A stretch of 64,000 nucleotides of DNA from Anaerocolumna aminovalerica (lineage in GTDB: Bacteria; Bacillota; Clostridia; Lachnospirales; Lachnospiraceae). The stretch lies in NCBI RefSeq assembly GCF_900115365.1, contig NZ_FOWD01000021.1:1-64000 (forward strand), written 5' to 3'. A program made the translations under genes and the position numbers. Positions 1 to 64,000 of the stretch are shown one piece after another. A model generated the notes under the pieces. The model was not told the DNA's origin, ran no database searches, and was given only the letters and a program-made list of their open reading frames with translations. How positions within the stretch are numbered: the first letter of the stretch is position 1; every line of letters starts with the position of its first letter.

Positions 1-159
1 TTCAATTATTTCTATCCCTTTCCTTTTACACAACATACTCAATATGTTCGCTACATCTTGTTTTATTTGTCCATATACTATCTGTCTCCTGTATTTTGGC
101 GCAAAAACAAGATGGTATTTACATTCCCACTTCGTGTGTGATAAACTATTCTTATCCAT
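1..159 (-). CDS. tnpA: IS200/IS605-family transposase TnpA, 5' part only
   Basis: The first 53 codons of a Y1 (HUH) single-strand transposase; the rest runs off the left edge. The translation begins MDKNSLSHTKWECKYHLVFA and continues through APKYRRQIVYG, the characteristic N-terminus of the IS200 group. The ATG at 159 is preceded by AGGAGG at 7-nt spacing. TnpA excises and inserts the element as single-stranded DNA; the catalytic HUH and Tyr residues lie outside the window. The gene points the same way as the TPP riboswitch upstream, so the element sits where the riboswitch target gene would be expected. Confidence 0.9.
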   Translation of the reverse strand, partial: MDKNSLSHTKWECKYHLVFAPKYRRQIVYGQIKQDVANILSMLCKRKGIEIIE

Positions 160-300
160 TTTGGATACCTCCTATGCTATTTTTGTGTGGTTGGCGAACC
201 TACACTTAGTATAACATAGGAGGTTTTTAAACTTGAAGCTAAAGCTAATTGGGAACACACCTGCATAGCAGGTGGTTTATTTTTATTGTGACACAACAAA
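160..300 (-). mobile_element. Left end of the IS200-like element with subterminal hairpin
   Basis: Untranslated leader of the transposase. It holds a perfect 7-bp hairpin, CACCTGC-ATA-GCAGGTG (258-274), of the kind IS200/IS605 ends use for recognition by TnpA. The outer boundary is not marked by inverted repeats, as expected for this family, and is placed near 295-300 because the riboswitch terminator and its T-run finish there. Insertion next to a rho-independent terminator is a known habit of some IS200 relatives; applying it here is inference. Confidence 0.6.
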
Positions 301-303
301 AAG

Positions 304-326
304 ACCTTTCCGGTAACCGGAAAGGT
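304..326 (-). terminator. Rho-independent terminator of the TPP riboswitch
   Basis: An 11-bp stem (ACCTTTCCGGT / ACCGGAAAGGT) with a one-base loop, followed on the minus strand by CTTTTTG. It lies about 60 nt after the aptamer, the usual place for a ligand-controlled terminator. A T-run also follows on the plus strand, so it may work both ways. Confidence 0.8.
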
Positions 327-387
327 TTTGTATATATCCAAAATACAATTCACATTCATAAACTATATGAGGAGACACTATATACAT

Positions 388-492
388 TCCTACGCCAGCA
401 TTATCCGGATCAGGTACGAAGTTGTTTTCACACACTTCAGGGTTAAAACATTGTGGTAGTTTACTCTCAGCCTAATTCATTAGGCTCCCCTT
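388..492 (-). ncRNA. TPP riboswitch (THI element)
   Basis: Read on the minus strand, the conserved parts appear in order: GGGGAGCC and GGCTGAGAGT forming the pyrimidine-sensing arm, then ACCCTGAAG, then ACCTGATCCGGATAATG and GCTGGCGTAGGAA forming the pyrophosphate arm. This is a textbook thiamine-pyrophosphate aptamer. It has its own promoter upstream and a terminator downstream, so it should switch transcription off when TPP is plentiful. The next gene on this strand is an IS200 transposase, not a thiamine gene. Confidence 0.93.
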
Positions 493-503
493 GTTTCGTA
501 GAA

Positions 504-532
504 AGTGTAACACAATACCCTTTTTGTGTCAA
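504..532 (-). promoter_or_regulatory. Sigma-A promoter of the TPP riboswitch
   Basis: On the minus strand a perfect -35 TTGACA (532-527), a 17-nt spacer and a -10 TACACT (509-504). Transcription would start a few bases before the aptamer. Confidence 0.8.
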
Positions 533-571
533 GGTTTACAGCTTTGAAATCTGGCTCTTTTTAAAATATCT

Positions 572-729
572 ATTTTGGCACTTTTAACAATGCCAAAATT
601 GTTTTATAGTATCAGCAAAGAACAGTGGCTGAATAAAAAAAGCTGGAGAATAGGTTATTCTGCCACTTATACTCCTGTACAAATTGCATCAATATTAAAA
701 AGCGTTAAATCGCTGGAATCGAGGTCAAT
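572..729 (+). other. Structured intergenic leader upstream of the S-component gene
   Basis: A 9-bp inverted repeat ATTTTGGCA / TGCCAAAAT (572-599) is followed by a segment that can fold as GTGGC...GCCAC around a small AGAATA-GGT-TATTCT hairpin, and then by the leader cassette at 701-729. It does not match the THF, preQ1 or FMN riboswitch patterns I can recall. Function unknown; no gene recognised in it. Confidence 0.35.
701..729 (+). repeat. Hairpin plus ribosome-site leader cassette (copy 1)
   Basis: AGCGTTAAATCGCT (a small hairpin) followed by GGAATCGAGGTCAAT and directly by the ATG at 730. The same arrangement, a GC-stem hairpin with a TAA-type loop and then GGAATNGAGGTNAAN-ATG, precedes minus-strand genes starting at 12652, 16758, 32276 and 36502. 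Hairpin-to-ATG distance is 15 nt here and in three of the others. Confidence 0.7.
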
Positions 730-1269
730 ATGTATTCAAAAAAGACAAAAAAATTAGTCATCGCAGCACTAATGGCCGCAATGACATGTATCGCAACTAT
801 GATAATTCAATTCCCATCACCAGTTGGTTATATCCATATCGGAGATGGCATCGTACTTGTATCAGGTATGATTCTTGGCCCCATATATGGAGGAGCCGCT
901 GCCGGTATTGGCTCTATGTTAGCTGACCTTTTATCCGGGTATACCAGTTTTGCACTAGCTACCTTTATTATAAAAGCTCTTGCAGCCATTACTGCACATC
1001 ATATATATCAATTATTATCCCGTCATTTCAACAATAAGAAGAATAGAATCATATCTGTCATTGTTGCAAGTGTTGGTGGTGGAATTATTGTTACTTCGGG
1101 ATATTTTATCTTTGAAGGGTATATTATGGGATACGGAGTAGCAACTGCTGCAGCCGGTATCCTTTTCAATATGGTACAAAATATATTCGGTATTATATTA
1201 TCTATCATATTAATGCCGATACTCATAAGACTTCCAGAAATCAAGTCTGTTATGAATTTGGAAAATTAA
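730..1269 (+). CDS. ECF transporter S component (substrate-binding membrane protein)
   Basis: A 179-residue integral membrane protein with about six hydrophobic segments and the pattern of the ECF S-component family PF07155: IAALMAAMTCIATMI near the N-terminus, GYIHIGDGIVLVSGMILGP around residues 33-52, then GGAAAGIGSMLADLLSGY. S components bind a vitamin or related small molecule and work with a shared EcfA/A'/T energising module, which is not in this window. Substrate cannot be read from the sequence. A TPP riboswitch lies upstream but points the other way, so a thiamine or hydroxymethylpyrimidine substrate is only a guess. The start uses the GAGGTC ribosome site of the leader cassette. Its stop codon overlaps the stop of the convergent gene. 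Confidence 0.85.
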   Translation: MYSKKTKKLVIAALMAAMTCIATMIIQFPSPVGYIHIGDGIVLVSGMILGPIYGGAAAGIGSMLADLLSGYTSFALATFIIKALAAITAHHIYQLLSRHFNNKKNRIISVIVASVGGGIIVTSGYFIFEGYIMGYGVATAAAGILFNMVQNIFGIILSIILMPILIRLPEIKSVMNLEN

Positions 1270-1568
1270 AGGAATAAAGAACCTTTAATCGTTCCCATAA
1301 CTACATCCATTACTCCTGTTTTCTCCTTAACAGGTGCAAAATTTTGATAAAAAACAATTTTTTCATTTGTCTCTTTTTCGAAATTTTCTTTCATTTCGAA
1401 TATTTTGTAAATATGCTTCTCATATTTACAATATGTACTTACTAAATGAGGATGATTCAATGAAATTCCATTTTCTAACATTTTGTTGATTTTCCTCTGG
1501 TAGTAAGTAATCCATCGGTATTTTATCTCCATTAGAAACAATGACTTAACCTTCTGATGTTTTACCAT
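1266..1568 (-). CDS. Small hypothetical protein, 100 aa
   Basis: ATG at 1568 has a good ribosome site (AAAGGAG, 7-nt spacing), which supports a real gene. The product is basic and Tyr/Lys-rich, without signal peptide or membrane segment. Residues 18-56 (YRWITYYQRKINKMLEN... through STYCKYEKHIYKI) look like a helix-turn-helix pair with a faint likeness to Spo0E-type phosphatases, but the signature SQxLDxLI is not preserved, so I do not assign it. Convergent with the S-component gene; the two stop codons overlap by 2-3 bases. Confidence 0.55.
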   Translation of the reverse strand: MVKHQKVKSLFLMEIKYRWITYYQRKINKMLENGISLNHPHLVSTYCKYEKHIYKIFEMKENFEKETNEKIVFYQNFAPVKEKTGVMDVVMGTIKGSLFL

Positions 1569-1660
1569 GGATTTCTCCTTTCCTACTCCTTCTCATCCGT
1601 ATACAAAAATCATTTGTATATGAAAATATTAGCACATATTGTGTAGAATAGGAACCCTTT

Positions 1661-1693
1661 GAAAGCTTGAAAATATCGCGAATTTCAGCTTTC
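1661..1693 (-). terminator. Hairpin downstream of ribokinase
   Basis: GAAAGCTTGAAAAT pairs with ATTTCAGCTTTC, one bulge. No clear T-run on the minus strand, so termination is uncertain. Confidence 0.4.
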
Positions 1694-1725
1694 TTCGACA
1701 GTAAAACATAGGAAAACAGTTAATC

Positions 1726-2610
1726 TTACATGAGACGATTTTCTACTTCATCTTTTGCAGGAATAGAACTGGAGGCACCTTTTCTGGTTACCGCTATGGA
1801 GGCGGCAAAAGAACCTATTTTAAGGGCTTCTTCTATAGATTTTCCTTCTATAACGGAAGCCAAAAAGTAACCTGTGAAAGTATCACCTGCTGCTGTTGTA
1901 TCCACCGCTTTTACTTTAAAGCTCTCTCTAAAATACCTCATTCCATTTCCGCTGTACATAACACCGTCTTTACCTAAAGTCAGCACCACTTCTGCGCTGG
2001 GATACTTACTTTCCATCACATTCAGTATATCCTCCGGCTCTTTCTCTCCGGTAATCTGATATCCTTCAATTTCATTCATTAAAAACATGGAAACTTTACT
2101 TAAATCGCAAGCCTTTACTTTTTCATTAAAAGGTGAGGGATTAAGTACAATCTTCATTTTCTTTTCATATGCTTTTTCAATAATTTGATCCAAAAGGTTA
2201 ATTTCATTCTGCAGCAGAATCATGTCCCCTTCTTGAAAATAATCAAGAACTTCCTCAATATGTTCTAACGTATTTAAACCATTAGTACCAGGGAATAGGA
2301 TAATGCTGTTTTGTCCCTGTTTATCTAATTGAATGATAGTATGTCCGCTTTTTCCTTGTACTTTAGATATATAGCGATAATCAATTTGATTCTCTTTACA
2401 CATATCAATGAGACTTTCACCGTCTTCCCCAACCATTCCGGCATGATAGACAGATACACCAGCTTTTGCCAAAGCAATGGACTGGTTAAGTCCTTTACCT
2501 CCGCAAAATGTCTCCATACTATTGGAGGATAATGTCTCTCCCGGTAAAACCATATGATCTACGCTATAAACATAATCATAATTTAATGAACCAAAATTCA
2601 CTAATTTCAT
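1726..2610 (-). CDS. rbsK: Ribokinase (PfkB family)
   Basis: Phosphorylates D-ribose (or a related sugar) at O5 with ATP, feeding the pentose phosphate pathway. About 294 residues, normal for the family. PfkB signatures are present: GGKGLNQSIALAKAG near residue 38 and DTTAAGDTFTGYF near the C-terminus, containing the catalytic Asp and the anion hole. The N-terminal FGSLNYDYVY strand is typical. I chose ATG 2610 because AAGGAG lies 8 nt upstream; an in-frame GTG at 2616 is only 2 nt from it. No ribose transporter is adjacent; the gene has its own promoter and probably forms a single unit. Other PfkB substrates cannot be excluded. Confidence 0.85.
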   Translation of the reverse strand: MKLVNFGSLNYDYVYSVDHMVLPGETLSSNSMETFCGGKGLNQSIALAKAGVSVYHAGMVGEDGESLIDMCKENQIDYRYISKVQGKSGHTIIQLDKQGQNSIILFPGTNGLNTLEHIEEVLDYFQEGDMILLQNEINLLDQIIEKAYEKKMKIVLNPSPFNEKVKACDLSKVSMFLMNEIEGYQITGEKEPEDILNVMESKYPSAEVVLTLGKDGVMYSGNGMRYFRESFKVKAVDTTAAGDTFTGYFLASVIEGKSIEEALKIGSFAASIAVTRKGASSSIPAKDEVENRLM

Positions 2611-2662
2611 CAGCACTACTCCTTAATTTTACTAATTTATTTCTACGTTTAATTATGCTTCT

Positions 2663-2691
2663 ATCTTACTCTTAGAGTGGTATAAAGTCAA
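2663..2691 (-). promoter_or_regulatory. Promoter of the ribokinase gene
   Basis: Minus strand: TTGACT (2691-2686), 17-nt spacer, TAAGAT (2668-2663). The spacer contains the short palindrome CTCTAAGAG. Confidence 0.65.
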
Positions 2692-2844
2692 TTAATATGA
2701 ACATATTCTACCATGAATCAACTAAAAATCCTTATATTATTGAACCTATTAATGTGAAGAATAATTACTCCTCATCGCTCCGAACTAAAACTTATTTCTC
2801 TATTTATCCTCAGTTATTTAACTCTTATCATCAAACCAAATAAA

Positions 2845-2898
2845 GGATGCCGTAATACTATATCTCCGGAATATGAGATAATATATTTTGCGGCATCC
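2845..2898 (-). terminator. Terminator of the alpha-glucan operon
   Basis: GGATGCCG pairs with CGGCATCC, with a second inner stem (ATCTC/GAGAT). T-rich tracts follow on both strands (TTTATTT on minus, CTTTTT on plus). It lies 90 bp after the last operon gene. Nothing else was recognised between it and the ribokinase promoter. Confidence 0.75.
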
Positions 2899-2990
2899 CT
2901 TTTTAAACTACCATTAAAATCGTTTACTAATGTTAGAATTATGATAGCTGATAGTTTATTGGTACTTTTACATATTCAGTAAGTATTATC

Positions 2991-4598
2991 TTAAATTGAC
3001 TTATAGAACATAATTGCTTCATATGGTCTTAAGACATCTTTTACAGTTCTATTTAGGGTATAATTGGTTAATAACACCCTGTCATATTCCGTTGCTATCT
3101 CTGATAATCCTTTACATTCTATTTCTTCTCCCGTAAAGTTTGCTACCACCCGAAGTTCTTCTGTTTCACTTTTTCTAGTGTATGCAAATATATTACTATC
3201 CTCTTCATATAACAATTCAAAGTCACCAACGGTAATAATTTCATAATCTTTTCTGATTTTAATTAATTGTTGATAAAAGTTAAAGATGGAATTCTCTTGT
3301 TTTAATGTGTCTTCTACATTAATTTCTGTATAGTTTGGATTTAATTTAATCCACGGAGTTCCTGTTGTAAAACCAGCGTTTTCCGAAGAATTCCATTGAA
3401 TTGGAGTTCTGGCGTTATCTCTGCCCTTTGCATAAATACCAGCCATAATTTTCTCCATGGACCAGCCAGCTTCCTGTTTTTCTTTTACCATATTAATGGT
3501 TTCAATGTCCTTATAATCTTCAAGAGGGAATTTTACATTGGTCATACCTATTTCTTCACCCTGATAGATATAAGGCGTACCTTGCATTCCATGTAATACA
3601 AGTCCTAACATCTTCCCACTTTCAATGCGGTAAGTTGTATCATTACCCATACGAGAAACAATTCTTGGTTGATCATGATTAGACCAGAATAAACTATTCC
3701 AACCCTTTTCATGTAATGCTTTCTGCCAGATCTTAAACACTTGTTTTAATTCATTTAATTCCAACTTCTTTAAGTCCCATTTGCCATTTCCTTTGATTTC
3801 TTCTAAGCCTAGATGCTCAAAACCAAAGCACATGGTAAGCTCTTTTCTCTCTTTGTCGGAGTATAGCGGTGCACTTTGTGGGGTAGCAAATGAGGTTTCC
3901 CCTACCGTGAATACATCCCTGCCCTCAAAACAGGCTTTGTGCATCTCTTGAAGATAGATATGGCTCTTTTCACCAAACATTACGCTTTCTTCTGGAATCT
4001 TGCCAATCAGATCAATTACGTCCATTCGAAAACCATCAATGCCTTTATCTAACCACCAATTAATCAGACGGTACACTTCTTTTCTGACCTCTTCATTATC
4101 CCAATTTAAATCAGGCTGACGTTTACTAAATAAGTGATAATAATATTCATCCGTTTCTTCGTTATATTCCCATACAGAACCACTAAAAAAGGATTGTTGA
4201 TCTGTAATGGGCTTATCTTTCCAGATGTAGAAATCATGGTATTTACTATTTTTATCTTTCCTTGCCTCTTTAAACCATTGATGTTCATCACTTGTATGAT
4301 TTACAACTAAGTCCATAATTAATTTAATGCCTCTGCTATGAAGCTTATCTAACATCTCTTCAAATTGTTCCATAGTTCCAAAGAGAGGGTTAATTTTATA
4401 ATAATCGCTGATATCATAACCGTTATCATCCATTGGTGATTCATATATTGGTGTTAACCAGATTACATCCACACCCAATTCTTTTAGATAATCTACTTTT
4501 TCAATAATTCCACCGATATCACCGATACCATCTCCATTGCTGTCTTTAAAACTCATAGGATAGATTTGATATACAACTGATTTTTTCCACCAATCCAT
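2991..4598 (-). CDS. malL: Oligo-1,6-glucosidase / alpha-glucosidase (GH13)
   Basis: A cytoplasmic 535-residue GH13 enzyme that releases glucose from the non-reducing end of isomalto- or malto-oligosaccharides. It opens with WWKKSVVYQIYPMSFKDSNGDGIGD, the hallmark of the oligo-1,6-glucosidase subfamily. The four conserved regions are visible: DLVVNHTSD, FRMDVIDLI (nucleophile near D193), VGETS (acid/base near E234) and NHDQPR (near D309). No signal peptide. The ATG at 4598 follows AAGGAGG and begins one base after the stop of the upstream GH31 gene, so the two are co-translated. Trehalose-6-phosphate hydrolase is a close relative, but there is no PTS gene nearby, so an ABC-imported alpha-glucoside is likelier. 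Confidence 0.88.
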   Translation of the reverse strand: MDWWKKSVVYQIYPMSFKDSNGDGIGDIGGIIEKVDYLKELGVDVIWLTPIYESPMDDNGYDISDYYKINPLFGTMEQFEEMLDKLHSRGIKLIMDLVVNHTSDEHQWFKEARKDKNSKYHDFYIWKDKPITDQQSFFSGSVWEYNEETDEYYYHLFSKRQPDLNWDNEEVRKEVYRLINWWLDKGIDGFRMDVIDLIGKIPEESVMFGEKSHIYLQEMHKACFEGRDVFTVGETSFATPQSAPLYSDKERKELTMCFGFEHLGLEEIKGNGKWDLKKLELNELKQVFKIWQKALHEKGWNSLFWSNHDQPRIVSRMGNDTTYRIESGKMLGLVLHGMQGTPYIYQGEEIGMTNVKFPLEDYKDIETINMVKEKQEAGWSMEKIMAGIYAKGRDNARTPIQWNSSENAGFTTGTPWIKLNPNYTEINVEDTLKQENSIFNFYQQLIKIRKDYEIITVGDFELLYEEDSNIFAYTRKSETEELRVVANFTGEEIECKGLSEIATEYDRVLLTNYTLNRTVKDVLRPYEAIMFYKSI

Positions 4599-4599
4599 A

Positions 4600-7500
4600 T
4601 TAGATATCCTCCTTATTTATCTTAAAATTCTCATTCTCAATTTCAAAATTCCATTTTGATTCTGCCTTTTTAAGAACAATGATCTCATGTACATTGGCTT
4701 CTATCGTATATTCTCTTGGACCTTCAAATTCTTCTTTTGTAAAGATATGAACCCATTTACCCCTGGGAACATATACCGTTCTTTTGGTAGCTCCTTCTGT
4801 TACGATTGGAGCAACTAATAAGTCCTCACCAAATAAGTACTGATCAAAGATGTTCCATACCTTACTATCCTGCGGAAAATCTAATAATAATGCTCTCATA
4901 AGAGGAATTCCTGTGGAGACAGAAATCTCTGCCTGCTCCATAATATATGGTATAAGAGCCATTCTGAGTTTTGCATAATAACGATAGTCCTCAATTACAT
5001 AAGGAGCTTCTCTTCTTTCTGCAATATTCCAAGGAGTTCTATCCTGATTAAATTCTGCTTTACTTTCTGCGTGATATTGCATAATTGGACAGAAAGTTGC
5101 CATTGCAGTGGAACGCACGAAGAGTTCTGCACTTGGAATCTCACCACTAAAACCTGCTAAATCCCAGCCCCAAAATGGAACACCGGAAAGACCAGCATTT
5201 AAGCCTGCACATAGATTTCTCTTAAAGGCATCAAAGGTAGATTTCTCATCTCCGGCCCAGTGTGCCGGACTTTGGGCAGCGCCGGTAAAGCCTGCACGGC
5301 TAAATACAATGCCATCTCTTGCTTCCTTAATATAATCATAATTTTTTTGAATATATAATTTGGGATATTCGTTTCTCATTTCTTTTCCTGTATTACCATC
5401 TGCAAAGCATACATCATCACCGAATACGAATTCTCCTCCATCTGTCTTAAATCCATCAATTTCAATATCTTTTACCAGATAATCTCTTTTTGCAAACCAC
5501 CAGTCAGTTGCCTCTTTACTTGTATAATCGAATAATAAGCTATCGGTAAACCAACCTTCCGGCATGCGAAATGGTGTTCCATCAGGATTCGTTGCACAAT
5601 ACCCATTCTCTAAAGCGTATGCTTCATCGTTATCCTTCTGAATATGATGAAGGGAATTAATATATTTAATAATGGGAATCTGCCAAAGAATACATTTTAA
5701 TCCATTCTCATGAAGATAGGATACCAATCCCTTTGGATCAGGCCATCTACCCCACTCTGGGAAATGGAAGTCCTTATAACAAAGTGCATCACCGCCATCA
5801 TTTTCTTTATAGACAGCATCATTAAAGATATAATACGTAGCTTCATCACTCCAAGCTTCAATTACTAATACTGTGGAAGGAATATCATATTTCTTTGTTA
5901 ATTCTACCTGTTTTCTAACTTCTGCATCACTATCCCAATTGTTACTTGACATCCATGGCCCAAATGCCCACTCAGGCAACATAACTGGTTTTCCTGTTAG
6001 GAGACTGAAACTACTTACTACCTCCTTCGGATTACCAATAAAGCAATATAAAGATAATTCTTTCATTTGCGATTCTATGGTATAAAAATTATGTTTTGTC
6101 TTACATAAATCAAACTCTGTATAGCGATTGGTCGGTATATATATACCGTAACCCTGAGAGCTCAAGAAATAAGGCATTGGAAAATAGGTTTTAATTCCTT
6201 GATCCTTATACTGATTATATACATACACATCTACTAGGTTACCACGTTGATTAATATGATTGTAACGCTCACCAAATCCGTAGAATCCCTCTTCCTTTGA
6301 TGACTTAATCTGGATTCCGTAAGAAAATGGTTCGTTACCATTTGTCCACATATATAATTGTTCAACTCCTAATTTGAATTCATTAACCAGGATATCAAAA
6401 GCACCATTTCCACGGTTTACGAATGTTATTTCTCCATTCCCTTCCTGAATCATAGGCGGTTTTACCTTGGATATGTCAAACTTAAATTGGTTCCCTACTA
6501 CTGTCACCACACCATATAACTTATTTCCTTCATTGGTGTTTAACTCAACGATTGAATTGGAATCATTATTCACTATAACATCTGTAACAACTTCCTTACT
6601 TAGCACTTGGAACGTAAATTCATTGGAATTGAAACCTTCTGTATGGAACTGATAGGTTACCGTTGTCTTTCCTTTAAATGCACCTAAATTAAATCTATAA
6701 TTCTCTGTATCCTCAATAAATTCACCAATTATAACTTCCTTATGTCCCTCACTGGTAACATAGCTTAGGGTAATCTCTGATTCATATCGAACCGGCCAAG
6801 TTACTGCATATACCGTTACGTTATCCCCATCCTTCGGAAACCACGGTGTTCTTTCGTAATTCTGGGATTCATAACGATTAAAATTACCAAGTGGCACATG
6901 GAAGATAGGAGTATCCTTTAAGATACCAGCTAATTTCAATTTTGTTGATACCAAATCTCTTACTGCATTTGCAAATGTACAGTCTCCATCAACTCTTGCC
7001 AAATACATCTTTGCTCTTTTATAATCTGATTTTTCTGTAAGATACCAAGCCAGTAGAGCATTATAGGCTTGATGTTTTTTAGGATTCATTTCTTTTAGTG
7101 ATTCTACTAATACTAAATCCTCTGGATTGAATAATCCAAATGGTACACAAACCCAAAGAAGGTCTATGGTTACCTCTTTACCATGACGAACACTTACTAA
7201 TTTACCGGCATTGGTATAGTTTGCATAAGCATAGTTTTTCATCTGATTGATGCATTGTGTTATAGTTTGATTTTTTAGATATAAGTTACTATTGTATAAA
7301 CTGCCATAAGCCATACCTACGATTGATGTATAATAATCTTCCTTCTCATCTTCCAATAGAGAGAAGCCTGGTTTATCCCAACAGCTTAAAATATCTTCTT
7401 GTAATTGTTTTAATACTTCCATGTTTTTTGTAACAAAATTCATGTCATTTGCTTCTCTAACATATTCAAATGCTGCAAATAGTAAGAAACACTTGTCCTG

Positions 7501-7620
7501 GTAATCTAGATTGTTCCTCTGAAATAGTTCTTCAAAACGTTTTGGGATACCATCTAATCTCCTACTAACGCATGCTTCCAATAGCTTAATTAATGTAACC
7601 TTCATCTCTAAATTTATCAT
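4600..7620 (-). CDS. GH31 alpha-glucosidase/alpha-xylosidase-type enzyme with long N-terminal extension
   Basis: A 1006-residue GH31 glycosidase without signal peptide. The catalytic core shows IDGFKTDGGEF (nucleophile Asp near residue 725) and HWAGDEKSTF (acid/base Asp near 791), with WSDEATYYIF and GLNAGLSGVPFWGWD around them. About the first 250 residues are a helical, Lys/Tyr-rich region of unknown role, and then comes the usual beta-sandwich (GEGFYGFGERYN-type motif near residue 460). This makes it longer than typical GH31 enzymes of 650-800 residues. The start at ATG 7620 is fixed by AAGGAGG six bases upstream; a longer open frame to 7665 overlaps the preceding gene and lacks a ribosome site. 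Within the operon it should act on branched or alpha-1,6-linked glucosides. Transglucosylation is possible but cannot be judged from sequence. Confidence 0.85.
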   Translation of the reverse strand: MINLEMKVTLIKLLEACVSRRLDGIPKRFEELFQRNNLDYQDKCFLLFAAFEYVREANDMNFVTKNMEVLKQLQEDILSCWDKPGFSLLEDEKEDYYTSIVGMAYGSLYNSNLYLKNQTITQCINQMKNYAYANYTNAGKLVSVRHGKEVTIDLLWVCVPFGLFNPEDLVLVESLKEMNPKKHQAYNALLAWYLTEKSDYKRAKMYLARVDGDCTFANAVRDLVSTKLKLAGILKDTPIFHVPLGNFNRYESQNYERTPWFPKDGDNVTVYAVTWPVRYESEITLSYVTSEGHKEVIIGEFIEDTENYRFNLGAFKGKTTVTYQFHTEGFNSNEFTFQVLSKEVVTDVIVNNDSNSIVELNTNEGNKLYGVVTVVGNQFKFDISKVKPPMIQEGNGEITFVNRGNGAFDILVNEFKLGVEQLYMWTNGNEPFSYGIQIKSSKEEGFYGFGERYNHINQRGNLVDVYVYNQYKDQGIKTYFPMPYFLSSQGYGIYIPTNRYTEFDLCKTKHNFYTIESQMKELSLYCFIGNPKEVVSSFSLLTGKPVMLPEWAFGPWMSSNNWDSDAEVRKQVELTKKYDIPSTVLVIEAWSDEATYYIFNDAVYKENDGGDALCYKDFHFPEWGRWPDPKGLVSYLHENGLKCILWQIPIIKYINSLHHIQKDNDEAYALENGYCATNPDGTPFRMPEGWFTDSLLFDYTSKEATDWWFAKRDYLVKDIEIDGFKTDGGEFVFGDDVCFADGNTGKEMRNEYPKLYIQKNYDYIKEARDGIVFSRAGFTGAAQSPAHWAGDEKSTFDAFKRNLCAGLNAGLSGVPFWGWDLAGFSGEIPSAELFVRSTAMATFCPIMQYHAESKAEFNQDRTPWNIAERREAPYVIEDYRYYAKLRMALIPYIMEQAEISVSTGIPLMRALLLDFPQDSKVWNIFDQYLFGEDLLVAPIVTEGATKRTVYVPRGKWVHIFTKEEFEGPREYTIEANVHEIIVLKKAESKWNFEIENENFKINKEDI

Positions 7621-7631
7621 AAGAAGCCTCC

Positions 7632-9512
7632 TTATCTGTAATAGCTGGCAACAAATTCTGCACATGCCCAGGTTAACGGATTAATAAAGCTAATGGATTC
7701 ATCATTGGCATCCACTGCTTCCGGCATTAAACCATATGCATTGGCATGATTCTTTGCCCATAACATTTTCTTTCGATACTCCGAAGCTTCGCCATGTACC
7801 TTACAATATTCAGCACAAGCTAAAGTATTGAATAACCATGGCCCATGATGATATTCTTGTTCCGAATAACCAATACCATCTTTAAAAAAGCTTGCATGTT
7901 TTAAGAAATATTCATGTGTCTTTTTCATATTTTCATCATTTGGATAACCATAGATGGGACCAAAGTATTGTGGAGTATCATATTTACAAACGACCCTGTC
8001 ATGGTAATTCACATATCCATAATCGTATCGTTCAAGCTCTTTATTAAATGTTGTTTGTATTCCTTGATAGATCTGTTCACATAATTTCTGACAACGTTTT
8101 TCATACTCTTTATTCTCAAAGACCACAAATAATTCCTCCATTGCCTTTATTCCACCATAGATAAACATGTTAGAGGAAGTAATAAATGCTGCACCGAATA
8201 CACCTTCATTTACACCTCCCTCAGGTCCTACCATGCCGTTCTTATGTTCTGAATTTTCGATTACAGAAACTAATTCCTGCAATAATTCCTCAGAAGCTAA
8301 GATCTTACCGGTTCTTTTATAGAATTCATATACAATTCTTCCAAAATATCCGATGGAATCAATTTGATGGCTTACATTGTTATTGGCTCCTTCATTAGGT
8401 TCTCCAAGTCCATCATAACGCTGATAAAATTCCCCATTTGATTTACGTTTTCTCTTGATTAAATATTGTATAATTTCTTCACATTCCTCATAATGACCTG
8501 CAAGTAAAAAGCCTCTTGCAACCATAATGGAATCTCTTGCATAATAACATGGCATTTTATTGGAATAATAGTGACCAGTTAAATCCGCTGGGATAAATCC
8601 ATTCTGGCAGACTGCCTTCATAGCAATTCGGTTTCTTGTTACGAAATCCAGGAATTCCTCATCATTATCATTTTTATGGATGGAAGCCACTTCCTGTACT
8701 CTTTTATTACCTTTTGCTAACCATCGTTTCCAATACTCTTTCGCTTCAATAGCTACGTATTTAAAATCTAAAGATTGTAAGTCATTGATTAATTCTTCTT
8801 TGGTATCTGCAAATACTAATGCCCATTGAAAAGTAATGGATTCTCCTGCTTTAAGCTCATATTCTTTTCCTTTTACACAGCCTACACGACAATTCGTATT
8901 AATACCTTTTATCTTTTGATTTCTATTTTTCACATCCAGAAATGTCTGGTAGGAAAAATCAGTGGGAGAGTCTTCTACAATATAGTTCTCATTGGATTCA
9001 CAGGTGGCCATCCCTATGTACGCCTCTCCAGTCTGAATACAGAGGGCATCATCTGTAAGTACCTCTCCAAGAATAGGTTCCTCATTTCTAACTGCAATGT
9101 ACCCAAAACAACCTATCTTTTTGGCTTCACTTGCTTTATTTGAAACGGTAGTTTCAAAAACTACACGATTATTTCCATAAGCATAAATAATATCTGTTTT
9201 TTCAAGATTATCCTCTTCTAGTATAAAGTTGTCTGTATAACGAAATCCATCCAATACCTCTGTTCTCTCAGGTACCAGATGATGTGGATGTGTATATTCA
9301 TTCCATTTGCGGTTTCCGAAATAGAGTCTATCGTTAACTCGTATCATGCTCACTGCTGATTGTAACAAATCATGCTTATAATTTTTATAAAATAAGTGAT
9401 AAATACCAGTTCCATTAATATCTATGATTCCATTGTTAACAGTATAGATAGCCGCAACGTTTTCATTTCCCACTAATCCAACACCGGTATAAGGTTTTCT
9501 GTCCATTTTCAT
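7632..9512 (-). CDS. GH15-like glucoamylase-type glycosidase
   Basis: A 626-residue protein with an N-terminal beta-sandwich (about 1-260) and a C-terminal (alpha/alpha)6-barrel, the architecture of bacterial GH15 glucoamylases and glucodextranases. Recognisable segments are YARDSIMVARGFLLAGHYEE, then RYDGLGEPNEG and HQIDSIGYFGRIVYEF, echoing the GH15 substrate-binding helices, and a late GPEGGVNEGVFGAAF. No signal peptide, so it works on imported oligosaccharides. The general acid and base were not pinned down, so the family call is moderate. It is the first enzyme gene of the operon, 12 bp before the GH31 start, and is separated from the binding-protein gene by a large stem-loop. AAAAGGAA precedes ATG 9512. 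Confidence 0.7.
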   Translation of the reverse strand: MKMDRKPYTGVGLVGNENVAAIYTVNNGIIDINGTGIYHLFYKNYKHDLLQSAVSMIRVNDRLYFGNRKWNEYTHPHHLVPERTEVLDGFRYTDNFILEEDNLEKTDIIYAYGNNRVVFETTVSNKASEAKKIGCFGYIAVRNEEPILGEVLTDDALCIQTGEAYIGMATCESNENYIVEDSPTDFSYQTFLDVKNRNQKIKGINTNCRVGCVKGKEYELKAGESITFQWALVFADTKEELINDLQSLDFKYVAIEAKEYWKRWLAKGNKRVQEVASIHKNDNDEEFLDFVTRNRIAMKAVCQNGFIPADLTGHYYSNKMPCYYARDSIMVARGFLLAGHYEECEEIIQYLIKRKRKSNGEFYQRYDGLGEPNEGANNNVSHQIDSIGYFGRIVYEFYKRTGKILASEELLQELVSVIENSEHKNGMVGPEGGVNEGVFGAAFITSSNMFIYGGIKAMEELFVVFENKEYEKRCQKLCEQIYQGIQTTFNKELERYDYGYVNYHDRVVCKYDTPQYFGPIYGYPNDENMKKTHEYFLKHASFFKDGIGYSEQEYHHGPWLFNTLACAEYCKVHGEASEYRKKMLWAKNHANAYGLMPEAVDANDESISFINPLTWACAEFVASYYR

Positions 9513-9551
9513 TCTGCATTCCTTTTCTTTATAACAATTATTTTAATGCAA

Positions 9552-9602
9552 GAAAGGATGTCGTTAAACACAACATTTTGATTGTATTATGGACACCCTT
9601 TC
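9552..9602 (-). promoter_or_regulatory. Stem-loop between binding-protein and glycosidase genes
   Basis: Minus strand GAAAGGGTGTC pairs with GACATCCTTTC (one G-U), and an inner AATACAA pairs with TTGTGTT. There is no good T-run, so it more likely caps and stabilises the upstream transporter mRNA or attenuates partly than stops transcription. Confidence 0.6.
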
Positions 9603-9613
9603 TAACTAAAGAT

Positions 9614-10894
9614 CTATTTTACTATCTTTTCAACTTTTGCCTGTGCTTCATTTAACCCTTCTTCCACAGTAACTTGTCCAATAACCGCTTTACTTAATTC
9701 TTCGTTGATTTTATCTTGAACACGAGAATAATTTAATACTGTTGGAGGTACAATACCTGTTTCTAAGGCTTCAAAAATTACTTCGCGGCTTTCTGGCTTC
9801 TCAATATTTAAGAAAGATTCTCTTACTTCTTCATTATCTACTACTGGTAAATCCCAGCCTGATTCCACTCTAAGCTTAGTAGCCGTAGGATCCACAGACA
9901 TAAACTTGATGAATTTCCAAGCTGCATCTGCATGTTTTGTATTGGCACTTGCAACAATGCCATCTACAAATACGTGATGTACCTTATCTGTATTAGCAGG
10001 TTCAAGAGCGATATCCCAGTTAAATGGAGCATCCGCGAATACTCCAAGCATCCAGCTACCGGTTCTAAGCATAGCAATCTCTCCATTTTTAAACATATCT
10101 TCTGGAGATTTACCGCTCATTTGCTCTGGTGTAGGTTGAACATTGTATTTGTTCATTTTATCTATCATCCACTGAACAGCTTCAATATTTTCTTTTGAAT
10201 TAATGGTTGGTTTTCCCTCTGCATCGAATAAAGAACCACCATTTTGTGCTACTGTTTTATATAATTCGTTATATTGTACTGGAGAATATGTTCCATAAAC
10301 ACCGTCTTTTGTTAAAGCCTGCGCTGCTTTTAGCTCATCCTTCCAAGTCCAGTCTGGTTTCGGATATTCTAATCCGGCAGCATCGAATAAATCCTTGTTG
10401 TAGTACATAACTACGTTGGAGAATTTTTCGGTTAAACCATAAAGCTTATCTTGGTATTTGAAGTGATCAATTGCACCTTTTGTCAATACACTTTCATCAA
10501 ATGTTTCATCTGATTTTGCTATTTCAGTAACGTCTTTTAATACACCGTTATTTGCATATGTTACGAAGTTTTCATAATTGATTTCGAAAACATCAGGTAA
10601 TGTCTTAGATGTTGCTTGAGTTTGTAATTTTGTAAAATAATCATTGAAACCAATTACTTCATATTCTACATTAATATTTTCATTTTGCTTTTCAAACTCA
10701 TCAATCATAGCTTCCAAATCTTTAATATGATCTGGGCCAGCAGAGTATGTAGCATATTTAATCGTCACTTCTTCATTGGAAGTATTCTTTCCATCATCCA
10801 CCTTTCCAGATTCATTGGTCTTTCCGCAACCGGTTAACATTGTTGTTGCCACTAGTGTAATCCCTAATAATGTTGCTGCTAACTTTCTTTTCAT
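9614..10894 (-). CDS. Sugar ABC transporter substrate-binding lipoprotein (family 1)
   Basis: A 426-residue extracellular solute-binding protein. The signal peptide ends in the lipobox LTGC (Cys near residue 23), followed by a Gly/Ser/Asn-rich linker. The body has the family 1 pattern: EVTIKYATYSAG, IDEFEKQNENINVEYE, MYYNKDLFDAAGLEYPKPDWTW and GSWMLGVFADAPFNWDIA. It delivers an oligosaccharide to the two permeases upstream in the same operon. Genes downstream imply an alpha-glucoside such as isomalto- or malto-oligosaccharide. The ATPase (MsmX/MalK type) is not in the window; such operons often share one encoded elsewhere. AAAGGAG precedes ATG 10894. Confidence 0.9.
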   Translation of the reverse strand: MKRKLAATLLGITLVATTMLTGCGKTNESGKVDDGKNTSNEEVTIKYATYSAGPDHIKDLEAMIDEFEKQNENINVEYEVIGFNDYFTKLQTQATSKTLPDVFEINYENFVTYANNGVLKDVTEIAKSDETFDESVLTKGAIDHFKYQDKLYGLTEKFSNVVMYYNKDLFDAAGLEYPKPDWTWKDELKAAQALTKDGVYGTYSPVQYNELYKTVAQNGGSLFDAEGKPTINSKENIEAVQWMIDKMNKYNVQPTPEQMSGKSPEDMFKNGEIAMLRTGSWMLGVFADAPFNWDIALEPANTDKVHHVFVDGIVASANTKHADAAWKFIKFMSVDPTATKLRVESGWDLPVVDNEEVRESFLNIEKPESREVIFEALETGIVPPTVLNYSRVQDKINEELSKAVIGQVTVEEGLNEAQAKVEKIVK

Positions 10895-10941
10895 AATCTT
10901 TCTCCTTTACATTTTACTAAAAGTTTCATAAGTACCAAATT

Positions 10942-11760
10942 TTATTTTATTCCGGTATTTTGAATACCTTCAATAAAATACCGCTGTGCAAATAAGTAAA
11001 CAATAAGAATTGGAATAACACTAATCAGTGTTGCAGCCATTAATTCACTCCAGTTCACATACCATCTACCTTGAAGCTGTGATAAGAATAATGGCAACGT
11101 CGTATGGGTATCATCAGAAGATACTAACAACGGCCATAAAAAATCATTCCATGCAGCCATAAATCCCGTTACGGCCAATACGGAGATACCTGGTTTTGCT
11201 AATGGCAGCATAACCTGAAAGAATACTCTGATAAATCCGGCTCCATCCAAACAAGCCGCTTCTTCTAACGCTTTTGGTATGTTGGCAAAATGCTGTCTCA
11301 TTAAAAAGGTCCCAAATGCGCTAAACATACCAGGTAATACTAAAGCCGTGAATGTATTAATTAAATTCATTTTATTCATCAATATATACTGTGGTATGAT
11401 TGTTGCTTGAATAGGTATCATCATGGTAGCTAGATATAATAAGAATATTTTATCTTTGTGCTTAAAATCTATCCTAGCAAATACAAAACCAGACATGGAA
11501 CAAATCAAAATCTGTCCTAATGTAGTAACAATTGCTACAAACATACTGTTAAATAAATATCTACCTGTATTATAGGATGTAAATATGTTTTTAAAGTTAT
11601 CCAATGACCATGCATTTATAACATTTTTAAATGTCATATTATATGTGATATCTTGGTTGGTAAACGCAACTATTGTCATCCATACAAATGGAATAATCAT
11701 AACAATTGCTCCAAGAATTAACATAATATAGACAACTACATTGTTTTTCTTAGTTTTCAT
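10942..11760 (-). CDS. Sugar ABC transporter permease (MalG type)
   Basis: A 272-residue CUT1 permease with about six membrane helices and the cytoplasmic EAA loop (EEAACLDGAGFIRVFFQVMLP), which docks on the ATPase. WVAFTN-type and WNDFLWPLL segments place it in the MalG branch. The start is set at ATG 11760 (MKTKKNNVVVY), which has AAAGGAA 7 nt upstream; the frame stays open 18 codons further but overlaps the preceding gene without a ribosome site. Second gene of the operon, 19 bp behind the MalF-type permease. Confidence 0.9.
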   Translation of the reverse strand: MKTKKNNVVVYIMLILGAIVMIIPFVWMTIVAFTNQDITYNMTFKNVINAWSLDNFKNIFTSYNTGRYLFNSMFVAIVTTLGQILICSMSGFVFARIDFKHKDKIFLLYLATMMIPIQATIIPQYILMNKMNLINTFTALVLPGMFSAFGTFLMRQHFANIPKALEEAACLDGAGFIRVFFQVMLPLAKPGISVLAVTGFMAAWNDFLWPLLVSSDDTHTTLPLFLSQLQGRWYVNWSELMAATLISVIPILIVYLFAQRYFIEGIQNTGIK

Positions 11761-11779
11761 TTTCGATTCCTTTCCTGCT

Positions 11780-12652
11780 TTATTCATAATGAACCCATTT
11801 CTTTTGCATGACATTCTGGAAAATGGTCACTAGTATAATGATAATAAAGAGTACCCATGACAATGCAGTTGCATAACCCATTTGCTGGTATTGAAAACTA
11901 TTTTTATAAATCTCAGTAACCATAACTGGTACCAGATCCGCAGTGGGCTCTCCAGAGGTCATGACCCAAATTTGATCAAAAACTTGGAAAGAACTAATTA
12001 TAGTAATAATAAGGGCATAAAACGTGGTTGGAGATAATAAAGGCAATGTAATACTCTTAAACTGCTGCCATTTACCTGCACAATCAATTTGGGCTGCTTC
12101 GTAATAGCTACTTGAAATTCCTTGTAAGCCACCAAGGAAAATAATTGCTAAGAATCCAATATCCTTCCAAACTGTTGTTATGATAATTGCAGGCATAACA
12201 TAACTTGGATTTTGTAACCAAGCAGGCCCTGTCCCACCAAAGAAACGAATAATTGTATTTACTATTCCGAATTCCGGATTAAGCATTCCTTTCCATATCA
12301 TAGATACTGCTACCCAAGAAGTAATAACCGGTAAAAAGAACAAGCCTCGAAAGAATGTGACTTTTTTGATTTTACTATTTAGCAGTATTGCCAATCCAAG
12401 TGATAGAATTAGTACTAGGGGCAAATATCCAACAATAAAGAATAAGGTATTCTTTAAAGCTAAATAGAATCTTTCATCATGAAGGATTTCTATATAATTT
12501 GCTAACCCTATTAATTGGGGACTACCAAATAAATTCCAATCCGTAAAACTAATATAAAGTGAATATAGCATAGCCCCAACTTTAAATACTAACAGTCCTA
12601 ATAAACTGGGCAATAAGAATGCGATAATAATTTTTTTCTTTGACTTATACAT
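11780..12652 (-). CDS. Sugar ABC transporter permease (MalF type)
   Basis: A 290-residue CUT1 permease, about six membrane helices, EAA loop YEAAQIDCAGKWQQFKSITLP near residue 195, and a FLLPSLLGLLVFKVG first helix. It is the first gene of the alpha-glucan operon. Translation starts from the leader cassette GAATCGAGGTTAAA-ATG. The mRNA leader of roughly 180 nt between the LacI operator and this ATG is filled with a palindromic repeat array (12653-12820). Confidence 0.9.
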   Translation of the reverse strand: MYKSKKKIIIAFLLPSLLGLLVFKVGAMLYSLYISFTDWNLFGSPQLIGLANYIEILHDERFYLALKNTLFFIVGYLPLVLILSLGLAILLNSKIKKVTFFRGLFFLPVITSWVAVSMIWKGMLNPEFGIVNTIIRFFGGTGPAWLQNPSYVMPAIIITTVWKDIGFLAIIFLGGLQGISSSYYEAAQIDCAGKWQQFKSITLPLLSPTTFYALIITIISSFQVFDQIWVMTSGEPTADLVPVMVTEIYKNSFQYQQMGYATALSWVLFIIIILVTIFQNVMQKKWVHYE

Positions 12653-12820
12653 TTTAACCTCGATTCTGACGCTTTAGCGCTTTTTAATTACGATAGCAAT
12701 TTGTGCCCCAGCACAAAAGCTTGTTTTTTCAACCTAGCTCCCATCGCATGCAGCATCTGCTTGCAGATGTGGCATTGCCACAAATCAGAGTGTGAATTAT
12801 GCATTTCAATAATTCACACT
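12653..12820 (-). repeat. Palindromic leader array R1 with hairpin-ribosome-site cassette
   Basis: Read toward the permease gene, this leader contains consecutive short hairpins: GTGTGAATTA/TAATTCACAC (12819-12790), TGTGGCA/TGCCACA (12782-12768), CATCTGC/GCAGATG (12769-12754), TTGTGC/GCACAA (12716-12701) and the cassette hairpin CGCTAAAGCG (12679-12670) with GAGGTTAAA before ATG 12652. Related copies occur at 60816-61097, 19929-20045, 16759-16875 and 37930-38035. A ribosome-site-like GGGAG precedes a 14-codon frame starting TTG-AAA-AAA-CAA (12732-12688). Confidence 0.75.
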
Positions 12821-12829
12821 AACCTCCAT

Positions 12830-12845
12830 GGTGAACCGTTTAACC
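12830..12845 (-). promoter_or_regulatory. LacI-type operator O1 (alpha-glucan operon)
   Basis: GGTGAACCGTTTAACC on the plus strand, matching 14 of 16 bases of the site at 13931-13946. Half-sites GGTTAA/TTAACC are typical of LacI-family repressors. Located just downstream of the repressor gene and upstream of the permease gene. Confidence 0.75.
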
Positions 12846-12853
12846 AATGTAGA

Positions 12854-12875
12854 AAAAAAAACTTAAAGTTTTTTT
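12854..12875 (-). terminator. A/T palindrome after the LacI gene
   Basis: AAAAAAACTT/AAGTTTTTTT palindrome in the 44 bp between the repressor stop and operator O1. It could be a weak terminator or part of the operon promoter; no convincing -35/-10 pair was found here. Confidence 0.4.
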
Positions 12876-12889
12876 CTTTTGTAATGTTT

Positions 12890-13915
12890 CTACTCAGCGC
12901 TTTTAAGAACTTTTGTTGTATCTCTTTTTATTATTTCGCAACTCATTAGAGTTTCTTTTTCCTTTTGTGAATCATGAATGATATTTAGAATAATTTCACC
13001 AGCCATTTCGCCACGTTTTGAAATATTCTGTCCTACAGTTGTCAGTTTAGGATACATAATTTTAGCTTGATATGTATCATCAAAACCTATTATGGAAAAA
13101 TCATCTGGAATCTTCTTTCCATCCAGTTGTAAATAATTCATAATACCAAAAGCCAATATATCCGCAGTTGCAACCACAGCAGTAATATCTGCCTGAGCCA
13201 CTATCTTTTGAGACACACTAAAACCATATTCATAAGTGACATCACCTTGAAAGATAAATCTTTCCTCAAAGGGAATGTTATTCTCTTTTAGCGCTCTCTT
13301 ATATCCATCCAGTCGTTTGCTCAGCAACACACTTTTATCAATTTTACCGGTCACTAAAGCAATCTTCTCATGACCATCCTGAATTAAAAGATTCGTTGCC
13401 ATAAAACTAGCTTCCTCATCTCGTAAATTCATTTTGTAAAAATCTTTATGTGTAATGTAAGAATCAATTAATAGTGTAGGAACTTTATAGCTGCCCAAAA
13501 TCTGAAGCATTTTATCATTATCGATACCAAATACAACAGCACCATCCAAATTCCACTTCATCATCATATCCGCAAAGCAATTATCACTGTTAACGACCCT
13601 TAAAACTATACTATAGCCAGCATTACGTAAATAATACTCAATACCGGATATGAACTCACTGTAGAATGGGTTTTCAAAGATCATTTTTTTACTAACATCC
13701 ATCTGTGGAATAATGACGCCAATTAACTTAGAACCTTTTCCAGCTAAGGACTTGGCACTAAGACTTGGAACATAGCCTGTTGCTTTAATTGCCTCCTCTA
13801 CTTTTCTTACCATCTCAGGTGAAACTTTACTCACTCTGCCATTGATGACATAAGATACAGTTGCTTTCGATGTCCCACATATTTGAGCTATATCATTAAT
13901 TGTTACACGTTTCAT
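12890..13915 (-). CDS. LacI-family repressor of the alpha-glucan operon
   Basis: A 341-residue regulator: N-terminal helix-turn-helix VTINDIAQICGTSKATVSYVINGR (residues 3-26), hinge helix with PSLSAKSLAGKGSKLIGVIIP, then the periplasmic-binding-protein-like sensor domain with the usual SIIGFDDTYQAKIMYPKLTTVGQ near the C-terminus. It lies immediately upstream of, and in the same direction as, the CUT1/GH operon. Matching operators O1 and O2 flank the gene, implying autoregulation plus control of the operon by an alpha-glucoside inducer. GGAGG precedes ATG 13915. Confidence 0.92.
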   Translation of the reverse strand: MKRVTINDIAQICGTSKATVSYVINGRVSKVSPEMVRKVEEAIKATGYVPSLSAKSLAGKGSKLIGVIIPQMDVSKKMIFENPFYSEFISGIEYYLRNAGYSIVLRVVNSDNCFADMMMKWNLDGAVVFGIDNDKMLQILGSYKVPTLLIDSYITHKDFYKMNLRDEEASFMATNLLIQDGHEKIALVTGKIDKSVLLSKRLDGYKRALKENNIPFEERFIFQGDVTYEYGFSVSQKIVAQADITAVVATADILAFGIMNYLQLDGKKIPDDFSIIGFDDTYQAKIMYPKLTTVGQNISKRGEMAGEIILNIIHDSQKEKETLMSCEIIKRDTTKVLKSAE

Positions 13916-13930
13916 ATTTATTCCTCCGAA

Positions 13931-13946
13931 GGTTAACCGTTTAACT
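13931..13946 (-). promoter_or_regulatory. LacI-type operator O2 (repressor gene)
   Basis: GGTTAACCGTTTAACT on the plus strand, lying between a likely -10 (TATATT, minus strand, near 13963) and the repressor start codon. It is the partner of O1 at 12830-12845. Between here and 14131 the sequence is AT-rich with nothing else recognised. Confidence 0.75.
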
Positions 13947-14130
13947 CTACATCAATAATATACAACATTTCGATAAAAAACACAATAATAACTTTAATAT
14001 TTTATTTCAATTGTTATAAATGCACATTTAAAATATGATTATTTGTATATTATATATAGCAATTATTATTTTTTAACTGTTCTTTTTAACATATTCTGTT
14101 AATAAGCTCATATAGCATAGTGGGTATAAT

Positions 14131-14211
14131 CTAAATACAGCGAAGCTGAATTCAAGAGTTCCATTAAAATGAATAATGAAATTCTTCTAAATTCAACCTC
14201 GCTGTATTTAG
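14131..14211 (-). terminator. Long hairpin terminator
   Basis: CTAAATACAGCGA pairs with TCGCTGTATTTAG, extended inside by TGAATT/AATTCA. It lies 18 bp after the stop of the small membrane-protein gene. The T-tract is weak, so stem strength is the main evidence. Confidence 0.6.
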
Positions 14212-14228
14212 TTTCACATAAAATATAT

Positions 14229-14678
14229 CTATTCCTGAGTATGATTTTTTATATTGTCTATGGTATTAATGTCTGAGCTGTCATCTGTATCATCATGGGA
14301 AACATCTGCTTCCTGCTCTGCATTATCTTCTCCATTTTCTTCAGCATTCTCTCCAGTATCATCATAATCCTTTGCAATATCAGCGTCTGAATCCTCTGTA
14401 TCCTCTTTTTCTTCAATACTTTCAACAGTAGGTTCGTTTGGTATTTCTTCCGCTATTTCATCTGTCTCCACTGCATTGTCTCTTTTCATCTTAAATAAGT
14501 CTTTCGTTGAAAGTATAATCAAGGTAATTCCCACAATTACAAATAATATAATAAACGCAATTCCCACTGTTTTGTTGCCTGATGTATCCAGTTCGCGCCA
14601 TAAAGATGTTGATAAGTAAATCAAGTACATCCCGACTATAATTCTAAATATCCTATTCACCTTTAAGTCTTTATGCAT
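14229..14678 (-). CDS. Small membrane protein with acidic tail
   Basis: A 149-residue protein of unknown function. Two hydrophobic helices (about residues 10-27 and 38-57) are separated by a short loop, then a Lys/Arg-rich juxtamembrane stretch, then an 85-residue tail made almost entirely of Asp, Glu, Asn, Ser and Thr. The tail should be disordered and strongly negative, and by the positive-inside rule it lies in the cytoplasm. I recognise no family. It stands alone between a terminator and the GH20 gene. Confidence 0.7.
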   Translation of the reverse strand: MHKDLKVNRIFRIIVGMYLIYLSTSLWRELDTSGNKTVGIAFIILFVIVGITLIILSTKDLFKMKRDNAVETDEIAEEIPNEPTVESIEEKEDTEDSDADIAKDYDDTGENAEENGEDNAEQEADVSHDDTDDSSDINTIDNIKNHTQE

Positions 14679-14826
14679 ATTTTTACCTCACTGTATATTT
14701 AATTATAGCTTATGTATCTTAGCACAATAACTTGTAAGTTACAAGGTCTTTTTCATATAATGCTTTATAGAATGCTGGTTGTGTGGCTTTTCCGAAGCAA
14801 TTGCAGCTTTATTTCAACAAAAGAAT

Positions 14827-16758
14827 TTATCTGTGCCGATAAATACCCGGCTCTCTTAAATAATGGCACAAAGAAGTCATCACATCTCGAATGCGGTACA
14901 ATTCACTCTCTTTATTGCCAGCTCTCCATAGCTTTTCATATTTTATCAGCCACTTTTCTGTTTGAGCTGCTAAACTTATAGCTTCCTCTCTTAATTCACG
15001 ATTTTCTAAAGCTTTTTGACCCTCTGGCTCAAAATAGAACTTTTTAATCATTAAGCCAATATGCTGCCAAAGTTTTACCAGCTTTGCCATATGTACTGCT
15101 TCCTCCAAATCTCTCTTTCTTGAGAAATTTAGTTTGCTGTACACCTTACCTTTATAATCCTCCAGTTTATCTAATAGAGATTCTAATTCCTCCAGTATGG
15201 ATCTAAAAAATGAACAATCCGGTTCCTCAATAAATTCATGAGCAGCACCATAAGAGGTATTACCAAAAGAAACATCAAAATACCACTTCATTAAATGTTC
15301 CCAAGTAATATGCATTTTATTAGATATATCTGTAAGAAGCGAAAACAGGTTAAGGTGATCCATATCCTCATAGCCCAGATGAGGACTGATTGCCTCGTGG
15401 TAGCTTTGAAGAGAATCACAGTTTGAATCTTTGGGGTTCCAAGACATTGCTGCCCCCAGGATTAAGCCCTGTAAAGAGGTACTTAGACAATTGATACTGC
15501 CAAAGTCTCCCCAATCTGTTACAAGAACGCCATCCGCTTTATATTTTTCTCCATATCGGATAAGTTTTGTTATATTTTGAAATGCTCCCTCATAATCATT
15601 AAGGGCACGGTTCCATCCTATGGTCCCGGGGCATACATACTGAACTACCCCGGCTTTCATAAAGGTATATGTATCATCCTCTGTAACCTCAGGGTCATAA
15701 TTCCAGTTCATGCATATAACGTCTTTGGGAAGCTCTTCTAAATATTCCGGGTGCTTTATAATCATATCTCCGAAAAACATGACTTTCTTTCCCATCTCTT
15801 CCACAATACTCATGACTTCCTTCAGGAAATTAACATAGAGTTCTGTGCCCCCTACTTGCTGTGCCAGTTCCTTATTCTTTCCTTTTCCAATATCAAAGGT
15901 TTCGTCTCCGCAAATATTTACGATTGGGGAACGAAACAGGGGAACGAAATTCTTCAGCATATTTCTAACTAATTCTATGGATTCCGGATTGGTGCAATCC
16001 AGTGTGTGATGCAGTTGGCGTTTCATCCAGTCATAAGGTTCATTTGGATAATCTTCATACTCACATAAATGTTTATAGGAATCACTTTTTAAGATTTCAT
16101 ATAAATGCCCAAAAGTAGCAATACAAGGTACTAATTGTATCATGTGTTCCTGACAGTAGGCATCCAGGGCGATAATATCCTCTCCCCTTAGGCCGTCCTT
16201 ACCCACATTAATTTCCGAAGTAAATTCAAACATAAAGGTATGCTCTATATATAATTGAAGCATATTTACCTTAAAATCCGAGGCAAGATCAACAATCTCA
16301 AACAGATATTCCAGCTTTGGCACCCTGCCTCTTGTAATATCAATCATCCATCCCCGGTTACTGAATGCAGGCTTATCTTTAATTGTAATAACAGGCAGTT
16401 TATTTTTATATTTTACAATAAGCTGTTTTAAAGTTTTAATGCCATAATACAGACCTTTATATTGGCCTTTGATGATAATATTATTATTGTTTATAACAAG
16501 TTCGTAGGCTTCCTCTGATTCAGCAGCTACTTCTTCCTGTATTAGAACAATATTCTTTCCATTCTTTACAGGTATTGCACTAATTATAACTTCTACTCCA
16601 ATTTCATTATAGATAATATCTCTTAAATCAATTAACCATTTTTTCTTCCTTGCCTTATCTTCTTGAATGCTAATAACAGTATCTTCTGTAATGGCAAAAT
16701 GTCCATCCACTACCTCATAAAATTGAGGACTTGGAACCAGGCCGGGGTATTTAATCAT
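14827..16758 (-). CDS. Beta-N-acetylhexosaminidase (GH20), intracellular
   Basis: A 643-residue GH20 enzyme that removes terminal GlcNAc/GalNAc by substrate-assisted catalysis. The domains are a GH20b-type N-terminal fold (about 1-115), then the TIM barrel opening with RGWMIDITRGRVPKLEYL, the catalytic pair in CGDETFD (D285-E286) and late GVLVTDWGDFG. No signal peptide, so it acts on imported amino-sugar oligosaccharides or internal wall fragments. The ATG at 16758 is chosen because it follows GGAATAGAGGTTAAG of the leader cassette; the frame is open 9 codons further into the hairpin. No transporter is adjacent; a broken sensor kinase lies upstream, hinting that a larger uptake unit was lost here. 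Confidence 0.88.
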   Translation of the reverse strand: MIKYPGLVPSPQFYEVVDGHFAITEDTVISIQEDKARKKKWLIDLRDIIYNEIGVEVIISAIPVKNGKNIVLIQEEVAAESEEAYELVINNNNIIIKGQYKGLYYGIKTLKQLIVKYKNKLPVITIKDKPAFSNRGWMIDITRGRVPKLEYLFEIVDLASDFKVNMLQLYIEHTFMFEFTSEINVGKDGLRGEDIIALDAYCQEHMIQLVPCIATFGHLYEILKSDSYKHLCEYEDYPNEPYDWMKRQLHHTLDCTNPESIELVRNMLKNFVPLFRSPIVNICGDETFDIGKGKNKELAQQVGGTELYVNFLKEVMSIVEEMGKKVMFFGDMIIKHPEYLEELPKDVICMNWNYDPEVTEDDTYTFMKAGVVQYVCPGTIGWNRALNDYEGAFQNITKLIRYGEKYKADGVLVTDWGDFGSINCLSTSLQGLILGAAMSWNPKDSNCDSLQSYHEAISPHLGYEDMDHLNLFSLLTDISNKMHITWEHLMKWYFDVSFGNTSYGAAHEFIEEPDCSFFRSILEELESLLDKLEDYKGKVYSKLNFSRKRDLEEAVHMAKLVKLWQHIGLMIKKFYFEPEGQKALENRELREEAISLAAQTEKWLIKYEKLWRAGNKESELYRIRDVMTSLCHYLREPGIYRHR

Positions 16759-16875
16759 CTTAACCTCTATTCCGTGCTTTAGCACAATTTAATAATGACA
16801 GTAATTTTGTAAAGCCGCAAATTACCGGTTGAAAAACTTGTTTTTCAACTATCCTCCTTTCAAATAGTAGTTGAA
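16759..16875 (-). repeat. Palindromic leader array R2
   Basis: Hairpins in order toward GH20: GTTTTTCAACTA/TAGTTGAAAAAC spanning 16840-16875, GTTGAAAAA/TTTTTCAAC (16828-16849), GTAATTT/AAATTAC (16801-16825) and the cassette hairpin GTGCTTTAGCAC (16774-16785). AAAGGAGG stands four bases before a TTG that opens a frame of 8 codons (16848-16822). The left edge of the upstream broken kinase gene falls inside this array. Confidence 0.7.
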
Positions 16876-17375
16876 AAACTATCAAGTAAAAGCCCAATAG
16901 CGCCCATAGTACTATAATATTCTCCAAAAGATTTACCCTTTAATGCTATAGCCTTCTGATACCAGGGCGAAGATTTTATCTCCGAAGTTGCCTTCATATA
17001 ATCCATGTTATCCAATATTGTTTCATTTTCTCCATAAATTCGAATATCCGATATATCAGAATAGGTCAATTCAAATTTATTCAGAAGATTATTTTCAGAA
17101 TAACTATGAAATACTTCAAGGGGAGATTGAAAAGCTGTCTGCATCACTGTTTTAATTTTCTCATCAGATATAGCAGCATTCTCAATAGTATGAATGAATT
17201 GAAGTGTTTCCTCAATCCTGCTTTCAACACGGGCAATCTCTGCTTTTGCTTCTTTTAGTGATTGTTCATAAGCCATTTTACGCATACGAACTGTTAATAA
17301 TATGCCAATAAATAATATAGGCAACAAACTGGCTGTTCCAAAAGCAAATAAGAAACTTCGACCTGTTTTTTTCAT
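16860..17375 (-). pseudogene. Truncated YesM-type sensor histidine kinase (N-terminal fragment)
   Basis: About 171 codons survive: a basic N-terminus, one membrane helix (FLFAFGTASLLPILFIGILLTV), a coiled segment and part of the extracellular sensor domain, ending near WYQKAIALKGKSFGEYYSTMG. The second membrane helix, HAMP, phospho-acceptor and ATPase domains of a 580-620 residue kinase are missing. The frame ends in SFSTTI within a sequence that matches the repeat array R2, so the gene was broken at the repeat. ATG 17375 has GGGGAG 7 nt upstream. It may still be translated as a membrane stub. Confidence 0.75.
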
Positions 17376-17474
17376 TCCTTTTCTCCCCAACCCCAGAAAT
17401 AAAAACTTTATTGTAATTCTCTTCTTATAAACTCCAATTAATTACCATTAGTATAACATCAATGGTTTGGTGAA

Positions 17475-17957
17475 TCAATGATAATCCCTGTCTTTTCTAA
17501 ATTTCTTACTAATAATATAGAACAATAAACATCCTAAAAAAGCTCCTGTTCCATCAATTAAAACATCCGTCACCTGACCTGATCTGCCCGGAATAAATAG
17601 CTGATGGAATTCATCTGTTGCAGCATATAATACTGCTATTACTTCTGACCATAATATTAAGGAAATTCCTCTCTTATCATATACATAAAGCCAGTAGGAA
17701 AGAGCTATCGCTAACACGGCGTACTCTGTCATATGGGCTGCTTTACGTATTAAGGTCTCCAGCAATTCTAGCCAATGGATTCTCTCTTCTATTGGTAATT
17801 CTAAACTAAATATTTTCTCATTAAGTGAAAAGATATTCTCAATAATACCGCCGCTTAATTTTGAAGATTCTGCTGCCTCCTGATGAGAGAAATAAAAAAT
17901 AATGCACATTATGATAAGTGCTGGTATTACTGATAAAATTCTATATTTTTTCTTCAT
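17475..17957 (-). CDS. VanZ-like membrane protein
   Basis: A 160-residue protein with about four membrane helices and the VanZ-family signature DEFHQLFIPGRSGQVTDVLIDGTGA near the C-terminus, plus RKAAHMTEYAVLA in the middle. VanZ itself gives low-level teicoplanin resistance; most chromosomal relatives have no proven role. The start is placed at ATG 17957 (MKKKYRILSVIP, AAGGTG 9 nt upstream) because upstream codons are Tyr/Asn-rich and look untranslated. Not linked to any vancomycin genes. Confidence 0.85.
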   Translation of the reverse strand: MKKKYRILSVIPALIIMCIIFYFSHQEAAESSKLSGGIIENIFSLNEKIFSLELPIEERIHWLELLETLIRKAAHMTEYAVLAIALSYWLYVYDKRGISLILWSEVIAVLYAATDEFHQLFIPGRSGQVTDVLIDGTGAFLGCLLFYIISKKFRKDRDYH

Positions 17958-18150
17958 GTCTTTTTTCACCTTAGTATAAAAACTTAATTTAATGTATGCA
18001 ATAAAGCTATAATAATCTAATTGATAATAATAATAATTTAAATTATAACATAATACATTTGCCTGAAACAAGAATTTGTACTTAAATTAATATTAATGCA
18101 ATAAAATTCTAATATTGATCATATCAATAATTTACATTCTAAAGAAATTA

Positions 18151-18234
18151 AAAAAGAGCTGTAGTATTTAGTCATTTGAAAGTGCAGTAAAACAACTCTT
18201 TCAATATATGACATATTCTACAACAGCTCTTTTT
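18151..18234 (-). terminator. Strong terminator of the GAF/PAS regulator gene
   Basis: AAAAAGAGCTGT pairs with ACAGCTCTTTTT; inner segments GTCAT/ATGAC and GAAAG/CTTTC extend the fold. T-run on the minus strand. It lies 6 bp after the regulator stop codon. Confidence 0.85.
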
Positions 18235-18239
18235 GTTCT

Positions 18240-19928
18240 CTATAACCCATACTCCGTCATCTTCCGATATAACGTAGCACGGCTGAAACCGAGCATTTGC
18301 GATATTTGGGTTTTATTATAACCTTCTAACAGCAAATCTTTTATTCTCTCTTTTTCCATATCACTGATGGATACAATCTCTTCTACCTCTGTTTTTAAAA
18401 GGCCCATGTGTTCTATATCTTCACCAGTGACGTTGCCATTATTTCTTATTACTATCTGCTCTAATACTTTTTCCAATTCATTAATATTATCATTCCAATT
18501 ATATGTACTTAATAATTTAATTGCAGAATCAGATAATACAATATCTTCTTTCCGATATTTTGTTTGATAAAACTTAAAACCGGATTTAATAATATTCCGA
18601 AGGCCTTCTTTATTGTTATTAAAGGAAGGTATTTCTATTAAGTTTTCTGCAATACGGTAATAAAGTTCATCTAAGAAGACTCCTTGTTTCACCAATTGAA
18701 GCAAATCTTGTGTTGTGGAGAACATTAAACGAACATCACTGCAAACTTTGGTTATTCCATAATTACGAATGGTTCTGTTTTTTATAAATTCCATTAGCTT
18801 TTTCTGTAGATATATTGGAAGGTGTTCAACATTATGCAATAGTATAGTTCCACCGTCTGCCTTTTGTAGTTCACCAAATTCATCAAATACATAAGGTTCA
18901 AAAAGATCCCTATAAATATTGTCACAGTATACTGTAATTAATCCTCTTAAGTTACGGTTGGAATAATTACAGATAGCCTTTGCCAACATTTCATTTAAAT
19001 TTTGATTTTTCCCATGTATTAATAGGGTATCATTAGTAACCGCTATGGTTTTCGCATGTTCTAAAATATCACTAGGAAACAAATAATCCTTTAACCACTG
19101 AAAAGTAACAAGTGAACCCTTTCCGGCAGCACTTGCATCTTGAAGTAAATCATTGGTAGATCGGAAGATAAACATCACTTGGTATTGGGAGCCTTTCGTA
19201 CGCACAAGCTTACATGAAGCACAGCCATAAAATGTACGATTTCCAAGATCCAATAGTATTTTTTGATTATTAAAAGTATTCCTTGTTTCAAAAAAATCTT
19301 CAAGTAACTTATGGGGTAATATATTTTGAAGTTGTTTTCCATTAATGTTCTGATCAAAATTCATACTTGAATAAAATTTTCTATTAGCATATTGAATAAT
19401 TCCAAAATTATCAGTTAAAACAATAGCATCAGAGATAGTATCTAAAATTGCTTCCCGTTCCTTTATGGTATTCTTTATTTCAAAATTTTCGTTTTTATTT
19501 TTCAGCTTCCCAACTAAAACTGCAGCCATATTTTCTATAAATGCTATAGAATAATCTATATCCTGAAATATTGAAGATATCCTGTGTTTTGGTAAAATCA
19601 TAGCAATTGCCCCAATTACCCTATCCTCGTAATAGATAGGCACACCGATAAAACCAACAATTTGGCACTTATCTATTTCTTTGCATTTTTGACAGATATA
19701 GAAATCTCTTTTATCGGCAATAACTACCTTTTCTTGTTTTACTATTACTTGTCCAATCATAGTATCCATTCCGATTTCAGAGTACTGACTAAAATAACGA
19801 ACCGTTTCACCTATTACATTAAAGTTGTTATCCACTATTAATACGTCAGCATCTACTCTCTTAGAGATTTCATTAGAAAATTCTATTACTGAATCTTTGA
19901 TACTACCTAAAAGTGTAGAAATAATCAT
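18240..19928 (-). CDS. DhaR/AcoR-like transcription regulator (GAF-PAS-degenerate AAA+-Fis)
   Basis: A 562-residue regulator. Residues 1-150 form a GAF-like sensor carrying a cysteine cluster CQKCKEIDKC, which could bind a metal or redox cofactor. A PAS domain follows (AILDTISDAIVLTDNFGIIQYANRKF), then a sigma-54-activator-like AAA+ segment (LQKADGGTILLHNVEHLP, LDELYYRIAENLIEIPSF), and a Fis-type helix-turn-helix at the end (YNKTQISQMLGFSRATLYRKM). The Walker A Gly-Lys loop is eroded (LLIHGKNQNLNEML) and the GAFTGA loop that contacts sigma-54 is absent. It therefore probably works with the main sigma factor, as DhaR/TyrR-type proteins do. Adjacent to dhaKL, so it is the likely regulator of that operon. 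ATG 19928 follows GGAGGG. Confidence 0.82.
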   Translation of the reverse strand: MIISTLLGSIKDSVIEFSNEISKRVDADVLIVDNNFNVIGETVRYFSQYSEIGMDTMIGQVIVKQEKVVIADKRDFYICQKCKEIDKCQIVGFIGVPIYYEDRVIGAIAMILPKHRISSIFQDIDYSIAFIENMAAVLVGKLKNKNENFEIKNTIKEREAILDTISDAIVLTDNFGIIQYANRKFYSSMNFDQNINGKQLQNILPHKLLEDFFETRNTFNNQKILLDLGNRTFYGCASCKLVRTKGSQYQVMFIFRSTNDLLQDASAAGKGSLVTFQWLKDYLFPSDILEHAKTIAVTNDTLLIHGKNQNLNEMLAKAICNYSNRNLRGLITVYCDNIYRDLFEPYVFDEFGELQKADGGTILLHNVEHLPIYLQKKLMEFIKNRTIRNYGITKVCSDVRLMFSTTQDLLQLVKQGVFLDELYYRIAENLIEIPSFNNNKEGLRNIIKSGFKFYQTKYRKEDIVLSDSAIKLLSTYNWNDNINELEKVLEQIVIRNNGNVTGEDIEHMGLLKTEVEEIVSISDMEKERIKDLLLEGYNKTQISQMLGFSRATLYRKMTEYGL

Positions 19929-20045
19929 ACTAACCCTCCATGCTTCCAACACCTGCGAATTTGGGCGCAAGCATAATATTTGCAAAGCGAATTGTTTTAC
20001 AATTCACTTTGTGAAAAATCTTGATTTTTCACACTTCTCCCTTTT
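19929..20045 (-). repeat. Palindromic leader array R3
   Basis: Leader of the regulator gene. Hairpins: GTGAAAAATC/GATTTTTCAC (20011-20032), TTCAC-TTT-GTGAA (20003-20015), ATTG-TTTTA-CAAT (19991-20003), and the segment GCGCCCAAATTCGC near 19955-19968. Bases 19988-20018 match 60874-60904 with few changes, so R3 and R4 share a common origin. GGGAG precedes an 11-codon frame opening GTG-AAA-AAT-CAA (20032-19997). Confidence 0.75.
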
Positions 20046-20157
20046 CTTTCCCATAATAACTATTATATTATTATAGCACAATACAGAATTTTGATAAATA
20101 ATTACCAAACCTTTTTTATATTTATACATGTGTAATTTTGATACTTGCCGTAGTATA

Positions 20158-20213
20158 AAGGAGAATACATATATTCATTTTAATAGATAATTTCGAATTA
20201 TATGCATTCTCCT
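20158..20213 (-). terminator. Terminator of the cyuA-liv-dhaKL operon
   Basis: AGGAGAAT-CATATA pairs with TATATG-ATTCTCCT, located 53 bp after the ATC-hydrolase-like gene. T-content on the minus side is modest. Confidence 0.65.
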
Positions 20214-20265
20214 CTTAATATACTAACAATACGTCAAATATGTATACATTAAATACTATAGCTTA

Positions 20266-20754
20266 TTATTTTTTATCTACTTTCTTAAAGCATACTTCAC
20301 AGATGTTGTCACCTTTTGCAATAGTTTTTCCTAAATGGAATTCAAAGTTATCAAATGTACTAGCGATACCTCTATCACCATCCATAGCGATATCACATAA
20401 CATTGCGATTTCTTCTTCATCATCAGTTAATTTCTTCCATGCAGCAACTAATGGACAGTAATGGAATTCAATGTTGAATTCGTCTTCTGTTAATGTAGTA
20501 TCCATTTCGAAGATATTTCTTACATTATCAGATATAAATTCTGGTGCAAATACTGCAAGATCATCTGTCTTTGTATATTTGTTATTACCATGGAAGCATC
20601 CGCAAGCTGTGATTGCGTCTCTTGCGAAATCATAATCTAAACCTCTTTTTTTCGCTTCCTGAACTAAATAATAGAACCAAGTTGCTCTGTGTTCAATGGC
20701 ATCTCTTAAATCTTTAATATGTTGTCCTCTGTCACTTGCTTCATTCTTAATCAT
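20266..20754 (-). CDS. ATC hydrolase-like protein (L-2-amino-thiazoline-4-carboxylate hydrolase family)
   Basis: A 162-residue protein matching the pattern of PF14196: a helical N-terminal half (RATWFYYLVQEAKKRGLDYDF, FARDAITACGCFHG), then FHYCPLVAAWKKL, IAMLCDIAMDGDRGI and a Cys-rich end (AKGDNICEVCFKK). The founding members open the thiazoline ring of 2-aminothiazoline-4-carboxylate on the way to L-cysteine; most genomic relatives are untested. Several conserved Cys and His residues suggest thiol or metal chemistry. It is the last gene of an operon that begins with a cysteine desulfidase-like gene, which fits a role in liberating cysteine or a cysteine analogue. AAAGGAG precedes ATG 20754. 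Confidence 0.75.
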   Translation of the reverse strand: MIKNEASDRGQHIKDLRDAIEHRATWFYYLVQEAKKRGLDYDFARDAITACGCFHGNNKYTKTDDLAVFAPEFISDNVRNIFEMDTTLTEDEFNIEFHYCPLVAAWKKLTDDEEEIAMLCDIAMDGDRGIASTFDNFEFHLGKTIAKGDNICEVCFKKVDKK

Positions 20755-20810
20755 AGTTAATGTCTCCTTTTACTTATATTTTATATTACACTACTTTGTA
20801 GTTATAATCG

Positions 20811-21458
20811 TTATTGTAATTTTTCTAATGCATAATCCATTAAAGTTGATATTTGATAAGACATGGTCACTGCTCCCGGATCTAAATGTCCTAATCCTTT
20901 ATTAGCCTGATAAGTAGCTCTGCCACGTACCGCTTCCATATTCTTTGTATTTTCTGCACCATCTACAGAAGCTTTCTTTACTAATGCAAGGGTTTCTTCT
21001 TCAGATAATCCTTTTTCAATGGACTCTTTAAAACAGGTAACTGCAGGATGCAAGCTGTCAATCATAGTTTTCCAACCAGGTTGTGCATTACCTCTTGCCA
21101 TAATTGCATCCAGCATTGCAGCAAGAACATCACACAAGTCTTTACTGGTTATAACATCCTTATCTTTTAAAGTTTTAGCAGCACCTAAGTAAGCACTTCC
21201 ATATAATACGCCTGATGACCCACCGATAACAGACATCATAATTTTGCCGATTTCTTTAAACTCCTCAAATAAGTTCAGAGTCTCTAGTCTATCTGCTTCT
21301 TCTACCAGTTTTTCAAAACCCATATTAATGTTGCTCCAATGGTCTCCATCACCGGTTGCAGAATCTAATTCTGTTATATAATCTCCATTTGCATGGATTA
21401 ATTCATAGGCTCTTTTGATATATTCCACATAATCTTTGCTGGTCAATTGTAATGCCAT
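20811..21458 (-). CDS. dhaL: Dihydroxyacetone kinase subunit L
   Basis: A 215-residue nucleotide-binding subunit. The Mg-binding motif reads SATGDGDHWSNINMGF near residue 30, keeping all three Asp ligands of DhaL; the usual HGTN/HGVN is HWSN here. The helical bundle continues with GGSSGVLYGSAYLGAAK and ends with GRATYQANKGLGHLDPGAVT. Together with DhaK it transfers phosphate to dihydroxyacetone. In phosphotransferase-coupled systems DhaL carries ADP that is re-phosphorylated by DhaM; no dhaM is in the window, so the donor is not known. Thirteen bases downstream of dhaK; AGGAGG at the start. Confidence 0.92.
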   Translation of the reverse strand: MALQLTSKDYVEYIKRAYELIHANGDYITELDSATGDGDHWSNINMGFEKLVEEADRLETLNLFEEFKEIGKIMMSVIGGSSGVLYGSAYLGAAKTLKDKDVITSKDLCDVLAAMLDAIMARGNAQPGWKTMIDSLHPAVTCFKESIEKGLSEEETLALVKKASVDGAENTKNMEAVRGRATYQANKGLGHLDPGAVTMSYQISTLMDYALEKLQ

Positions 21459-21471
21459 ACTGTAAACCTCC

Positions 21472-22458
21472 TTATAAAACCTTTAATGCAGGTGTATCGC
21501 ACGGTGCATCCAGTAATTCTTTTAATTCATCATCCAGTTTCATTAAAGTTAAAGAGCAGCCTGTCATATCTAACGCTGTCATATAGTTTCCAACAAATGT
21601 TCTATATACTTTAATATTCTTTTCTTCTAATAACTGCTGTACTTCATTATTTAAGATGTAAAGTTCCATTAATGGAGTGCCGCCTAAACCATTAACCATA
21701 AGTGCAACTTCACTATTGCTGTAATCATAGTCTTCCAAAACCTTATTTAATAAAATTTCAGCTAATTCTTTGGCAGTTTTTACATTAGTACGTTCCACTC
21801 CAGGTTCACCGTGAATACCCATACCAATTTCAATTTCATCTTCACCTAATACAAATCCTGGCTTTCCAACTGCAGGTAATGTACATGGAGTCATAGCCAT
21901 TCCCATACTTCTAATATTGGCGATAGCCTTTTCTGCTGCTGCCTTTACTTCTTGCAGATTTGCTCCTGTTTCAGCTTTTGCTCCGGCTATTTTATGTACA
22001 AATACAGTTCCTGCAATACCTCTTCTGCCGGTAGAATAAGTACTGTCCGGCACTGCAACGTCATCTTTAACAACAACGGTTTCCACTTCAATGTCATCCA
22101 TCTCAGCCATGTCTTTAGACAAGCCGAAGTTCATAATATCACCGGAATAGTTCTTAATAATCATAAGAACACCTTTACCTGAATTGGTCTGATTAATTCC
22201 TTCAATAATACGGTCCGGACTTGGAGAGGAGAATACATTACCTGAAATAGCAGCATCTAGCATACCTTTTCCAACATATCCTGCATGTGCCGGCTCGTGT
22301 CCTGCTCCGCCACCGGATATAACTGCCACCTTATCTGATTTTTCTCTTCTTGTTATGACTTCTAACTTTTCAATGTATTTTAAACTTGGATATGCTTTTT
22401 CCATACCCCGTAAAAGTTCACTTACTACATCTGTTGGTTTATTAATTATCTTCTTCAT
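21472..22458 (-). CDS. dhaK: Dihydroxyacetone kinase subunit K
   Basis: A 328-residue DAK1-domain protein that binds dihydroxyacetone covalently as a hemiaminal to a His. Canonical motifs are intact: GGGAGHEPAHAGYVGKGML (about residues 49-67), NYSGDIMNFGLS with the catalytic Asp, and MGIHGEPGVER with the substrate-binding His. It is therefore likely a true DHA kinase, unlike the divergent copy at 61100-62110. Product DHA-phosphate enters glycolysis. It sits in one operon with a LIV-type transporter, not with glycerol dehydrogenase, so DHA is presumably made inside the cell from another compound. Confidence 0.92.
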   Translation of the reverse strand: MKKIINKPTDVVSELLRGMEKAYPSLKYIEKLEVITRREKSDKVAVISGGGAGHEPAHAGYVGKGMLDAAISGNVFSSPSPDRIIEGINQTNSGKGVLMIIKNYSGDIMNFGLSKDMAEMDDIEVETVVVKDDVAVPDSTYSTGRRGIAGTVFVHKIAGAKAETGANLQEVKAAAEKAIANIRSMGMAMTPCTLPAVGKPGFVLGEDEIEIGMGIHGEPGVERTNVKTAKELAEILLNKVLEDYDYSNSEVALMVNGLGGTPLMELYILNNEVQQLLEEKNIKVYRTFVGNYMTALDMTGCSLTLMKLDDELKELLDAPCDTPALKVL

Positions 22459-22539
22459 AGGAACCTCCTGTTTTATTTACTTTCATGAATTGTTTTAGGA
22501 TTCTTCGCCTTCGGCTCTATTAACATGATGTCATATAAA

Positions 22540-23247
22540 CTAGCCTTGACCCAAATAAGCCTTTTTAACTCTTGGATCATCTGCAATATCTTTTGCAATG
22601 CCTGACATAGAAACCTTACCATTTTCAAGAACATAAGCACGATGAGATACAGACAGAGCCATGTTTGCGTTCTGCTCAATTAATAGAATGGTAGTTCCCT
22701 GATTATTTATTATTTCAATCAAGTCAAAGATTTGTAGAACTATGTTAGGAGCTAGACCTAAGGAAGGTTCATCTAACAGTAAGAGTTCCGGATTGCTCAT
22801 TAAAGCACGTCCAATGGCTAACATCTGTTGTTCACCGCCGGATAGAGTTCCTGCAACTTGTTTAATTCGTTCTTTAAGTCTTGGGAATAATTCATAAACT
22901 CTTTCAAAACCTTCTTGTATCTTAGTTTTATCTTTTATATTATAAGCACCTAATCTTAAGTTTTCTTCTACAGAAAGGCCAGGAAAAACTTCTCTTCCTT
23001 CCGGAGAAACACTGATACCTTCCTTGGAAATGTTGTATGGAGGCATATTGGTGATCACTTTATTCTTAAAGGATATGCTTCCTTGCTGGGAACGGACTAT
23101 ACCACAAATGGAGTTAATTAAAGTTGATTTACCGGCACCATTGCTGCCAATAAGGGAAACGACTTCTTTCTCCTTAACATCCATGGTAATACCTTTTAAT
23201 GCATGAACATTTCCGTAATAGGTATGTAAATCATTTATCTTCAGCAT
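22540..23247 (-). CDS. livF: LIV-type ABC transporter ATPase (LivF)
   Basis: A 235-residue ATPase: Walker A GSNGAGKST, signature LSGGEQQM, Walker B LLLLDEPSLGL, H-loop LLIEQNANMAL. The LivF type is shown by LDEPSLGLAPNIV. ATG 23247 (MLKINDLHTYYG) follows GGGGGAG; the open frame extends 10 codons further, into the livG end. It overlaps livG by 17 bp. Downstream, 80 bp separate it from dhaK without a terminator. Confidence 0.93.
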   Translation of the reverse strand: MLKINDLHTYYGNVHALKGITMDVKEKEVVSLIGSNGAGKSTLINSICGIVRSQQGSISFKNKVITNMPPYNISKEGISVSPEGREVFPGLSVEENLRLGAYNIKDKTKIQEGFERVYELFPRLKERIKQVAGTLSGGEQQMLAIGRALMSNPELLLLDEPSLGLAPNIVLQIFDLIEIINNQGTTILLIEQNANMALSVSHRAYVLENGKVSMSGIAKDIADDPRVKKAYLGQG

Positions 23248-24010
23248 TTTTTCTCCCCCTTCCCAAGTAAGCTTCAATTACTCTTTCATTGTTAGCGATT
23301 TCTGCGGGCAGGCCACTTGCAATAGGTTTACCGTGGTCAATTACGTAGATTCTGTCTGAAATATTCATAACAACGCTCATATCATGTTCAATCATGATAA
23401 TGGTGTATCCTTTTTGTTTTAAGGAACGAATGAATTGCAATAATTCCTCTGATTCCTGTGGATTCATGCCTGCTGCCGGCTCGTCTAACAAAATCAGCTT
23501 TGCTCCTGTAGCAATTGCTCTTGCAATCTCCAACTTTCTTTGATCTCCATAGGGCAGATTCTCTGCATAATCATCTCGATAATGATCCAGTCCAATGGAT
23601 TTTAATATTTCAATTGCTCTAAAAACTTTTTCATCTTCCTCTTTCCTAAACTTAGGGGAACGAATAACGCTTTCTAATAAATTATATTTTGTCCTTATAT
23701 GTGTGCCAACTAATACATTTTCTACAACACGTAAGTCCTGGAAGAGACGAATATTTTGAAAGGTTCTTGAAATACCACTTTTCACGATTTGCTGGGGTTT
23801 TAAATTATGGATTGGTTTTCCATCAAATATGATTTCGCCTTCGTCTATTTTATATACTCCTGTAAGCATGTTAAAAACTGTCGTCTTACCAGCACCATTT
23901 GGTCCAATAATGCTGACAATTTCACCTTCATTTACTTCAAAGCTTACTTTATCTACTGCTACAATACCACCGAATCTTTTTGTTATACCATTAACCTGTA
24001 AATATGCCAT
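23231..24010 (-). CDS. livG: LIV-type ABC transporter ATPase (LivG)
   Basis: A 259-residue ATPase: Walker A GPNGAGKTT, signature LPYGDQRK (the LivG-type variant), Walker B LILLDEPAAGMNPQE, H-loop MIEHDMSVVM. LivG carries the ISRTFQNIRLFQDLRVVENV segment. The ribosome site before ATG 24010 is weak, so coupling to the preceding permease gene is likely. It pairs with LivF to energise the LivH/LivM channel. Confidence 0.93.
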   Translation of the reverse strand: MAYLQVNGITKRFGGIVAVDKVSFEVNEGEIVSIIGPNGAGKTTVFNMLTGVYKIDEGEIIFDGKPIHNLKPQQIVKSGISRTFQNIRLFQDLRVVENVLVGTHIRTKYNLLESVIRSPKFRKEEDEKVFRAIEILKSIGLDHYRDDYAENLPYGDQRKLEIARAIATGAKLILLDEPAAGMNPQESEELLQFIRSLKQKGYTIIMIEHDMSVVMNISDRIYVIDHGKPIASGLPAEIANNERVIEAYLGRGRKNAEDK

Positions 24011-24072
24011 ATTTTCATAGCTACTGATAACAGCTAGCTCTCCTTTCTCAATACTTTTTTAAATGAAACCTC

Positions 24073-25119
24073 TTATGAAGGTGAATTTTCTAAATCTTGC
24101 AACCTCTTTTTCACATTCTTTGAAAGCTTATATGGCATCTGAGATTTCCATCCAAGTAAGCCTTGAGGACGAAAACGCATCATGAACACTAGGATTAAAC
24201 CATATACAACAAAACGATAATCCATTAACTTTCTAGAAACTTCAGGGAAAGAAATCAACACAGCTGCCCCAACAAACATTCCTCTTACAGTTCCCATACC
24301 TCCTAAAATTACGATACTTAAAATTAAAGTTGAAATATCAAAGGTAAAGGAGTTTGGATCCACGTATCCGATTAACGTTGCATAGAATGCACCCGCCACT
24401 GCAGATATAAAAGCAGATAAAACAAATGCAAGAACTTTATAATAGGTTACGTTAATACCCATCATTACACCGGCCATTTCGTCTGTTTTAATCGCTAAAA
24501 ATGCTCGGCCTGTTTTTGAATTAATGAGAACGATACAAAAAATAGTGATTAATGCTACTAAAGCCAGCATCATATAATATAGACCATTGTTAGCTAAAGT
24601 CAGTTTTATTCCGAATATTTCAGGCTTTGGAATACCTTTAACTCCAAGAGTTCCATTGGTAACAGAATCCCAGTTCATTAAAACAGTTCTAACAATTTCA
24701 CCAAATCCCAATGTTACTATAGATAAATAAGTTCCTGTCAATCTTAAGGTCGGAAGACCTAAAAGGATTCCAAAAACAGCTGCTAATAATCCTCCTAAGA
24801 TTGCAGACGGTATAAAATTCATACCGGACTTTATGGCTATGATAGAAGCAGTATAAGCTCCAATGGCTACAAAGCCTGCATGTCCTAAAGATACAAGTCC
24901 TGTATAACCGGTCAGAATATTAAGTCCCAGACCCAACATAATATAGATACCTATTTTAATAAGAATATTCATTATGTATTGACTGAATCCCAAATGGGGT
25001 ACTACTAACAGTATAACAATACTAATGATTCCAATAGGTAGTTTGTATTTACTAATAAATGTTTCTAAATTGTAAATAAAGCCTTTACCAGATTTTTCAG
25101 ATACCATTTTTTTCACCAT
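24073..25119 (-). CDS. livM: LIV-type ABC transporter permease (LivM)
   Basis: A 348-residue permease with about eight to ten helices. Family marks: GLNILTGYTGLVSLGHAGFVAIGAY, LGLPTLRLTGTYLSIVTLGFGEI and DEMAGVMMGINVTYYKVLAF. Four bases after livH; AAGGTG ribosome site. Ends in a Lys-rich cytoplasmic tail. Substrates of this class are hydrophobic or zwitterionic amino acids, short amides or urea. Confidence 0.92.
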   Translation of the reverse strand: MVKKMVSEKSGKGFIYNLETFISKYKLPIGIISIVILLVVPHLGFSQYIMNILIKIGIYIMLGLGLNILTGYTGLVSLGHAGFVAIGAYTASIIAIKSGMNFIPSAILGGLLAAVFGILLGLPTLRLTGTYLSIVTLGFGEIVRTVLMNWDSVTNGTLGVKGIPKPEIFGIKLTLANNGLYYMMLALVALITIFCIVLINSKTGRAFLAIKTDEMAGVMMGINVTYYKVLAFVLSAFISAVAGAFYATLIGYVDPNSFTFDISTLILSIVILGGMGTVRGMFVGAAVLISFPEVSRKLMDYRFVVYGLILVFMMRFRPQGLLGWKSQMPYKLSKNVKKRLQDLENSPS

Positions 25120-25123
25120 ATCA

Positions 25124-25999
25124 TTACACCTTAGTTATACCTTTCTTACCAAATAATCCATTTGGTCTAATTATTAAAACGAGAATTAAGATAATAAATG
25201 CTGTACAATCTCGGTAGGAAGATCCAAATACTGTTGCTGTTATAGATTCGGAAATACCTACAATTAAACCACCGATTAAGGAACCTGGTAAACTACCAAT
25301 ACCGCCTAATACCGCTGCAGCAAACGCCTTTAGACCTGCCATATATCCCATAGTAGGATATACGATCTGATAATATCCACTGATCAGGACACCAGCTATG
25401 GCTGCTGAAACACCTCCTAGGAAGAATGTAAAAGATACTATGAAATTTACATTAATTCCCATTAGATTGGCGGCTTTTGCATTCTGCTGTGAAGCACGCA
25501 TAGCCAAACCAATTTTTGTTTTATTTACGATTATTACAAGGACTATCATTAGTAATAGAGAAACGAGAAACATAAAAATCTGAGAAGAATTGATTTGAAC
25601 GGAGCCTAAGTTTACTGTTCCATAATCAAATAATCCTGGAAATGGTTTCTTCTCACTGCCCATAAAAGCGGTTAATAAGTTTTGAATGATGTTAGAGATA
25701 CCAATTGTTGTAATTAATGACGCGATTGGTATAGAATGTTTTTTTCTTAAAGGTTCTAGTGCTGTTTTATCTATTGCAATTCCTAGTAAACCTGTTAATA
25801 ATAAACTTAAGGCAACAGCAGGAATTATTCCAAAGTTCATTCCAACAAACAGTAATGCCATATGGGCTCCGAAAGCATAGATAGAACCGTGAGAAAAATT
25901 AACTAGCCGTAATATACCAAAAACGAGAGAATAACCAACCGCAATCAACGCGTAAGCCATTCCAATTGACAGCCCATTAAATATTTGTTGTATAATCAT
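25124..25999 (-). CDS. livH: LIV-type ABC transporter permease (LivH)
   Basis: A 291-residue permease beginning IIQQIFNGLSIGMAYALIAVGYSLVFGILRLVNFSHG, the typical LivH start, with AMRASQQNAKAANLMGINVN and a C-terminal LIIRPNGLFGKKG. It forms the channel with LivM. Separated from its binding-protein gene by a 160-bp gap that holds a stem-loop, as in the second LIV operon of this locus. Confidence 0.92.
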   Translation of the reverse strand: MIIQQIFNGLSIGMAYALIAVGYSLVFGILRLVNFSHGSIYAFGAHMALLFVGMNFGIIPAVALSLLLTGLLGIAIDKTALEPLRKKHSIPIASLITTIGISNIIQNLLTAFMGSEKKPFPGLFDYGTVNLGSVQINSSQIFMFLVSLLLMIVLVIIVNKTKIGLAMRASQQNAKAANLMGINVNFIVSFTFFLGGVSAAIAGVLISGYYQIVYPTMGYMAGLKAFAAAVLGGIGSLPGSLIGGLIVGISESITATVFGSSYRDCTAFIILILVLIIRPNGLFGKKGITKV

Positions 26000-26070
26000 T
26001 TTTCCACAATTGCAGGAAGCCTCCTGTCAATATACTCCTTTCAAGCAAAGTTAAATTAAGTAATTTATTC

Positions 26071-26125
26071 GAGCAGAAGCGGATAGTGGGTTGTTTTTGA
26101 GGGAATGAAGGTATCCGCTCCGCTC
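26071..26125 (-). promoter_or_regulatory. Stem-loop between binding-protein and permease genes (LIV-2)
   Basis: GAGC-AGCGGATA pairs with TATCCGCT-GCTC. No T-run. Likely lowers read-through or protects the binding-protein mRNA so that it exceeds the membrane subunits. Confidence 0.6.
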
Positions 26126-26162
26126 TTTGTAAACTTACAAAATGCAGTAAAAATATACTTAA

Positions 26163-27320
26163 TTACTTCATTTGAACAAATTTACCGTTTTCAATAGTAA
26201 CTTTAACGAATTCTTTCTGAACATCACCATTTTCATCGAATTTCGTATCGCCAGCTACACCTGGATATTGAACCCCGGTTAAGGCTTCTCTTACTTTAGC
26301 AGAATCTGTTGTTCCTGCTTCTTGAATAGCTGTTAATAACATACCAACTGAATCATAAGCCTGAGAAGTTAATGCACTTGGTTCATTTCCGAATTTTCCT
26401 TTGTATTTTTCTACATATGCCTGGATTGTTGGATCTTCAGAACCTGAGAAGAAAATAACAGGGAATCCAACACCTTCTACGTCTTCTCCACCTAATTCAA
26501 TTAATTGCTGACTATATGCATTGGAGAAACCTACAATTTTGATATCAGGATTTACACGTTTATATTGTTTTGCAACTGGAGCAACTAAATTGTACATACC
26601 AGCACAAATTACAACATCTGCACCTGCTTCATTTAATTTTGTAATAGCCGGGCTGTAATCATCAGAACCTTCTACTACTTCTTCATGAGCAACAATTTTA
26701 ACTCCATCGCCCTCAAGTTCTGTTGCTAAATCTTTGATAACTTGAGCTGTACCGGTACCCCAGTCAGTTTTAATAGATATAATACCAATGTTTTTCTTAC
26801 CAAAATCATTTACAGCAATATCAAGACTGGCTTTTGCTTCTGTACTGATTACTGTATTATTTCTGAATATGTAATCACCGATACCGGAGTAATCTTTATG
26901 TGAAGCTGAAGGAGAAATTTCAATAATATTATTCTCATTGTAAACAGGAGCTGCTGTCATACAGACACCGGATGCAAAATGTCCGATAACACCTATAATA
27001 TCTTTTGAACTTACAATTTTTTGAGCTATAGTTGCAGCTTCTTCTGAAGAGTTCTTATCATCGTAGGGTACAATATCAATTTGTTTACCTAGTACTCCAC
27101 CTTTTGCATTCCACTCTTCAGCCATCATATTGGCTGCATTCAGGAAACCTTGTCCATACTCAGCGTTATCGCCTGTCATAGGGGCAGCAACTGCGATTTT
27201 AATAGTGTCAGCTGATGAACCTGTTTCTTTGGATCCTTCCTTTTTACCGCACCCTGCAAGGAGGGAAATTGTCATTGCGGAAATCATCGCCAATGATAAA
27301 ACTTTTTTCATTTTTTTCAT
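26163..27320 (-). CDS. LIV-type substrate-binding lipoprotein
   Basis: A 385-residue type I periplasmic-binding-fold lipoprotein. Signal peptide with lipobox LLAGC (Cys near residue 24), then TIKIAVAAPMTGDNAEYGQGF, the standard opening of LivJ/K-like proteins, and NIIEISPSASHKDYSGIG in the hinge region. It should bind an amino acid or small zwitterion. ATG 27320 (MKKMKKVLSL) has GGAAGG 8 nt upstream; a GTG three codons earlier is less likely. Second gene of the operon that begins with the cysteine desulfidase-like gene. Confidence 0.9.
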   Translation of the reverse strand: MKKMKKVLSLAMISAMTISLLAGCGKKEGSKETGSSADTIKIAVAAPMTGDNAEYGQGFLNAANMMAEEWNAKGGVLGKQIDIVPYDDKNSSEEAATIAQKIVSSKDIIGVIGHFASGVCMTAAPVYNENNIIEISPSASHKDYSGIGDYIFRNNTVISTEAKASLDIAVNDFGKKNIGIISIKTDWGTGTAQVIKDLATELEGDGVKIVAHEEVVEGSDDYSPAITKLNEAGADVVICAGMYNLVAPVAKQYKRVNPDIKIVGFSNAYSQQLIELGGEDVEGVGFPVIFFSGSEDPTIQAYVEKYKGKFGNEPSALTSQAYDSVGMLLTAIQEAGTTDSAKVREALTGVQYPGVAGDTKFDENGDVQKEFVKVTIENGKFVQMK

Positions 27321-27383
27321 AAAACACACCTTCCCTTTTTATATTTTCCCAATCTTTAGTAACCTTAATGTTTCCTTTACAGA

Positions 27384-28664
27384 TTATTTTTCAACCATAA
27401 TCTTTAAAACTACATCATCTGTTTCTCTCATACCCTCCTTTGCCAGTCTGACTACTCCATCGACTGTTCCTTGTATGTTATCTTTAACTATGCCATCACC
27501 TGGAGCAAATGCCTTACCTCTTAAAGACATCATAGTTGCTACAATTGCTGCATCTACACTAGAGGCAATTTTTGCTGCGCAAGAGGATTTTGCACCATCA
27601 CAAATGATACCTGAAACATTAGCTAAAGTATTGGTAATGGTTTGTGAGATCTGTCCCAAATCTCCTCCGTAAAGATATGTGATACCAGCTCCTGCACCTG
27701 CTGCTGCACTAACTGCACCGCAGTAAGCTGATAGTCTGCCGATTCCCGACTTTTGATAAATTGCTATCAAATTGCTGATACATAATGCACGATAAATCTT
27801 TTCATCAGAACAGTCTAATTTCCTTCCGTATTCTACTACTGGTAAGGAAGCTGTCATTCCCTGATTACCACTTCCGGAGTTAATTACTACCGGCAGTTCG
27901 CAACCGCTCATGCGGGCGTCAGAACCTGCTGCAGGCATTGCCTTTGCACGAACTTTAATATCATCACCATACACCTCTAAAAGAGTGGCCCCAACATTGG
28001 CCCCGTAGGGACGTCTCAAACCTTCCTTAGCGATCGCAGTATTATATTCAATTTGCTTTGCAAGGACTTCTTCTACTTCTGAAATATCTACAATATTAGC
28101 AAATTCCACTATGTCTTCAACATTTAATAAATCATAGTTAATATCACTGTCTTCCTCGGCTTCCACATCATGAGGAACATCCAGAAGAACTTCGCCGTTT
28201 TTTTCAACACGAACGATTCCAGTGTGGGTATGTATGGTTTCAACTAAGGAGTAATTATTCCCTTTGTACATTTTAATAATGATATGAAGTTTAGCAGGAG
28301 ACTCCAGAATTTTTGTCTCACAAATATTCTGTTCCAATAATCTTCTGGTTTCTTCAACATCATCTTCTTTTACATTACTTAAAACTTCCAACCCCCTTGT
28401 AGGATCTCCGCCAACTGCACCTATAATAGAAGCTGCTTCGATACCTTTTAGGTTCTTGGTAGTGGGTACAATAACTCCCTTAGCGTTTTTAATAATGTTA
28501 CCACTGCATTCTGCAACTATTTTATCCGGAAAATCACCTAAGATTTCTCTTGCCTTAGCCGCTGCATAAGCAATGGCTATTGGCTCAGTACAACCTAATG
28601 CAGGAACCAACTCGCGTTTTAAAATACTAACATATGTAAAATACTGTTCTTGTGTTATGCTCAT
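27384..28664 (-). CDS. L-cysteine desulfidase / L-serine dehydratase-type Fe-S enzyme (UPF0597, CyuA-like)
   Basis: A 426-residue enzyme of the CyuA/L-cysteine desulfidase family, which eliminates H2S from L-cysteine (or water from L-serine) to give pyruvate and ammonia using a 4Fe-4S cluster. Seen: ALGCTEPIAIAYAAA near residue 24, MPAAGSDARMSGCELP, SGSGNQGMTASLP, AYCGAVSAAAGAG and GIICDGAKSSCAAKI, which supply the cluster Cys residues. No signal peptide. Promoter-proximal gene of an operon with LIV transporter, dhaKL and the ATC-hydrolase-like gene, so the imported substrate probably yields cysteine, serine or a close analogue. ATG 28664 follows AAGGAG. Confidence 0.87.
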   Translation of the reverse strand: MSITQEQYFTYVSILKRELVPALGCTEPIAIAYAAAKAREILGDFPDKIVAECSGNIIKNAKGVIVPTTKNLKGIEAASIIGAVGGDPTRGLEVLSNVKEDDVEETRRLLEQNICETKILESPAKLHIIIKMYKGNNYSLVETIHTHTGIVRVEKNGEVLLDVPHDVEAEEDSDINYDLLNVEDIVEFANIVDISEVEEVLAKQIEYNTAIAKEGLRRPYGANVGATLLEVYGDDIKVRAKAMPAAGSDARMSGCELPVVINSGSGNQGMTASLPVVEYGRKLDCSDEKIYRALCISNLIAIYQKSGIGRLSAYCGAVSAAAGAGAGITYLYGGDLGQISQTITNTLANVSGIICDGAKSSCAAKIASSVDAAIVATMMSLRGKAFAPGDGIVKDNIQGTVDGVVRLAKEGMRETDDVVLKIMVEK

Positions 28665-28731
28665 ACTATTGCTCCTTACAAAGTATTTATAAAAGTGTGT
28701 CATTTTGATATATGTTTCTCTCTATGTACAA

Positions 28732-28759
28732 ATTATAACATATCACTAATTTTTTTCAA
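28732..28759 (-). promoter_or_regulatory. Promoter of the cyuA-liv-dhaKL operon
   Basis: Minus strand: TTGAAA (28759-28754), 16-nt spacer, TATAAT (28737-28732), then a 68-nt leader. The rest of the gap to 29140 is AT-rich with nothing recognised. Confidence 0.65.
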
Positions 28760-29140
28760 GTATTTCGACACAAATTATGCACATCCAACAACTTTTCTAC
28801 TGTATTATACAAATTAGCTATTGTAGAACGGAGGTTTTTTGTCAATTATATATAAATAGTTTCAAAATTAATGTACTATTCTGAAACACATGAATAAAAC
28901 AATCCTTTATACCCTTTTTAAATTTTTAAATATTATTCTGTTTTTTATATTAATAAAGCAAATTTTTATTACTTTGTACAACAAAAATGGTCATAACTGG
29001 TAAACCCCTGTTAAATACAGCCTTTCACCACTTATTAATACTTATTTTTGCATTATATTTCTTCCTGATGTTACACTATCCTATATTTGTGTATCATTTT
29101 AAAACAGTGTATATTTCAATAGAACTCTTGTAACAAAAAA

Positions 29141-29180
29141 GGTGCCTGATACGTTAAATTTCAAGCGTTAATCATGCACC
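29141..29180 (-). terminator. Terminator of chemoreceptor 1 gene
   Basis: GGTGC-TGAT...ATCA-GCACC stem with two small mismatches, then TTTTTTG on the minus strand, 43 bp after the stop codon. Confidence 0.8.
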
Positions 29181-29222
29181 AATATTTTTTTATTAGAATT
29201 ATATTTATATCATTACATTAAG

Positions 29223-30941
29223 TTACTTCTTAATCTTAAATTTTAATACCGTATCGTTTAATATCGCTGCAAGTTCTGCCTGACTTTGGGTTGTGGACGC
29301 TACCTGCTGTATCGCTATGGAAGCTTCACTTAGGTTATTTTTAATAACTTCTGCTTCTTCATTAGATTTTTGTGTGGTTACCGCTATATTTTGTATAGCT
29401 GCACTTACTTGATCAATAGAAGCTGCTAGTTCTTCTGTCATGGCTGCAATCTCTTCAGACATCTGGCTGGTATTATCAGAATCTTTATAATACTGCTTTC
29501 CAACATTTCCGAATTCTTCAAATTTAAGATCAACATTTTCGTTAATGAACTTTAAGGTTTCATTACCGTTTAAAGATAAATTTCCAAATGCTTCCTGTAC
29601 TTTTAATATTGTATCCTGAATAGCAGATACTGCCTGTGAAGACTGTTCAGCCAGCTTCCTTATCTCATCTGCAACTACAGCAAAACCTTTCCCCTGCTCT
29701 CCTGCTCTTGCAGCTTCTATAGCCGCATTTAAAGAAAGTAAATTCGTCTGCTCTGCTATACTTGCTATGGTTTCTGCCATAACACGGATATTATCTACTA
29801 CTTTTCCATCTTCAATAGCTTTTAATACCTTCTCACGTTTTTCAGCATATAAAGCTCTAACCTCTTCGATGGCTTCAGTTCCTTTTCTTTCAACTTCCCT
29901 TGCCCTTTGTTTCGCTTCGCTGGCATTACTGCTGCCTTCTATTGCTTTATCGGATAATACATTAATACTGGAGTCAACTTCTTCTACAGAAGCAGTTATT
30001 TCTTCTGAAGTTGCACTGGTATCTTGAATACCCACTACTATATGTTTCACTGCATTATCTATGTATTCAACTTTTGCAGTAATTTCTTCAGCAGTAGCAG
30101 AAAGTTCTTGACTTGAAGCACTCATTTCCTGAGAATTTTCCATAATTAGTTTTACTAAGTCACTTACATTATCCTGTGCTTTATTTAATGCAGCACTAGT
30201 TTGTCCAAACTCATCTTTTCTCTTCATGATAATAGGAACAGAGAAGTCATATTGAGATAATCTGGTGGCAAGTTCTCTAATTTTGACCAATGCGGAGTTT
30301 ATATTGTGTATCATAATAAAACTTACAAATAATGCAACTAATACTCCTATTACTCCAGAGATTGTCATTATCATGTTGGAACTTACATATATACCTTGGT
30401 TTTCCTCATTAAATGCTTTGGCGTGATCAAAATTAGCTTGAATCATAGTATCTAAATTAGTCATCATAGCTACTCTGACCGCAGATAGTTTTTTATAGCT
30501 TTCTACTGCGTTAGTGTAATCACCGCTATCCAGAGATCTTCTTATGGCTAGCCTTTGATTTCGATACTCTTCAAACTGACTTTGGAAAATCGGAAGGATT
30601 TTTTGTTCCTTCTCTGTTAAGTATAAAGATTGATAACTTTCAAGAAGCTCCATGATCTGGGATGTATTGGATTCAATCTCGTCTAATAATTTAGATTTAA
30701 CTGACTCATCTTTTACATATATAAGCTTCAAAAAATTGCTTTCGATTTCCACAAGATTTATATTTATTTCTTTTAGTTTACTGACTCCATGTACTTTATC
30801 CTGATACATATGCTGTGAGTTATTTGCTACCCTTTCTAAAGCACTGGTGGCATAAAACCCGATTATAAAAATGATCACAGCTAATATAAGGTAAGAAAAG
30901 ATCAACTTCGTTCTTACCTTTAAATTATTAAAAAACTTCAT
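29223..30941 (-). CDS. Methyl-accepting chemotaxis protein 1
   Basis: A 572-residue chemoreceptor. One helix near the N-terminus, a roughly 160-residue extracellular four-helix-bundle sensor (4HB_MCP-like, no Cache motif), a second helix near 190-212, HAMP, then the signalling hairpin with tip [26 protein letters not shown]. It signals through CheW/CheA to the flagellar motor. A clostridial variant of the signalling domain is present, with FINENVD-KFEEFG-QYYKDSD before the last methylation helix. Located between the LIV/transketolase and LIV/DHA kinase operons, so it may sense their substrate. Closely related to the receptors at 54701 and 56705. Confidence 0.93.
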
Positions 30942-31202
30942 AATTATGTCTCCTCCTATAATGTTTTCACTTTTTTACCCCTGATTATTATGAAGTAAAA
31001 ATAAAATGTTCGTATGAGATAGCATACAAACATAAACTTTGTAAGGATTTTAAAATAAAGAGATTGGATTTACATAGTACAAAATGACATTTATACTAAA
31101 ATTTTACACTATTTTTTACCATATTGCAATCGTTTTCGACAATTATTTTCCATTTTTGTTTTATTTTTAAACTAAAAGCGATTTTTATTGACATTAAAGT
31201 AA
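30942..31202. other. AT-rich spacer
   Basis: Leader and promoter region of chemoreceptor 1. No convincing sigma-A or sigma-D promoter was picked out, and no gene was recognised. Confidence 0.4.
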
Positions 31203-31271
31203 AGGCTGTTACAAAACAAGGAACCGTCAATCTTCAGGTTAAAGATGACGGTTCCTTGCTTGTTACAGCCT
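31203..31271 (-). terminator. Very long hairpin after the transketolase genes
   Basis: AGGCTGTTACAA and TTGTTACAGCCT enclose an inner stem CAAGGAACCGTCA/TGACGGTTCCTTG, almost 30 bp of pairing in all. It follows the transketolase C-subunit gene by 79 bp and should end the LIV-1/transketolase operon. Confidence 0.8.
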
Positions 31272-31349
31272 CTTGTGGGTTATTTACGAAGCTTATTTAT
31301 ATAAGGTTTATTTGTGGGCTATATTTTATAAATCCTCTATTCATTCTTA

Positions 31350-32276
31350 TTATTGTAAAAATTTTATAATATCTTCATATACACTTTTAGAATCCAGCCG
31401 GTAACACTCCAATAATTCCTCCGGAGTTCCTGACTGACCAAATTGATCCTGTACTCCAAGTTTCTTTATTCTATAACCGCCTTCTTCCAAAAGCACTTCT
31501 GCTACAGCATCACCAAGCCCGCCTATTACAGAATGTTCTTCTAAGGTAATAACATTTTTGCATTTTGCTGCATAGGTTTTTACAATTTCTTTATCTATAG
31601 GTTTAATTGTATGGATATTTATTATTGCTATATCTATTCCATCTGATTCTAACCTGCAAGATGCTTTTAAAGCGCTGTCGACCATGGTGCCGCAGGTAAA
31701 AATTACTGCATCTTTACCATCTTTTATTACATTGGCCTTACCGATCTCAAATGGCATATCCTTATATACTGCTGTTGGCATTCTGGACAATCTTACGTAA
31801 ACAGGGCCCTCTATTTCTGCTGCTGCTTCGATGGCTTTGTAAGTTTCATTGGCATCGCAGGGAACGATTACAGTCATTCCAGGCAATACACGCATAAGTG
31901 CAATATCTTCTATTGTTTCATGGCTGCCGCCGTCTCCCCCTAAGGTGATTCCGGCATGAGTCATAGCCAGTTTTACATTATTACCGGGATAACAGATTGA
32001 GTTTCTTACCATTTCATAAGCTCTTCCGGTTCCAAACATGGCAAAGGTGCTTATAAAAGGAATAAATCCTGCATCTTCCAGTCCTACTGACATACAAGTC
32101 ATATTCGCTTCAGCGATTCCCACATTAAAAAATCTTTCCGGATATTTCTCAGCAAAATTACAGGTCATAGTTGCATGAGACAGATCCGCATCTAATACGA
32201 CTATTCTTTTATTTTTTTCACCAAGTACTGCAAGGGCTTCACCATATGCGGCTCTGGTTGCAATTAGATTTGACAT
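31350..32276 (-). CDS. Transketolase, C-terminal subunit
   Basis: A 308-residue half-transketolase holding the pyrimidine-binding and C-terminal domains: RFFNVGIAEANMTCMSVGL (with the Glu that activates thiamine), THAGITLGGDGGSHETIEDIA, and NVITLEEHSVIGGLGDAVAEVL. With the N-subunit it forms an alpha2beta2 thiamine-diphosphate enzyme that moves a two-carbon ketol unit between sugars. The start overlaps the end of the N-subunit gene by 13 bp and uses the leader cassette (hairpin 32305-32292, GGAATCGAGGTTAAA, ATG). Split transketolases beside transporters often serve special sugars; acceptor here unknown. Confidence 0.92.
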   Translation of the reverse strand: MSNLIATRAAYGEALAVLGEKNKRIVVLDADLSHATMTCNFAEKYPERFFNVGIAEANMTCMSVGLEDAGFIPFISTFAMFGTGRAYEMVRNSICYPGNNVKLAMTHAGITLGGDGGSHETIEDIALMRVLPGMTVIVPCDANETYKAIEAAAEIEGPVYVRLSRMPTAVYKDMPFEIGKANVIKDGKDAVIFTCGTMVDSALKASCRLESDGIDIAIINIHTIKPIDKEIVKTYAAKCKNVITLEEHSVIGGLGDAVAEVLLEEGGYRIKKLGVQDQFGQSGTPEELLECYRLDSKSVYEDIIKFLQ

Positions 32277-33109
32277 TTTAACCTCGATTCCGGTGCTTTA
32301 GCACCTCCCAACTCTGTTAATGCTTTTTCCAGTTCTTCATCATTTAGAGACTTTCCATGCCAGCCTACAACATTCTCCATAAAGGATACGCCTTTACCTT
32401 TAATGGTATGGGCTACAATACATTTTGGTTTTCCATGAAAGGGTGCATCTAAAGCTTCTATAATTTGTTCCAGATCATTGCCGTCTGCTACATCATATAC
32501 GGTAAATCCAAAGGATTCATATTTCCTTCCAATATCGTCCACCCCCATAACCTGTTCACAAGAACCATCTATTTGTAAACCATTATTATCAACAATAACA
32601 GTCAAATTGTCTAGTTTATAGTGACTGGCAGCCATAGCCGCTTCCCACACAATACCTTCCTGCAGCTCTCCATCACCAAGCACTGCATATACATGAACAC
32701 CGTTATTTAATGTTTTTGCCCCCAGAGCCATACCCGTTGCCACAGAAACTCCTTGTCCCAAAGAACCGGTTGAGGCATCCACCCCGGAAAGTTTTTTCTT
32801 ATCGGGATGTCCTTGCAGGGGGCTATGGAGCTTACGTAATGTTTTTAGCATTTTCTTGTCAAAATATCCTTTATCCGCTAATACAGCATATAGAATAGGT
32901 GCTGCATGTCCTTTAGAAAGTACGAAACGGTCTCTGAAGGGATCTTTTGGATTTCCCGGGTTTATATTCATTTTGTAATAGTATAGAGATACCATAATTT
33001 CTACCATAGATAAAGAACCGCCGGGATGTCCGGAACCAGCTTCATAGATTTCATTTAAAGTATCCACTCTTAATTGGTTACATTTTTCTTTTAAACTTAC
33101 TATATTCAT
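32264..33109 (-). CDS. Transketolase, N-terminal subunit
   Basis: A 281-residue thiamine-diphosphate-binding half: SGHPGGSLSMVEIM, KGHAAPILYAVLADKG, DASTGSLGQGVSVATGMALG, and the cofactor motif GDGELQEGIVWEAAMAASHY with IVDNNGLQIDG. ATG 33109 (MNIVSLKEK) has GGGAG upstream; the frame stays open 15 codons further through a variant of the leader hairpin (TGCTAAAGCA). The last 13 residues (AKAPESRLKCQI after ELGG) are encoded by the cassette that serves the C-subunit gene, so the cassette seems to have lengthened this protein. It lies in the operon of the LIV-1 transporter. Confidence 0.92.
   Translation of the reverse strand: MNIVSLKEKCNQLRVDTLNEIYEAGSGHPGGSLSMVEIMVSLYYYKMNINPGNPKDPFRDRFVLSKGHAAPILYAVLADKGYFDKKMLKTLRKLHSPLQGHPDKKKLSGVDASTGSLGQGVSVATGMALGAKTLNNGVHVYAVLGDGELQEGIVWEAAMAASHYKLDNLTVIVDNNGLQIDGSCEQVMGVDDIGRKYESFGFTVYDVADGNDLEQIIEALDAPFHGKPKCIVAHTIKGKGVSFMENVVGWHGKSLNDEELEKALTELGGAKAPESRLKCQI
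32277..32305 (-). repeat. Hairpin plus ribosome-site leader cassette (copy 4)
   Basis: GGTGCTAAAGCACC hairpin, then GGAATCGAGGTTAAA and ATG 32276. Identical in hairpin to the copy at 36503-36531. It lies wholly inside the preceding coding region. Confidence 0.75.
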
Positions 33110-33170
33110 CTTTAGCTCCCATCTGCGTGCTTTAGCATTCCAGCCCTTTAGCACATTTAATACATACTAA

Positions 33171-33887
33171 TTATTTTTTACCTAAATAACTGGCCTGTAT
33201 TGTTTCATCATTCATAAGATCTTTTGCAGAGCCGCTGGTAACGATTTTACCGGTTTCAATCACGTAACCTCTGTGAGCGATCTGCAATGCTGCTTTTGAA
33301 TTCTGTTCAACTAACAATACGGAGATACCGTCTTTATTAATTGCTTTTATAATTTCAAATATTTCTTTAATAATCAGTGGTGCAAGTCCTAAGGATGGTT
33401 CATCCATCATTATGATTTTAGGCTTTTGCATAAGTGCCCTGCCTACTGCCAACATCTGCTGCTCACCACCGGACAGGGTTTTGGCACTTTGCTTTTCTCT
33501 TTCTTTTAATCTTGGAAACAAACCATAAACATAATCCAAATCATCAGAAACACCTTTATCTTTTCTTTTATAACTTCCCATCATTAGATTTTCACTTACG
33601 GTTAAATTACCAAAGATATGCCTTCCTTCCAAACATTGGGCAAGACCTATAGATGCTATTTTATGAGGTTTCAGGCCGTCGATCCTTTGTCCCATAAAAT
33701 ATACTTCACCGGAAGTTATTTTACCAAGGAGGCCGGAGATAGACCGTAAAGTTGTAGTTTTACCCGCTCCGTTACCTCCAACCAAAGTAACGATTTCCCC
33801 TTCGGATACATCCAATGAAATTCCCTGTAATGCATGAATTTCTCCATAATGGAAATTAAGCTCCTTTACTTCTAACACTTTAGACAT
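33171..33887 (-). CDS. livF: LIV-type ABC transporter ATPase (LivF), LIV-1
   Basis: A 238-residue ATPase: Walker A GGNGAGKTT, signature LSGGEQQM, Walker B IIMMDEPSLGLAP, H-loop LLVEQNSKAAL. It overlaps the livG gene by 8 bp. The transketolase genes follow 61 bp downstream, with no terminator between them, so they are probably co-transcribed with the transporter. Confidence 0.93.
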   Translation of the reverse strand: MSKVLEVKELNFHYGEIHALQGISLDVSEGEIVTLVGGNGAGKTTTLRSISGLLGKITSGEVYFMGQRIDGLKPHKIASIGLAQCLEGRHIFGNLTVSENLMMGSYKRKDKGVSDDLDYVYGLFPRLKEREKQSAKTLSGGEQQMLAVGRALMQKPKIIMMDEPSLGLAPLIIKEIFEIIKAINKDGISVLLVEQNSKAALQIAHRGYVIETGKIVTSGSAKDLMNDETIQASYLGKK

Positions 33888-34641
33888 CTATATCACCTCC
33901 TAAATAAGCCTCAATAACTTCTTCATTGTTCTGTACGTAATCCGGTTCACCAACACATAATCTTTTACCATAGTTCAGAACACATACGGTATCGCAAATA
34001 TTCATTACAACCTTCATGTCATGTTCTACTAAAAGAACTGTAATACCAAGTTTATTCATCTTCTGAATGGTGTCGTTTAATTCTAACTTTTCATTCGCAT
34101 TCATGCCGGCTGCAGGTTCATCAAGAAGAATTAATTTGGGTTCCGAAGCCATTGCCCTTGATATTTCCAGTCTTCTTTGTTCACCGTAAGAAAGATTGCT
34201 GGCCTTATAATAGGCTTTATCCTTTAATCCCATGAATTCGAGAATATTCATACTTTTTTCTATAATAGCTTTTTCTTCGGATTTTTGCTTTTTGGTTTTA
34301 AATACTGCATCAAATATTCCTGCTTTACTTTTTGTGTGACACCCTACCATAACATTTTCAAGAGTAGTCATTTTTTTAAATAGATTAATATTCTGATAGG
34401 TTCTTGCAATTCCCAATTCATTTACTTTATAAGGTGTTGTTCCTTCTATTTCTTTCTCCTGGAAATAGATTTTGCCGCTTGTAGGTTTATACACACCGCT
34501 GATCAAATTGAATAGTGTAGTCTTACCTGCACCGTTTGGTCCAATGAGTCCAAATATGCTTCCCTCCGGTATTTCCAGTGAAACATTATTTACAGCAGTG
34601 AGACCGCCAAATTTAATTGTAACATCTTCCAGTTTAAGCAC
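33880..34641 (-). CDS. livG: LIV-type ABC transporter ATPase (LivG), LIV-1
   Basis: A 253-residue ATPase: Walker A GPNGAGKTT, signature LSYGEQRR, Walker B LILLDEPAAGMNANE, H-loop LLVEHDMKVVM. I start it at GTG 34641 (VLKLEDVTIKFGG), because AAGGTGG lies 6 nt upstream and the protein then begins like its relatives. The open frame continues 11 codons upstream inside livM, with which it overlaps by 8 bp. Confidence 0.9.
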   Translation of the reverse strand: MLKLEDVTIKFGGLTAVNNVSLEIPEGSIFGLIGPNGAGKTTLFNLISGVYKPTSGKIYFQEKEIEGTTPYKVNELGIARTYQNINLFKKMTTLENVMVGCHTKSKAGIFDAVFKTKKQKSEEKAIIEKSMNILEFMGLKDKAYYKASNLSYGEQRRLEISRAMASEPKLILLDEPAAGMNANEKLELNDTIQKMNKLGITVLLVEHDMKVVMNICDTVCVLNYGKRLCVGEPDYVQNNEEVIEAYLGGDIDV

Positions 34642-35632
34642 GGGGTTCCACCTTCTTTCCCTTCCTCTTTGCAATTCTTGATTTTATATTGGCAATTACA
34701 CCTGATACACCATTTGGCATACAGAATAATACAAGCAGAATAAATATGGCATATAATAACATCTGATAACGAACAAATCCTTGCATCACTTCTGTTACAA
34801 TAGTTAAGATGGTTGATCCAATCAAAGGCCCAAAAGAAGAAGCAATACCGCCAAATAATAACATAGTCATAAAGACATTGGATTGATTATTATTAAAGCC
34901 ATCCGGACTGATAAATCCTATAAGGTGGGCATAGAACGCACCTGCTAAGCCGGTTAATAAGGCACTTAGAGCAAACGCCATAACTTTATAGTATTTTACG
35001 TTAATACCCATTCCGGCTGCTGCATGAGGATTTTCCCTGACTGCAATTAAAGCTCTTCCGAATCTGGAATGAATCAATCTTTTCTTTCCGATTAGAACTA
35101 AAATAGCAACCGCTGCGAATAAGAAGAAATAGCTTTGATTACTTTTAAATCGAAAACCAAATAGATTTAAGTTTGGAATATTTAAAATTCCGCTGAATCC
35201 ATTTGTAAGGTCTTTTGTAACAGATAAAAATATGTATACCATATTACCAAAAGCAATGGTTAATAAGGATAAAAAGTGTTTTACCAACTTAGATGCCGGT
35301 ATTGCAATTACAAATCCAAAGAACATGGACACCAAAGCTGCAATAATCATACTGATTACTACCGGAATACCTAACTTTATGGACAAGATGCTGGAGGTAT
35401 ATGCTCCAATGGCATAGAAGCCTGCATGTCCAAAAGAAACTTGTCCTGTATAGCCAAATAAAATATCAAGTCCTGTTACTGCTATTGTATTAATACATAT
35501 AAAACACAGGATAAGAGAAGGATAGGTGCCTCGAAGCATATATGCTGTTATCAAAGCAACAATTATAATTTCTAAGATCAAGAACTTCTTCTCGTTAATA
35601 ATTTGCCCTGCCGACTTTTTATTTTGTTCCAT
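34634..35632 (-). CDS. livM: LIV-type ABC transporter permease (LivM), LIV-1
   Basis: A 332-residue permease with GLDILFGYTGQVSFGHAGFYAIGAY, IPASKLVKHFLSLLTIAFGNM and VRENPHAAAGMGINVKYYKVMAFA. Adjoins livH without a gap. Ends in a Lys/Arg-rich tail. It differs clearly from the LIV-2 LivM, so the two transporters are not a recent duplication and may take different ligands. Confidence 0.92.
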   Translation of the reverse strand: MEQNKKSAGQIINEKKFLILEIIIVALITAYMLRGTYPSLILCFICINTIAVTGLDILFGYTGQVSFGHAGFYAIGAYTSSILSIKLGIPVVISMIIAALVSMFFGFVIAIPASKLVKHFLSLLTIAFGNMVYIFLSVTKDLTNGFSGILNIPNLNLFGFRFKSNQSYFFLFAAVAILVLIGKKRLIHSRFGRALIAVRENPHAAAGMGINVKYYKVMAFALSALLTGLAGAFYAHLIGFISPDGFNNNQSNVFMTMLLFGGIASSFGPLIGSTILTIVTEVMQGFVRYQMLLYAIFILLVLFCMPNGVSGVIANIKSRIAKRKGKKVEPRA

Positions 35633-36502
35633 TTATTCCATTACCTCCTCATTGAAAATTCCCTTTGGCATTAATATCATAACAATAATCAAAATACCAA
35701 ATGTAATGAAATCTTTATAATTGGAGGTCAGATATGCAGAAACAAATGTCTCTAAAAATCCAAAGAATACACCGCCAATAATTGCTCCGAACATATTACC
35801 GTATCCGCCCACTACGGCTCCGGCGAAAGCTTTTTGCCCTATCATGGCACCCATGGACATATAAACACCAAATACCGGCCCCACTACAACACCAATTGCA
35901 CCAGCCAGCATAGAGGCAATTCCCCAGGCAGTTCCCTTTGTAAGAGGTACATTGATTCCAAGTGCACTGGCTGCTACTTCATCTTGAGCAGCGGCTCTCA
36001 TGGATATGCCGAACTTTGTTTTTGTTAAAAATAATTGGAGGGCAACCATAATAATAATTCCCACTCCCAGTACTAGTAAATTCTCCGGTGCAACGCTAAC
36101 TCCAAAAATTTTAACGGATGCAGAGTTGAAAATTGCAGGGAACTGTAAAACATTACTTCCCCATGTTAACATGGAGGAATTTTGTAAAATCATTGATATG
36201 GATATGGTACATAAAATTATGTAAACCGTCTGAGCACCTTTTTCGATTAATTTAGTAACCATAACCCGCTCTATAAACATACCCAGCATAAACATAATAA
36301 TCATAGTTAATAACAAAGCAATTATGAAAGGTAATTGAAGATATTTATAAAACGTGATTCCTAAAAATGCACCAAACATAAGCATGTCGCCCTGTGCCAG
36401 GGACATAAGCCCTGAGGCTTTATATATTAAGCCATATCCGATTCCAACTACACCGTATACACTGCCAATCATAAGTGCACCGATAATTAATCGAATAACC
36501 AT
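35633..36502 (-). CDS. livH: LIV-type ABC transporter permease (LivH), LIV-1
   Basis: A 289-residue permease starting VIRLIIGALMIGSVYGVVGIGYGLIYKASGLMSLAQGDMLM, with MRAAAQDEVAASALGINVPL and a C-terminal ILMPKGIFNEE. The start codon is served by leader cassette copy 5 (hairpin 36531-36518, GGAATTGAGGTCAAT, ATG). The gap to its binding-protein gene holds a long inverted repeat. Confidence 0.92.
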   Translation of the reverse strand: MVIRLIIGALMIGSVYGVVGIGYGLIYKASGLMSLAQGDMLMFGAFLGITFYKYLQLPFIIALLLTMIIMFMLGMFIERVMVTKLIEKGAQTVYIILCTISISMILQNSSMLTWGSNVLQFPAIFNSASVKIFGVSVAPENLLVLGVGIIIMVALQLFLTKTKFGISMRAAAQDEVAASALGINVPLTKGTAWGIASMLAGAIGVVVGPVFGVYMSMGAMIGQKAFAGAVVGGYGNMFGAIIGGVFFGFLETFVSAYLTSNYKDFITFGILIIVMILMPKGIFNEEVME

Positions 36503-36531
36503 ATTGACCTCAATTCCGGTGCTTTAGCACC
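36503..36531 (-). repeat. Hairpin plus ribosome-site leader cassette (copy 5)
   Basis: GGTGCTAAAGCACC, then GGAATTGAGGTCAAT and ATG 36502; hairpin-to-start distance 15 nt. Confidence 0.75.
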
Positions 36532-36555
36532 TTAAAATAATAACCTAAAATCATC

Positions 36556-36639
36556 ATGTCATTCTGAGCACATGTCCGGCTATATTATGTCTTAAACTAA
36601 ATAAAGCTTATTTTCCGCCTTTCAGTCTCAGAATGACAT
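36556..36639 (-). promoter_or_regulatory. Inverted repeat between binding-protein and livH genes (LIV-1)
   Basis: ATGTCATTCTGAG (36556-36568) and CTCAGAATGACAT (36627-36639) bound a 58-nt loop. No T-run. It is in the same place as the stem-loops at 26071 and 45755, after a binding-protein gene. The TGTCATTCTGA core resembles a dispersed repeat common in many bacterial genomes and also occurs near 60100-60130. Confidence 0.6.
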
Positions 36640-36679
36640 ATTTGTAACAGTCTTAATTCTTTAATATATCATTAACTTT

Positions 36680-37912
36680 TTACTTTTCAGGATTTGCTTT
36701 TCTCCATTCTGCAAAGGAAACATTTTTTCCATCCTGTATGATGTAATTACGGGCTGTTGATAAACCATCTCCGGTAGCCTCGGAAAAATCATAAATTCCC
36801 TGAATCAGTTCTTTTCCTTTTACATTAAGCATTGCTTCACGAATAGAATCCGGATCTTTAATGTCTGATGCATTTTTAAGTGCTTCAGCAATTAACATAA
36901 CAGAGTCATATCCTCTATAAACAACATCTGACACCGGTAATTCCCCATATTCTGCAATAAATGCCTCCAGGAAAGCTTTTTCTACATCGTTAATCGCGTC
37001 TTCCACTGTTGCAGGAATAACTGCTGCTGAACCAAATATTACATTATCTGCCGCTTCTCCGGCTACTTTAACTAAATCAGGTACACCCATAGCTTCCGGT
37101 CCGTAGATAAATCCTTCATAACCATTTCTCCTGAATTGCTTAATTGCAAGTGCACATTCATTGGTCATACCATAGATCAGAACCCCATCTGGATTGGCTG
37201 CAAGAATTTTATTAACTTGTCCGGTATAATCGGTATCTGTAGGTTGATACGTCTCTTCTACTAAAACTTCTACATCATCTCCCATGAAGCCTTTGAAACT
37301 TTTAACACCGGATTCACCATTTTCAGCAGCTACACTTAAGATACCAATTGTTTTAACGCCCATTTCTTTCATGGCATCTACTGCTGCTGAGTTTGGCAAA
37401 CTGCCATTTGCAGTGCCTCTGAATAAATATTTAAAACCTGCATTGGTATAAGATGGACTTGTACCACCGCCAACCTGGAGAAGTTTCGCTTCTTCAGATA
37501 ATTGAGTTGTAGCTAAGATGTTAGGTGATGAGTTAGATGCTGCAATAGCAACAACTTTATCAACTTCGATTAATCTTGTAACTGCTTTTAAAGCACCTTC
37601 CGGTGAAGATTTATCATCATAAACAATAAGTTCAATAGGAGTACCATTGACACCTCCTGCTTCATTAATTTGCTTTACTGCTAATCTTCCACCCTTTTCA
37701 AGCATTTCGCCGGCTAAGGCATTAGGACCTGTAATTGTTCCGTATAAGCCAACTTTAATTGTTTCACTGGAATTTTCCTCAGTGCCTCCCGTCTCTTTAC
37801 CGTTTTCAGATGTTGTATTTTCTTTTGTTTCTTCTTTCCCTGCATTGCCACATGCTACAAGAGATATACTCATAGCAAGTACTAAAAATAATGCTGATAA
37901 CTTTTTAAACAT
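36680..37912 (-). CDS. LIV-type substrate-binding lipoprotein, LIV-1
   Basis: A 410-residue lipoprotein. Lipobox LVAC (Cys near residue 21), a Glu/Thr/Ser linker of about 25 residues, then ETIKVGLYGTITGPNALAGEMLEKG, the LivJ/K-type opening, and NSSPNILATTQLSEEAKLLQ. First gene of the LIV-1/transketolase operon; AGGAGG precedes ATG 37912. The ligand is likely zwitterionic or polyol-like but cannot be read from sequence; association with a transketolase is unusual for this class. Confidence 0.9.
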   Translation of the reverse strand: MFKKLSALFLVLAMSISLVACGNAGKEETKENTTSENGKETGGTEENSSETIKVGLYGTITGPNALAGEMLEKGGRLAVKQINEAGGVNGTPIELIVYDDKSSPEGALKAVTRLIEVDKVVAIAASNSSPNILATTQLSEEAKLLQVGGGTSPSYTNAGFKYLFRGTANGSLPNSAAVDAMKEMGVKTIGILSVAAENGESGVKSFKGFMGDDVEVLVEETYQPTDTDYTGQVNKILAANPDGVLIYGMTNECALAIKQFRRNGYEGFIYGPEAMGVPDLVKVAGEAADNVIFGSAAVIPATVEDAINDVEKAFLEAFIAEYGELPVSDVVYRGYDSVMLIAEALKNASDIKDPDSIREAMLNVKGKELIQGIYDFSEATGDGLSTARNYIIQDGKNVSFAEWRKANPEK

Positions 37913-37929
37913 ACCTTTTCCTCCTTTTA

Positions 37930-38035
37930 CACTCAGTATCCCATCTGTTTACAGATGAGACACTTACAAATAAACAGGTTGAAAGAATCCTGTACAGATT
38001 CTTTTTTATTTTATTTTCTTTCAACCTTTGTACCT
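37930..38035 (-). repeat. Palindromic leader array R5
   Basis: CATCTG-TTTA-CAGATG (37942-37957) followed by the linker GAGACACTTACAAAT resembles the CATCTGC...GCAGATG plus TGGCATTGCCACAAAT segment of R1. Next comes a nested hairpin GGTTGAAAGAATC...GATTC...CTTTCAACC (37978-38028). Array position, between promoter region and binding-protein start, matches the other arrays. Confidence 0.6.
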
Positions 38036-38255
38036 CAATACTTTATATATTCAAGTAATACCAATTATAAAGATTTTTCAACAAAAAGATACTCATTTTG
38101 GTTGGGTCTATGTACACTTTATTTATAATTTACCGATTTTTTGAGATAATTATAGCAATTTTTTTATTATTTTAGTAATTTCTTTATAAACTTCTTGATA
38201 AATGTCGTAAATGTTTTATAATTATAATGGTAACTTTCTTATTTTATTCATTAAG
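38036..38255. other. Divergent AT-rich promoter region
   Basis: Between the LIV-1 operon and the yesM-like gene. Several TATAAT-like boxes occur on the minus strand but none has a good -35 partner. No gene recognised. Confidence 0.4.
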
Positions 38256-38284
38256 TTGACTAATACAATTAAAAGACTTTATTA
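38256..38284 (+). promoter_or_regulatory. Possible promoter of the two-component genes
   Basis: TTGACT (38256-38261), 17-nt spacer, TTATTA (38279-38284). The -10 is weak. Confidence 0.45.
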
Positions 38285-38361
38285 ATTAGCTCATGCTGGA
38301 AGTACCGAAAAAGTTAAAAATAAAGTTCTATCAACCGACGAAAGGAGCACGGTTATTATAT

Positions 38362-40140
38362 ATGCAAAAATTCAGACAAAGACGTGTTACCATTAAAAAA
38401 AAGTTGATACATAGTTATCTGACAGGTGTTATTATCCCTTTTCTATTATTTAGTCTGGCTCTTTTTCAAATTCAAAAAAACACTATGAAAAACACCGCTG
38501 CTGATATAGCTTACAATGAGTTAATGCAGATTACCGGGTTGATGGACGGAGAGTTTGAACAGCTAAAGTCTGTATCGAATCTTTTATATTTAGATAATGA
38601 ACTTAATGACTTTATTAAAGAATATAATCAGAATATTCACTTCAATCCTGATATAGAGTACCTAAATCATATACTTGGCAAATATAATGCTGGAATCAGT
38701 AATGTTAATTTTAGTTCTGTAATTATTACAAACCGGGGGCAATTCTTAGGTGATGCCACCCTTATTCATAAAGCGGATTCCCTTGAAATTACTGATAAGA
38801 ACTGGTATCAAAGTCTATTAGACAAGCCTTCCGGTATCCTATGGTTAAAAGACGAAACACTTGATAAAATATTTACAACACCAGGACAAAACTACATTTA
38901 CTTAATTAGAGAGCTTCAAGACCGGGTGACCTGGGATAAGACCGGAATTTTGATATTAGGAATATCAGAAAACGAATTGCGTAAGCTATATTCCGGCTAC
39001 ATTGATGAGTATTCCAGCATATATATATTGGATGAACAGAATAATTTAATTTCAAATATAGATAATCTGAATTTCAATATAATACCCCAAATGGTATTTA
39101 ATTATATGTATAAGTATTCCGGCAGTAATATAGTAAGTAAAGTAAATAATGAAAAGATTTTAATGACTCATTATACTATAAAGACCACCAATTGGAAGGT
39201 ATTCCTTATGGAGGATCTGAATAATTTATTATCTTATTTTAACTCTATCAATTACCTGTATTTATTGGTTATCGGAATCTATTTTATCATTACTATTATG
39301 CTATGCTCCGTATTTTTAACAAAGTTTACAAAACCAATACAAGTTTTATATCAAAATATGGAGAAAGTAAAAGCGAATAATTTCGATGTAACAGTTCCTA
39401 TTTTATCCAATGACGAAATCGGAGACCTGTCTCATAAATTTAATTCCATGATAGAAAGAATCAAACAACTTATGGACAACCTTTTGAAGGAACAGGAAGA
39501 GAAAAGGCAGGCAGAACTTATTACATTGCAAACACAGATCAATCCTCACTTTTTATACAACACTTTAGCCTCCATTCGTTATTTGATCTATACAGAAAAA
39601 AAAGAAGATGTGGATAATATTATCCTTTCCTTAATCAGAATTCTGAAAAACAGCCTTTCCGATACCGAAGAATTCGTGAGTATTCAAAAAGAGATCAGTA
39701 TTTTGGAAGATTATATCTTCATTCAGAAATTTGCATTTTCTAATAAGGTAACCGTTGATATACATATGGAAGATGACATTCTGGATTGTAAAACAATTAA
39801 ATTAATCCTTCAACCATTGGTGGAAAATGCATTTATGCATGGATTGAAGCCTAAGAACAATGATGGATACCTATCTATCAAAGGTTATTCCCAGGAGAAT
39901 ATGGTATATATTGAAATATATGATAATGGAGTAGGCTTTGTTTCAAAGGCTGACATTAAGAAAAAGCACAGAAGAGGCATTGGATTACAAAATGTGAAAG
40001 ACCGTATTGAACTTACTTTTGGTAAAAAATATAGTTTAAATATCGAGAGTGAACCTGACAAATTTACAAAGATAAGGATCAATATACCTAAAATTACAAG
40101 CGAGGAGGAGTTCCTGTATTATGAACATTTTAATAGTTGA
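38362..40140 (+). CDS. YesM-type sensor histidine kinase
   Basis: A roughly 592-residue membrane kinase: helix near residues 16-36, a long extracellular sensor region (to about 270), a second helix (YLYLLVIGIYFIITIMLCSVF), HAMP, then the His_kinase domain with phospho-acceptor QTQINPHFLYNTLASIRYLI, and an ATPase with VENAFMHGLKP and IEIYDNGVGF. Such kinases sense extracellular carbohydrates, often via a binding protein. ATG 38362 is chosen because AAAGGAG lies upstream (14 nt, long) and membrane topology fits; an ATG at 38293 has no ribosome site. Its 3' end overlaps the regulator gene by 20 bp. It may control the neighbouring glucan unit (41976-47560) or LIV-1 operon. Confidence 0.88.
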   Translation: MQKFRQRRVTIKKKLIHSYLTGVIIPFLLFSLALFQIQKNTMKNTAADIAYNELMQITGLMDGEFEQLKSVSNLLYLDNELNDFIKEYNQNIHFNPDIEYLNHILGKYNAGISNVNFSSVIITNRGQFLGDATLIHKADSLEITDKNWYQSLLDKPSGILWLKDETLDKIFTTPGQNYIYLIRELQDRVTWDKTGILILGISENELRKLYSGYIDEYSSIYILDEQNNLISNIDNLNFNIIPQMVFNYMYKYSGSNIVSKVNNEKILMTHYTIKTTNWKVFLMEDLNNLLSYFNSINYLYLLVIGIYFIITIMLCSVFLTKFTKPIQVLYQNMEKVKANNFDVTVPILSNDEIGDLSHKFNSMIERIKQLMDNLLKEQEEKRQAELITLQTQINPHFLYNTLASIRYLIYTEKKEDVDNIILSLIRILKNSLSDTEEFVSIQKEISILEDYIFIQKFAFSNKVTVDIHMEDDILDCKTIKLILQPLVENAFMHGLKPKNNDGYLSIKGYSQENMVYIEIYDNGVGFVSKADIKKKHRRGIGLQNVKDRIELTFGKKYSLNIESEPDKFTKIRINIPKITSEEEFLYYEHFNS

Positions 40141-41671
40141 TGATGATTTATTAATTCGAAACTGGCTGAAAATATTATTACAGCAAATTCAAAATATACA
40201 AACATTCATATTTGAAGCTTCCAATGGACAGGAAGCTTTGGAAGCCTGTAGAAAGAATTCAATTGAGCTCGTTATAACAGATATAAAAATGCCAGTTATA
40301 AACGGCCTGGACCTGATTGAGTCATTAAAAAAGGAGTTTCCGGCCATACGTTTCTGCGTATTAAGTTCTTACGATGACTTTGACTATGTAAAAAACGCTC
40401 TCAAAGCAGGGGCTCTGGACTATATACTAAAAGCTGAAATGCAATTGGATGATTTATCTCAGATTTTAGTGAAAGTACAAAACAGTATTCGTATGGAGAA
40501 AAAATACACCCTGGATAATTGTGAAGAGAATAACCAGATACCGGCATTTACAGCCCTCTATAAAGAATATACAAGGAATGAAGAAGGTATTGATTCTCTC
40601 TCATTTTTACAAAGGCTGAGTCCGGCCTTATCCTTAGATAATCTTATGATTGTTATCTTTACGGTACTTACCGAGAATGATACATCCGGTGAACGTATTG
40701 CCTCTTTGGCTATGGATACTATACTGGCAAACAATTATAATGGGATAGCTTTCCCCCTAAGTCATGATTCCTCAGTTATATTTTATAACTCTGCCGCAAC
40801 TATACTGGAGGATCAGGAAGAAGAATATATAAAGCTTATGTCCATATTAAGCAATAACTTATCAAGCTATGAGCAGTTGTCTTTAAGCGACAGCATTCTT
40901 CTTCCGTATAAATCCAATAAATCTATAAAGAGTACCATAGATTCCGGGGTTGAGACAATTGACTTTTGCAGTTTTTATAATACCAATTGTAAAAAGCTAA
41001 AGTTAGTGATAGAACAACATTCCAATAAATCAGTTCTATATACATTGATTCAAAAACATCTGGATTTAAGAGATTATGACAAGATTACAGAAGATACGCT
41101 GTTATTTATAGAAAATGCATTTAAAAGACAGCTCATTCCTGCCAAATTAATTTCCGCTATCCGGGGAGCTGTTAGGATCCTTTTATCAAGCGACATTATC
41201 ATTAATTCTACAGATCAACAAATTGTTGAGAAACTGGATGGCCTGTCAGAAGATATTAATAATTCCAAAACCTACGGGGATTTAAAAGATACCGCCACAC
41301 AATTTTTAAAAGAATATACCAACTATGCAAAATCAAGATTGTCCGGCAGAACTTTATCCATACAAACTGCCCTACAATATATTGATGATAACTATATGAA
41401 TAAAATCACTCTTGACGATGTGGCTAAGTATGTATATTTAAACAGTTCTTATCTTAGCCAGCTCTTTAAAAAAGAAATGAATGTACCTTTTAGTGATTAT
41501 ATCGAAGATGTGCGGATAAAACGTGCCAAATTACTTCTTAAGGAAACCGATTATTCTATGAATCAGGTTGCGGAAGCTGTAGGTTTCTCCACGCAGAATT
41601 ATTTTACAAGAATCTTTAAAAAATCTACGGGGTTAACACCAATAAAGTATAGAAATATACATAGCAAATAA
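40121..41671 (+). CDS. YesN-type response regulator with AraC DNA-binding domain
   Basis: A 516-residue regulator. Receiver domain 1-120 with acidic pocket VDDD, phospho-acceptor in DIKMPVINGLDL (Asp near 55) and conserved Lys in YILKAEM. A long middle region follows, then two AraC helix-turn-helix units at the C-terminus: ITLDDVAKYVYLNSSYLSQLFKKE and YSMNQVAEAVGFSTQNYFTRIFKKSTGLTP. It overlaps the kinase gene, confirming a pair. GAGGAG precedes ATG 40121. Confidence 0.92.
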   Translation: MNILIVDDDLLIRNWLKILLQQIQNIQTFIFEASNGQEALEACRKNSIELVITDIKMPVINGLDLIESLKKEFPAIRFCVLSSYDDFDYVKNALKAGALDYILKAEMQLDDLSQILVKVQNSIRMEKKYTLDNCEENNQIPAFTALYKEYTRNEEGIDSLSFLQRLSPALSLDNLMIVIFTVLTENDTSGERIASLAMDTILANNYNGIAFPLSHDSSVIFYNSAATILEDQEEEYIKLMSILSNNLSSYEQLSLSDSILLPYKSNKSIKSTIDSGVETIDFCSFYNTNCKKLKLVIEQHSNKSVLYTLIQKHLDLRDYDKITEDTLLFIENAFKRQLIPAKLISAIRGAVRILLSSDIIINSTDQQIVEKLDGLSEDINNSKTYGDLKDTATQFLKEYTNYAKSRLSGRTLSIQTALQYIDDNYMNKITLDDVAKYVYLNSSYLSQLFKKEMNVPFSDYIEDVRIKRAKLLLKETDYSMNQVAEAVGFSTQNYFTRIFKKSTGLTPIKYRNIHSK

Positions 41672-41717
41672 TATAGTTATATTACGTAATCAAAGAAAGC
41701 ACCGATTTCAAACAATA

Positions 41718-41769
41718 AACTGTCATTCTTCTTTTTTGCATATTTGAATTTACGGTAAGAATGACAGTT
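41718..41769 (+). terminator. Terminator of the two-component genes
   Basis: AACTGTCATTCTT pairs with AAGAATGACAGTT, followed by TTTTC on the plus strand. Confidence 0.8.
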
Positions 41770-41826
41770 TTTCAGTGACTCTGCTAATCATTTTATCATT
41801 ATATCATCTCTATTTCATCATTTACC

Positions 41827-41924
41827 TTAACTTTGCTTTTTCTTATTGCTTAGGCCAAGTAATCTCATCTCTTAACTCCTTAGCCGCCTGTAAACACCAG
41901 TAAGGATTTCTTAGAAGTTCTCTT
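41827..41924 (-). pseudogene. 98-bp remnant of an Old Yellow Enzyme gene 3' end
   Basis: Matches 49521-49618, the last ~33 codons of the intact OYE gene, at 94 of 98 bases and in the same orientation. It encodes the same RNPYWCLQA-KELRDEITWPKQ stretch, but nothing upstream of it resembles the enzyme. Similarity stops sharply at both ends. The two copies form direct repeats bracketing the glucan unit 41976-48999. Confidence 0.88.
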
Positions 41925-41975
41925 TCGTGTAAATACCAGTGCTACCATTATCCGCTTTTATTATAATCACCGCAT

Positions 41976-43874
41976 TTAGTTGAGTTCCAATATATAACTG
42001 CTATGTGGTGGAACGTAAATATTTAACTTATTATTCAATACATCCCAGTTTACTTTCGCACCCAGCGCATCCGTTACCTTCTCACAACTTGTATATCCAT
42101 AATAGGTATACGGTATCTTAACCACCCTCTTCATGTCATCAGCAGAGGCAATTATAAATATCGTCTTCATGTCTGAACATCTTGCATATACCAGAACATA
42201 ATCATTGCTGGATATAAACTTCAGACCCCCATACATCAATGCATCCTTGGTCGTTTTTAGTCTGGTAAGATTCTGATACAGCTGATAATATTTGGATCGT
42301 TCCTTACCGTCTTTCCACGGCATTGGATATCTACTGCCTTCCACATCATGAATACGTCCTTTAATTCCCACTTCATCACCATAATAGATACTTGGAGTTC
42401 CCGGAAGTGTAAAGTACAAAATTACCGCTGTTTTATAATCTTCAAACGAAATTCTGACATTATTATGTAACCGGCTAATATCATGGGTATCAATCATATT
42501 AAACTGTACTTCTTGCATAGTAAAAGGTAGTTTACCCAGATATTGAGCAATTCTATTACGAAGATTATCTGCTGTCATTTTAGACAAATAAAACTGTAAT
42601 TCTTCTTTCCTCTGCTGAAATAAATCTATCTCTCCTACAAACTCCCGAATTGGCCTTGCACATGCAAAATAATTCATTGTTGCATCCCACTCATTTCCAC
42701 GAAGATGTTCCACGCAGTCTCCCCAATCTTCAGCTAAAATATATGCATCTTCTTTTTCCTCCTTAACACTGTTACGGATTTCTGGCCATATTTCTTTATG
42801 AAGCTGGAATTTATTATTTCTTGCCATTACATCTGCTACGTCAAATCTCCAACCATCAATACAATATGGTTCTTTCAGCCATTTTTTAATAACAGAATCC
42901 TGAGCCCGGTATACCTTATCTCTCAGTTCCTGGCTTGTATAGTTTAGGACAGGTAATGACTCTACGCCATACCAACCAAGATAACTATTGTCATCATTAA
43001 TAAAATAATACGACCGCTCTTTGGCATCTTTATTATGATAAGCACCAATTGACTCAGGATAAAATATACATTCTTTATTAAACCACCTGCTTGCACTTCC
43101 CGTGTGATTAATGGAAATATCCAGAACAATCTTCATCCCATTCTCATGTAGAACTTGGGATAGTTCAGCCAGCGCTTGGTTACCACCCAGATGCTCATCA
43201 ATTTCAAAATAATCAATGCAATCATACTTGTGAACCGTTGCGGCCCGGAAGATTGGGTTAATATACAACGCAGTTACCCCAAGTTCTTTCAAATATGGAA
43301 TTTTATCCTTAATCCCCTTCAAATCCCCTCCATAGAAATCCAGACCAAAGGAATGTAAATAATCCATTGGTTCCATGTTCCAATCTTCAATATGAATTGT
43401 TCCATGTCCCTGAAACTGGTATTCATCTGTCTTAACATCATTAGATGGATCTCCATTATAAAATCTGTCAGGAAAAATCTGATAGAATACTGCCTTCTTT
43501 ACCCATTCCGGCTGCTGATAGTTGGTGAGAATACAGAAATCATAGATTTCATCAGGAACATAATCCGTAATCCTGTATTGTGTATAATAATAGATTTCTT
43601 TCTCTGTTACCAGATAGAATTGATATCTTAGTTCATCCTCCCAAATCCTTATCTCACAAGAATAATATATAAGACCATTTACTTCTTTATATTCATTCAT
43701 TGTTATCAGTTGTTCCGCACCATTTACTTTTGCACGAAGAATAACACATTTCAATTCCTCATTTCGAATGCACCTCAACAAAATCCGTATTGTCTCTCCC
43801 TTTTTAGGAAGCGGATTACTTACAAAATATCCACTTCCATCAGAGTATGCACTATTAAGCCATTCTTTCATCAT
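41976..43874 (-). CDS. Cyclomaltodextrinase/neopullulanase-type alpha-amylase (GH13_20)
   Basis: A 632-residue cytoplasmic enzyme that cuts maltodextrins, cyclodextrins or pullulan fragments. An N-terminal CBM34-like sandwich (about 1-125) precedes the barrel, which opens with WVKKAVFYQIFPDRFYNGD. Conserved regions: DISINHTG, WRFDVADV (nucleophile D345), LAEDWGD (acid/base E382), DTHDISR (D465). The FYGGDLKGI motif is also typical of this subfamily. No signal peptide. GGAGGAG precedes ATG 43874; a second ATG follows at once. Last gene of an operon with LplB/LplC-type permeases and a binding protein. Confidence 0.9.
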   Translation of the reverse strand: MMKEWLNSAYSDGSGYFVSNPLPKKGETIRILLRCIRNEELKCVILRAKVNGAEQLITMNEYKEVNGLIYYSCEIRIWEDELRYQFYLVTEKEIYYYTQYRITDYVPDEIYDFCILTNYQQPEWVKKAVFYQIFPDRFYNGDPSNDVKTDEYQFQGHGTIHIEDWNMEPMDYLHSFGLDFYGGDLKGIKDKIPYLKELGVTALYINPIFRAATVHKYDCIDYFEIDEHLGGNQALAELSQVLHENGMKIVLDISINHTGSASRWFNKECIFYPESIGAYHNKDAKERSYYFINDDNSYLGWYGVESLPVLNYTSQELRDKVYRAQDSVIKKWLKEPYCIDGWRFDVADVMARNNKFQLHKEIWPEIRNSVKEEKEDAYILAEDWGDCVEHLRGNEWDATMNYFACARPIREFVGEIDLFQQRKEELQFYLSKMTADNLRNRIAQYLGKLPFTMQEVQFNMIDTHDISRLHNNVRISFEDYKTAVILYFTLPGTPSIYYGDEVGIKGRIHDVEGSRYPMPWKDGKERSKYYQLYQNLTRLKTTKDALMYGGLKFISSNDYVLVYARCSDMKTIFIIASADDMKRVVKIPYTYYGYTSCEKVTDALGAKVNWDVLNNKLNIYVPPHSSYILELN

Positions 43875-43928
43875 GTCTACTCCTCCTATCCTAATTTGCT
43901 TTATCTAAACTACAGTCTTTTACCAGTC

Positions 43929-44804
43929 CTATTCTTTTACAGCTCCCATTACAATACCAGTTACGAAATACTTTTGAAGAAAAGGATATATTAGTAATAA
44001 TGGTATTACAGAGACTACAATCTTTGCAGAATTCAGATTTCTTGAAGATACCTGTAAGTACTGCTTTAAGAGTTCTATGTTGGTAATCTTGGACATATCA
44101 AAGGCAGCTGTTATCTGTCTTATATAGGTCTGTAGAGGATAATTTACTGTTCTATTAATATAAAGAATAGCTGTAAAATAATCATTCCAGTGTCCAACTA
44201 TGCAAAACAGCGATAACGTTGCAAGTGCTGGTAATGACATGGGAAGCATAACTTTCCATAATACTTGGAATGGAGAAGCTCCATCAATCTCTGCTGCTTC
44301 TTCCAACGATTTTGGTATTCCACGGAAGAAGTTCATTAATAAAATAACATTACCTATAGGAACCGCCGCAGGTATAATCATTGACCAGATAGTATCCATT
44401 AATCCTACATCCTTTACAACCATGAATAACGGAATCATACCCGCCGGAAACAGCATGGCAAAAATTGCCAGCTTCATATAGATACCCTGAGCTCTGAATT
44501 CTTTTTTACTTTTTGATAATGGGTATGCCATCAAAATTGTAAGAAGCATATTAATTACTGTTCCAAGAATTACTCTTACGACAGATATCATAAAAGATTT
44601 CCAGAACTGTGCATCCTCCATGATTTTTTTATAGGCATTCAGATTAAAATTAACCGGAAGGAATCTAACCCTGTTTGCAGTGGCAGAAGCACTGTCACTG
44701 AATGAGAGTGCAACTACATTCCATAATGGGAGCAAACAGGATAAACCCATCACTAGTACAACCAAAAATATGATAACGTCTGATATATTTATCTTTTTAC
44801 GCAT
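43929..44804 (-). CDS. Sugar ABC transporter permease (LplC/YtcP type)
   Basis: A 291-residue CUT1 permease: VALSFSDSASATANRVRFLP near the start, six helices, EAA loop EEAAEIDGASPFQVLWKVMLP, and WNDYFTAILYINR. The C-terminal PFLQKYFVTGIVMGAVKE is typical of the LplC branch. Eleven bases after the LplB-type gene. Confidence 0.92.
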   Translation of the reverse strand: MRKKINISDVIIFLVVLVMGLSCLLPLWNVVALSFSDSASATANRVRFLPVNFNLNAYKKIMEDAQFWKSFMISVVRVILGTVINMLLTILMAYPLSKSKKEFRAQGIYMKLAIFAMLFPAGMIPLFMVVKDVGLMDTIWSMIIPAAVPIGNVILLMNFFRGIPKSLEEAAEIDGASPFQVLWKVMLPMSLPALATLSLFCIVGHWNDYFTAILYINRTVNYPLQTYIRQITAAFDMSKITNIELLKQYLQVSSRNLNSAKIVVSVIPLLLIYPFLQKYFVTGIVMGAVKE

Positions 44805-44815
44805 AATTCCACCTC

Positions 44816-45706
44816 CTAGAATATCTTACGGTCCGTTAATTTTCCAGCTAACTTATTTGCCGATAAGATTAATACCATACCAACTACCGATTTAATCAAA
44901 CCAACAGCCGTTGCAAGACTATACTGCCGCTCTACCATACCAACCCGGTATACGAATGTATCAAGAATATCACCTGTCTCATATACCAGTGGATTATAAA
45001 GGTTGTAGATCTGGTCAAAGCCTGCATTCAAAATATTGGGTAGACTCATTGTCGTCATCAAAATAATCATTGGCAGAATACCTGGAAGTGTTACATGAAA
45101 CATTTGTTTCCACCTTCCTGCCCCATCAATTGCTGCTGCTTCATATAAACCTGGGTCAATGGATGTAAGTGCTGCTAAATATATGATAGAACCGTACCCA
45201 AATTCTTTCCATGTTTCAGTGATAATCATCAATGGCCTAAACCAGTTATTACTTGCCATAAACATAATTGGATCTACTCCAAAAAGAGATAAAATTGCAT
45301 TGACTGGACCATCATAACCAAATATAAATTGTACAACAGACGCCAGAATTACCCATGATAAAAAGTGTGGCAAATATACCACTGTCTGAACCGTCTTCTT
45401 AAACCATTTTATACGAATTTCATTTAAAAGCAGTGCAAAACAAACGGGAATAACAATGGCTAGTATCATTTTTCCCAATGCTATTATCAAGGTATTAATC
45501 AGTATTTGCTTACTATCTGGAAGGACAAATAAAAACTTAAAATTTTGTAAACCTACAAATTTAGAGCCACTTATTCCTTTAGCAGGTACATAATTCTGAA
45601 ATGCCATAACAAGACCGAATAACGGCACAAATGTAAAAAGAACAAGAACAAGCATTCCTGGTAACAGCATAAGATGATAACTCATTTCCCGCTTCAAATG
45701 TTTCAT
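44816..45706 (-). CDS. Sugar ABC transporter permease (LplB type)
   Basis: A 296-residue CUT1 permease: MLLPGMLVLVLFTFVPLFGLVMAFQNYVP, six helices, EAA loop YEAAAIDGAGRWKQMFHVTLP, and FDQIYNLYNP. It pairs with the LplC-type permease. GGAGG precedes the start. The ATPase is presumably a shared MsmX-type protein encoded elsewhere. Confidence 0.92.
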   Translation of the reverse strand: MKHLKREMSYHLMLLPGMLVLVLFTFVPLFGLVMAFQNYVPAKGISGSKFVGLQNFKFLFVLPDSKQILINTLIIALGKMILAIVIPVCFALLLNEIRIKWFKKTVQTVVYLPHFLSWVILASVVQFIFGYDGPVNAILSLFGVDPIMFMASNNWFRPLMIITETWKEFGYGSIIYLAALTSIDPGLYEAAAIDGAGRWKQMFHVTLPGILPMIILMTTMSLPNILNAGFDQIYNLYNPLVYETGDILDTFVYRVGMVERQYSLATAVGLIKSVVGMVLILSANKLAGKLTDRKIF

Positions 45707-45754
45707 GTATAATCCTCCATTTCATCTTTAAATCTTATGCAATCTTTACCTAGC

Positions 45755-45792
45755 GGGAGCTGTTAAAAGACGACTTGCCCTTTAACAGCCCC
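45755..45792 (-). promoter_or_regulatory. Stem-loop between binding-protein and permease genes
   Basis: GGG-GCTGTTAAA pairs with TTTAACAGCCCC. No T-run after it. Third transporter operon of the window with a stem-loop directly after its binding-protein gene. Confidence 0.6.
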
Positions 45793-45802
45793 TAGATAAA
45801 CA

Positions 45803-47560
45803 TTATTTAGCAATTGCCGCATTTACTTCTTGTGTAATCTGATCTCCACCAGCCGCTTTCCAATCCTTAACAAATTTATCAAAGTAGTCTATGTTTTCCT
45901 GGTTTGTAAGAATCTTTAACATTGTTTCTTCTTCCATCTTCACAAGAGTAGCCCATTTAAGCTTCATCGTCTCGGTCTGATTATAGAATACAGGATCCAC
46001 AAGATTCATCTGTGTATCATTCAGGACTTTTCCTCCGGCGATACGACACTGATAATTTAACCAATCATCCGTTTCCGGTTTCTGATTATTATCGATTGCT
46101 TCCTGATATCTCTTACAGGATTCATATAATGTATTTTCATACATTGTCATATCATGTTCATCCCTTTTACCTTCAAGGGCTTCTGATATATGCTGATAGG
46201 AAAGCTGCGCCGCATTGTAGTAATCAAACCCACCCAAAGGGTCCAGTCCGTACTGACCGTTAACCGTATCACGGTAGTACTTAACAGTATCACTGGTATC
46301 TGAAAATGCCTGAGAACTCTGGTTGTAAGCAAGTGATACGTTCTTACCTTTGATTAACAGTTCCGGATGTTCGTAGCCTTTTCTTACTACAAAGTAATTC
46401 TGAACCGGGTTATTTGTATATGCAGTTACTTTACCATCTTTACCTACTGGAACTGCATATGCTCTCCACTCAGCATCGGGATTCAAGGTATAAGAAGAAA
46501 CTGTATGATATGGTGCCCACCACCCGGCGAAGAAAGAACCACACTGACCATTGCCAATAAGTCCTTTCAAATCGTCTTCTGTGCGCACTGCAATCTGCTG
46601 GTCAATTAACCCTCTCTTATACCAGTCAGACAAAACAGCTAAGCCCTGTTTCATTTCAGGCTGTACAGAGCCATATACCGCACTGCCATCGGCTTGTGCA
46701 ATCCACTGTTTGGGGAATGCTCCATATATCGTAAAGATATTATTAGCCTGATATCCGCCAGCATAGCTGCCATATAAAAATTGATTATTGTACTTAGGAA
46801 TCAATGCAAGGCCAACTGTTTTACCAGAGCCATTTTTACCCGGATCTTTCTCTATAAACTCTTGAATAATATTTGCTATGTCATCTAATGTCTTTGGCTC
46901 TGATAAACCTAACTTATCCATCCAGTCCCCACGTAACCATAACAGTTCTGGACCTCCTGAAATCTGAGTAGTAGGGATAGCATATAATTTGCCATCAACA
47001 GTTGCCATATCAAGTGCTTTGTTATTGTTTGACGCATAAATCTCTTTCATCAAGTCACTTGCACAGTTGTTATAAGCATCTGTCAGATCCTCAATCAAAT
47101 CATTGTCCACAAGTTCCTTGAAGGTGGCATAATCATCTACCCGCATAATATCTGGCAAATCTCCGGTTGTAATTGCCATTGACACTTTCTGTATGTAATC
47201 TTCTCCATCTGAAGCTTCAAATTTGTTCGTATTCTGAATGTTAATCTTTTCCTTGTAAAGCCGGGTATAACCATTATCAGTTGTTGTATCATTGGAGCCT
47301 TCCGGAAATTTAATACTTGAAGTAACAGTCGCACCTACTGTATAAATAACAGTTTCCGGATATGGTGCATCAGGGGTTGTTTTTGCAAGCATCCAAGCAT
47401 CTTCTGTTGAATCTCCCGATGTGTCAGATGTGCTATCTTTCTGCCCTATTGCTGACTTTGAAACTTCCGAATCATTATTACTACATCCAACCAACATTAT
47501 ACTTGTCATACATGTAACTAATAAAATTGCAGTTAATTTTTCTCTGAGATTTCTTCCCAT
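45803..47560 (-). CDS. Sugar-binding lipoprotein (family 1, LplA type)
   Basis: A 585-residue binding protein, the large size typical of partners of LplB/LplC permeases. Signal peptide with lipobox MLVGC, a Ser/Thr/Asp linker, then YPETVIYTVGATVTSSIKFPEG and LPDIMRVDDYATFKELVDND. ATG 47560 (MGRNLREKL) is fixed by GGAGG 7 nt upstream; the frame stays open 34 codons further, through the promoter and operator, and that part is clearly untranslated. First gene of the second alpha-glucan operon. Confidence 0.92.
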   Translation of the reverse strand: MGRNLREKLTAILLVTCMTSIMLVGCSNNDSEVSKSAIGQKDSTSDTSGDSTEDAWMLAKTTPDAPYPETVIYTVGATVTSSIKFPEGSNDTTTDNGYTRLYKEKINIQNTNKFEASDGEDYIQKVSMAITTGDLPDIMRVDDYATFKELVDNDLIEDLTDAYNNCASDLMKEIYASNNNKALDMATVDGKLYAIPTTQISGGPELLWLRGDWMDKLGLSEPKTLDDIANIIQEFIEKDPGKNGSGKTVGLALIPKYNNQFLYGSYAGGYQANNIFTIYGAFPKQWIAQADGSAVYGSVQPEMKQGLAVLSDWYKRGLIDQQIAVRTEDDLKGLIGNGQCGSFFAGWWAPYHTVSSYTLNPDAEWRAYAVPVGKDGKVTAYTNNPVQNYFVVRKGYEHPELLIKGKNVSLAYNQSSQAFSDTSDTVKYYRDTVNGQYGLDPLGGFDYYNAAQLSYQHISEALEGKRDEHDMTMYENTLYESCKRYQEAIDNNQKPETDDWLNYQCRIAGGKVLNDTQMNLVDPVFYNQTETMKLKWATLVKMEEETMLKILTNQENIDYFDKFVKDWKAAGGDQITQEVNAAIAK

Positions 47561-47612
47561 ACATAATCCTCCCTGGTCATTTCGTTTGAAACTTTGAGAT
47601 TCTTTAAATTGA

Positions 47613-47624
47613 TTTAGCGCTAAA
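47613..47624 (-). promoter_or_regulatory. LacI-type operator of the second glucan operon
   Basis: Perfect palindrome TTTAGCGCTAAA, nine bases downstream of the -10 box, i.e. at or just after the transcription start. A similar TTTACCGTTAAA lies before the repressor gene at 47916-47927. Confidence 0.8.
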
Positions 47625-47633
47625 CCTACTAGT

Positions 47634-47662
47634 ATAATATTACACATCATATTTTGTGTCAA
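47634..47662 (-). promoter_or_regulatory. Promoter of the second glucan operon
   Basis: Minus strand: TTGACA (47662-47657), 17-nt spacer, TATTAT (47639-47634), overlapping transcription start region with the operator. Confidence 0.8.
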
Positions 47663-47915
47663 GCAATAAATTAATTATTTTATGTTTTAATTTATAATTT
47701 TTGTTAGTAATAAACAACTTTATATTTCATTGCTTCTGTTCAGACGAGGTCTTTTAACATTTTTTTATGAAGAAAACAAATATATTGCTTTATTTTTTTA
47801 ATACTATTTACTTTTACAATGATATTAGATAATATATATCTAGAGCTATTATTTGATTTCAATAACAGTTATTTATTAAATATTTATACTCTATTAAATA
47901 TTTTATAATATAGAG

Positions 47916-47927
47916 TTTACCGTTAAA
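47916..47927 (+). promoter_or_regulatory. Second LacI-type site before the repressor gene
   Basis: TTTACCGTTAAA, sharing TTTA-CG-TAAA with the site at 47613. Suggests autoregulation. The remaining DNA between the two genes is AT-rich and unrecognised. Confidence 0.55.
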
Positions 47928-47973
47928 TCTTTTAAATTATTTGAACTATTTTCTTTTAGGAGGTTATTCTCAT

Positions 47974-48999
47974 ATGGCTACGTTAAAAGACATCGCGGCG
48001 GAAGCCGGAGTCAGTGAAATGACAGTTTCTAATGTCATTAATGGAAAACACAAAAGAGTTTCAGAAAAGACTATACAGAAAATAAACGATTTAGTTAAAA
48101 AATATAATTATGTACCTAATTTCAATGCCCGTAGTCTTACTTCTAAATCTTCCAAATTAATCGCAATTATTCTATCCTGTAAGGATTCATTATGTAACTA
48201 CTTTACCGATCCATACTTAAGTGAATTATTTGGTGAAATCGAAACGCTGATTCGCAGAAATGGCTATTTTACCATCATCCGCTCAGTTTCAGATCAAGAT
48301 ATGGATAATATCTCATATATTTTAAAGAATTGGAATATTGATGGCGCAATCTTTTTAACCTATCAGGAAGAACCGGTTATTAACCATATATTAAATACAT
48401 CTCCATTCCCAACTGTATTTATAGATAGTTACGTTGAACCTAGCTCCCAGGCATTGACCGTTGGAATTAATGACTATAAGGGTGGTTATATTGCAACAAA
48501 ATACCTTATTCAAAATGGGCACCGTAAAATTGCTTTCGCAGGACCTTATTCTGAGACAAATAAAATTATTGCCCATCGTTTTAATGGTTATCTCACTGCT
48601 TTGCAAGAAGCCCAGATTCCATTTACAGATGATATGATTATTAAGACAGATACTTTTTATGAGGATGGACTTAATCTTGGCCGCCGAATCGCTAATCATG
48701 AATTCAACTGTACTGCTGTATTCGCAACTGCAGATATTCTGGCTATCGGTATAATCAATGGTGCTAAATGTAATGGTTGTTTTGTTCCGAACAACTTATC
48801 GCTGGTTGGTTTTGATGGTCTTCATATTGGCGAACTTATAACACCTATGTTGACTACAATCTCCCAGAATGTTAAGCAGAAAGCTGAGGCAAGTGTCAGA
48901 CTTCTGTTGGATTCCATTGAGAGTAAAAATATTGAAGACCCTAACATAACGTTGGATGTTGAACTTGTTCCCAGACAGTCCTGTAATCAATATCAATGA
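47974..48999 (+). CDS. LacI-family repressor of the second glucan operon
   Basis: A 341-residue regulator: helix-turn-helix ATLKDIAAEAGVSEMTVSNVINGK (residues 2-25), hinge YVPNFNARSLTSKSSKLIAII, sensor domain ending with SLVGFDGLHIGELITPMLTTISQ. Divergent from the operon it most likely controls, with matching palindromes on both sides. ATG 47974 has GGAGG 10 nt upstream; a TTG at 47941 in the same frame has none. Confidence 0.92.
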   Translation: MATLKDIAAEAGVSEMTVSNVINGKHKRVSEKTIQKINDLVKKYNYVPNFNARSLTSKSSKLIAIILSCKDSLCNYFTDPYLSELFGEIETLIRRNGYFTIIRSVSDQDMDNISYILKNWNIDGAIFLTYQEEPVINHILNTSPFPTVFIDSYVEPSSQALTVGINDYKGGYIATKYLIQNGHRKIAFAGPYSETNKIIAHRFNGYLTALQEAQIPFTDDMIIKTDTFYEDGLNLGRRIANHEFNCTAVFATADILAIGIINGAKCNGCFVPNNLSLVGFDGLHIGELITPMLTTISQNVKQKAEASVRLLLDSIESKNIEDPNITLDVELVPRQSCNQYQ

Positions 49000-49105
49000 A
49001 GTTGTATTTTATGACAATTTCGTACTTTTTCTATCCTAATTAATAAAAAAGTATTAATCACAGCACTAAAAATGTAGATGTTCATTCATAGTGTAATAAA
49101 AAAAT

Positions 49106-49153
49106 GCAAAAGTGTGATCGTAATAACCATTTGTTAATAGAGCACACTTTCGC
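49106..49153 (+). terminator. Hairpin after the second LacI gene
   Basis: GC-AAAGTGTG pairs with CACACTTT-GC around a 27-nt loop. T-run absent, so termination is uncertain. Confidence 0.5.
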
Positions 49154-49515
49154 ACTATAATATAACTAATTCATCTGATTCATTACTAGAAATGCTTTCA
49201 TTCTCTATAAGTGTCGCTCAAGGAGCACTATCTTATGGATTCCCGGAATAATAGAGCAAAGCTGAATTATGCATTTTTAATGAATTTACTTTAAGAATTA
49301 CATTCCTTTACTTACAGATATATTTTTGTTGATATTTCAATACCTTATGTACTATCGTAAGCACCTATTTCCATATATGCTGTTTCCTCTTGGAATTGGA
49401 CCAAAGCTCCTTTTGTGGACATATCGCATCTTCAAGCAGATGCGATATGCAATGGATGTAAAAATGAAGAGTATTAGTATCCTTGATAACTGTTCATTTA
49501 AAGTTTAACATTTTT
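49154..49515. other. Non-coding stretch with an 11-bp hairpin
   Basis: No gene recognised. CATATCGCATC and GATGCGATATG (49420-49449, 8-nt loop) form a perfect stem without a T-run. This stretch lies just inside the right-hand direct repeat of the glucan unit and could be island-boundary DNA. Confidence 0.4.
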
Positions 49516-50541
49516 TTATTTTAACTTTGCTCTTTCATATTGCTTAGGCCAAGTAATCTCATCTCTTAACTCCTTAGTCGCCTGTAAACACCAGTAAGGA
49601 TTTCTTAGAAGCTCTCTTCCTAAGAATATGAAATCTGCCCTTTCGTTCTGGACAATCTCTTCCGCCATGGAAGGAGAGGATATTAGTCCCCCTGCCATTA
49701 CCGGCAGTCCGGTAATCTGCTTTATTGTTTCGGCAAATTTTACCTGATAGCCCGGATATGCCCTTGGTACCACATTAATTACGCCGCCTGAACTAACATT
49801 AATCAGATCCAGTCCTTCTTCTTTTAAATCTTTGATCATGTTGGCTACATCAACATCATGGTTTCCTTCTTCCCCATATTCTTCAGCAGATACCCTGAGG
49901 ATAACAGGCTTTTCTTCAGGCCATACTGTTTTTATAGCCTGTAAGATTTCTTTTAAGAATCTGCTTCTGTTCTCTGCATTTCCACCGTACTCGTCGGTTC
50001 TCTTATTGGTTAATGGAGAAAGGAACTGATTGATAAGATAACCATGTGCTCCATGAAGTTCTATAGTATCAAAGCCTGCCAGATCAGCCCTTCTTGCTGC
50101 CTCTTTAAAAGCCTCTGCTACATTTTTAATATCTTCCTTTGTCATTTCTACCGGAACTCTGTAATCATCACTATAGGCAATGGCACTAGGTCCGATATTG
50201 GGTTCTGACATAGCTTCTGATTTTCTTCCTGCATGGCCTAATTGGATGCCCACTTTTGATCCATGGGCTTTACATAAATCCACAATCTTTTTCAGTCCTT
50301 CTACCTGTTCTTCCTTCCATATCCCAAGGTCATGTTCAGAGATGCGGCCTCTTGCTTCTACTGCTGTTGCTTCCAGTATAATAAGTCCCACTCCGCCTAC
50401 TGCTCTGGCGGCATAATGAGTAAAATGCCAATCATTTGCATGACCATTGGTATCAGCACTGAACATGCACATTGGGGCCATTACAACTCTGTTTTTTAAC
50501 TCCAGATTCTTAATCTGATAAGGTGTAAATAATTTAGACAT
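49516..50541 (-). CDS. namA: NAD(P)H:flavin oxidoreductase, Old Yellow Enzyme (YqjM/NamA type)
   Basis: A 341-residue FMN enzyme that reduces activated C=C bonds of enones and similar electrophiles with NAD(P)H. YqjM-class features are visible: FTPYQIKNLELKNRVVMAPMC with the redox-tuning Cys25, IQLGHAGRKS, the substrate-binding His pair in ELHGAHGYLINQFLSPLTN, and GGNAENRSRFLKE. The end VMAGGLISS...FIFLGRELLRNPYW binds FMN phosphate. The last 98 bp are duplicated at 41827-41924. Physiological substrate unknown, probably detoxification or redox balance. Confidence 0.93.
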   Translation of the reverse strand: MSKLFTPYQIKNLELKNRVVMAPMCMFSADTNGHANDWHFTHYAARAVGGVGLIILEATAVEARGRISEHDLGIWKEEQVEGLKKIVDLCKAHGSKVGIQLGHAGRKSEAMSEPNIGPSAIAYSDDYRVPVEMTKEDIKNVAEAFKEAARRADLAGFDTIELHGAHGYLINQFLSPLTNKRTDEYGGNAENRSRFLKEILQAIKTVWPEEKPVILRVSAEEYGEEGNHDVDVANMIKDLKEEGLDLINVSSGGVINVVPRAYPGYQVKFAETIKQITGLPVMAGGLISSPSMAEEIVQNERADFIFLGRELLRNPYWCLQATKELRDEITWPKQYERAKLK

Positions 50542-50568
50542 TACTTTCTCCTTTCTTCCGGCGCTATA

Positions 50569-51504
50569 TTAGAACCACTTATGTTTCTTAAAATAAATTA
50601 TAATCAGCAGCGACAATACTAAACTGCCTACAATCACCATAGGATATCCAAAACTCAGATGATACTCCGGCATATCAAAATTCATGCCATACCAGCCTGC
50701 AACCAGTGTCAACGGCAGAAAAATCGTAGTAATGACCGTTGACAGTTTCATGATGCTGTTAAGATTAATATCCACCTGGGTCTGGTATGCCTCTCTTATC
50801 TGGGACAGATAATCTTGCAGAAAACGCAAACTTTCTAAAAGTCTTCTGTTTCGGTCAGTAATAATTTGAAAATAACGCATTTCTTTCTTAGAAAGAAGAC
50901 CATTTACATTCTCCACAATAGCCTCTGTAACAGACAACAGTCTGTCATAATATCTTTTATATCCCATAAGCTTTTTACGCAAATGTACGATTTCTGTAAT
51001 ATAATTTTTGTTTCGGGAAGTCATGATAGATTCTTCCAAGGAAGAAATCTTTTCTTCCAGATGATCTAATTTTACTGAATCGGTCTTGGTTAAATAGTCA
51101 AAGAACAGTTCCAGGATTCTTCCAAGGGAAAGATTATCCTTTTCACTCTCCTCATTCTCCAGGTCTGATTCAATTCTTTCTAAAATAGTAAGTTCTTCCG
51201 GATTAGCACATACAAATATAAGCAAATTTTTTCGAAAATATATGGTTATGTGATTTAGAAAACTGCCTGTATCTGTTACAGTAGGAATGTTCAATGAAAT
51301 TAGATCGAACCCTTCATAACTTTCGAATTTAAAACTATGCCCCTCCAGAATATCTTTTACGATTCCATTACTTATATGAAATATTTTAGAATAGTGAAGT
51401 AATTCTTCTTCATTAAATAAACATAAATATGGTTCTTCCTGATTAAAATGAAATTTTGAGCCTCCGCCCTCTAAGAGCTTTCCCTTATCAACATAATATA
51501 TCAT
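50569..51504 (-). CDS. corA: CorA-type magnesium/cobalt transporter
   Basis: A 311-residue channel-forming protein. The large N-terminal cytoplasmic part is helical; two membrane helices lie at the C-terminus, with the signature YGMNF at the end of the first one (AGWYGMNFDMPE) and a basic KKHKWF tail. Moves Mg2+ (sometimes Co2+ or Ni2+) down the electrochemical gradient. ATG 51504 (MIYYVDKGKLL) is preferred since AAAGGA precedes it; the frame is open 15 codons further without a ribosome site. Single gene. Confidence 0.9.
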   Translation of the reverse strand: MIYYVDKGKLLEGGGSKFHFNQEEPYLCLFNEEELLHYSKIFHISNGIVKDILEGHSFKFESYEGFDLISLNIPTVTDTGSFLNHITIYFRKNLLIFVCANPEELTILERIESDLENEESEKDNLSLGRILELFFDYLTKTDSVKLDHLEEKISSLEESIMTSRNKNYITEIVHLRKKLMGYKRYYDRLLSVTEAIVENVNGLLSKKEMRYFQIITDRNRRLLESLRFLQDYLSQIREAYQTQVDINLNSIMKLSTVITTIFLPLTLVAGWYGMNFDMPEYHLSFGYPMVIVGSLVLSLLIIIYFKKHKWF

Positions 51505-51687
51505 GATTCCATCCTTTAATAATATCTGTTTTATTCCAGCCTGACTCATTCTGATTCAAATAAACAAATGAGTTTCATTCTATGCATGCCAATCCATCTG
51601 CATGTATGAAAAAAGAATTTCACTAATTGATAATACTATACTCGCCCAAACCACTCAATAATATTACCATTTTTTCAAGTACCAGGA

Positions 51688-52446
51688 CTACTCACTCCAT
51701 TTTATCTTTTTATGCACTTTTATATCATACTCTTTGCGGATTACCTTACCTGGATTCTCTATTAATAATCTGTTGACATAAGCTTCTCCGTATCTTCTTC
51801 GAATAGTGTCTACACACTCAAACAACCTTGGAGCACGAATACCATCACTATGGCAATCTGTGGCTATAAAATGAACATAATCTCTCTTTAACAATTCATT
51901 GGATATAATCTGCTGAGGTCTTCCATTATCTCCGGTTACTGTCATAGCATTCACTTGTATGTACACTCCCATACAGATCAATTCATAAAACCGCTCCACT
52001 TCACATGTAATATTCTTATACCGTTCTGCATGTGCTAATATAGGTAGATATCCCGCGGCACAGAGGTCATTAAGTCCATTCTTAATATAGGTATATTCTG
52101 AAGTAGGTGGAAATTCAATCAAAACATATCTTGAATCTGCCAAAGTAAGAAGTTGATTTTCCTTTAAGAGCTGTACGGTATCATAGGAATAATAAATTTC
52201 ACTTCCCATATAAAGAGTAATTGGCAATGAACCGGAGTTTATATGTTCTTGTAATTCATTCATATGATATTTTATCTGGGTATTGGTAATTCTGTATTTA
52301 CCCCGTTGATTGTGAGGTGTTACTATGATGGAACGAATACCATCTCTATAGGCAATTCTTAACATGTTAACGGTCTGATCCATATTGGGTGAACCATCGT
52401 CTAAATCAGGTATTATATGGCTATGGATATCTATAAAACCTTCCAT
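51688..52446 (-). CDS. PHP-type tyrosine-protein phosphatase (CpsB/YwqE family)
   Basis: A 252-residue metal-dependent phosphatase of the PHP fold. Metal-ligand motifs are visible: DIHSHIIPDLDDGS at the N-terminus, VTPHNQRGKY, GSEIYY, ILAHAERYKNI and IATDCHSDGIR. CpsB-class enzymes remove phosphate from tyrosine kinases that control capsule or exopolysaccharide export. No polysaccharide gene or BY-kinase is next to it here, so it acts at a distance or has another target. Confidence 0.88.
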   Translation of the reverse strand: MEGFIDIHSHIIPDLDDGSPNMDQTVNMLRIAYRDGIRSIIVTPHNQRGKYRITNTQIKYHMNELQEHINSGSLPITLYMGSEIYYSYDTVQLLKENQLLTLADSRYVLIEFPPTSEYTYIKNGLNDLCAAGYLPILAHAERYKNITCEVERFYELICMGVYIQVNAMTVTGDNGRPQQIISNELLKRDYVHFIATDCHSDGIRAPRLFECVDTIRRRYGEAYVNRLLIENPGKVIRKEYDIKVHKKIKWSE

Positions 52447-52720
52447 AATTAATATTACTCCTTTCGTATATAAGAATCAAATGATTATATCCGACAAACA
52501 AAAACAGATTACGACATTCTTACTTATAGTCTAGAATACTGATGTCAAAGGATCTATCACTATTTTCACTTACTTTATTGTACCAAAATATACAGAATTT
52601 TGTCAAATAATATCGAATATATATAGCTCTAAACAGAATAAATTATCATTTTGTCAGCGTTTTTATTCATTCTGCAATTCCTTGAGCCAAATTTGCTGCT
52701 AAAAGTTCTCATTTCATAAA
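52447..52720. other. AT-rich intergenic stretch
   Basis: Upstream region of the PHP phosphatase gene; no gene, convincing promoter or known RNA recognised. Confidence 0.4.
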
Positions 52721-52750
52721 AATCCACTGAAAGAAACTCTTCAGTGGATT
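52721..52750 (-). terminator. Terminator of the Cache chemoreceptor gene
   Basis: AATCCACTGAA pairs with TTCAGTGGATT (11 bp, 8-nt loop), then TTTTTA on the minus strand, 35 bp after the stop. Confidence 0.85.
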
Positions 52751-52784
52751 CATATTTATAAAACACCCTACAAGAAGCCTTGTA

Positions 52785-54536
52785 TTACAGTTTAAATTTA
52801 TCCACTGCTTCTTGAAGTGTAAAGGCTAAAGATTTCAGTTCATTAGAATGGCTGGCTACTTCTTCCATCTCAGCCAGTTGTTCTTCTGATGAAGCAGAAA
52901 CTTCTTCCGTTACCGCGGATGTCTGCTGAACGGAATCGGATATATTACCGATGATATCTATAATTTCATTCTTACTGTCTTTGATGTAATTATTTTCATC
53001 CTCGATTTGATCTACACTTTGGAATAACTCTTTTACGGATTTTGATATATCCATAAATGCATTTTTGGTATCTTCTACAGAGCTGGTTTGCTCCATGGAT
53101 ACTTCTTTAATATTTTCAACCGCTTTCACAGAGGAATTAGAATAGGATTGAATTTCATTAATTATATTCTTAATTTGATTTACCGATTGGCTGGATTGCT
53201 CTGCTAACTTTCTTATTTCATCTGCCACAACCGCAAAACCTTTGCCCGCATCCCCTGCTCTTGCCGCTTCTATGGAAGCATTTAAGGACAGCAAATTAGT
53301 TTGCTGAGATATTTGTGTAATGGTATCAGTGATAATATTAATATTTTGGCTGCTTTCACTAACTTTATTAATAATATTACTGATTTCAGCAACCGTTTCG
53401 TTATTGACCTCTGTATTCTGTATTAATTTTTCAACTGCCTGTAAACCCACATCGCTTAATCGATTGGTTTCTGTAGCAAGTCTTAAAAGGTCTTCCGTGG
53501 ATTTTGCTACGTTTTCAATACTATTTGATAAAGACTCTATTTTTACTACCGCATCTTCTGAGCTGGAGGCCTCTTCACCAACAGCTTGTGCAATTTCCTG
53601 AATAGATGCAGCCACTTCATTAATTGCTGTGGAAGTTTCATCGGTAATCTGTGCCAATGAATTAGAGTAATCCATAACCGTATCTGCTGATTTTTTAACT
53701 GTTCCTAATATTCCTTTCATATTACCAAGCATTGTGTTAAAGGACTGGGCTAACATTCCGGTTTCATCTTTATTTGAAATGCTTAATCTGCTGACTGAAA
53801 GATTACCTTTGGACACCTCATCTAGATTATTCCTGATTTGTTTAATTGGTCCTGTAATATGTTTGGTGAACAAAATGATAATAAATAAGCCTAATACTGT
53901 AGTGATCGCTGTAACAGGAAGAAGTATTTTCAGAATTTCCACAGATCCCTTATTATAATCTTCCATATAAGAACCTGCTATAACAATCCAGTTCCAATTA
54001 GGATCTTTTTCCTGATATGTGATTTTGGGCCCAAGTCTTTCGGAATTCGGTAGATTCCAGGTATAATATACAAATCCACCCCCGTTTTGTGCTACTTTTA
54101 TCTGATCCTGAACAAAAAGATATTCATTGCCGCCCAAATCCTTGGTTTCCCATACATTTTTTCCTTCTAAAGTAGGATGGGCTACTTCTGTACCTGTTTC
54201 ATCGTATACAATAAAGTAACCATTTTCACCTAAGTCCAAATTGTTAGTGATAGGCCTTTTACCGTCACTTCCCATTTCTCCGATTAAATAGGTCTTTACC
54301 TGCTCCTGGGCTTCTTCTAGTGTAAGATGACCTTTTTCCACTTCTTTCTGTTTTAGATCTATAACTTCCAAAGCCTGTTTTACACCATTTTTTAAAATAA
54401 CCTGACCTTTTTTATCTAGTTCCGATTTTGCAATCTGATAGCTGAAAATTCCAGCTATTAATAATGGTATAACTAAGAGAATAGTTGTTACAGTTATCAA
54501 TTTAATACCAATAGATTTTTCTTTCGATTTTCTCAT
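52785..54536 (-). CDS. Methyl-accepting chemotaxis protein with Cache sensor
   Basis: A 583-residue chemoreceptor. Helix near 12-32; extracellular Cache domain with [23 protein letters not shown] and [14 protein letters not shown], the family pattern for sensing small organic acids or amino acids; second helix near 205-225; HAMP; signalling tip [29 protein letters not shown]. It differs from the three 4HB receptors in both sensor and signalling parts. Strong terminators separate it from the next receptor gene. Confidence 0.93.
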
Positions 54537-54650
54537 GAGGTATTCCTCCTTTGTATTTTTATTTACAATCTTTCGTCTGATTTATAAGCATTTAAACCCT
54601 ATATTTCATGGATTTTATTATAATGGATAATCAGGACTTAAGCAACAAAA

Positions 54651-54693
54651 AAGGTGTCGAAATCCGCTCTATTATAACAGTTTTCGACACCTT
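54651..54693 (-). terminator. Terminator of chemoreceptor 2 gene
   Basis: AAGGTGTCGAAA pairs with TTTCGACACCTT, then TTTTTTG on the minus strand, 8 bp after the stop. Confidence 0.88.
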
Positions 54694-54700
54694 CCGTCAT

Positions 54701-56413
54701 TTAAATTTTAAATCTTAATACTGTATCGTTTAGTTGTGCTGCAAGTTCCGCCTGACTTTGTGTTGTAGCTGCTACCTGCTGTATTGCTCTGGTGGTTTCA
54801 CCGAGGCTGTCTTTTATCAGTTCTACCTCTTCATTTGATTTTTGAGCAGTTACTGCAATATTTTGAGTGGCAGCGCTGACCTGATCTATGGACGCAGCCA
54901 GTTCTTCCGACATGGAGGCTATTTCCTCAGACATTTGACTGGTTATATCGGAATCTTTATAATATTGGATTCCAATTTCTCCGAATTCTTCAAACTTTGG
55001 ATCCACATTCTCATTAATGAACTTTAATATATCATTACTATTACCAGACAAGTTACTAAATGATTCCTGTACTTTCAATATGGTATCCTGAATTGCGGAT
55101 ACTGCATGGGAAGATTGTTCCGCCAATTTTCTTATCTCTTCTGCAACTACAGCAAATCCTTTTCCCTGTTCTCCTGCTCTGGCAGCTTCAATGGCTGCAT
55201 TTAATGAAAGTAGATTAGTCTGTTCCGATATACTTGCAATAGTTTCTGCCATAACCCGAATATTATCAACTACTTTTCCGTCTTCAATGGCTTTAAGCAC
55301 ACCCTCTTGTTTTTCAGCATACAGGGCTCTTGCTTCCATTATGGCATCCGTTCCTTTTTTCTCAACTGACCTTGCCCTTTTTTTCGCTTCACCAGCATTA
55401 TTGCTGCCTTCTCTTGCTTTATCGGATAATACGTTTATACTGGAATCCACCTCTTCTACGGAAGCGGTAATTTCTTCTGATGTTGCACTGGTATCCTGTA
55501 TTCCTACCACAATATGTTTTACTGCATTATCTATGTATTCTACTTTAGATGTCAACTCTTCCACAGTAGCAGAAAGTTCCTGGCTGGCCGCACTCATCTC
55601 CTGTGAATTCTCCATAATTAATTTTACTAAACTACTTACATTGTCCTGTGCCATATTTAACGCAGATACAGTCTGTCCAAATTCATCTTTTCTCTTCATA
55701 TCAATGCGGGCGGAGAAATCATATTCCGATAATCTGGTGGCAAATTCCCTGATTTTAGTCAATGCAGAACTCACATTTCCTGACATAATAAGGCCGAGTA
55801 TAATGGCAATTACTAATCCCAAAACACTTAAAACAATCGTTAGCCTATTGGCATTGACAAATATGCCGTGGTTTTCTGCATTAAATGATTTTGCATTCTC
55901 TAAATTAGCTTTAATCATAATATCTAAGCTGCTTAACATAGCAGTTCTGATTTCGGATAATCCTTCATAAAGTTCTTCTGCCTTTGTATATTCTCCATTA
56001 TTCACATATTCTATTAACTTTTTTCTTTGATTCCTATATTCCTCAAGCTGGCTTTTAAAAAGGGGCAGATTCTTTTGTTCCGTCTCTGTTAAAAATAGCT
56101 TCTCATAACTTTCAAGGAGCTGTGTATTCTCAGATGTATTTAACTGTATTGTATTAATCAGTGCTGATTTTTCTGCCTCATCTTTTACATATATCAGCTT
56201 TAATAAATCCTTTTCCACTTTTTCCACATTTATATGCATTCCTTTTAATTGACTGATGCCTTGTACTTTATCCACATACATATAATTAGAATTGGCTGCT
56301 ACTTTTTTTAATGAATTGGAGGCAAAGAAACCAAGTATTGGTATCAGTACAGCCAAGGCAATATAAGAAATAATTAACTTTGTCTTTACTTTGAAATTAC
56401 TAAAAAACGACAT
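54701..56413 (-). CDS. Methyl-accepting chemotaxis protein 2 (4HB sensor)
   Basis: A 570-residue receptor: [23 protein letters not shown] helix, four-helix-bundle sensor, second helix near 190-212, HAMP, signalling tip [26 protein letters not shown]. Together with the genes at 29223 and 56705 it forms a paralogue set: signalling halves are nearly identical, sensor bundles diverge, and all share the [20 protein letters not shown] insert. Probable tandem duplication with the next gene. AGGAGG precedes ATG 56413. Confidence 0.93.
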
Positions 56414-56657
56414 AGAACATTTCCTCCTAAGGTATGTTAGTTTTGTTTTTCATTCGAATGTTTCCAGTAAAAATTGATCTGTCTGTATTTGTAATTGAAT
56501 ACAAACTAAAATCTTAGTATGAATTTATTATAACTTTTTAACAAGTTTATAGAATATTATGGTAATCCTATAAAATTGTACATCAGTAAATTGGCTAATG
56601 CAACTTCTTTTAGGGAATATCTCGCTGATAATACAGCATACAACAGCCTACGGCAAA

Positions 56658-56698
56658 AAGGTATCGAGCTCTGCTGTATATGCAGTATTCGATACCTT
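56658..56698 (-). terminator. Terminator of chemoreceptor 3 gene
   Basis: AAGGTATCGA pairs with TCGATACCTT, with a T-run (TTTTTG) on the minus strand; an inner CTGCTGTATATGCAG hairpin sits in the loop. Confidence 0.85.
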
Positions 56699-56704
56699 CC
56701 CTTT

Positions 56705-58417
56705 TTAAATCTTAAATTTTAATACTGTATTGTTTAATTTCGCCGCTAGTTCAGCCTGGTTTTGTGTTGTGGATGCTACTTGCTGTATTGCATTGGAAGT
56801 TTCATCCAGACTGCTCTTTATCACTTCCACATCTTCATTTGATTTTTGTGCAGTTACTGCAATATTTTGAATAGCAGCACTGACTTGATCAATGGATGCA
56901 GCCAGTTCTTCAGACATGGCTGCTATTTCTTCAGACATTTGACTGGTAATATCGGAATCCTTATAATACTGGGTTCCTACATATCCGAATTCTTCGAACT
57001 TTGGATCCACATTCTCATTAATGAACTTTAACGTATCATTACTATTATCTGATAAATTACTAAATGCCTCCTGTACTTTTAGTATAGTCTCCTGAATAGC
57101 CCATACTGCGTGGGAAGATTGTTCTGCCAGTTTTCTTATCTCTTCTGCAACTACAGCAAATCCTTTTCCCTGTTCTCCTGCTCTGGCAGCTTCAATGGCT
57201 GCATTTAGTGAAAGTAAATTGGTCTGTTCCGAAATGCTTGCTATAGTTTCTGCCATAACCCGAATGTTATCAACTACTTTTCCGTCCTCAATGGCTTTTA
57301 ATACACTCTCTCGTTTTTCAGCATACAGGGCTCTGGTCTCCGTTATAGCATCGGTTCCTTTTTTCTCGATTTCAGTTGCTCTTTTCTTTGCTTCTCCGGC
57401 ATTATTGCTGCCTTCTCTTGCTTTATCCGACAATACGTTGATGCTGGAGTCTACTTCCTCTACGGAAGCGGTAATTTCCTCTGATGTTGCACTGGTATCC
57501 TGTATTCCAACTACAATATGTTTTACTGCATTATCTATGTATTCTACTTTAGATGTCAACTCTTCCACTGTAGCAGAAAGTTCCTGGCTGGCTGCACTCA
57601 TTTCCTGCGAATTCTCCATAATCAACTTTACTAAATTGCTTACATTATCTTGTGCCACATTTAATGCAGAAACGGTCTGTCCAAACTCATCTCTTCTCTT
57701 CATGTCAATACCAGTGGAGAAATCATATTCTGATAATCTGGTTGCAAATTCCCTGATTTTAGCCAATGCAGAGCCCATATCTCTTGACATAAGGACTCCT
57801 AGTAGAATTGCAACTACCAGACCCACAATTGCCAATGCCAGCATTAACACATTGGAACTAAGATATATGGCACGGTTTTCTTCATTAAATGCCTTCGCAT
57901 TCTCTAAACTGGCTTTAACCATAATATCCAGGCTGCTTAGCATAGCTGTTCTGATTTCAGATAAGCTTTCATAATGTTCTTCTGCTTTTGTATAATCTCC
58001 CTTATTTACATAATCCAATAATACTTTTCTTTGATTTCTATATTCCTCAAGCTGGCTTTTAAAAATAGGCAGATTCTTTTTCTCTGTTTCCGATAGAAGT
58101 AACTTCTCATAACTACTAAGCAGTTGTGTGTTATCTGATGTATTTAACTGCATTGTGTTAATCAGTCCAGATTTTTCTGCCTCGTCTTTAACATATATTA
58201 GTTTTAATAAGTCTCTTTCCACTTCCGCTATATTTATATGTATTCCTTTTAATTGGCTGACTCCTTGTACTTTATCCAGATACATATAATTGGAGTTATC
58301 TGCTACTTTCTTTAATGAATCGGAGGCAAAGATCCCAATTATGGTTATCAATACAGCCAAGGCAATGTAAGAAATAATTAATTTTGTTTTTACTTTTAGA
58401 TTTCTTAAAAACATCAT
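56705..58417 (-). CDS. Methyl-accepting chemotaxis protein 3 (4HB sensor)
   Basis: A 570-residue receptor, tandem paralogue of the preceding gene with the same layout: N-terminal helix, four-helix-bundle sensor, second helix, HAMP, signalling hairpin. Start set at ATG 58417 ([12 protein letters not shown]), 9 nt from AGGAGG and colinear with its paralogues; the frame is open 18 codons further. One change near the hairpin tip ([10 protein letters not shown] against [10 protein letters not shown] in receptor 2) is worth noting because this region contacts CheA/CheW. Confidence 0.92.
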
Positions 58418-58925
58418 GAAATGTTTCCTCCTAAGGTATATTACTTTTCGTTTTAACCTTATGAATATCATAAAATCAACTTTGTATTATCCGTATTATG
58501 ATTGTGGAATATATGAAATAATCTTTGAAATGATGAATTCATTATTAGGTTATTGAAAATATTAACATAGAATAATTTCCCAATCTTTATTGTACACTAG
58601 TATGTAAGATAATGCAAATACTTTTTGAATAATTTGTTGATTAAAATACTAAATAAGTTGATTTCACCTAAGTGTGTTCAACTCAAATTGTTATTAAATA
58701 AAAAAAGCTTCATTAATTTCTTAGTTAAAAAGTTTCTTTTAGGTTCGTTGTAAATTTTTATGGTTCGTTCCTTGTTTGAAGTTGCAACCGGGAAGTAATA
58801 TCACTTATAATGTAATTGATTTTCTTTTGTATTTATATTAAACTCAAATAGTGATTTCATATACATTACCCCTCCTATAGGGAGTACGCCCAGAAGTGGG
58901 ACTTGAAAGGAGTGTAATAATTACA
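58418..58925. other. Intergenic region with promoter of the third LacI gene
   Basis: Mostly AT-rich. On the plus strand TTGCAA (58782-58787), 18-nt spacer and TATAAT (58806-58811) form a likely promoter. Two GGTTCGTT direct repeats 20 bp apart (58742, 58762) lie just upstream and could bind a regulator. The leader ends with small CCC/GGG hairpins and AAAGGAG. No gene recognised. Confidence 0.5.
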
Positions 58926-59939
58926 ATGAATATTCGGGAAATAGCTAAAATAGCCGGTGTATCGCCAGCAGCTGTATCTCTTGTAATAAATAATAAAAAA
59001 GGTGTAGGGGAAGAAACACGCAAACATATCATATCCGTTTTGGAAGAGTATAACTATACCCTTCCAAGAAAGATAAATAAAGCTCCCAAACATATACTTT
59101 TTATAAAATATATTAAGAATGGTATGATTGTTGAAGAAAATACAGGATTTGTTTCTTCCATTATGGATTCCATAGAAAATGACTGCCGAAACCAGGGATA
59201 TGATCTGAGTATTATAATATCAGAAAATAATTTGGAGAATACCCTTTCTCATATTAATTACAGCAATTATCAGGGCTTAATCTTTTTAGGAACAGAACTG
59301 GAATCCTGCACATACCCTCTACTAGAAAAAATACCTATACCCTTTCTGGTAATAGACAATGTAATGCCAAACTTTAATTGCAACTGTGTTGTTATAGCTA
59401 ATAAGGAAATCGTTAATCAGGCGGTATCCTATCTGGCTTCACTTGGACATAAAGATATTGCCTATTTTCGAAGTGACATGAGTATCCAAAACTTCGTAGA
59501 ACGTTCCGAATCGTTTTATCAAGCATGTAATAAATTAAATTTAAATTTTAACCCCGCCAACGAATTCTTATTGACACCAACTTTATTGGGGGCTTATAAC
59601 AGCATGAAAGCCTATCTGGAAAAAGGTGCAAAACTTCCCAGCTGTGCATTTGCTGATAACGATACAATAGCTATTGGAGCAATAAAAGCCTTAAAAGAAT
59701 ATCGTTACAAAATACCAAAGGATATTTCTATTATCGGATTTGATGACATTCATTTTTCAGCCATTAATTCACCTTCCCTGACCACTATGAATGTACCTAA
59801 GAAATTAATAGGCAGTATAGCATTAAAACACTTACTTAATTCCATTGAAGACCCAACGGGCAATTCTATTAAAAGCCATATTGGTGCTACTTTAGTTGTT
59901 CGTCATAGCACTTGTGAGTATGGTTTTAATATAGAATAA
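58926..59939 (+). CDS. LacI-family regulator near dhaKL-2
   Basis: A 337-residue regulator: helix-turn-helix NIREIAKIAGVSPAAVSLVINNKKG at the N-terminus, sensor domain with LGHKDIAYFRSD and SIIGFDDIHFSAINSPSLTTM. ATG 58926 is colinear with the family; AAAGGAG lies 13 nt upstream, which is long. It is convergent with the second dhaKL pair and the likely regulator of it; possible binding sites GTTTACTAAAC occur upstream of dhaK-2. Confidence 0.9.
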   Translation: MNIREIAKIAGVSPAAVSLVINNKKGVGEETRKHIISVLEEYNYTLPRKINKAPKHILFIKYIKNGMIVEENTGFVSSIMDSIENDCRNQGYDLSIIISENNLENTLSHINYSNYQGLIFLGTELESCTYPLLEKIPIPFLVIDNVMPNFNCNCVVIANKEIVNQAVSYLASLGHKDIAYFRSDMSIQNFVERSESFYQACNKLNLNFNPANEFLLTPTLLGAYNSMKAYLEKGAKLPSCAFADNDTIAIGAIKALKEYRYKIPKDISIIGFDDIHFSAINSPSLTTMNVPKKLIGSIALKHLLNSIEDPTGNSIKSHIGATLVVRHSTCEYGFNIE

Positions 59940-59978
59940 AGAGTAGCGAACTCGCAAAATTAAATTATAAATATAATA

Positions 59979-60044
59979 AGCCTTTGGGATATAGCTGTAA
60001 TTATAATTATATTAATCAATAATTGCAGCTATATCCTAAAGGCT
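59979..60044. terminator. Bidirectional terminator between LacI and dhaL-2
   Basis: AGCCTTT-GGATATAGCTG pairs with CAGCTATATCC-AAAGGCT, extended by AATTA/TAATT. It lies between convergent genes. Confidence 0.8.
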
Positions 60045-60084
60045 AAATTTATTATTCAAACTAAATAGAGGGATTAAACGTCAG

Positions 60085-60135
60085 CCAACCACAGGAAAAA
60101 TCTTTGAGATTCTTCCTGCGGTCAGAATGACAATT
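60085..60135 (-). repeat. TGTCATTCTGA-type dispersed repeat
   Basis: Minus strand TGTCATTCTGACCGCAGGAA continues into GAATCTC and a CAGGAA/TTCCTG hairpin. This resembles the TCATTCTGAGCGAAG-GAATC repeat seen in many bacterial genomes. Function unknown. Confidence 0.5.
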
Positions 60136-60188
60136 TTCAGGTACACATACTTTATCTTATTCAAAATACTATATAAGTATTTTCTTAT

Positions 60189-60815
60189 TTATTCAACTGT
60201 AGAATTTTCAAATGCTTTCATAATAAGCATAGCTACAGCTGCTCCTGGATCTTCTAATGTTCTTGATGCTTCTCCCCTGGTAGCGGCTCTTCCGTGAACA
60301 GCAACCATATTGGTCGTATTCTTAAATCCTTTCTCTGCTGCTTCTCTGGCTTTCGTTGCCCCATCAGCCAGTGTATCTCCATTGTTCAAAGCTTCTTTTA
60401 GTGCTGTTACTGCCGGATCAAAACCATCCAGAAATGTCTTCTCCCCCACTTTAGCTTTTCCACGATTAGCTACACCTTCTAAATAAGCTTCAAATATATC
60501 CGCTATATCCGTATCTGTTAATTCCGTTCTGCCTTTTAATACTTTTCCTGCCTGCATCAAACCAGAAGCCATAAGTGTACCCATTGTGGACGGAACTGCA
60601 GTAGACATGGTTTTACCTGCATTGTACAGAAGTTTTCCAATATCCATTTCATCACTATCTGCTGCAGCTTTATAAGTTGCAGCAAAACCGTCGCTCATAG
60701 TAAGTCCTAAATCACTGTCTCCCACTACACTGTCAAGCTCAATGAGATAATCTCTGTTTTCATCCATAATATCCTGAATCTCTTTTAACAGTCTGACTAT
60801 ATATATTCTATTCAT
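60189..60815 (-). CDS. Dihydroxyacetone kinase-like subunit L, divergent (DhaL-2)
   Basis: A 208-residue DAK2-domain protein. The Mg-binding motif reads LDSVVGDSDLGLTMSDGF: the three Asp ligands are kept but the usual HGTN is LGLT. The end GRAATRGEASRTLEDPGA is normal. ATG 60815 (MNRIYIVRL) follows GGAG; the frame is open 7 codons further. It is separated from dhaK-2 by 284 bp filled with repeat array R4, whereas the first dhaK-dhaL gap is 13 bp. Likely a kinase for a ketotriose, ketotetrose or similar. Confidence 0.87.
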   Translation of the reverse strand: MNRIYIVRLLKEIQDIMDENRDYLIELDSVVGDSDLGLTMSDGFAATYKAAADSDEMDIGKLLYNAGKTMSTAVPSTMGTLMASGLMQAGKVLKGRTELTDTDIADIFEAYLEGVANRGKAKVGEKTFLDGFDPAVTALKEALNNGDTLADGATKAREAAEKGFKNTTNMVAVHGRAATRGEASRTLEDPGAAVAMLIMKAFENSTVE

Positions 60816-61097
60816 AGTTGTTCTCCATTCCGCCATTACCCGAATTGGGGCAATCGCATAATAATTTCAAATTAAATTGTTTTACAATTCACTTTGTGAA
60901 GAATTCCTTTATTTTTCACGCAAACTCCCGTTGCATGCTTCATCTGTCATGCAAGAAGTGACACTGCTACAAATCAGAGTGTGTATTCTGCATTTCAGTA
61001 ATTCACACTAATTCCCACAGATGCTGCATCTGCTTACAGATGTGACACTGCCGCAAATCAGGGTGTGTTTTATACATTATTAATAATTCACACTTAG
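60816..61097 (-). repeat. Palindromic leader array R4 inside the dhaK-dhaL junction
   Basis: The longest array. Two tandem units each carry a GTGTG...CACAC hairpin (61063-61093 and 60979-61008) and a following CAAATCAG linker. The distal unit has CATCTG-CTTA-CAGATG (61027-61042). Then come GTGAAAAAT, the TTCAC-TTT-GTGAA and ATTG-TTTTA-CAAT hairpins shared with R3, and TTGCCCCAATTCG. GGGAG precedes a 15-codon frame opening GTG-AAA-AAT-AAA (60919-60872). Confidence 0.78.
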
Positions 61098-61099
61098 TT

Positions 61100-62110
61100 C
61101 TATAATTGTACAAAAAAAGGTGTTTGTGCCGGAGCATCCAGATAGCCTTTTAATTCTTCATCCAGTTTTAATAAGGAGATTGAAAAACCTGCCATTTCAA
61201 GAGAAGTAGCATATTCTCCAACATAATATCTGTAAACTTTTATTCCTTTATCCTTTAAGTATTGGTTAATTCTTCTTGTAACGATATACTGTTCATCTAA
61301 AGGTGTGGCACCAAGGCCATTTACAAGAACTGCAACTTCATTACCACTAACATAAGGAATGTCATTAATTATTTTTTCCAGCATTTCATCAACAATCTGA
61401 TCAGCAGGCTCTATTTTTCCCCTTCTTATACCTGTCTCACCATGAATGCCCATACCGATTTCCATTTCATCCTCTTCAATGTTAAAACCGGGCTTTCCTA
61501 CCCGAGGTACGATGCATGGTGTTAAGGCAACACCCATCGTTCTTACGTTGTCCGCTGCTTTTTCAGCTACACGTTTTACTTCCGCCAGATTAAGCATGGC
61601 ATCGGCTGCACCACCGGCACATTTGTATACAAAAAATATGCCTGCAACACCTCTTCTGGTGTTCTTTTCTCCTTCTTTTGTAGGCCCTGCTGATGCAACA
61701 TCTTCTCCGGCTACAACGCTTTCTACAGGAATGTCTTCTTCAAAGTCTGCCATCTCAGCAGCCATATCAAAGTTAAATATGTCTCCATTATAATTACCAT
61801 ATATGTATAATACACCTGCTCCAGAATCAATTGCCTTAGTAACCGCCAACATCTGTTCTGCGCTTGGAGACTGGAATACATCTCCTACTGAACAACCGTC
61901 TAACATTCCTTTTCCCACATAACCTAAGAACAAAGGCAGATGTCCTGAGCCGCCTCCTGTCGCTATGCCTACTTTGCCTTCTTTTTTATTGGCTGTTACC
62001 AAGCAACGAAGATCATCATTGGTGTAAGTGATTAAGTCCGGGTGGGCAATATATAAGCCCTCTAACATTTCATTTACGTAATTTTCAGGTTGATTAATTA
62101 TTTTCTTCAT
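61100..62110 (-). CDS. Dihydroxyacetone kinase-like subunit K, divergent (DhaK-2)
   Basis: A 336-residue DAK1-domain protein. Essential residues are present (GGGSGH near residue 53, NYNGDIFNFDMA, MGIHGETGIRRG with the substrate His). However, the segment after GGGSGH reads LPLFLGYVG instead of EPAHAGYVG as in DhaK-1, and there is an extra loop PTKEGEKNTRRG. These changes line the substrate pocket, so the substrate is probably not plain DHA. AGGAGG precedes ATG 62110. Operon with DhaL-2; near methylmalonate-semialdehyde dehydrogenase and a LacI gene. Confidence 0.87.
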   Translation of the reverse strand: MKKIINQPENYVNEMLEGLYIAHPDLITYTNDDLRCLVTANKKEGKVGIATGGGSGHLPLFLGYVGKGMLDGCSVGDVFQSPSAEQMLAVTKAIDSGAGVLYIYGNYNGDIFNFDMAAEMADFEEDIPVESVVAGEDVASAGPTKEGEKNTRRGVAGIFFVYKCAGGAADAMLNLAEVKRVAEKAADNVRTMGVALTPCIVPRVGKPGFNIEEDEMEIGMGIHGETGIRRGKIEPADQIVDEMLEKIINDIPYVSGNEVAVLVNGLGATPLDEQYIVTRRINQYLKDKGIKVYRYYVGEYATSLEMAGFSISLLKLDEELKGYLDAPAQTPFFVQL

Positions 62111-62151
62111 AACTATGCCTCCTTACATATTAGTTGCTTTATAGTATAGTT

Positions 62152-62162
62152 GTTTACTAAAC
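62152..62162 (-). promoter_or_regulatory. Putative operator GTTTACTAAAC
   Basis: Palindrome downstream of the -10 box of dhaK-2. Related ACTAAACAA/TTGTTTAGT inverted repeat at 62325-62351. Candidate site for the LacI protein encoded at 58926. Confidence 0.5.
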
Positions 62163-62195
62163 GCATGTCTATTTTGTTTATCTATTCTTGCTAAA

Positions 62196-62224
62196 AGCAT
62201 AACATTATTATATATTCATGTCAA
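62196..62224 (-). promoter_or_regulatory. Promoter of dhaK-2
   Basis: Minus strand: TTGACA (62224-62219), 17-nt spacer, TATGCT (62201-62196). Confidence 0.75.
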
Positions 62225-62324
62225 TATTTTTATATATATTTTATACATTATTATTAGTAACAGATTTATATTTGTTCATTATCATCATTTCTAACAAAAC
62301 AGACAGAAGATGATATGCAGATAC

Positions 62325-62351
62325 ACTAAACAACTTTGAGTTTTGTTTAGT
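62325..62351. promoter_or_regulatory. Inverted repeat ACTAAACAA/TTGTTTAGT
   Basis: Nine-base arms with a 9-nt centre, about 100 bp upstream of the dhaK-2 promoter; shares TTTAGT with the site at 62152. Between here and 62579 lies a nested, terminator-like inverted repeat (about 62420-62535) and no gene. Confidence 0.4.
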
Positions 62352-62578
62352 AGCCTTGGTTATAAATTAAACAAAAATCAGATAAAATATAAATTTAAAA
62401 AGTTATTGAAGCTTTTACAAAACAAAAAAACTGCCATCTAAGCGAGTAAATTCAACGAATTTGAATTCAAACTTGAAAAATCTCACTTTAAAATGAGATT
62501 CTTCGCCTTATCAGCCTAGAATAACAGTTTTTCTACAATCTCTTATTATTTTTCTATTCATATTTATATATTAGTAAA

Positions 62579-62618
62579 TCAGCAGACAAATTTGCCTACA
62601 GGTAAGTTTATCTGCTGA
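62579..62618 (-). terminator. Hairpin downstream of the dehydrogenase gene
   Basis: TCAGCAGA-AAA pairs with TTT-TCTGCTGA around GCCTACAGGT. Minus side continues TTTACT. Between it and the stop codon (62640-62731) lies a GC-richer, strongly structured stretch with CTCCTG/CAGGAG and GGCAG/CTGCC stems. Confidence 0.6.
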
Positions 62619-62731
62619 CGTTACTTACTCAAAACCTCTTACCACTACGTGATATTTCAACCGGAGCCCTAACTCCTGCTGAAACAGGCAGTCCCTGCCC
62701 CTTACAGGAGCGGAGGATTTCCCTGTTCAGG

Positions 62732-64000
62732 TTAAATAGTTCCATCCCAAGTACTAACTTTAGTACTCTTCTTCTCTTCTTCATCAAACCATTTTGTTGT
62801 AACAGTTTTGCTTTCTGTATAGAATCTTACTCCATCTTTTCCAAGGCAATGTAGATCACCAAAGAAAGAATTCTTATGTCCTGAGAATGGGAATACACCT
62901 ACCGGAACTGGTATGCCAACATTTACACCTACCATACCGCCATCGGTTCTGTTTACGAATTCTCTTGCAAAATATCCATTTTGAGTAAAGATTACAGAGC
63001 CATTTGCAAATGGATTGTTATTCATAATAGTAAGTCCTTCTTCAAAGTTCTTTACTCTCTTAATACAAAGTACCGGTCCAAAGATTTCCTGTGTTCCAAT
63101 AGTCATTTCTTCTGTTACATGATCAAAAATGGTAGGTCCCAGGTAGAATCCCTTTTCATATCCCTCTACTGTAACATTTCTGCCATCCAGTATTAAAGTT
63201 GCACCTTCATCAATTCCTTTTTGTATCCACTTCAAGATACGTTCTTTGTGTTTATTATCCACTACAGGTCCTAATGTGGAAGTCTTATCATAAGCAGGAC
63301 CAACTTTTAAGTTCTTAGCTAATTCAACCAGTTTGGAAACTAAGGCATCTGCGATTTCATCTTCCGCAACTACTACAGGAAGCGCCATACATCTTTCACC
63401 GGCGCATCCAAATGCAGAGTTTATGATACCGGCAGCAGTACGCTCAATGGCTGCATCATTCATGACTAACGCATGGTTCTTTGCTTCGCATAATGCTTGA
63501 ACTCTCTTTCCATTAGAAGCTGCAACACCATAAATATGTTTGCCTACGTCAGTGGAGCCAACAAAGGATATCCCCTTAACATCCGGATGGGATAAGAATA
63601 TTTCTGCTTCTTCTCTGCTGCAGGTTATTACATTTACAACACCATCAGGTACTCCTGCCTCTTTGTATAATTCAGCAATTCTTAAGGCAGTACGTGGAGT
63701 TGAACTGGAAGCCTTTAGTACAATACAGTTACCGGTTGCTACACATAACGGTGTCATCCAGCCAAATGGAATCATAGCAGGAAAGTTAAAGGGAGTTATT
63801 CCTGCAAATACACCAAGTGGTTCCCGGTTAAGGGTGGTGTCGTATCCATCGGAAGTATTCATTAAAGATTCACCCATCATCAGAGACGGAACGGAACAAG
63901 CAAGTTCTGTACCTTCTTGTGCCTTTAATACATCTCCCTCTGCCTCTGCCCAAACTTTACCGTGTTCCTGGGCTACCAATAAGGTCAGCTCTTCTCTATG
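62732..64000 (-). CDS. mmsA: Methylmalonate/malonate-semialdehyde dehydrogenase (CoA-acylating), 5' end outside window
   Basis: At least 423 residues of an aldehyde dehydrogenase; the reading frame is open to the right edge (HREELTLLVAQEHGKVW), so roughly 60-70 N-terminal residues are missing. Signatures: LGVFAGITPFNFPAMIPFGW, KGISFVGSTDVGKHIY, and the nucleophile Cys in FGCAGERCMALPVV, typical of MmsA/IolA. These enzymes turn (methyl)malonate semialdehyde plus CoA and NAD+ into acetyl- or propionyl-CoA and act in inositol or valine breakdown. Being next to a kinase pair, an inositol-like sugar-alcohol pathway continuing to the right is plausible. Confidence 0.88.
   Translation of the reverse strand, partial: HREELTLLVAQEHGKVWAEAEGDVLKAQEGTELACSVPSLMMGESLMNTSDGYDTTLNREPLGVFAGITPFNFPAMIPFGWMTPLCVATGNCIVLKASSSTPRTALRIAELYKEAGVPDGVVNVITCSREEAEIFLSHPDVKGISFVGSTDVGKHIYGVAASNGKRVQALCEAKNHALVMNDAAIERTAAGIINSAFGCAGERCMALPVVVAEDEIADALVSKLVELAKNLKVGPAYDKTSTLGPVVDNKHKERILKWIQKGIDEGATLILDGRNVTVEGYEKGFYLGPTIFDHVTEEMTIGTQEIFGPVLCIKRVKNFEEGLTIMNNNPFANGSVIFTQNGYFAREFVNRTDGGMVGVNVGIPVPVGVFPFSGHKNSFFGDLHCLGKDGVRFYTESKTVTTKWFDEEEKKSTKVSTWDGTI

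What the first reader, a model, noticed from the sequence alone, without database searches (positions are those of the whole stretch)
60816..61097. Family of palindromic arrays in mRNA leaders
Seen: five arrays (12653-12820, 16759-16875, 19929-20045, 37930-38035, 60816-61097) are built from a shared set of short hairpins: GTGTGAATT/CACAC, CATCTG/CAGATG, TGTGGCA/TGCCACA, GTTGAAAAA/TTTTTCAAC, TTCAC-TTT-GTGAA and ATTG-TTTTA-CAAT. All lie just before a gene and all face the same way as it. The downstream genes are unrelated. Loop and linker sequences such as CAAATCAG are kept along with the stems. This looks like a non-autonomous repeat family, or an RNA module, that shapes leaders.
Basis: partly seen in the sequence, partly recalled or inferred. 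Interest (0 to 1): 0.72.

Follow-up and report, generated by a model that had tools for sequence, protein, structure and literature searches.

The report
Mobile hairpins carrying a ribosome-binding site
This bacterium and its relatives carry a family of short hairpin elements, over a hundred copies of one module in this genome, that insert exactly between a gene's ribosome-binding site and its start codon and bring a replacement ribosome-binding site, so they appear able to land in front of essential genes without silencing them.

Summary
In detail: all five arrays exist, face their downstream genes and are built from shared modules. The genome is an Anaerocolumna (Lachnospiraceae), with at least 136 matches to one module (M2) and at least 40 to another (M1).

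The arrays are chains of 85-110 nt mobile elements. Each is two or three hairpins followed by a Shine-Dalgarno (SD) sequence. In a recently active subfamily (M2b; most full copies 94-100% identical), 43 of 45 copies examined sit exactly 2 nt before an ATG, nearly all with a separate SD-like sequence on their left. Orthologous empty sites show clean insertion of 89 nt at SD..TA^A-N-ATG, with no target loss and no duplication beyond a shared TA/TTA. The element's 3' end (GAGGTTA) sits where the new SD should be; pheS, pheT, gatA and aspS all start this way.

The family also occurs in three other Lachnospiraceae genera and in human-gut contigs. It matches no Rfam family, and my literature searches found no described repeat with this target. 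How it moves is open: no resident reverse transcriptase correlates with activity, and the resident IS200 elements have different ends and targets. Single-strand (HUH-type) transposition, reverse transcription and short-homology copying all remain possible.

The parts
60816..60925 (-). M3 element, ends ATGGAGAACAACT directly before the dhaL ATG (60815-60813)
   Evidence: G013 ortholog lacks it
60925..61012 (-). M1 element, second of the array
61008..61097 (-). M1 element, first of the array, just after the dhaK stop codon
12734..12823 (-). M1 element, inserted right after a native-looking SD (GGAGGTTA)
12653..12734 (-). M2 element with its SD (GAATCGAGGTTAAA) before the permease ATG (12652)
16759..16851 (-). 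M2 element between native AAAGGAGGATA and the GH20 gene ATG (16758)
19929..20034 (-). M3 element before the sigma-54 activator ATG (19928)
37937..38027 (-). M4 element upstream of a periplasmic binding protein gene; a separate SD lies between it and the ATG (37912)
640..727 (+).
32277..32304 (-). 5'-truncated M2 (last hairpin plus SD) right after GGGAG, before the ATG at 32276
36503..36545 (-). 5'-truncated M2 before the ATG at 36502; left end approximate
49395..49462 (+). orphan M1/M4-like copy followed by an ATG but no gene

Best explanation
The arrays are chains of small non-autonomous mobile elements (85-110 nt; modules M1-M4). Each has a hairpin at its 5' end, one or two more hairpins, and an SD at its 3' end. 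SHOWN: they are inserted in one orientation, at a site read as SD..TA^A-N-ATG between the native SD and the start codon, without target loss and without duplication beyond a TA/TTA that the target and the element end share. SHOWN: the element's 3' end leaves an SD at a fixed distance from the ATG, while the native SD ends up at least one element length upstream and can decay. INFERRED: the gene is then translated from the element's SD, which lets insertions before essential genes survive and lets elements stack, the newest next to the ATG. INFERRED, weakest step: movement uses a structured single-stranded intermediate acted on in trans. I favour an HUH/Y1-like single-strand DNA transposition (about 0.35) over reverse transcription (about 0.25), short-homology template switching guided by the shared SD..ATG (about 0.25) and another site-specific recombinase (about 0.15).
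For: Recent copies: M2b in G010 (32 matches) and G014 (24), most full copies 94-100% identical. Empty sites: e.g. G014 ATAGGAGTTA[GGTTGAAA..AGAGGTTA]AAATG against G011 ATAGGAGTTA|AAATG, with several more of the same kind, and lineage-specific insertions in the own genome against G013. Position: 43 of 45 copies exactly 2 nt before an ATG; 20 of 20 exact M2 ends near starts have GAGGT + 4 nt + ATG; P about 3e-33 if only SD..TA were recognised. TA at the junction in about 88% of full copies against 15% of ordinary starts. Element SD before normally essential genes pheS, pheT, gatA and aspS. Hairpins kept with double changes between subfamilies. Stacking with M2 nearest the ATG.
Against: No mobilising enzyme was found. 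The resident Y1 (IS200) elements have unrelated ends and sit at terminators. A typical short HUH target would not explain the fixed distance to the ATG. No expression data show that the element's SD is used. Some copies (49395-49462, C43:197934, the 37930 array) do not fit the rule exactly.
Confidence: 0.8

Rival explanations
1. Retrotransposition: an RNA ending in the element is copied by a reverse transcriptase into the target, its GAGGUUA(NNAUG) end annealing at SD..ATG (SINE-like).
For: 5'-truncated copies with intact 3' ends are common (about 9 of 32 matches in G010); several still join an SD-like flank directly, and L184 has clean empty sites in G012 and G014. Breaks at positions 25 and 54 lie just 3' of the first two hairpins. 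Copies with swapped 5' hairpins look like template switches.
Against: No RVT_1 gene in G011 or G013 (81% complete) and only a fragment in G014, all rich in elements. Loss of the 3' SD would be selected against, so the bias to 5' loss needs no RT; one truncated own copy has a full-length ortholog in G013, so deletion also occurs.
Confidence: 0.25
2. Short-homology template switching or gene conversion: donor SD-element-SD-NN-ATG and target SD-NN-ATG share short sequences at both ends, and replication or repair copies the element across, with no dedicated enzyme.
For: Gives one orientation, fixed spacing and clean junctions at once; the right end of each subfamily resembles its targets.
Against: Homology is weak at several targets (e.g. 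AAAAGGGATA, GGATACTGGTTC); the TA^A preference is not expected from homology alone; it does not explain why only hairpin families spread.
Confidence: 0.25
3. Conserved cis-regulatory RNA (riboswitch or attenuator) inherited with its genes.
For: Structured, in leaders, same strand as the gene, next to the SD.
Against: Unrelated downstream genes; precise presence or absence at orthologous genes; pairs decay without compensation within M1; no relevant Rfam match even at relaxed thresholds.
Confidence: 0.04
4. MITEs of a DDE transposase with TA duplication (IS630/mariner type).
For: TA on both sides of the element.
Against: No terminal inverted repeats: M2b begins GGTTGAAAAAT and ends AGAATAGAGGTTA; one orientation only; ATG at a fixed distance.
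Confidence: 0.04

Closest known systems
REP/REPIN elements mobilised by RAYT (TnpA-REP) and non-autonomous IS200/IS605 derivatives
   Same: Small, palindromic, high copy, no terminal inverted repeats, no target duplication (general knowledge; families discussed in PMC3733652, PMC8266576)
   Different: Those I know of are not placed between SD and ATG, not bound to one orientation relative to genes, and carry no SD; no matching Y1 enzyme found here
Pneumococcal BOX, RUP and SPRITE repeats (PMC3049150)
   Same: Small structured mobile repeats; BOX is modular and can alter neighbouring leaders
   Different: Over-represented between convergent genes, the opposite of these; no SD..ATG target; RUP is linked to IS630 inverted repeats
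ERIC and Correia elements
   Same: Transcribed hairpins near genes that can affect mRNA processing (PMC3049150, background section)
   Different: From my own knowledge: they have terminal inverted repeats and occur in both orientations; neither replaces the SD
Mobile group II introns
   Same: Site-specific insertion without duplication (own knowledge)
   Different: These elements are about 90 nt with two or three simple hairpins, carry no reading frame, and match no Rfam intron family
IS110 / bridge RNA recombinases (PMC11208160)
   Same: From my own knowledge: two-sided target recognition around a 2-bp core without inverted repeats, which would fit SD-TA-ATG
   Different: No IS110 recombinase was sought or found here; an 89-nt element carries no gene

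Membership tests
REP/REPIN mobilised by RAYT | Short palindromic high-copy repeat | tested here: met
REP/REPIN mobilised by RAYT | GTAG or CGTC tag at the foot of the palindrome (PMC3733652) | tested here: not met
   hairpin foot is preceded by target-derived TTA/ATA and starts GGTTG or GTGTG
REP/REPIN mobilised by RAYT | Cognate RAYT gene in the genome | tested here: inconclusive
   Y1 proteins in the own genome belong to IS200-type elements with other ends; other genomes not searched for Y1
IS200/IS605-derived non-autonomous element | No duplication, insertion 3' of a short target that the right end mirrors | tested here: met
IS200/IS605-derived non-autonomous element | Ends shared with an autonomous element | tested here: not met
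   resident IS200 ends and targets differ; only the own genome's elements were checked
IS630/mariner MITE | TA duplication | tested here: inconclusive
   TA on both sides, but it can equally be target plus element end
IS630/mariner MITE | Terminal inverted repeats | tested here: not met
   M2b ends are not inverted repeats
BOX/RUP/SPRITE | Enrichment between convergent genes, no fixed orientation | tested here: not met
Known structured RNA family (Rfam 15) | Score above gathering threshold | tested here: not met
SINE-like retroelement | 5' truncation with intact 3' end | tested here: inconclusive
   seen but selection for the SD gives the same bias, and deletion occurs
SINE-like retroelement | Reverse transcriptase present where elements are active | tested here: not met
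IS110 bridge-RNA elements | IS110 recombinase and bridge RNA with matching loops | not tested

The most novel reading that the evidence does not exclude
A class of bacterial mobile element whose insertion machinery recognises the translation start site itself (SD plus TA plus ATG at fixed spacing), perhaps by RNA or single-strand base pairing, and which leaves a working SD so that insertions are nearly neutral; gene starts act as a safe harbour and leaders are rewritten on a genome-wide scale.
Probability: 0.45. Interest if true: 0.9.

Novelty: new variant of a known kind. Interest (0 to 1): 0.76.

Why it matters
Targeted elements usually avoid harm by landing outside genes (terminators, tRNAs, other repeats). 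These land at the point where an insertion should silence the gene, and supply the missing signal. They appear to have replaced the SD of many genes in one genome, including essential ones, so they change how leaders, SD spacing and start-codon annotation should be read in Lachnospiraceae. If the target is recognised through SD and ATG together, the responsible machinery would be of interest for inserting sequence at gene starts.

Tried and rejected
Rfam at gathering and relaxed thresholds: nothing relevant. IS200 ends as source of the modules: rejected, different ends and targets. A resident reverse transcriptase as mobiliser: not supported, absent or fragmentary in three element-rich genomes. 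Plasmid or viral origin: no plasmid match, no exact viral-contig match to three patterns. The 12 'phage' hits carry no annotation; the one whose ORFs I listed looks bacterial (Fur-like regulator, zinc ABC transporter), so they are probably gut bacterial contigs. Selection keeping the fold of each copy: not supported for M1. Truncation as proof of reverse transcription: weakened by the full-length G013 ortholog of one truncated copy. Literature searches found no described family with this target; the library lacks most subscription papers.

Full report
WHAT IS THERE. The five arrays exist as described. Read in the mRNA sense they are chains of modules, each ending in an SD-like string. M1 is about 87 nt, from GTGTGAATT..AATTCACAC to ATGGGAGCTAG. 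M2 is about 94 nt, from GGTTGAAAAAC..GTTTTTCAACC to GGYGCTAAAGCRCC-GGAATCGAGGTTA. M3 is about 105 nt and ends ATGGAGGGTTAGT. M4 is about 110 nt and ends CAATGGGTGTAAT.

ORGANISM AND COPY NUMBER. The genome is 4.62 Mb. An exact scan of about 85,000 species genomes with an M1 core found 13 stretches, all in Anaerocolumna or in Clostridium sp. KNHs205, which falls in the same genus here. The own genome has at least 40 M1 and at least 136 M2 matches. M1 occurs in 13 of 15 genus genomes, and M2 is also abundant (85 matches) in the close relative G013.

MOBILITY AND EMPTY SITES. A subfamily, M2b (89 nt), is 94-100% identical among most full copies in G010 (32 matches) and G014 (24 matches). Twenty G014 copies were fetched, and their downstream genes were looked up in G012, G011 and G010. 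At the best-conserved sites, filled and empty alleles differ by exactly the element. Examples: ATAGGAGTTA[GGTTGAAA..AGAGGTTA]AAATG against ATAGGAGTTA|AAATG; GGAGGATA[..]AAATG against GGAGGATA|AAATG; AAAGAGGTTA[..]AAATG against AAAGAGGTTA|AAATG. No target base is lost. The only repeated bases are the TA or TTA shared by the target and the element's right end. For own-genome copies, G013 gives empty sites such as GACGGAGGACAAT|ATG (the 640-727 copy) and GGGAGCCTA|ATATG (a copy on contig 55). The dhaK-dhaL junction of G013 lacks the whole 60816-61097 array.

POSITION. Of 45 M2b-type copies examined, 43 lie exactly 2 nt before an ATG. One exception is a copy followed by another element; the other lies 3 nt before an ATG. 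In 446 kb of the own genome all 20 exact M2 ends near a start have four bases between GAGGT and ATG, and two exact motifs lie elsewhere. Of 27 CM hits in that sample, 21 end exactly on a called start codon and two are followed by another M2 copy. Of the other four, one is aspS, whose start my simple gene caller had misplaced, one continues in frame into an ORF, one leads into a short ORF, and one is an orphan. Ordinary SD-to-ATG spacing in this genome is broad (mostly 4-12 nt from GGAG, mode 8). If only SD..TA were recognised, about 15% of insertions would have the 2-nt spacing, so 43 of 45 has P about 3e-33, using own-genome starts as background. Larger spacings would bring the element's SD nearer the commonest natural spacing, so selection for translation is unlikely to produce the fixed value. 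The start codon therefore seems to be part of what is recognised, directly or through homology. The two bases before the junction are TA in about 88% of full copies against 15% of ordinary starts; in relatives the empty site has TA in roughly two thirds of cases (my reading).

CONSEQUENCE FOR THE GENE. The native SD ends up one or more element lengths upstream and can decay: GGGAGCCTA in relatives against GAGAACTTA in the own genome. The own-genome genes pheS, pheT, gatA and aspS (NCBIfam) have M2 ends directly before the ATG. These genes are normally essential, so the element's GAGG is presumably their working SD. This is inference; no expression data were available.

CHAINS. In the mixed arrays I read, M2 or M2b is nearest the ATG and M1 or M4 lies upstream (12653-12823; L005, L007, L008, L013, L014, L069, L082, L189, L192). 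At one contig-43 site the own genome has a full M2 on the ATG side of a remnant that G013 has alone. New copies thus seem to enter next to the start codon, using the previous element's SD as the new left flank.

STRUCTURE. Most full copies fold better than shuffles. Within M1, 20 of 21 pairs show no compensatory double change, as expected for elements decaying after insertion. Between subfamilies the hairpins are kept while the sequence changes: in an alignment of M2, M2b and gut relatives, 5 of 14 pairs have double changes. The fold therefore seems to matter for the active element rather than for each host gene.

DISTRIBUTION. A model of M2-type elements finds them in three other Lachnospiraceae genera: G156 (21 matches), G202 (13) and G044 (1); the four read lie directly before an ATG. 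The family survey scored only 17 candidates per genome, so absence from the other genomes means little. Twelve human-faecal contigs deposited as phages carry 72-82% identical elements; the six inspected lie before likely starts.

HOW IT MOVES. Not settled. For single-strand transposition: hairpins at or near the ends, no terminal inverted repeats, no duplication, one orientation, and a right end that copies the target. Against: no matching Y1 enzyme in the own genome, and a short target would not fix the distance to the ATG. For reverse transcription: 5'-truncated copies that still join an SD-like flank, breaks just 3' of hairpins, and hybrid 5' hairpins. Against: no RT gene in G011 or G013 and only a fragment in G014, and selection alone would spare the 3' end. 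For short-homology template switching: it explains spacing and orientation without an enzyme. Against: weak homology at several targets and the TA^A preference. IS110-type recombinases were not tested.

COMPARISON. REP/REPIN, BOX/RUP/SPRITE, ERIC and Correia elements are the nearest kinds. None met in my searches is described as targeting the SD-ATG interval or carrying an SD, and the pneumococcal repeats are enriched between convergent genes, the opposite of what is seen here. I file this as a new variant of small bacterial interspersed elements, with a target and a self-supplied SD that I have not seen described. The literature check covers only open-licence papers.

Noticed in passing
window 1-330; loci L023-L032: The window begins inside a multi-copy IS200-type element (Y1 transposase) that breaks the assembly at many contig ends; its copies sit next to T-rich terminator-like sequence.
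   Followed up: partly
window 41821-41924 and 49515-49618: Two 94% identical 104-nt stretches, probably the 3' end of a duplicated gene, one beside the orphan element at 49395-49462.
   Followed up: no
window 29223-30941, 54701-56413, 56705-58471: Three paralogous genes of about 570-590 codons with 72-84% identical stretches.
   Followed up: no
L034 (G013), beyond dhaL: An array of imperfect repeats of the type GATTCTTCACCTTCGGTTCAGAATGACACC downstream of the dhaL gene, an unrelated repeat family.
   Followed up: no
G012 genome: 24 reverse-transcriptase matches in near-identical groups, probably active group II introns in Clostridium sp. KNHs205.
   Followed up: no
L099 (G012): An M2b copy inserted between an SD and an ATG that opens only a three-codon ORF (ATG ATA ACG TAA), suggesting that the sequence pattern rather than gene expression is what is targeted.
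   Followed up: partly
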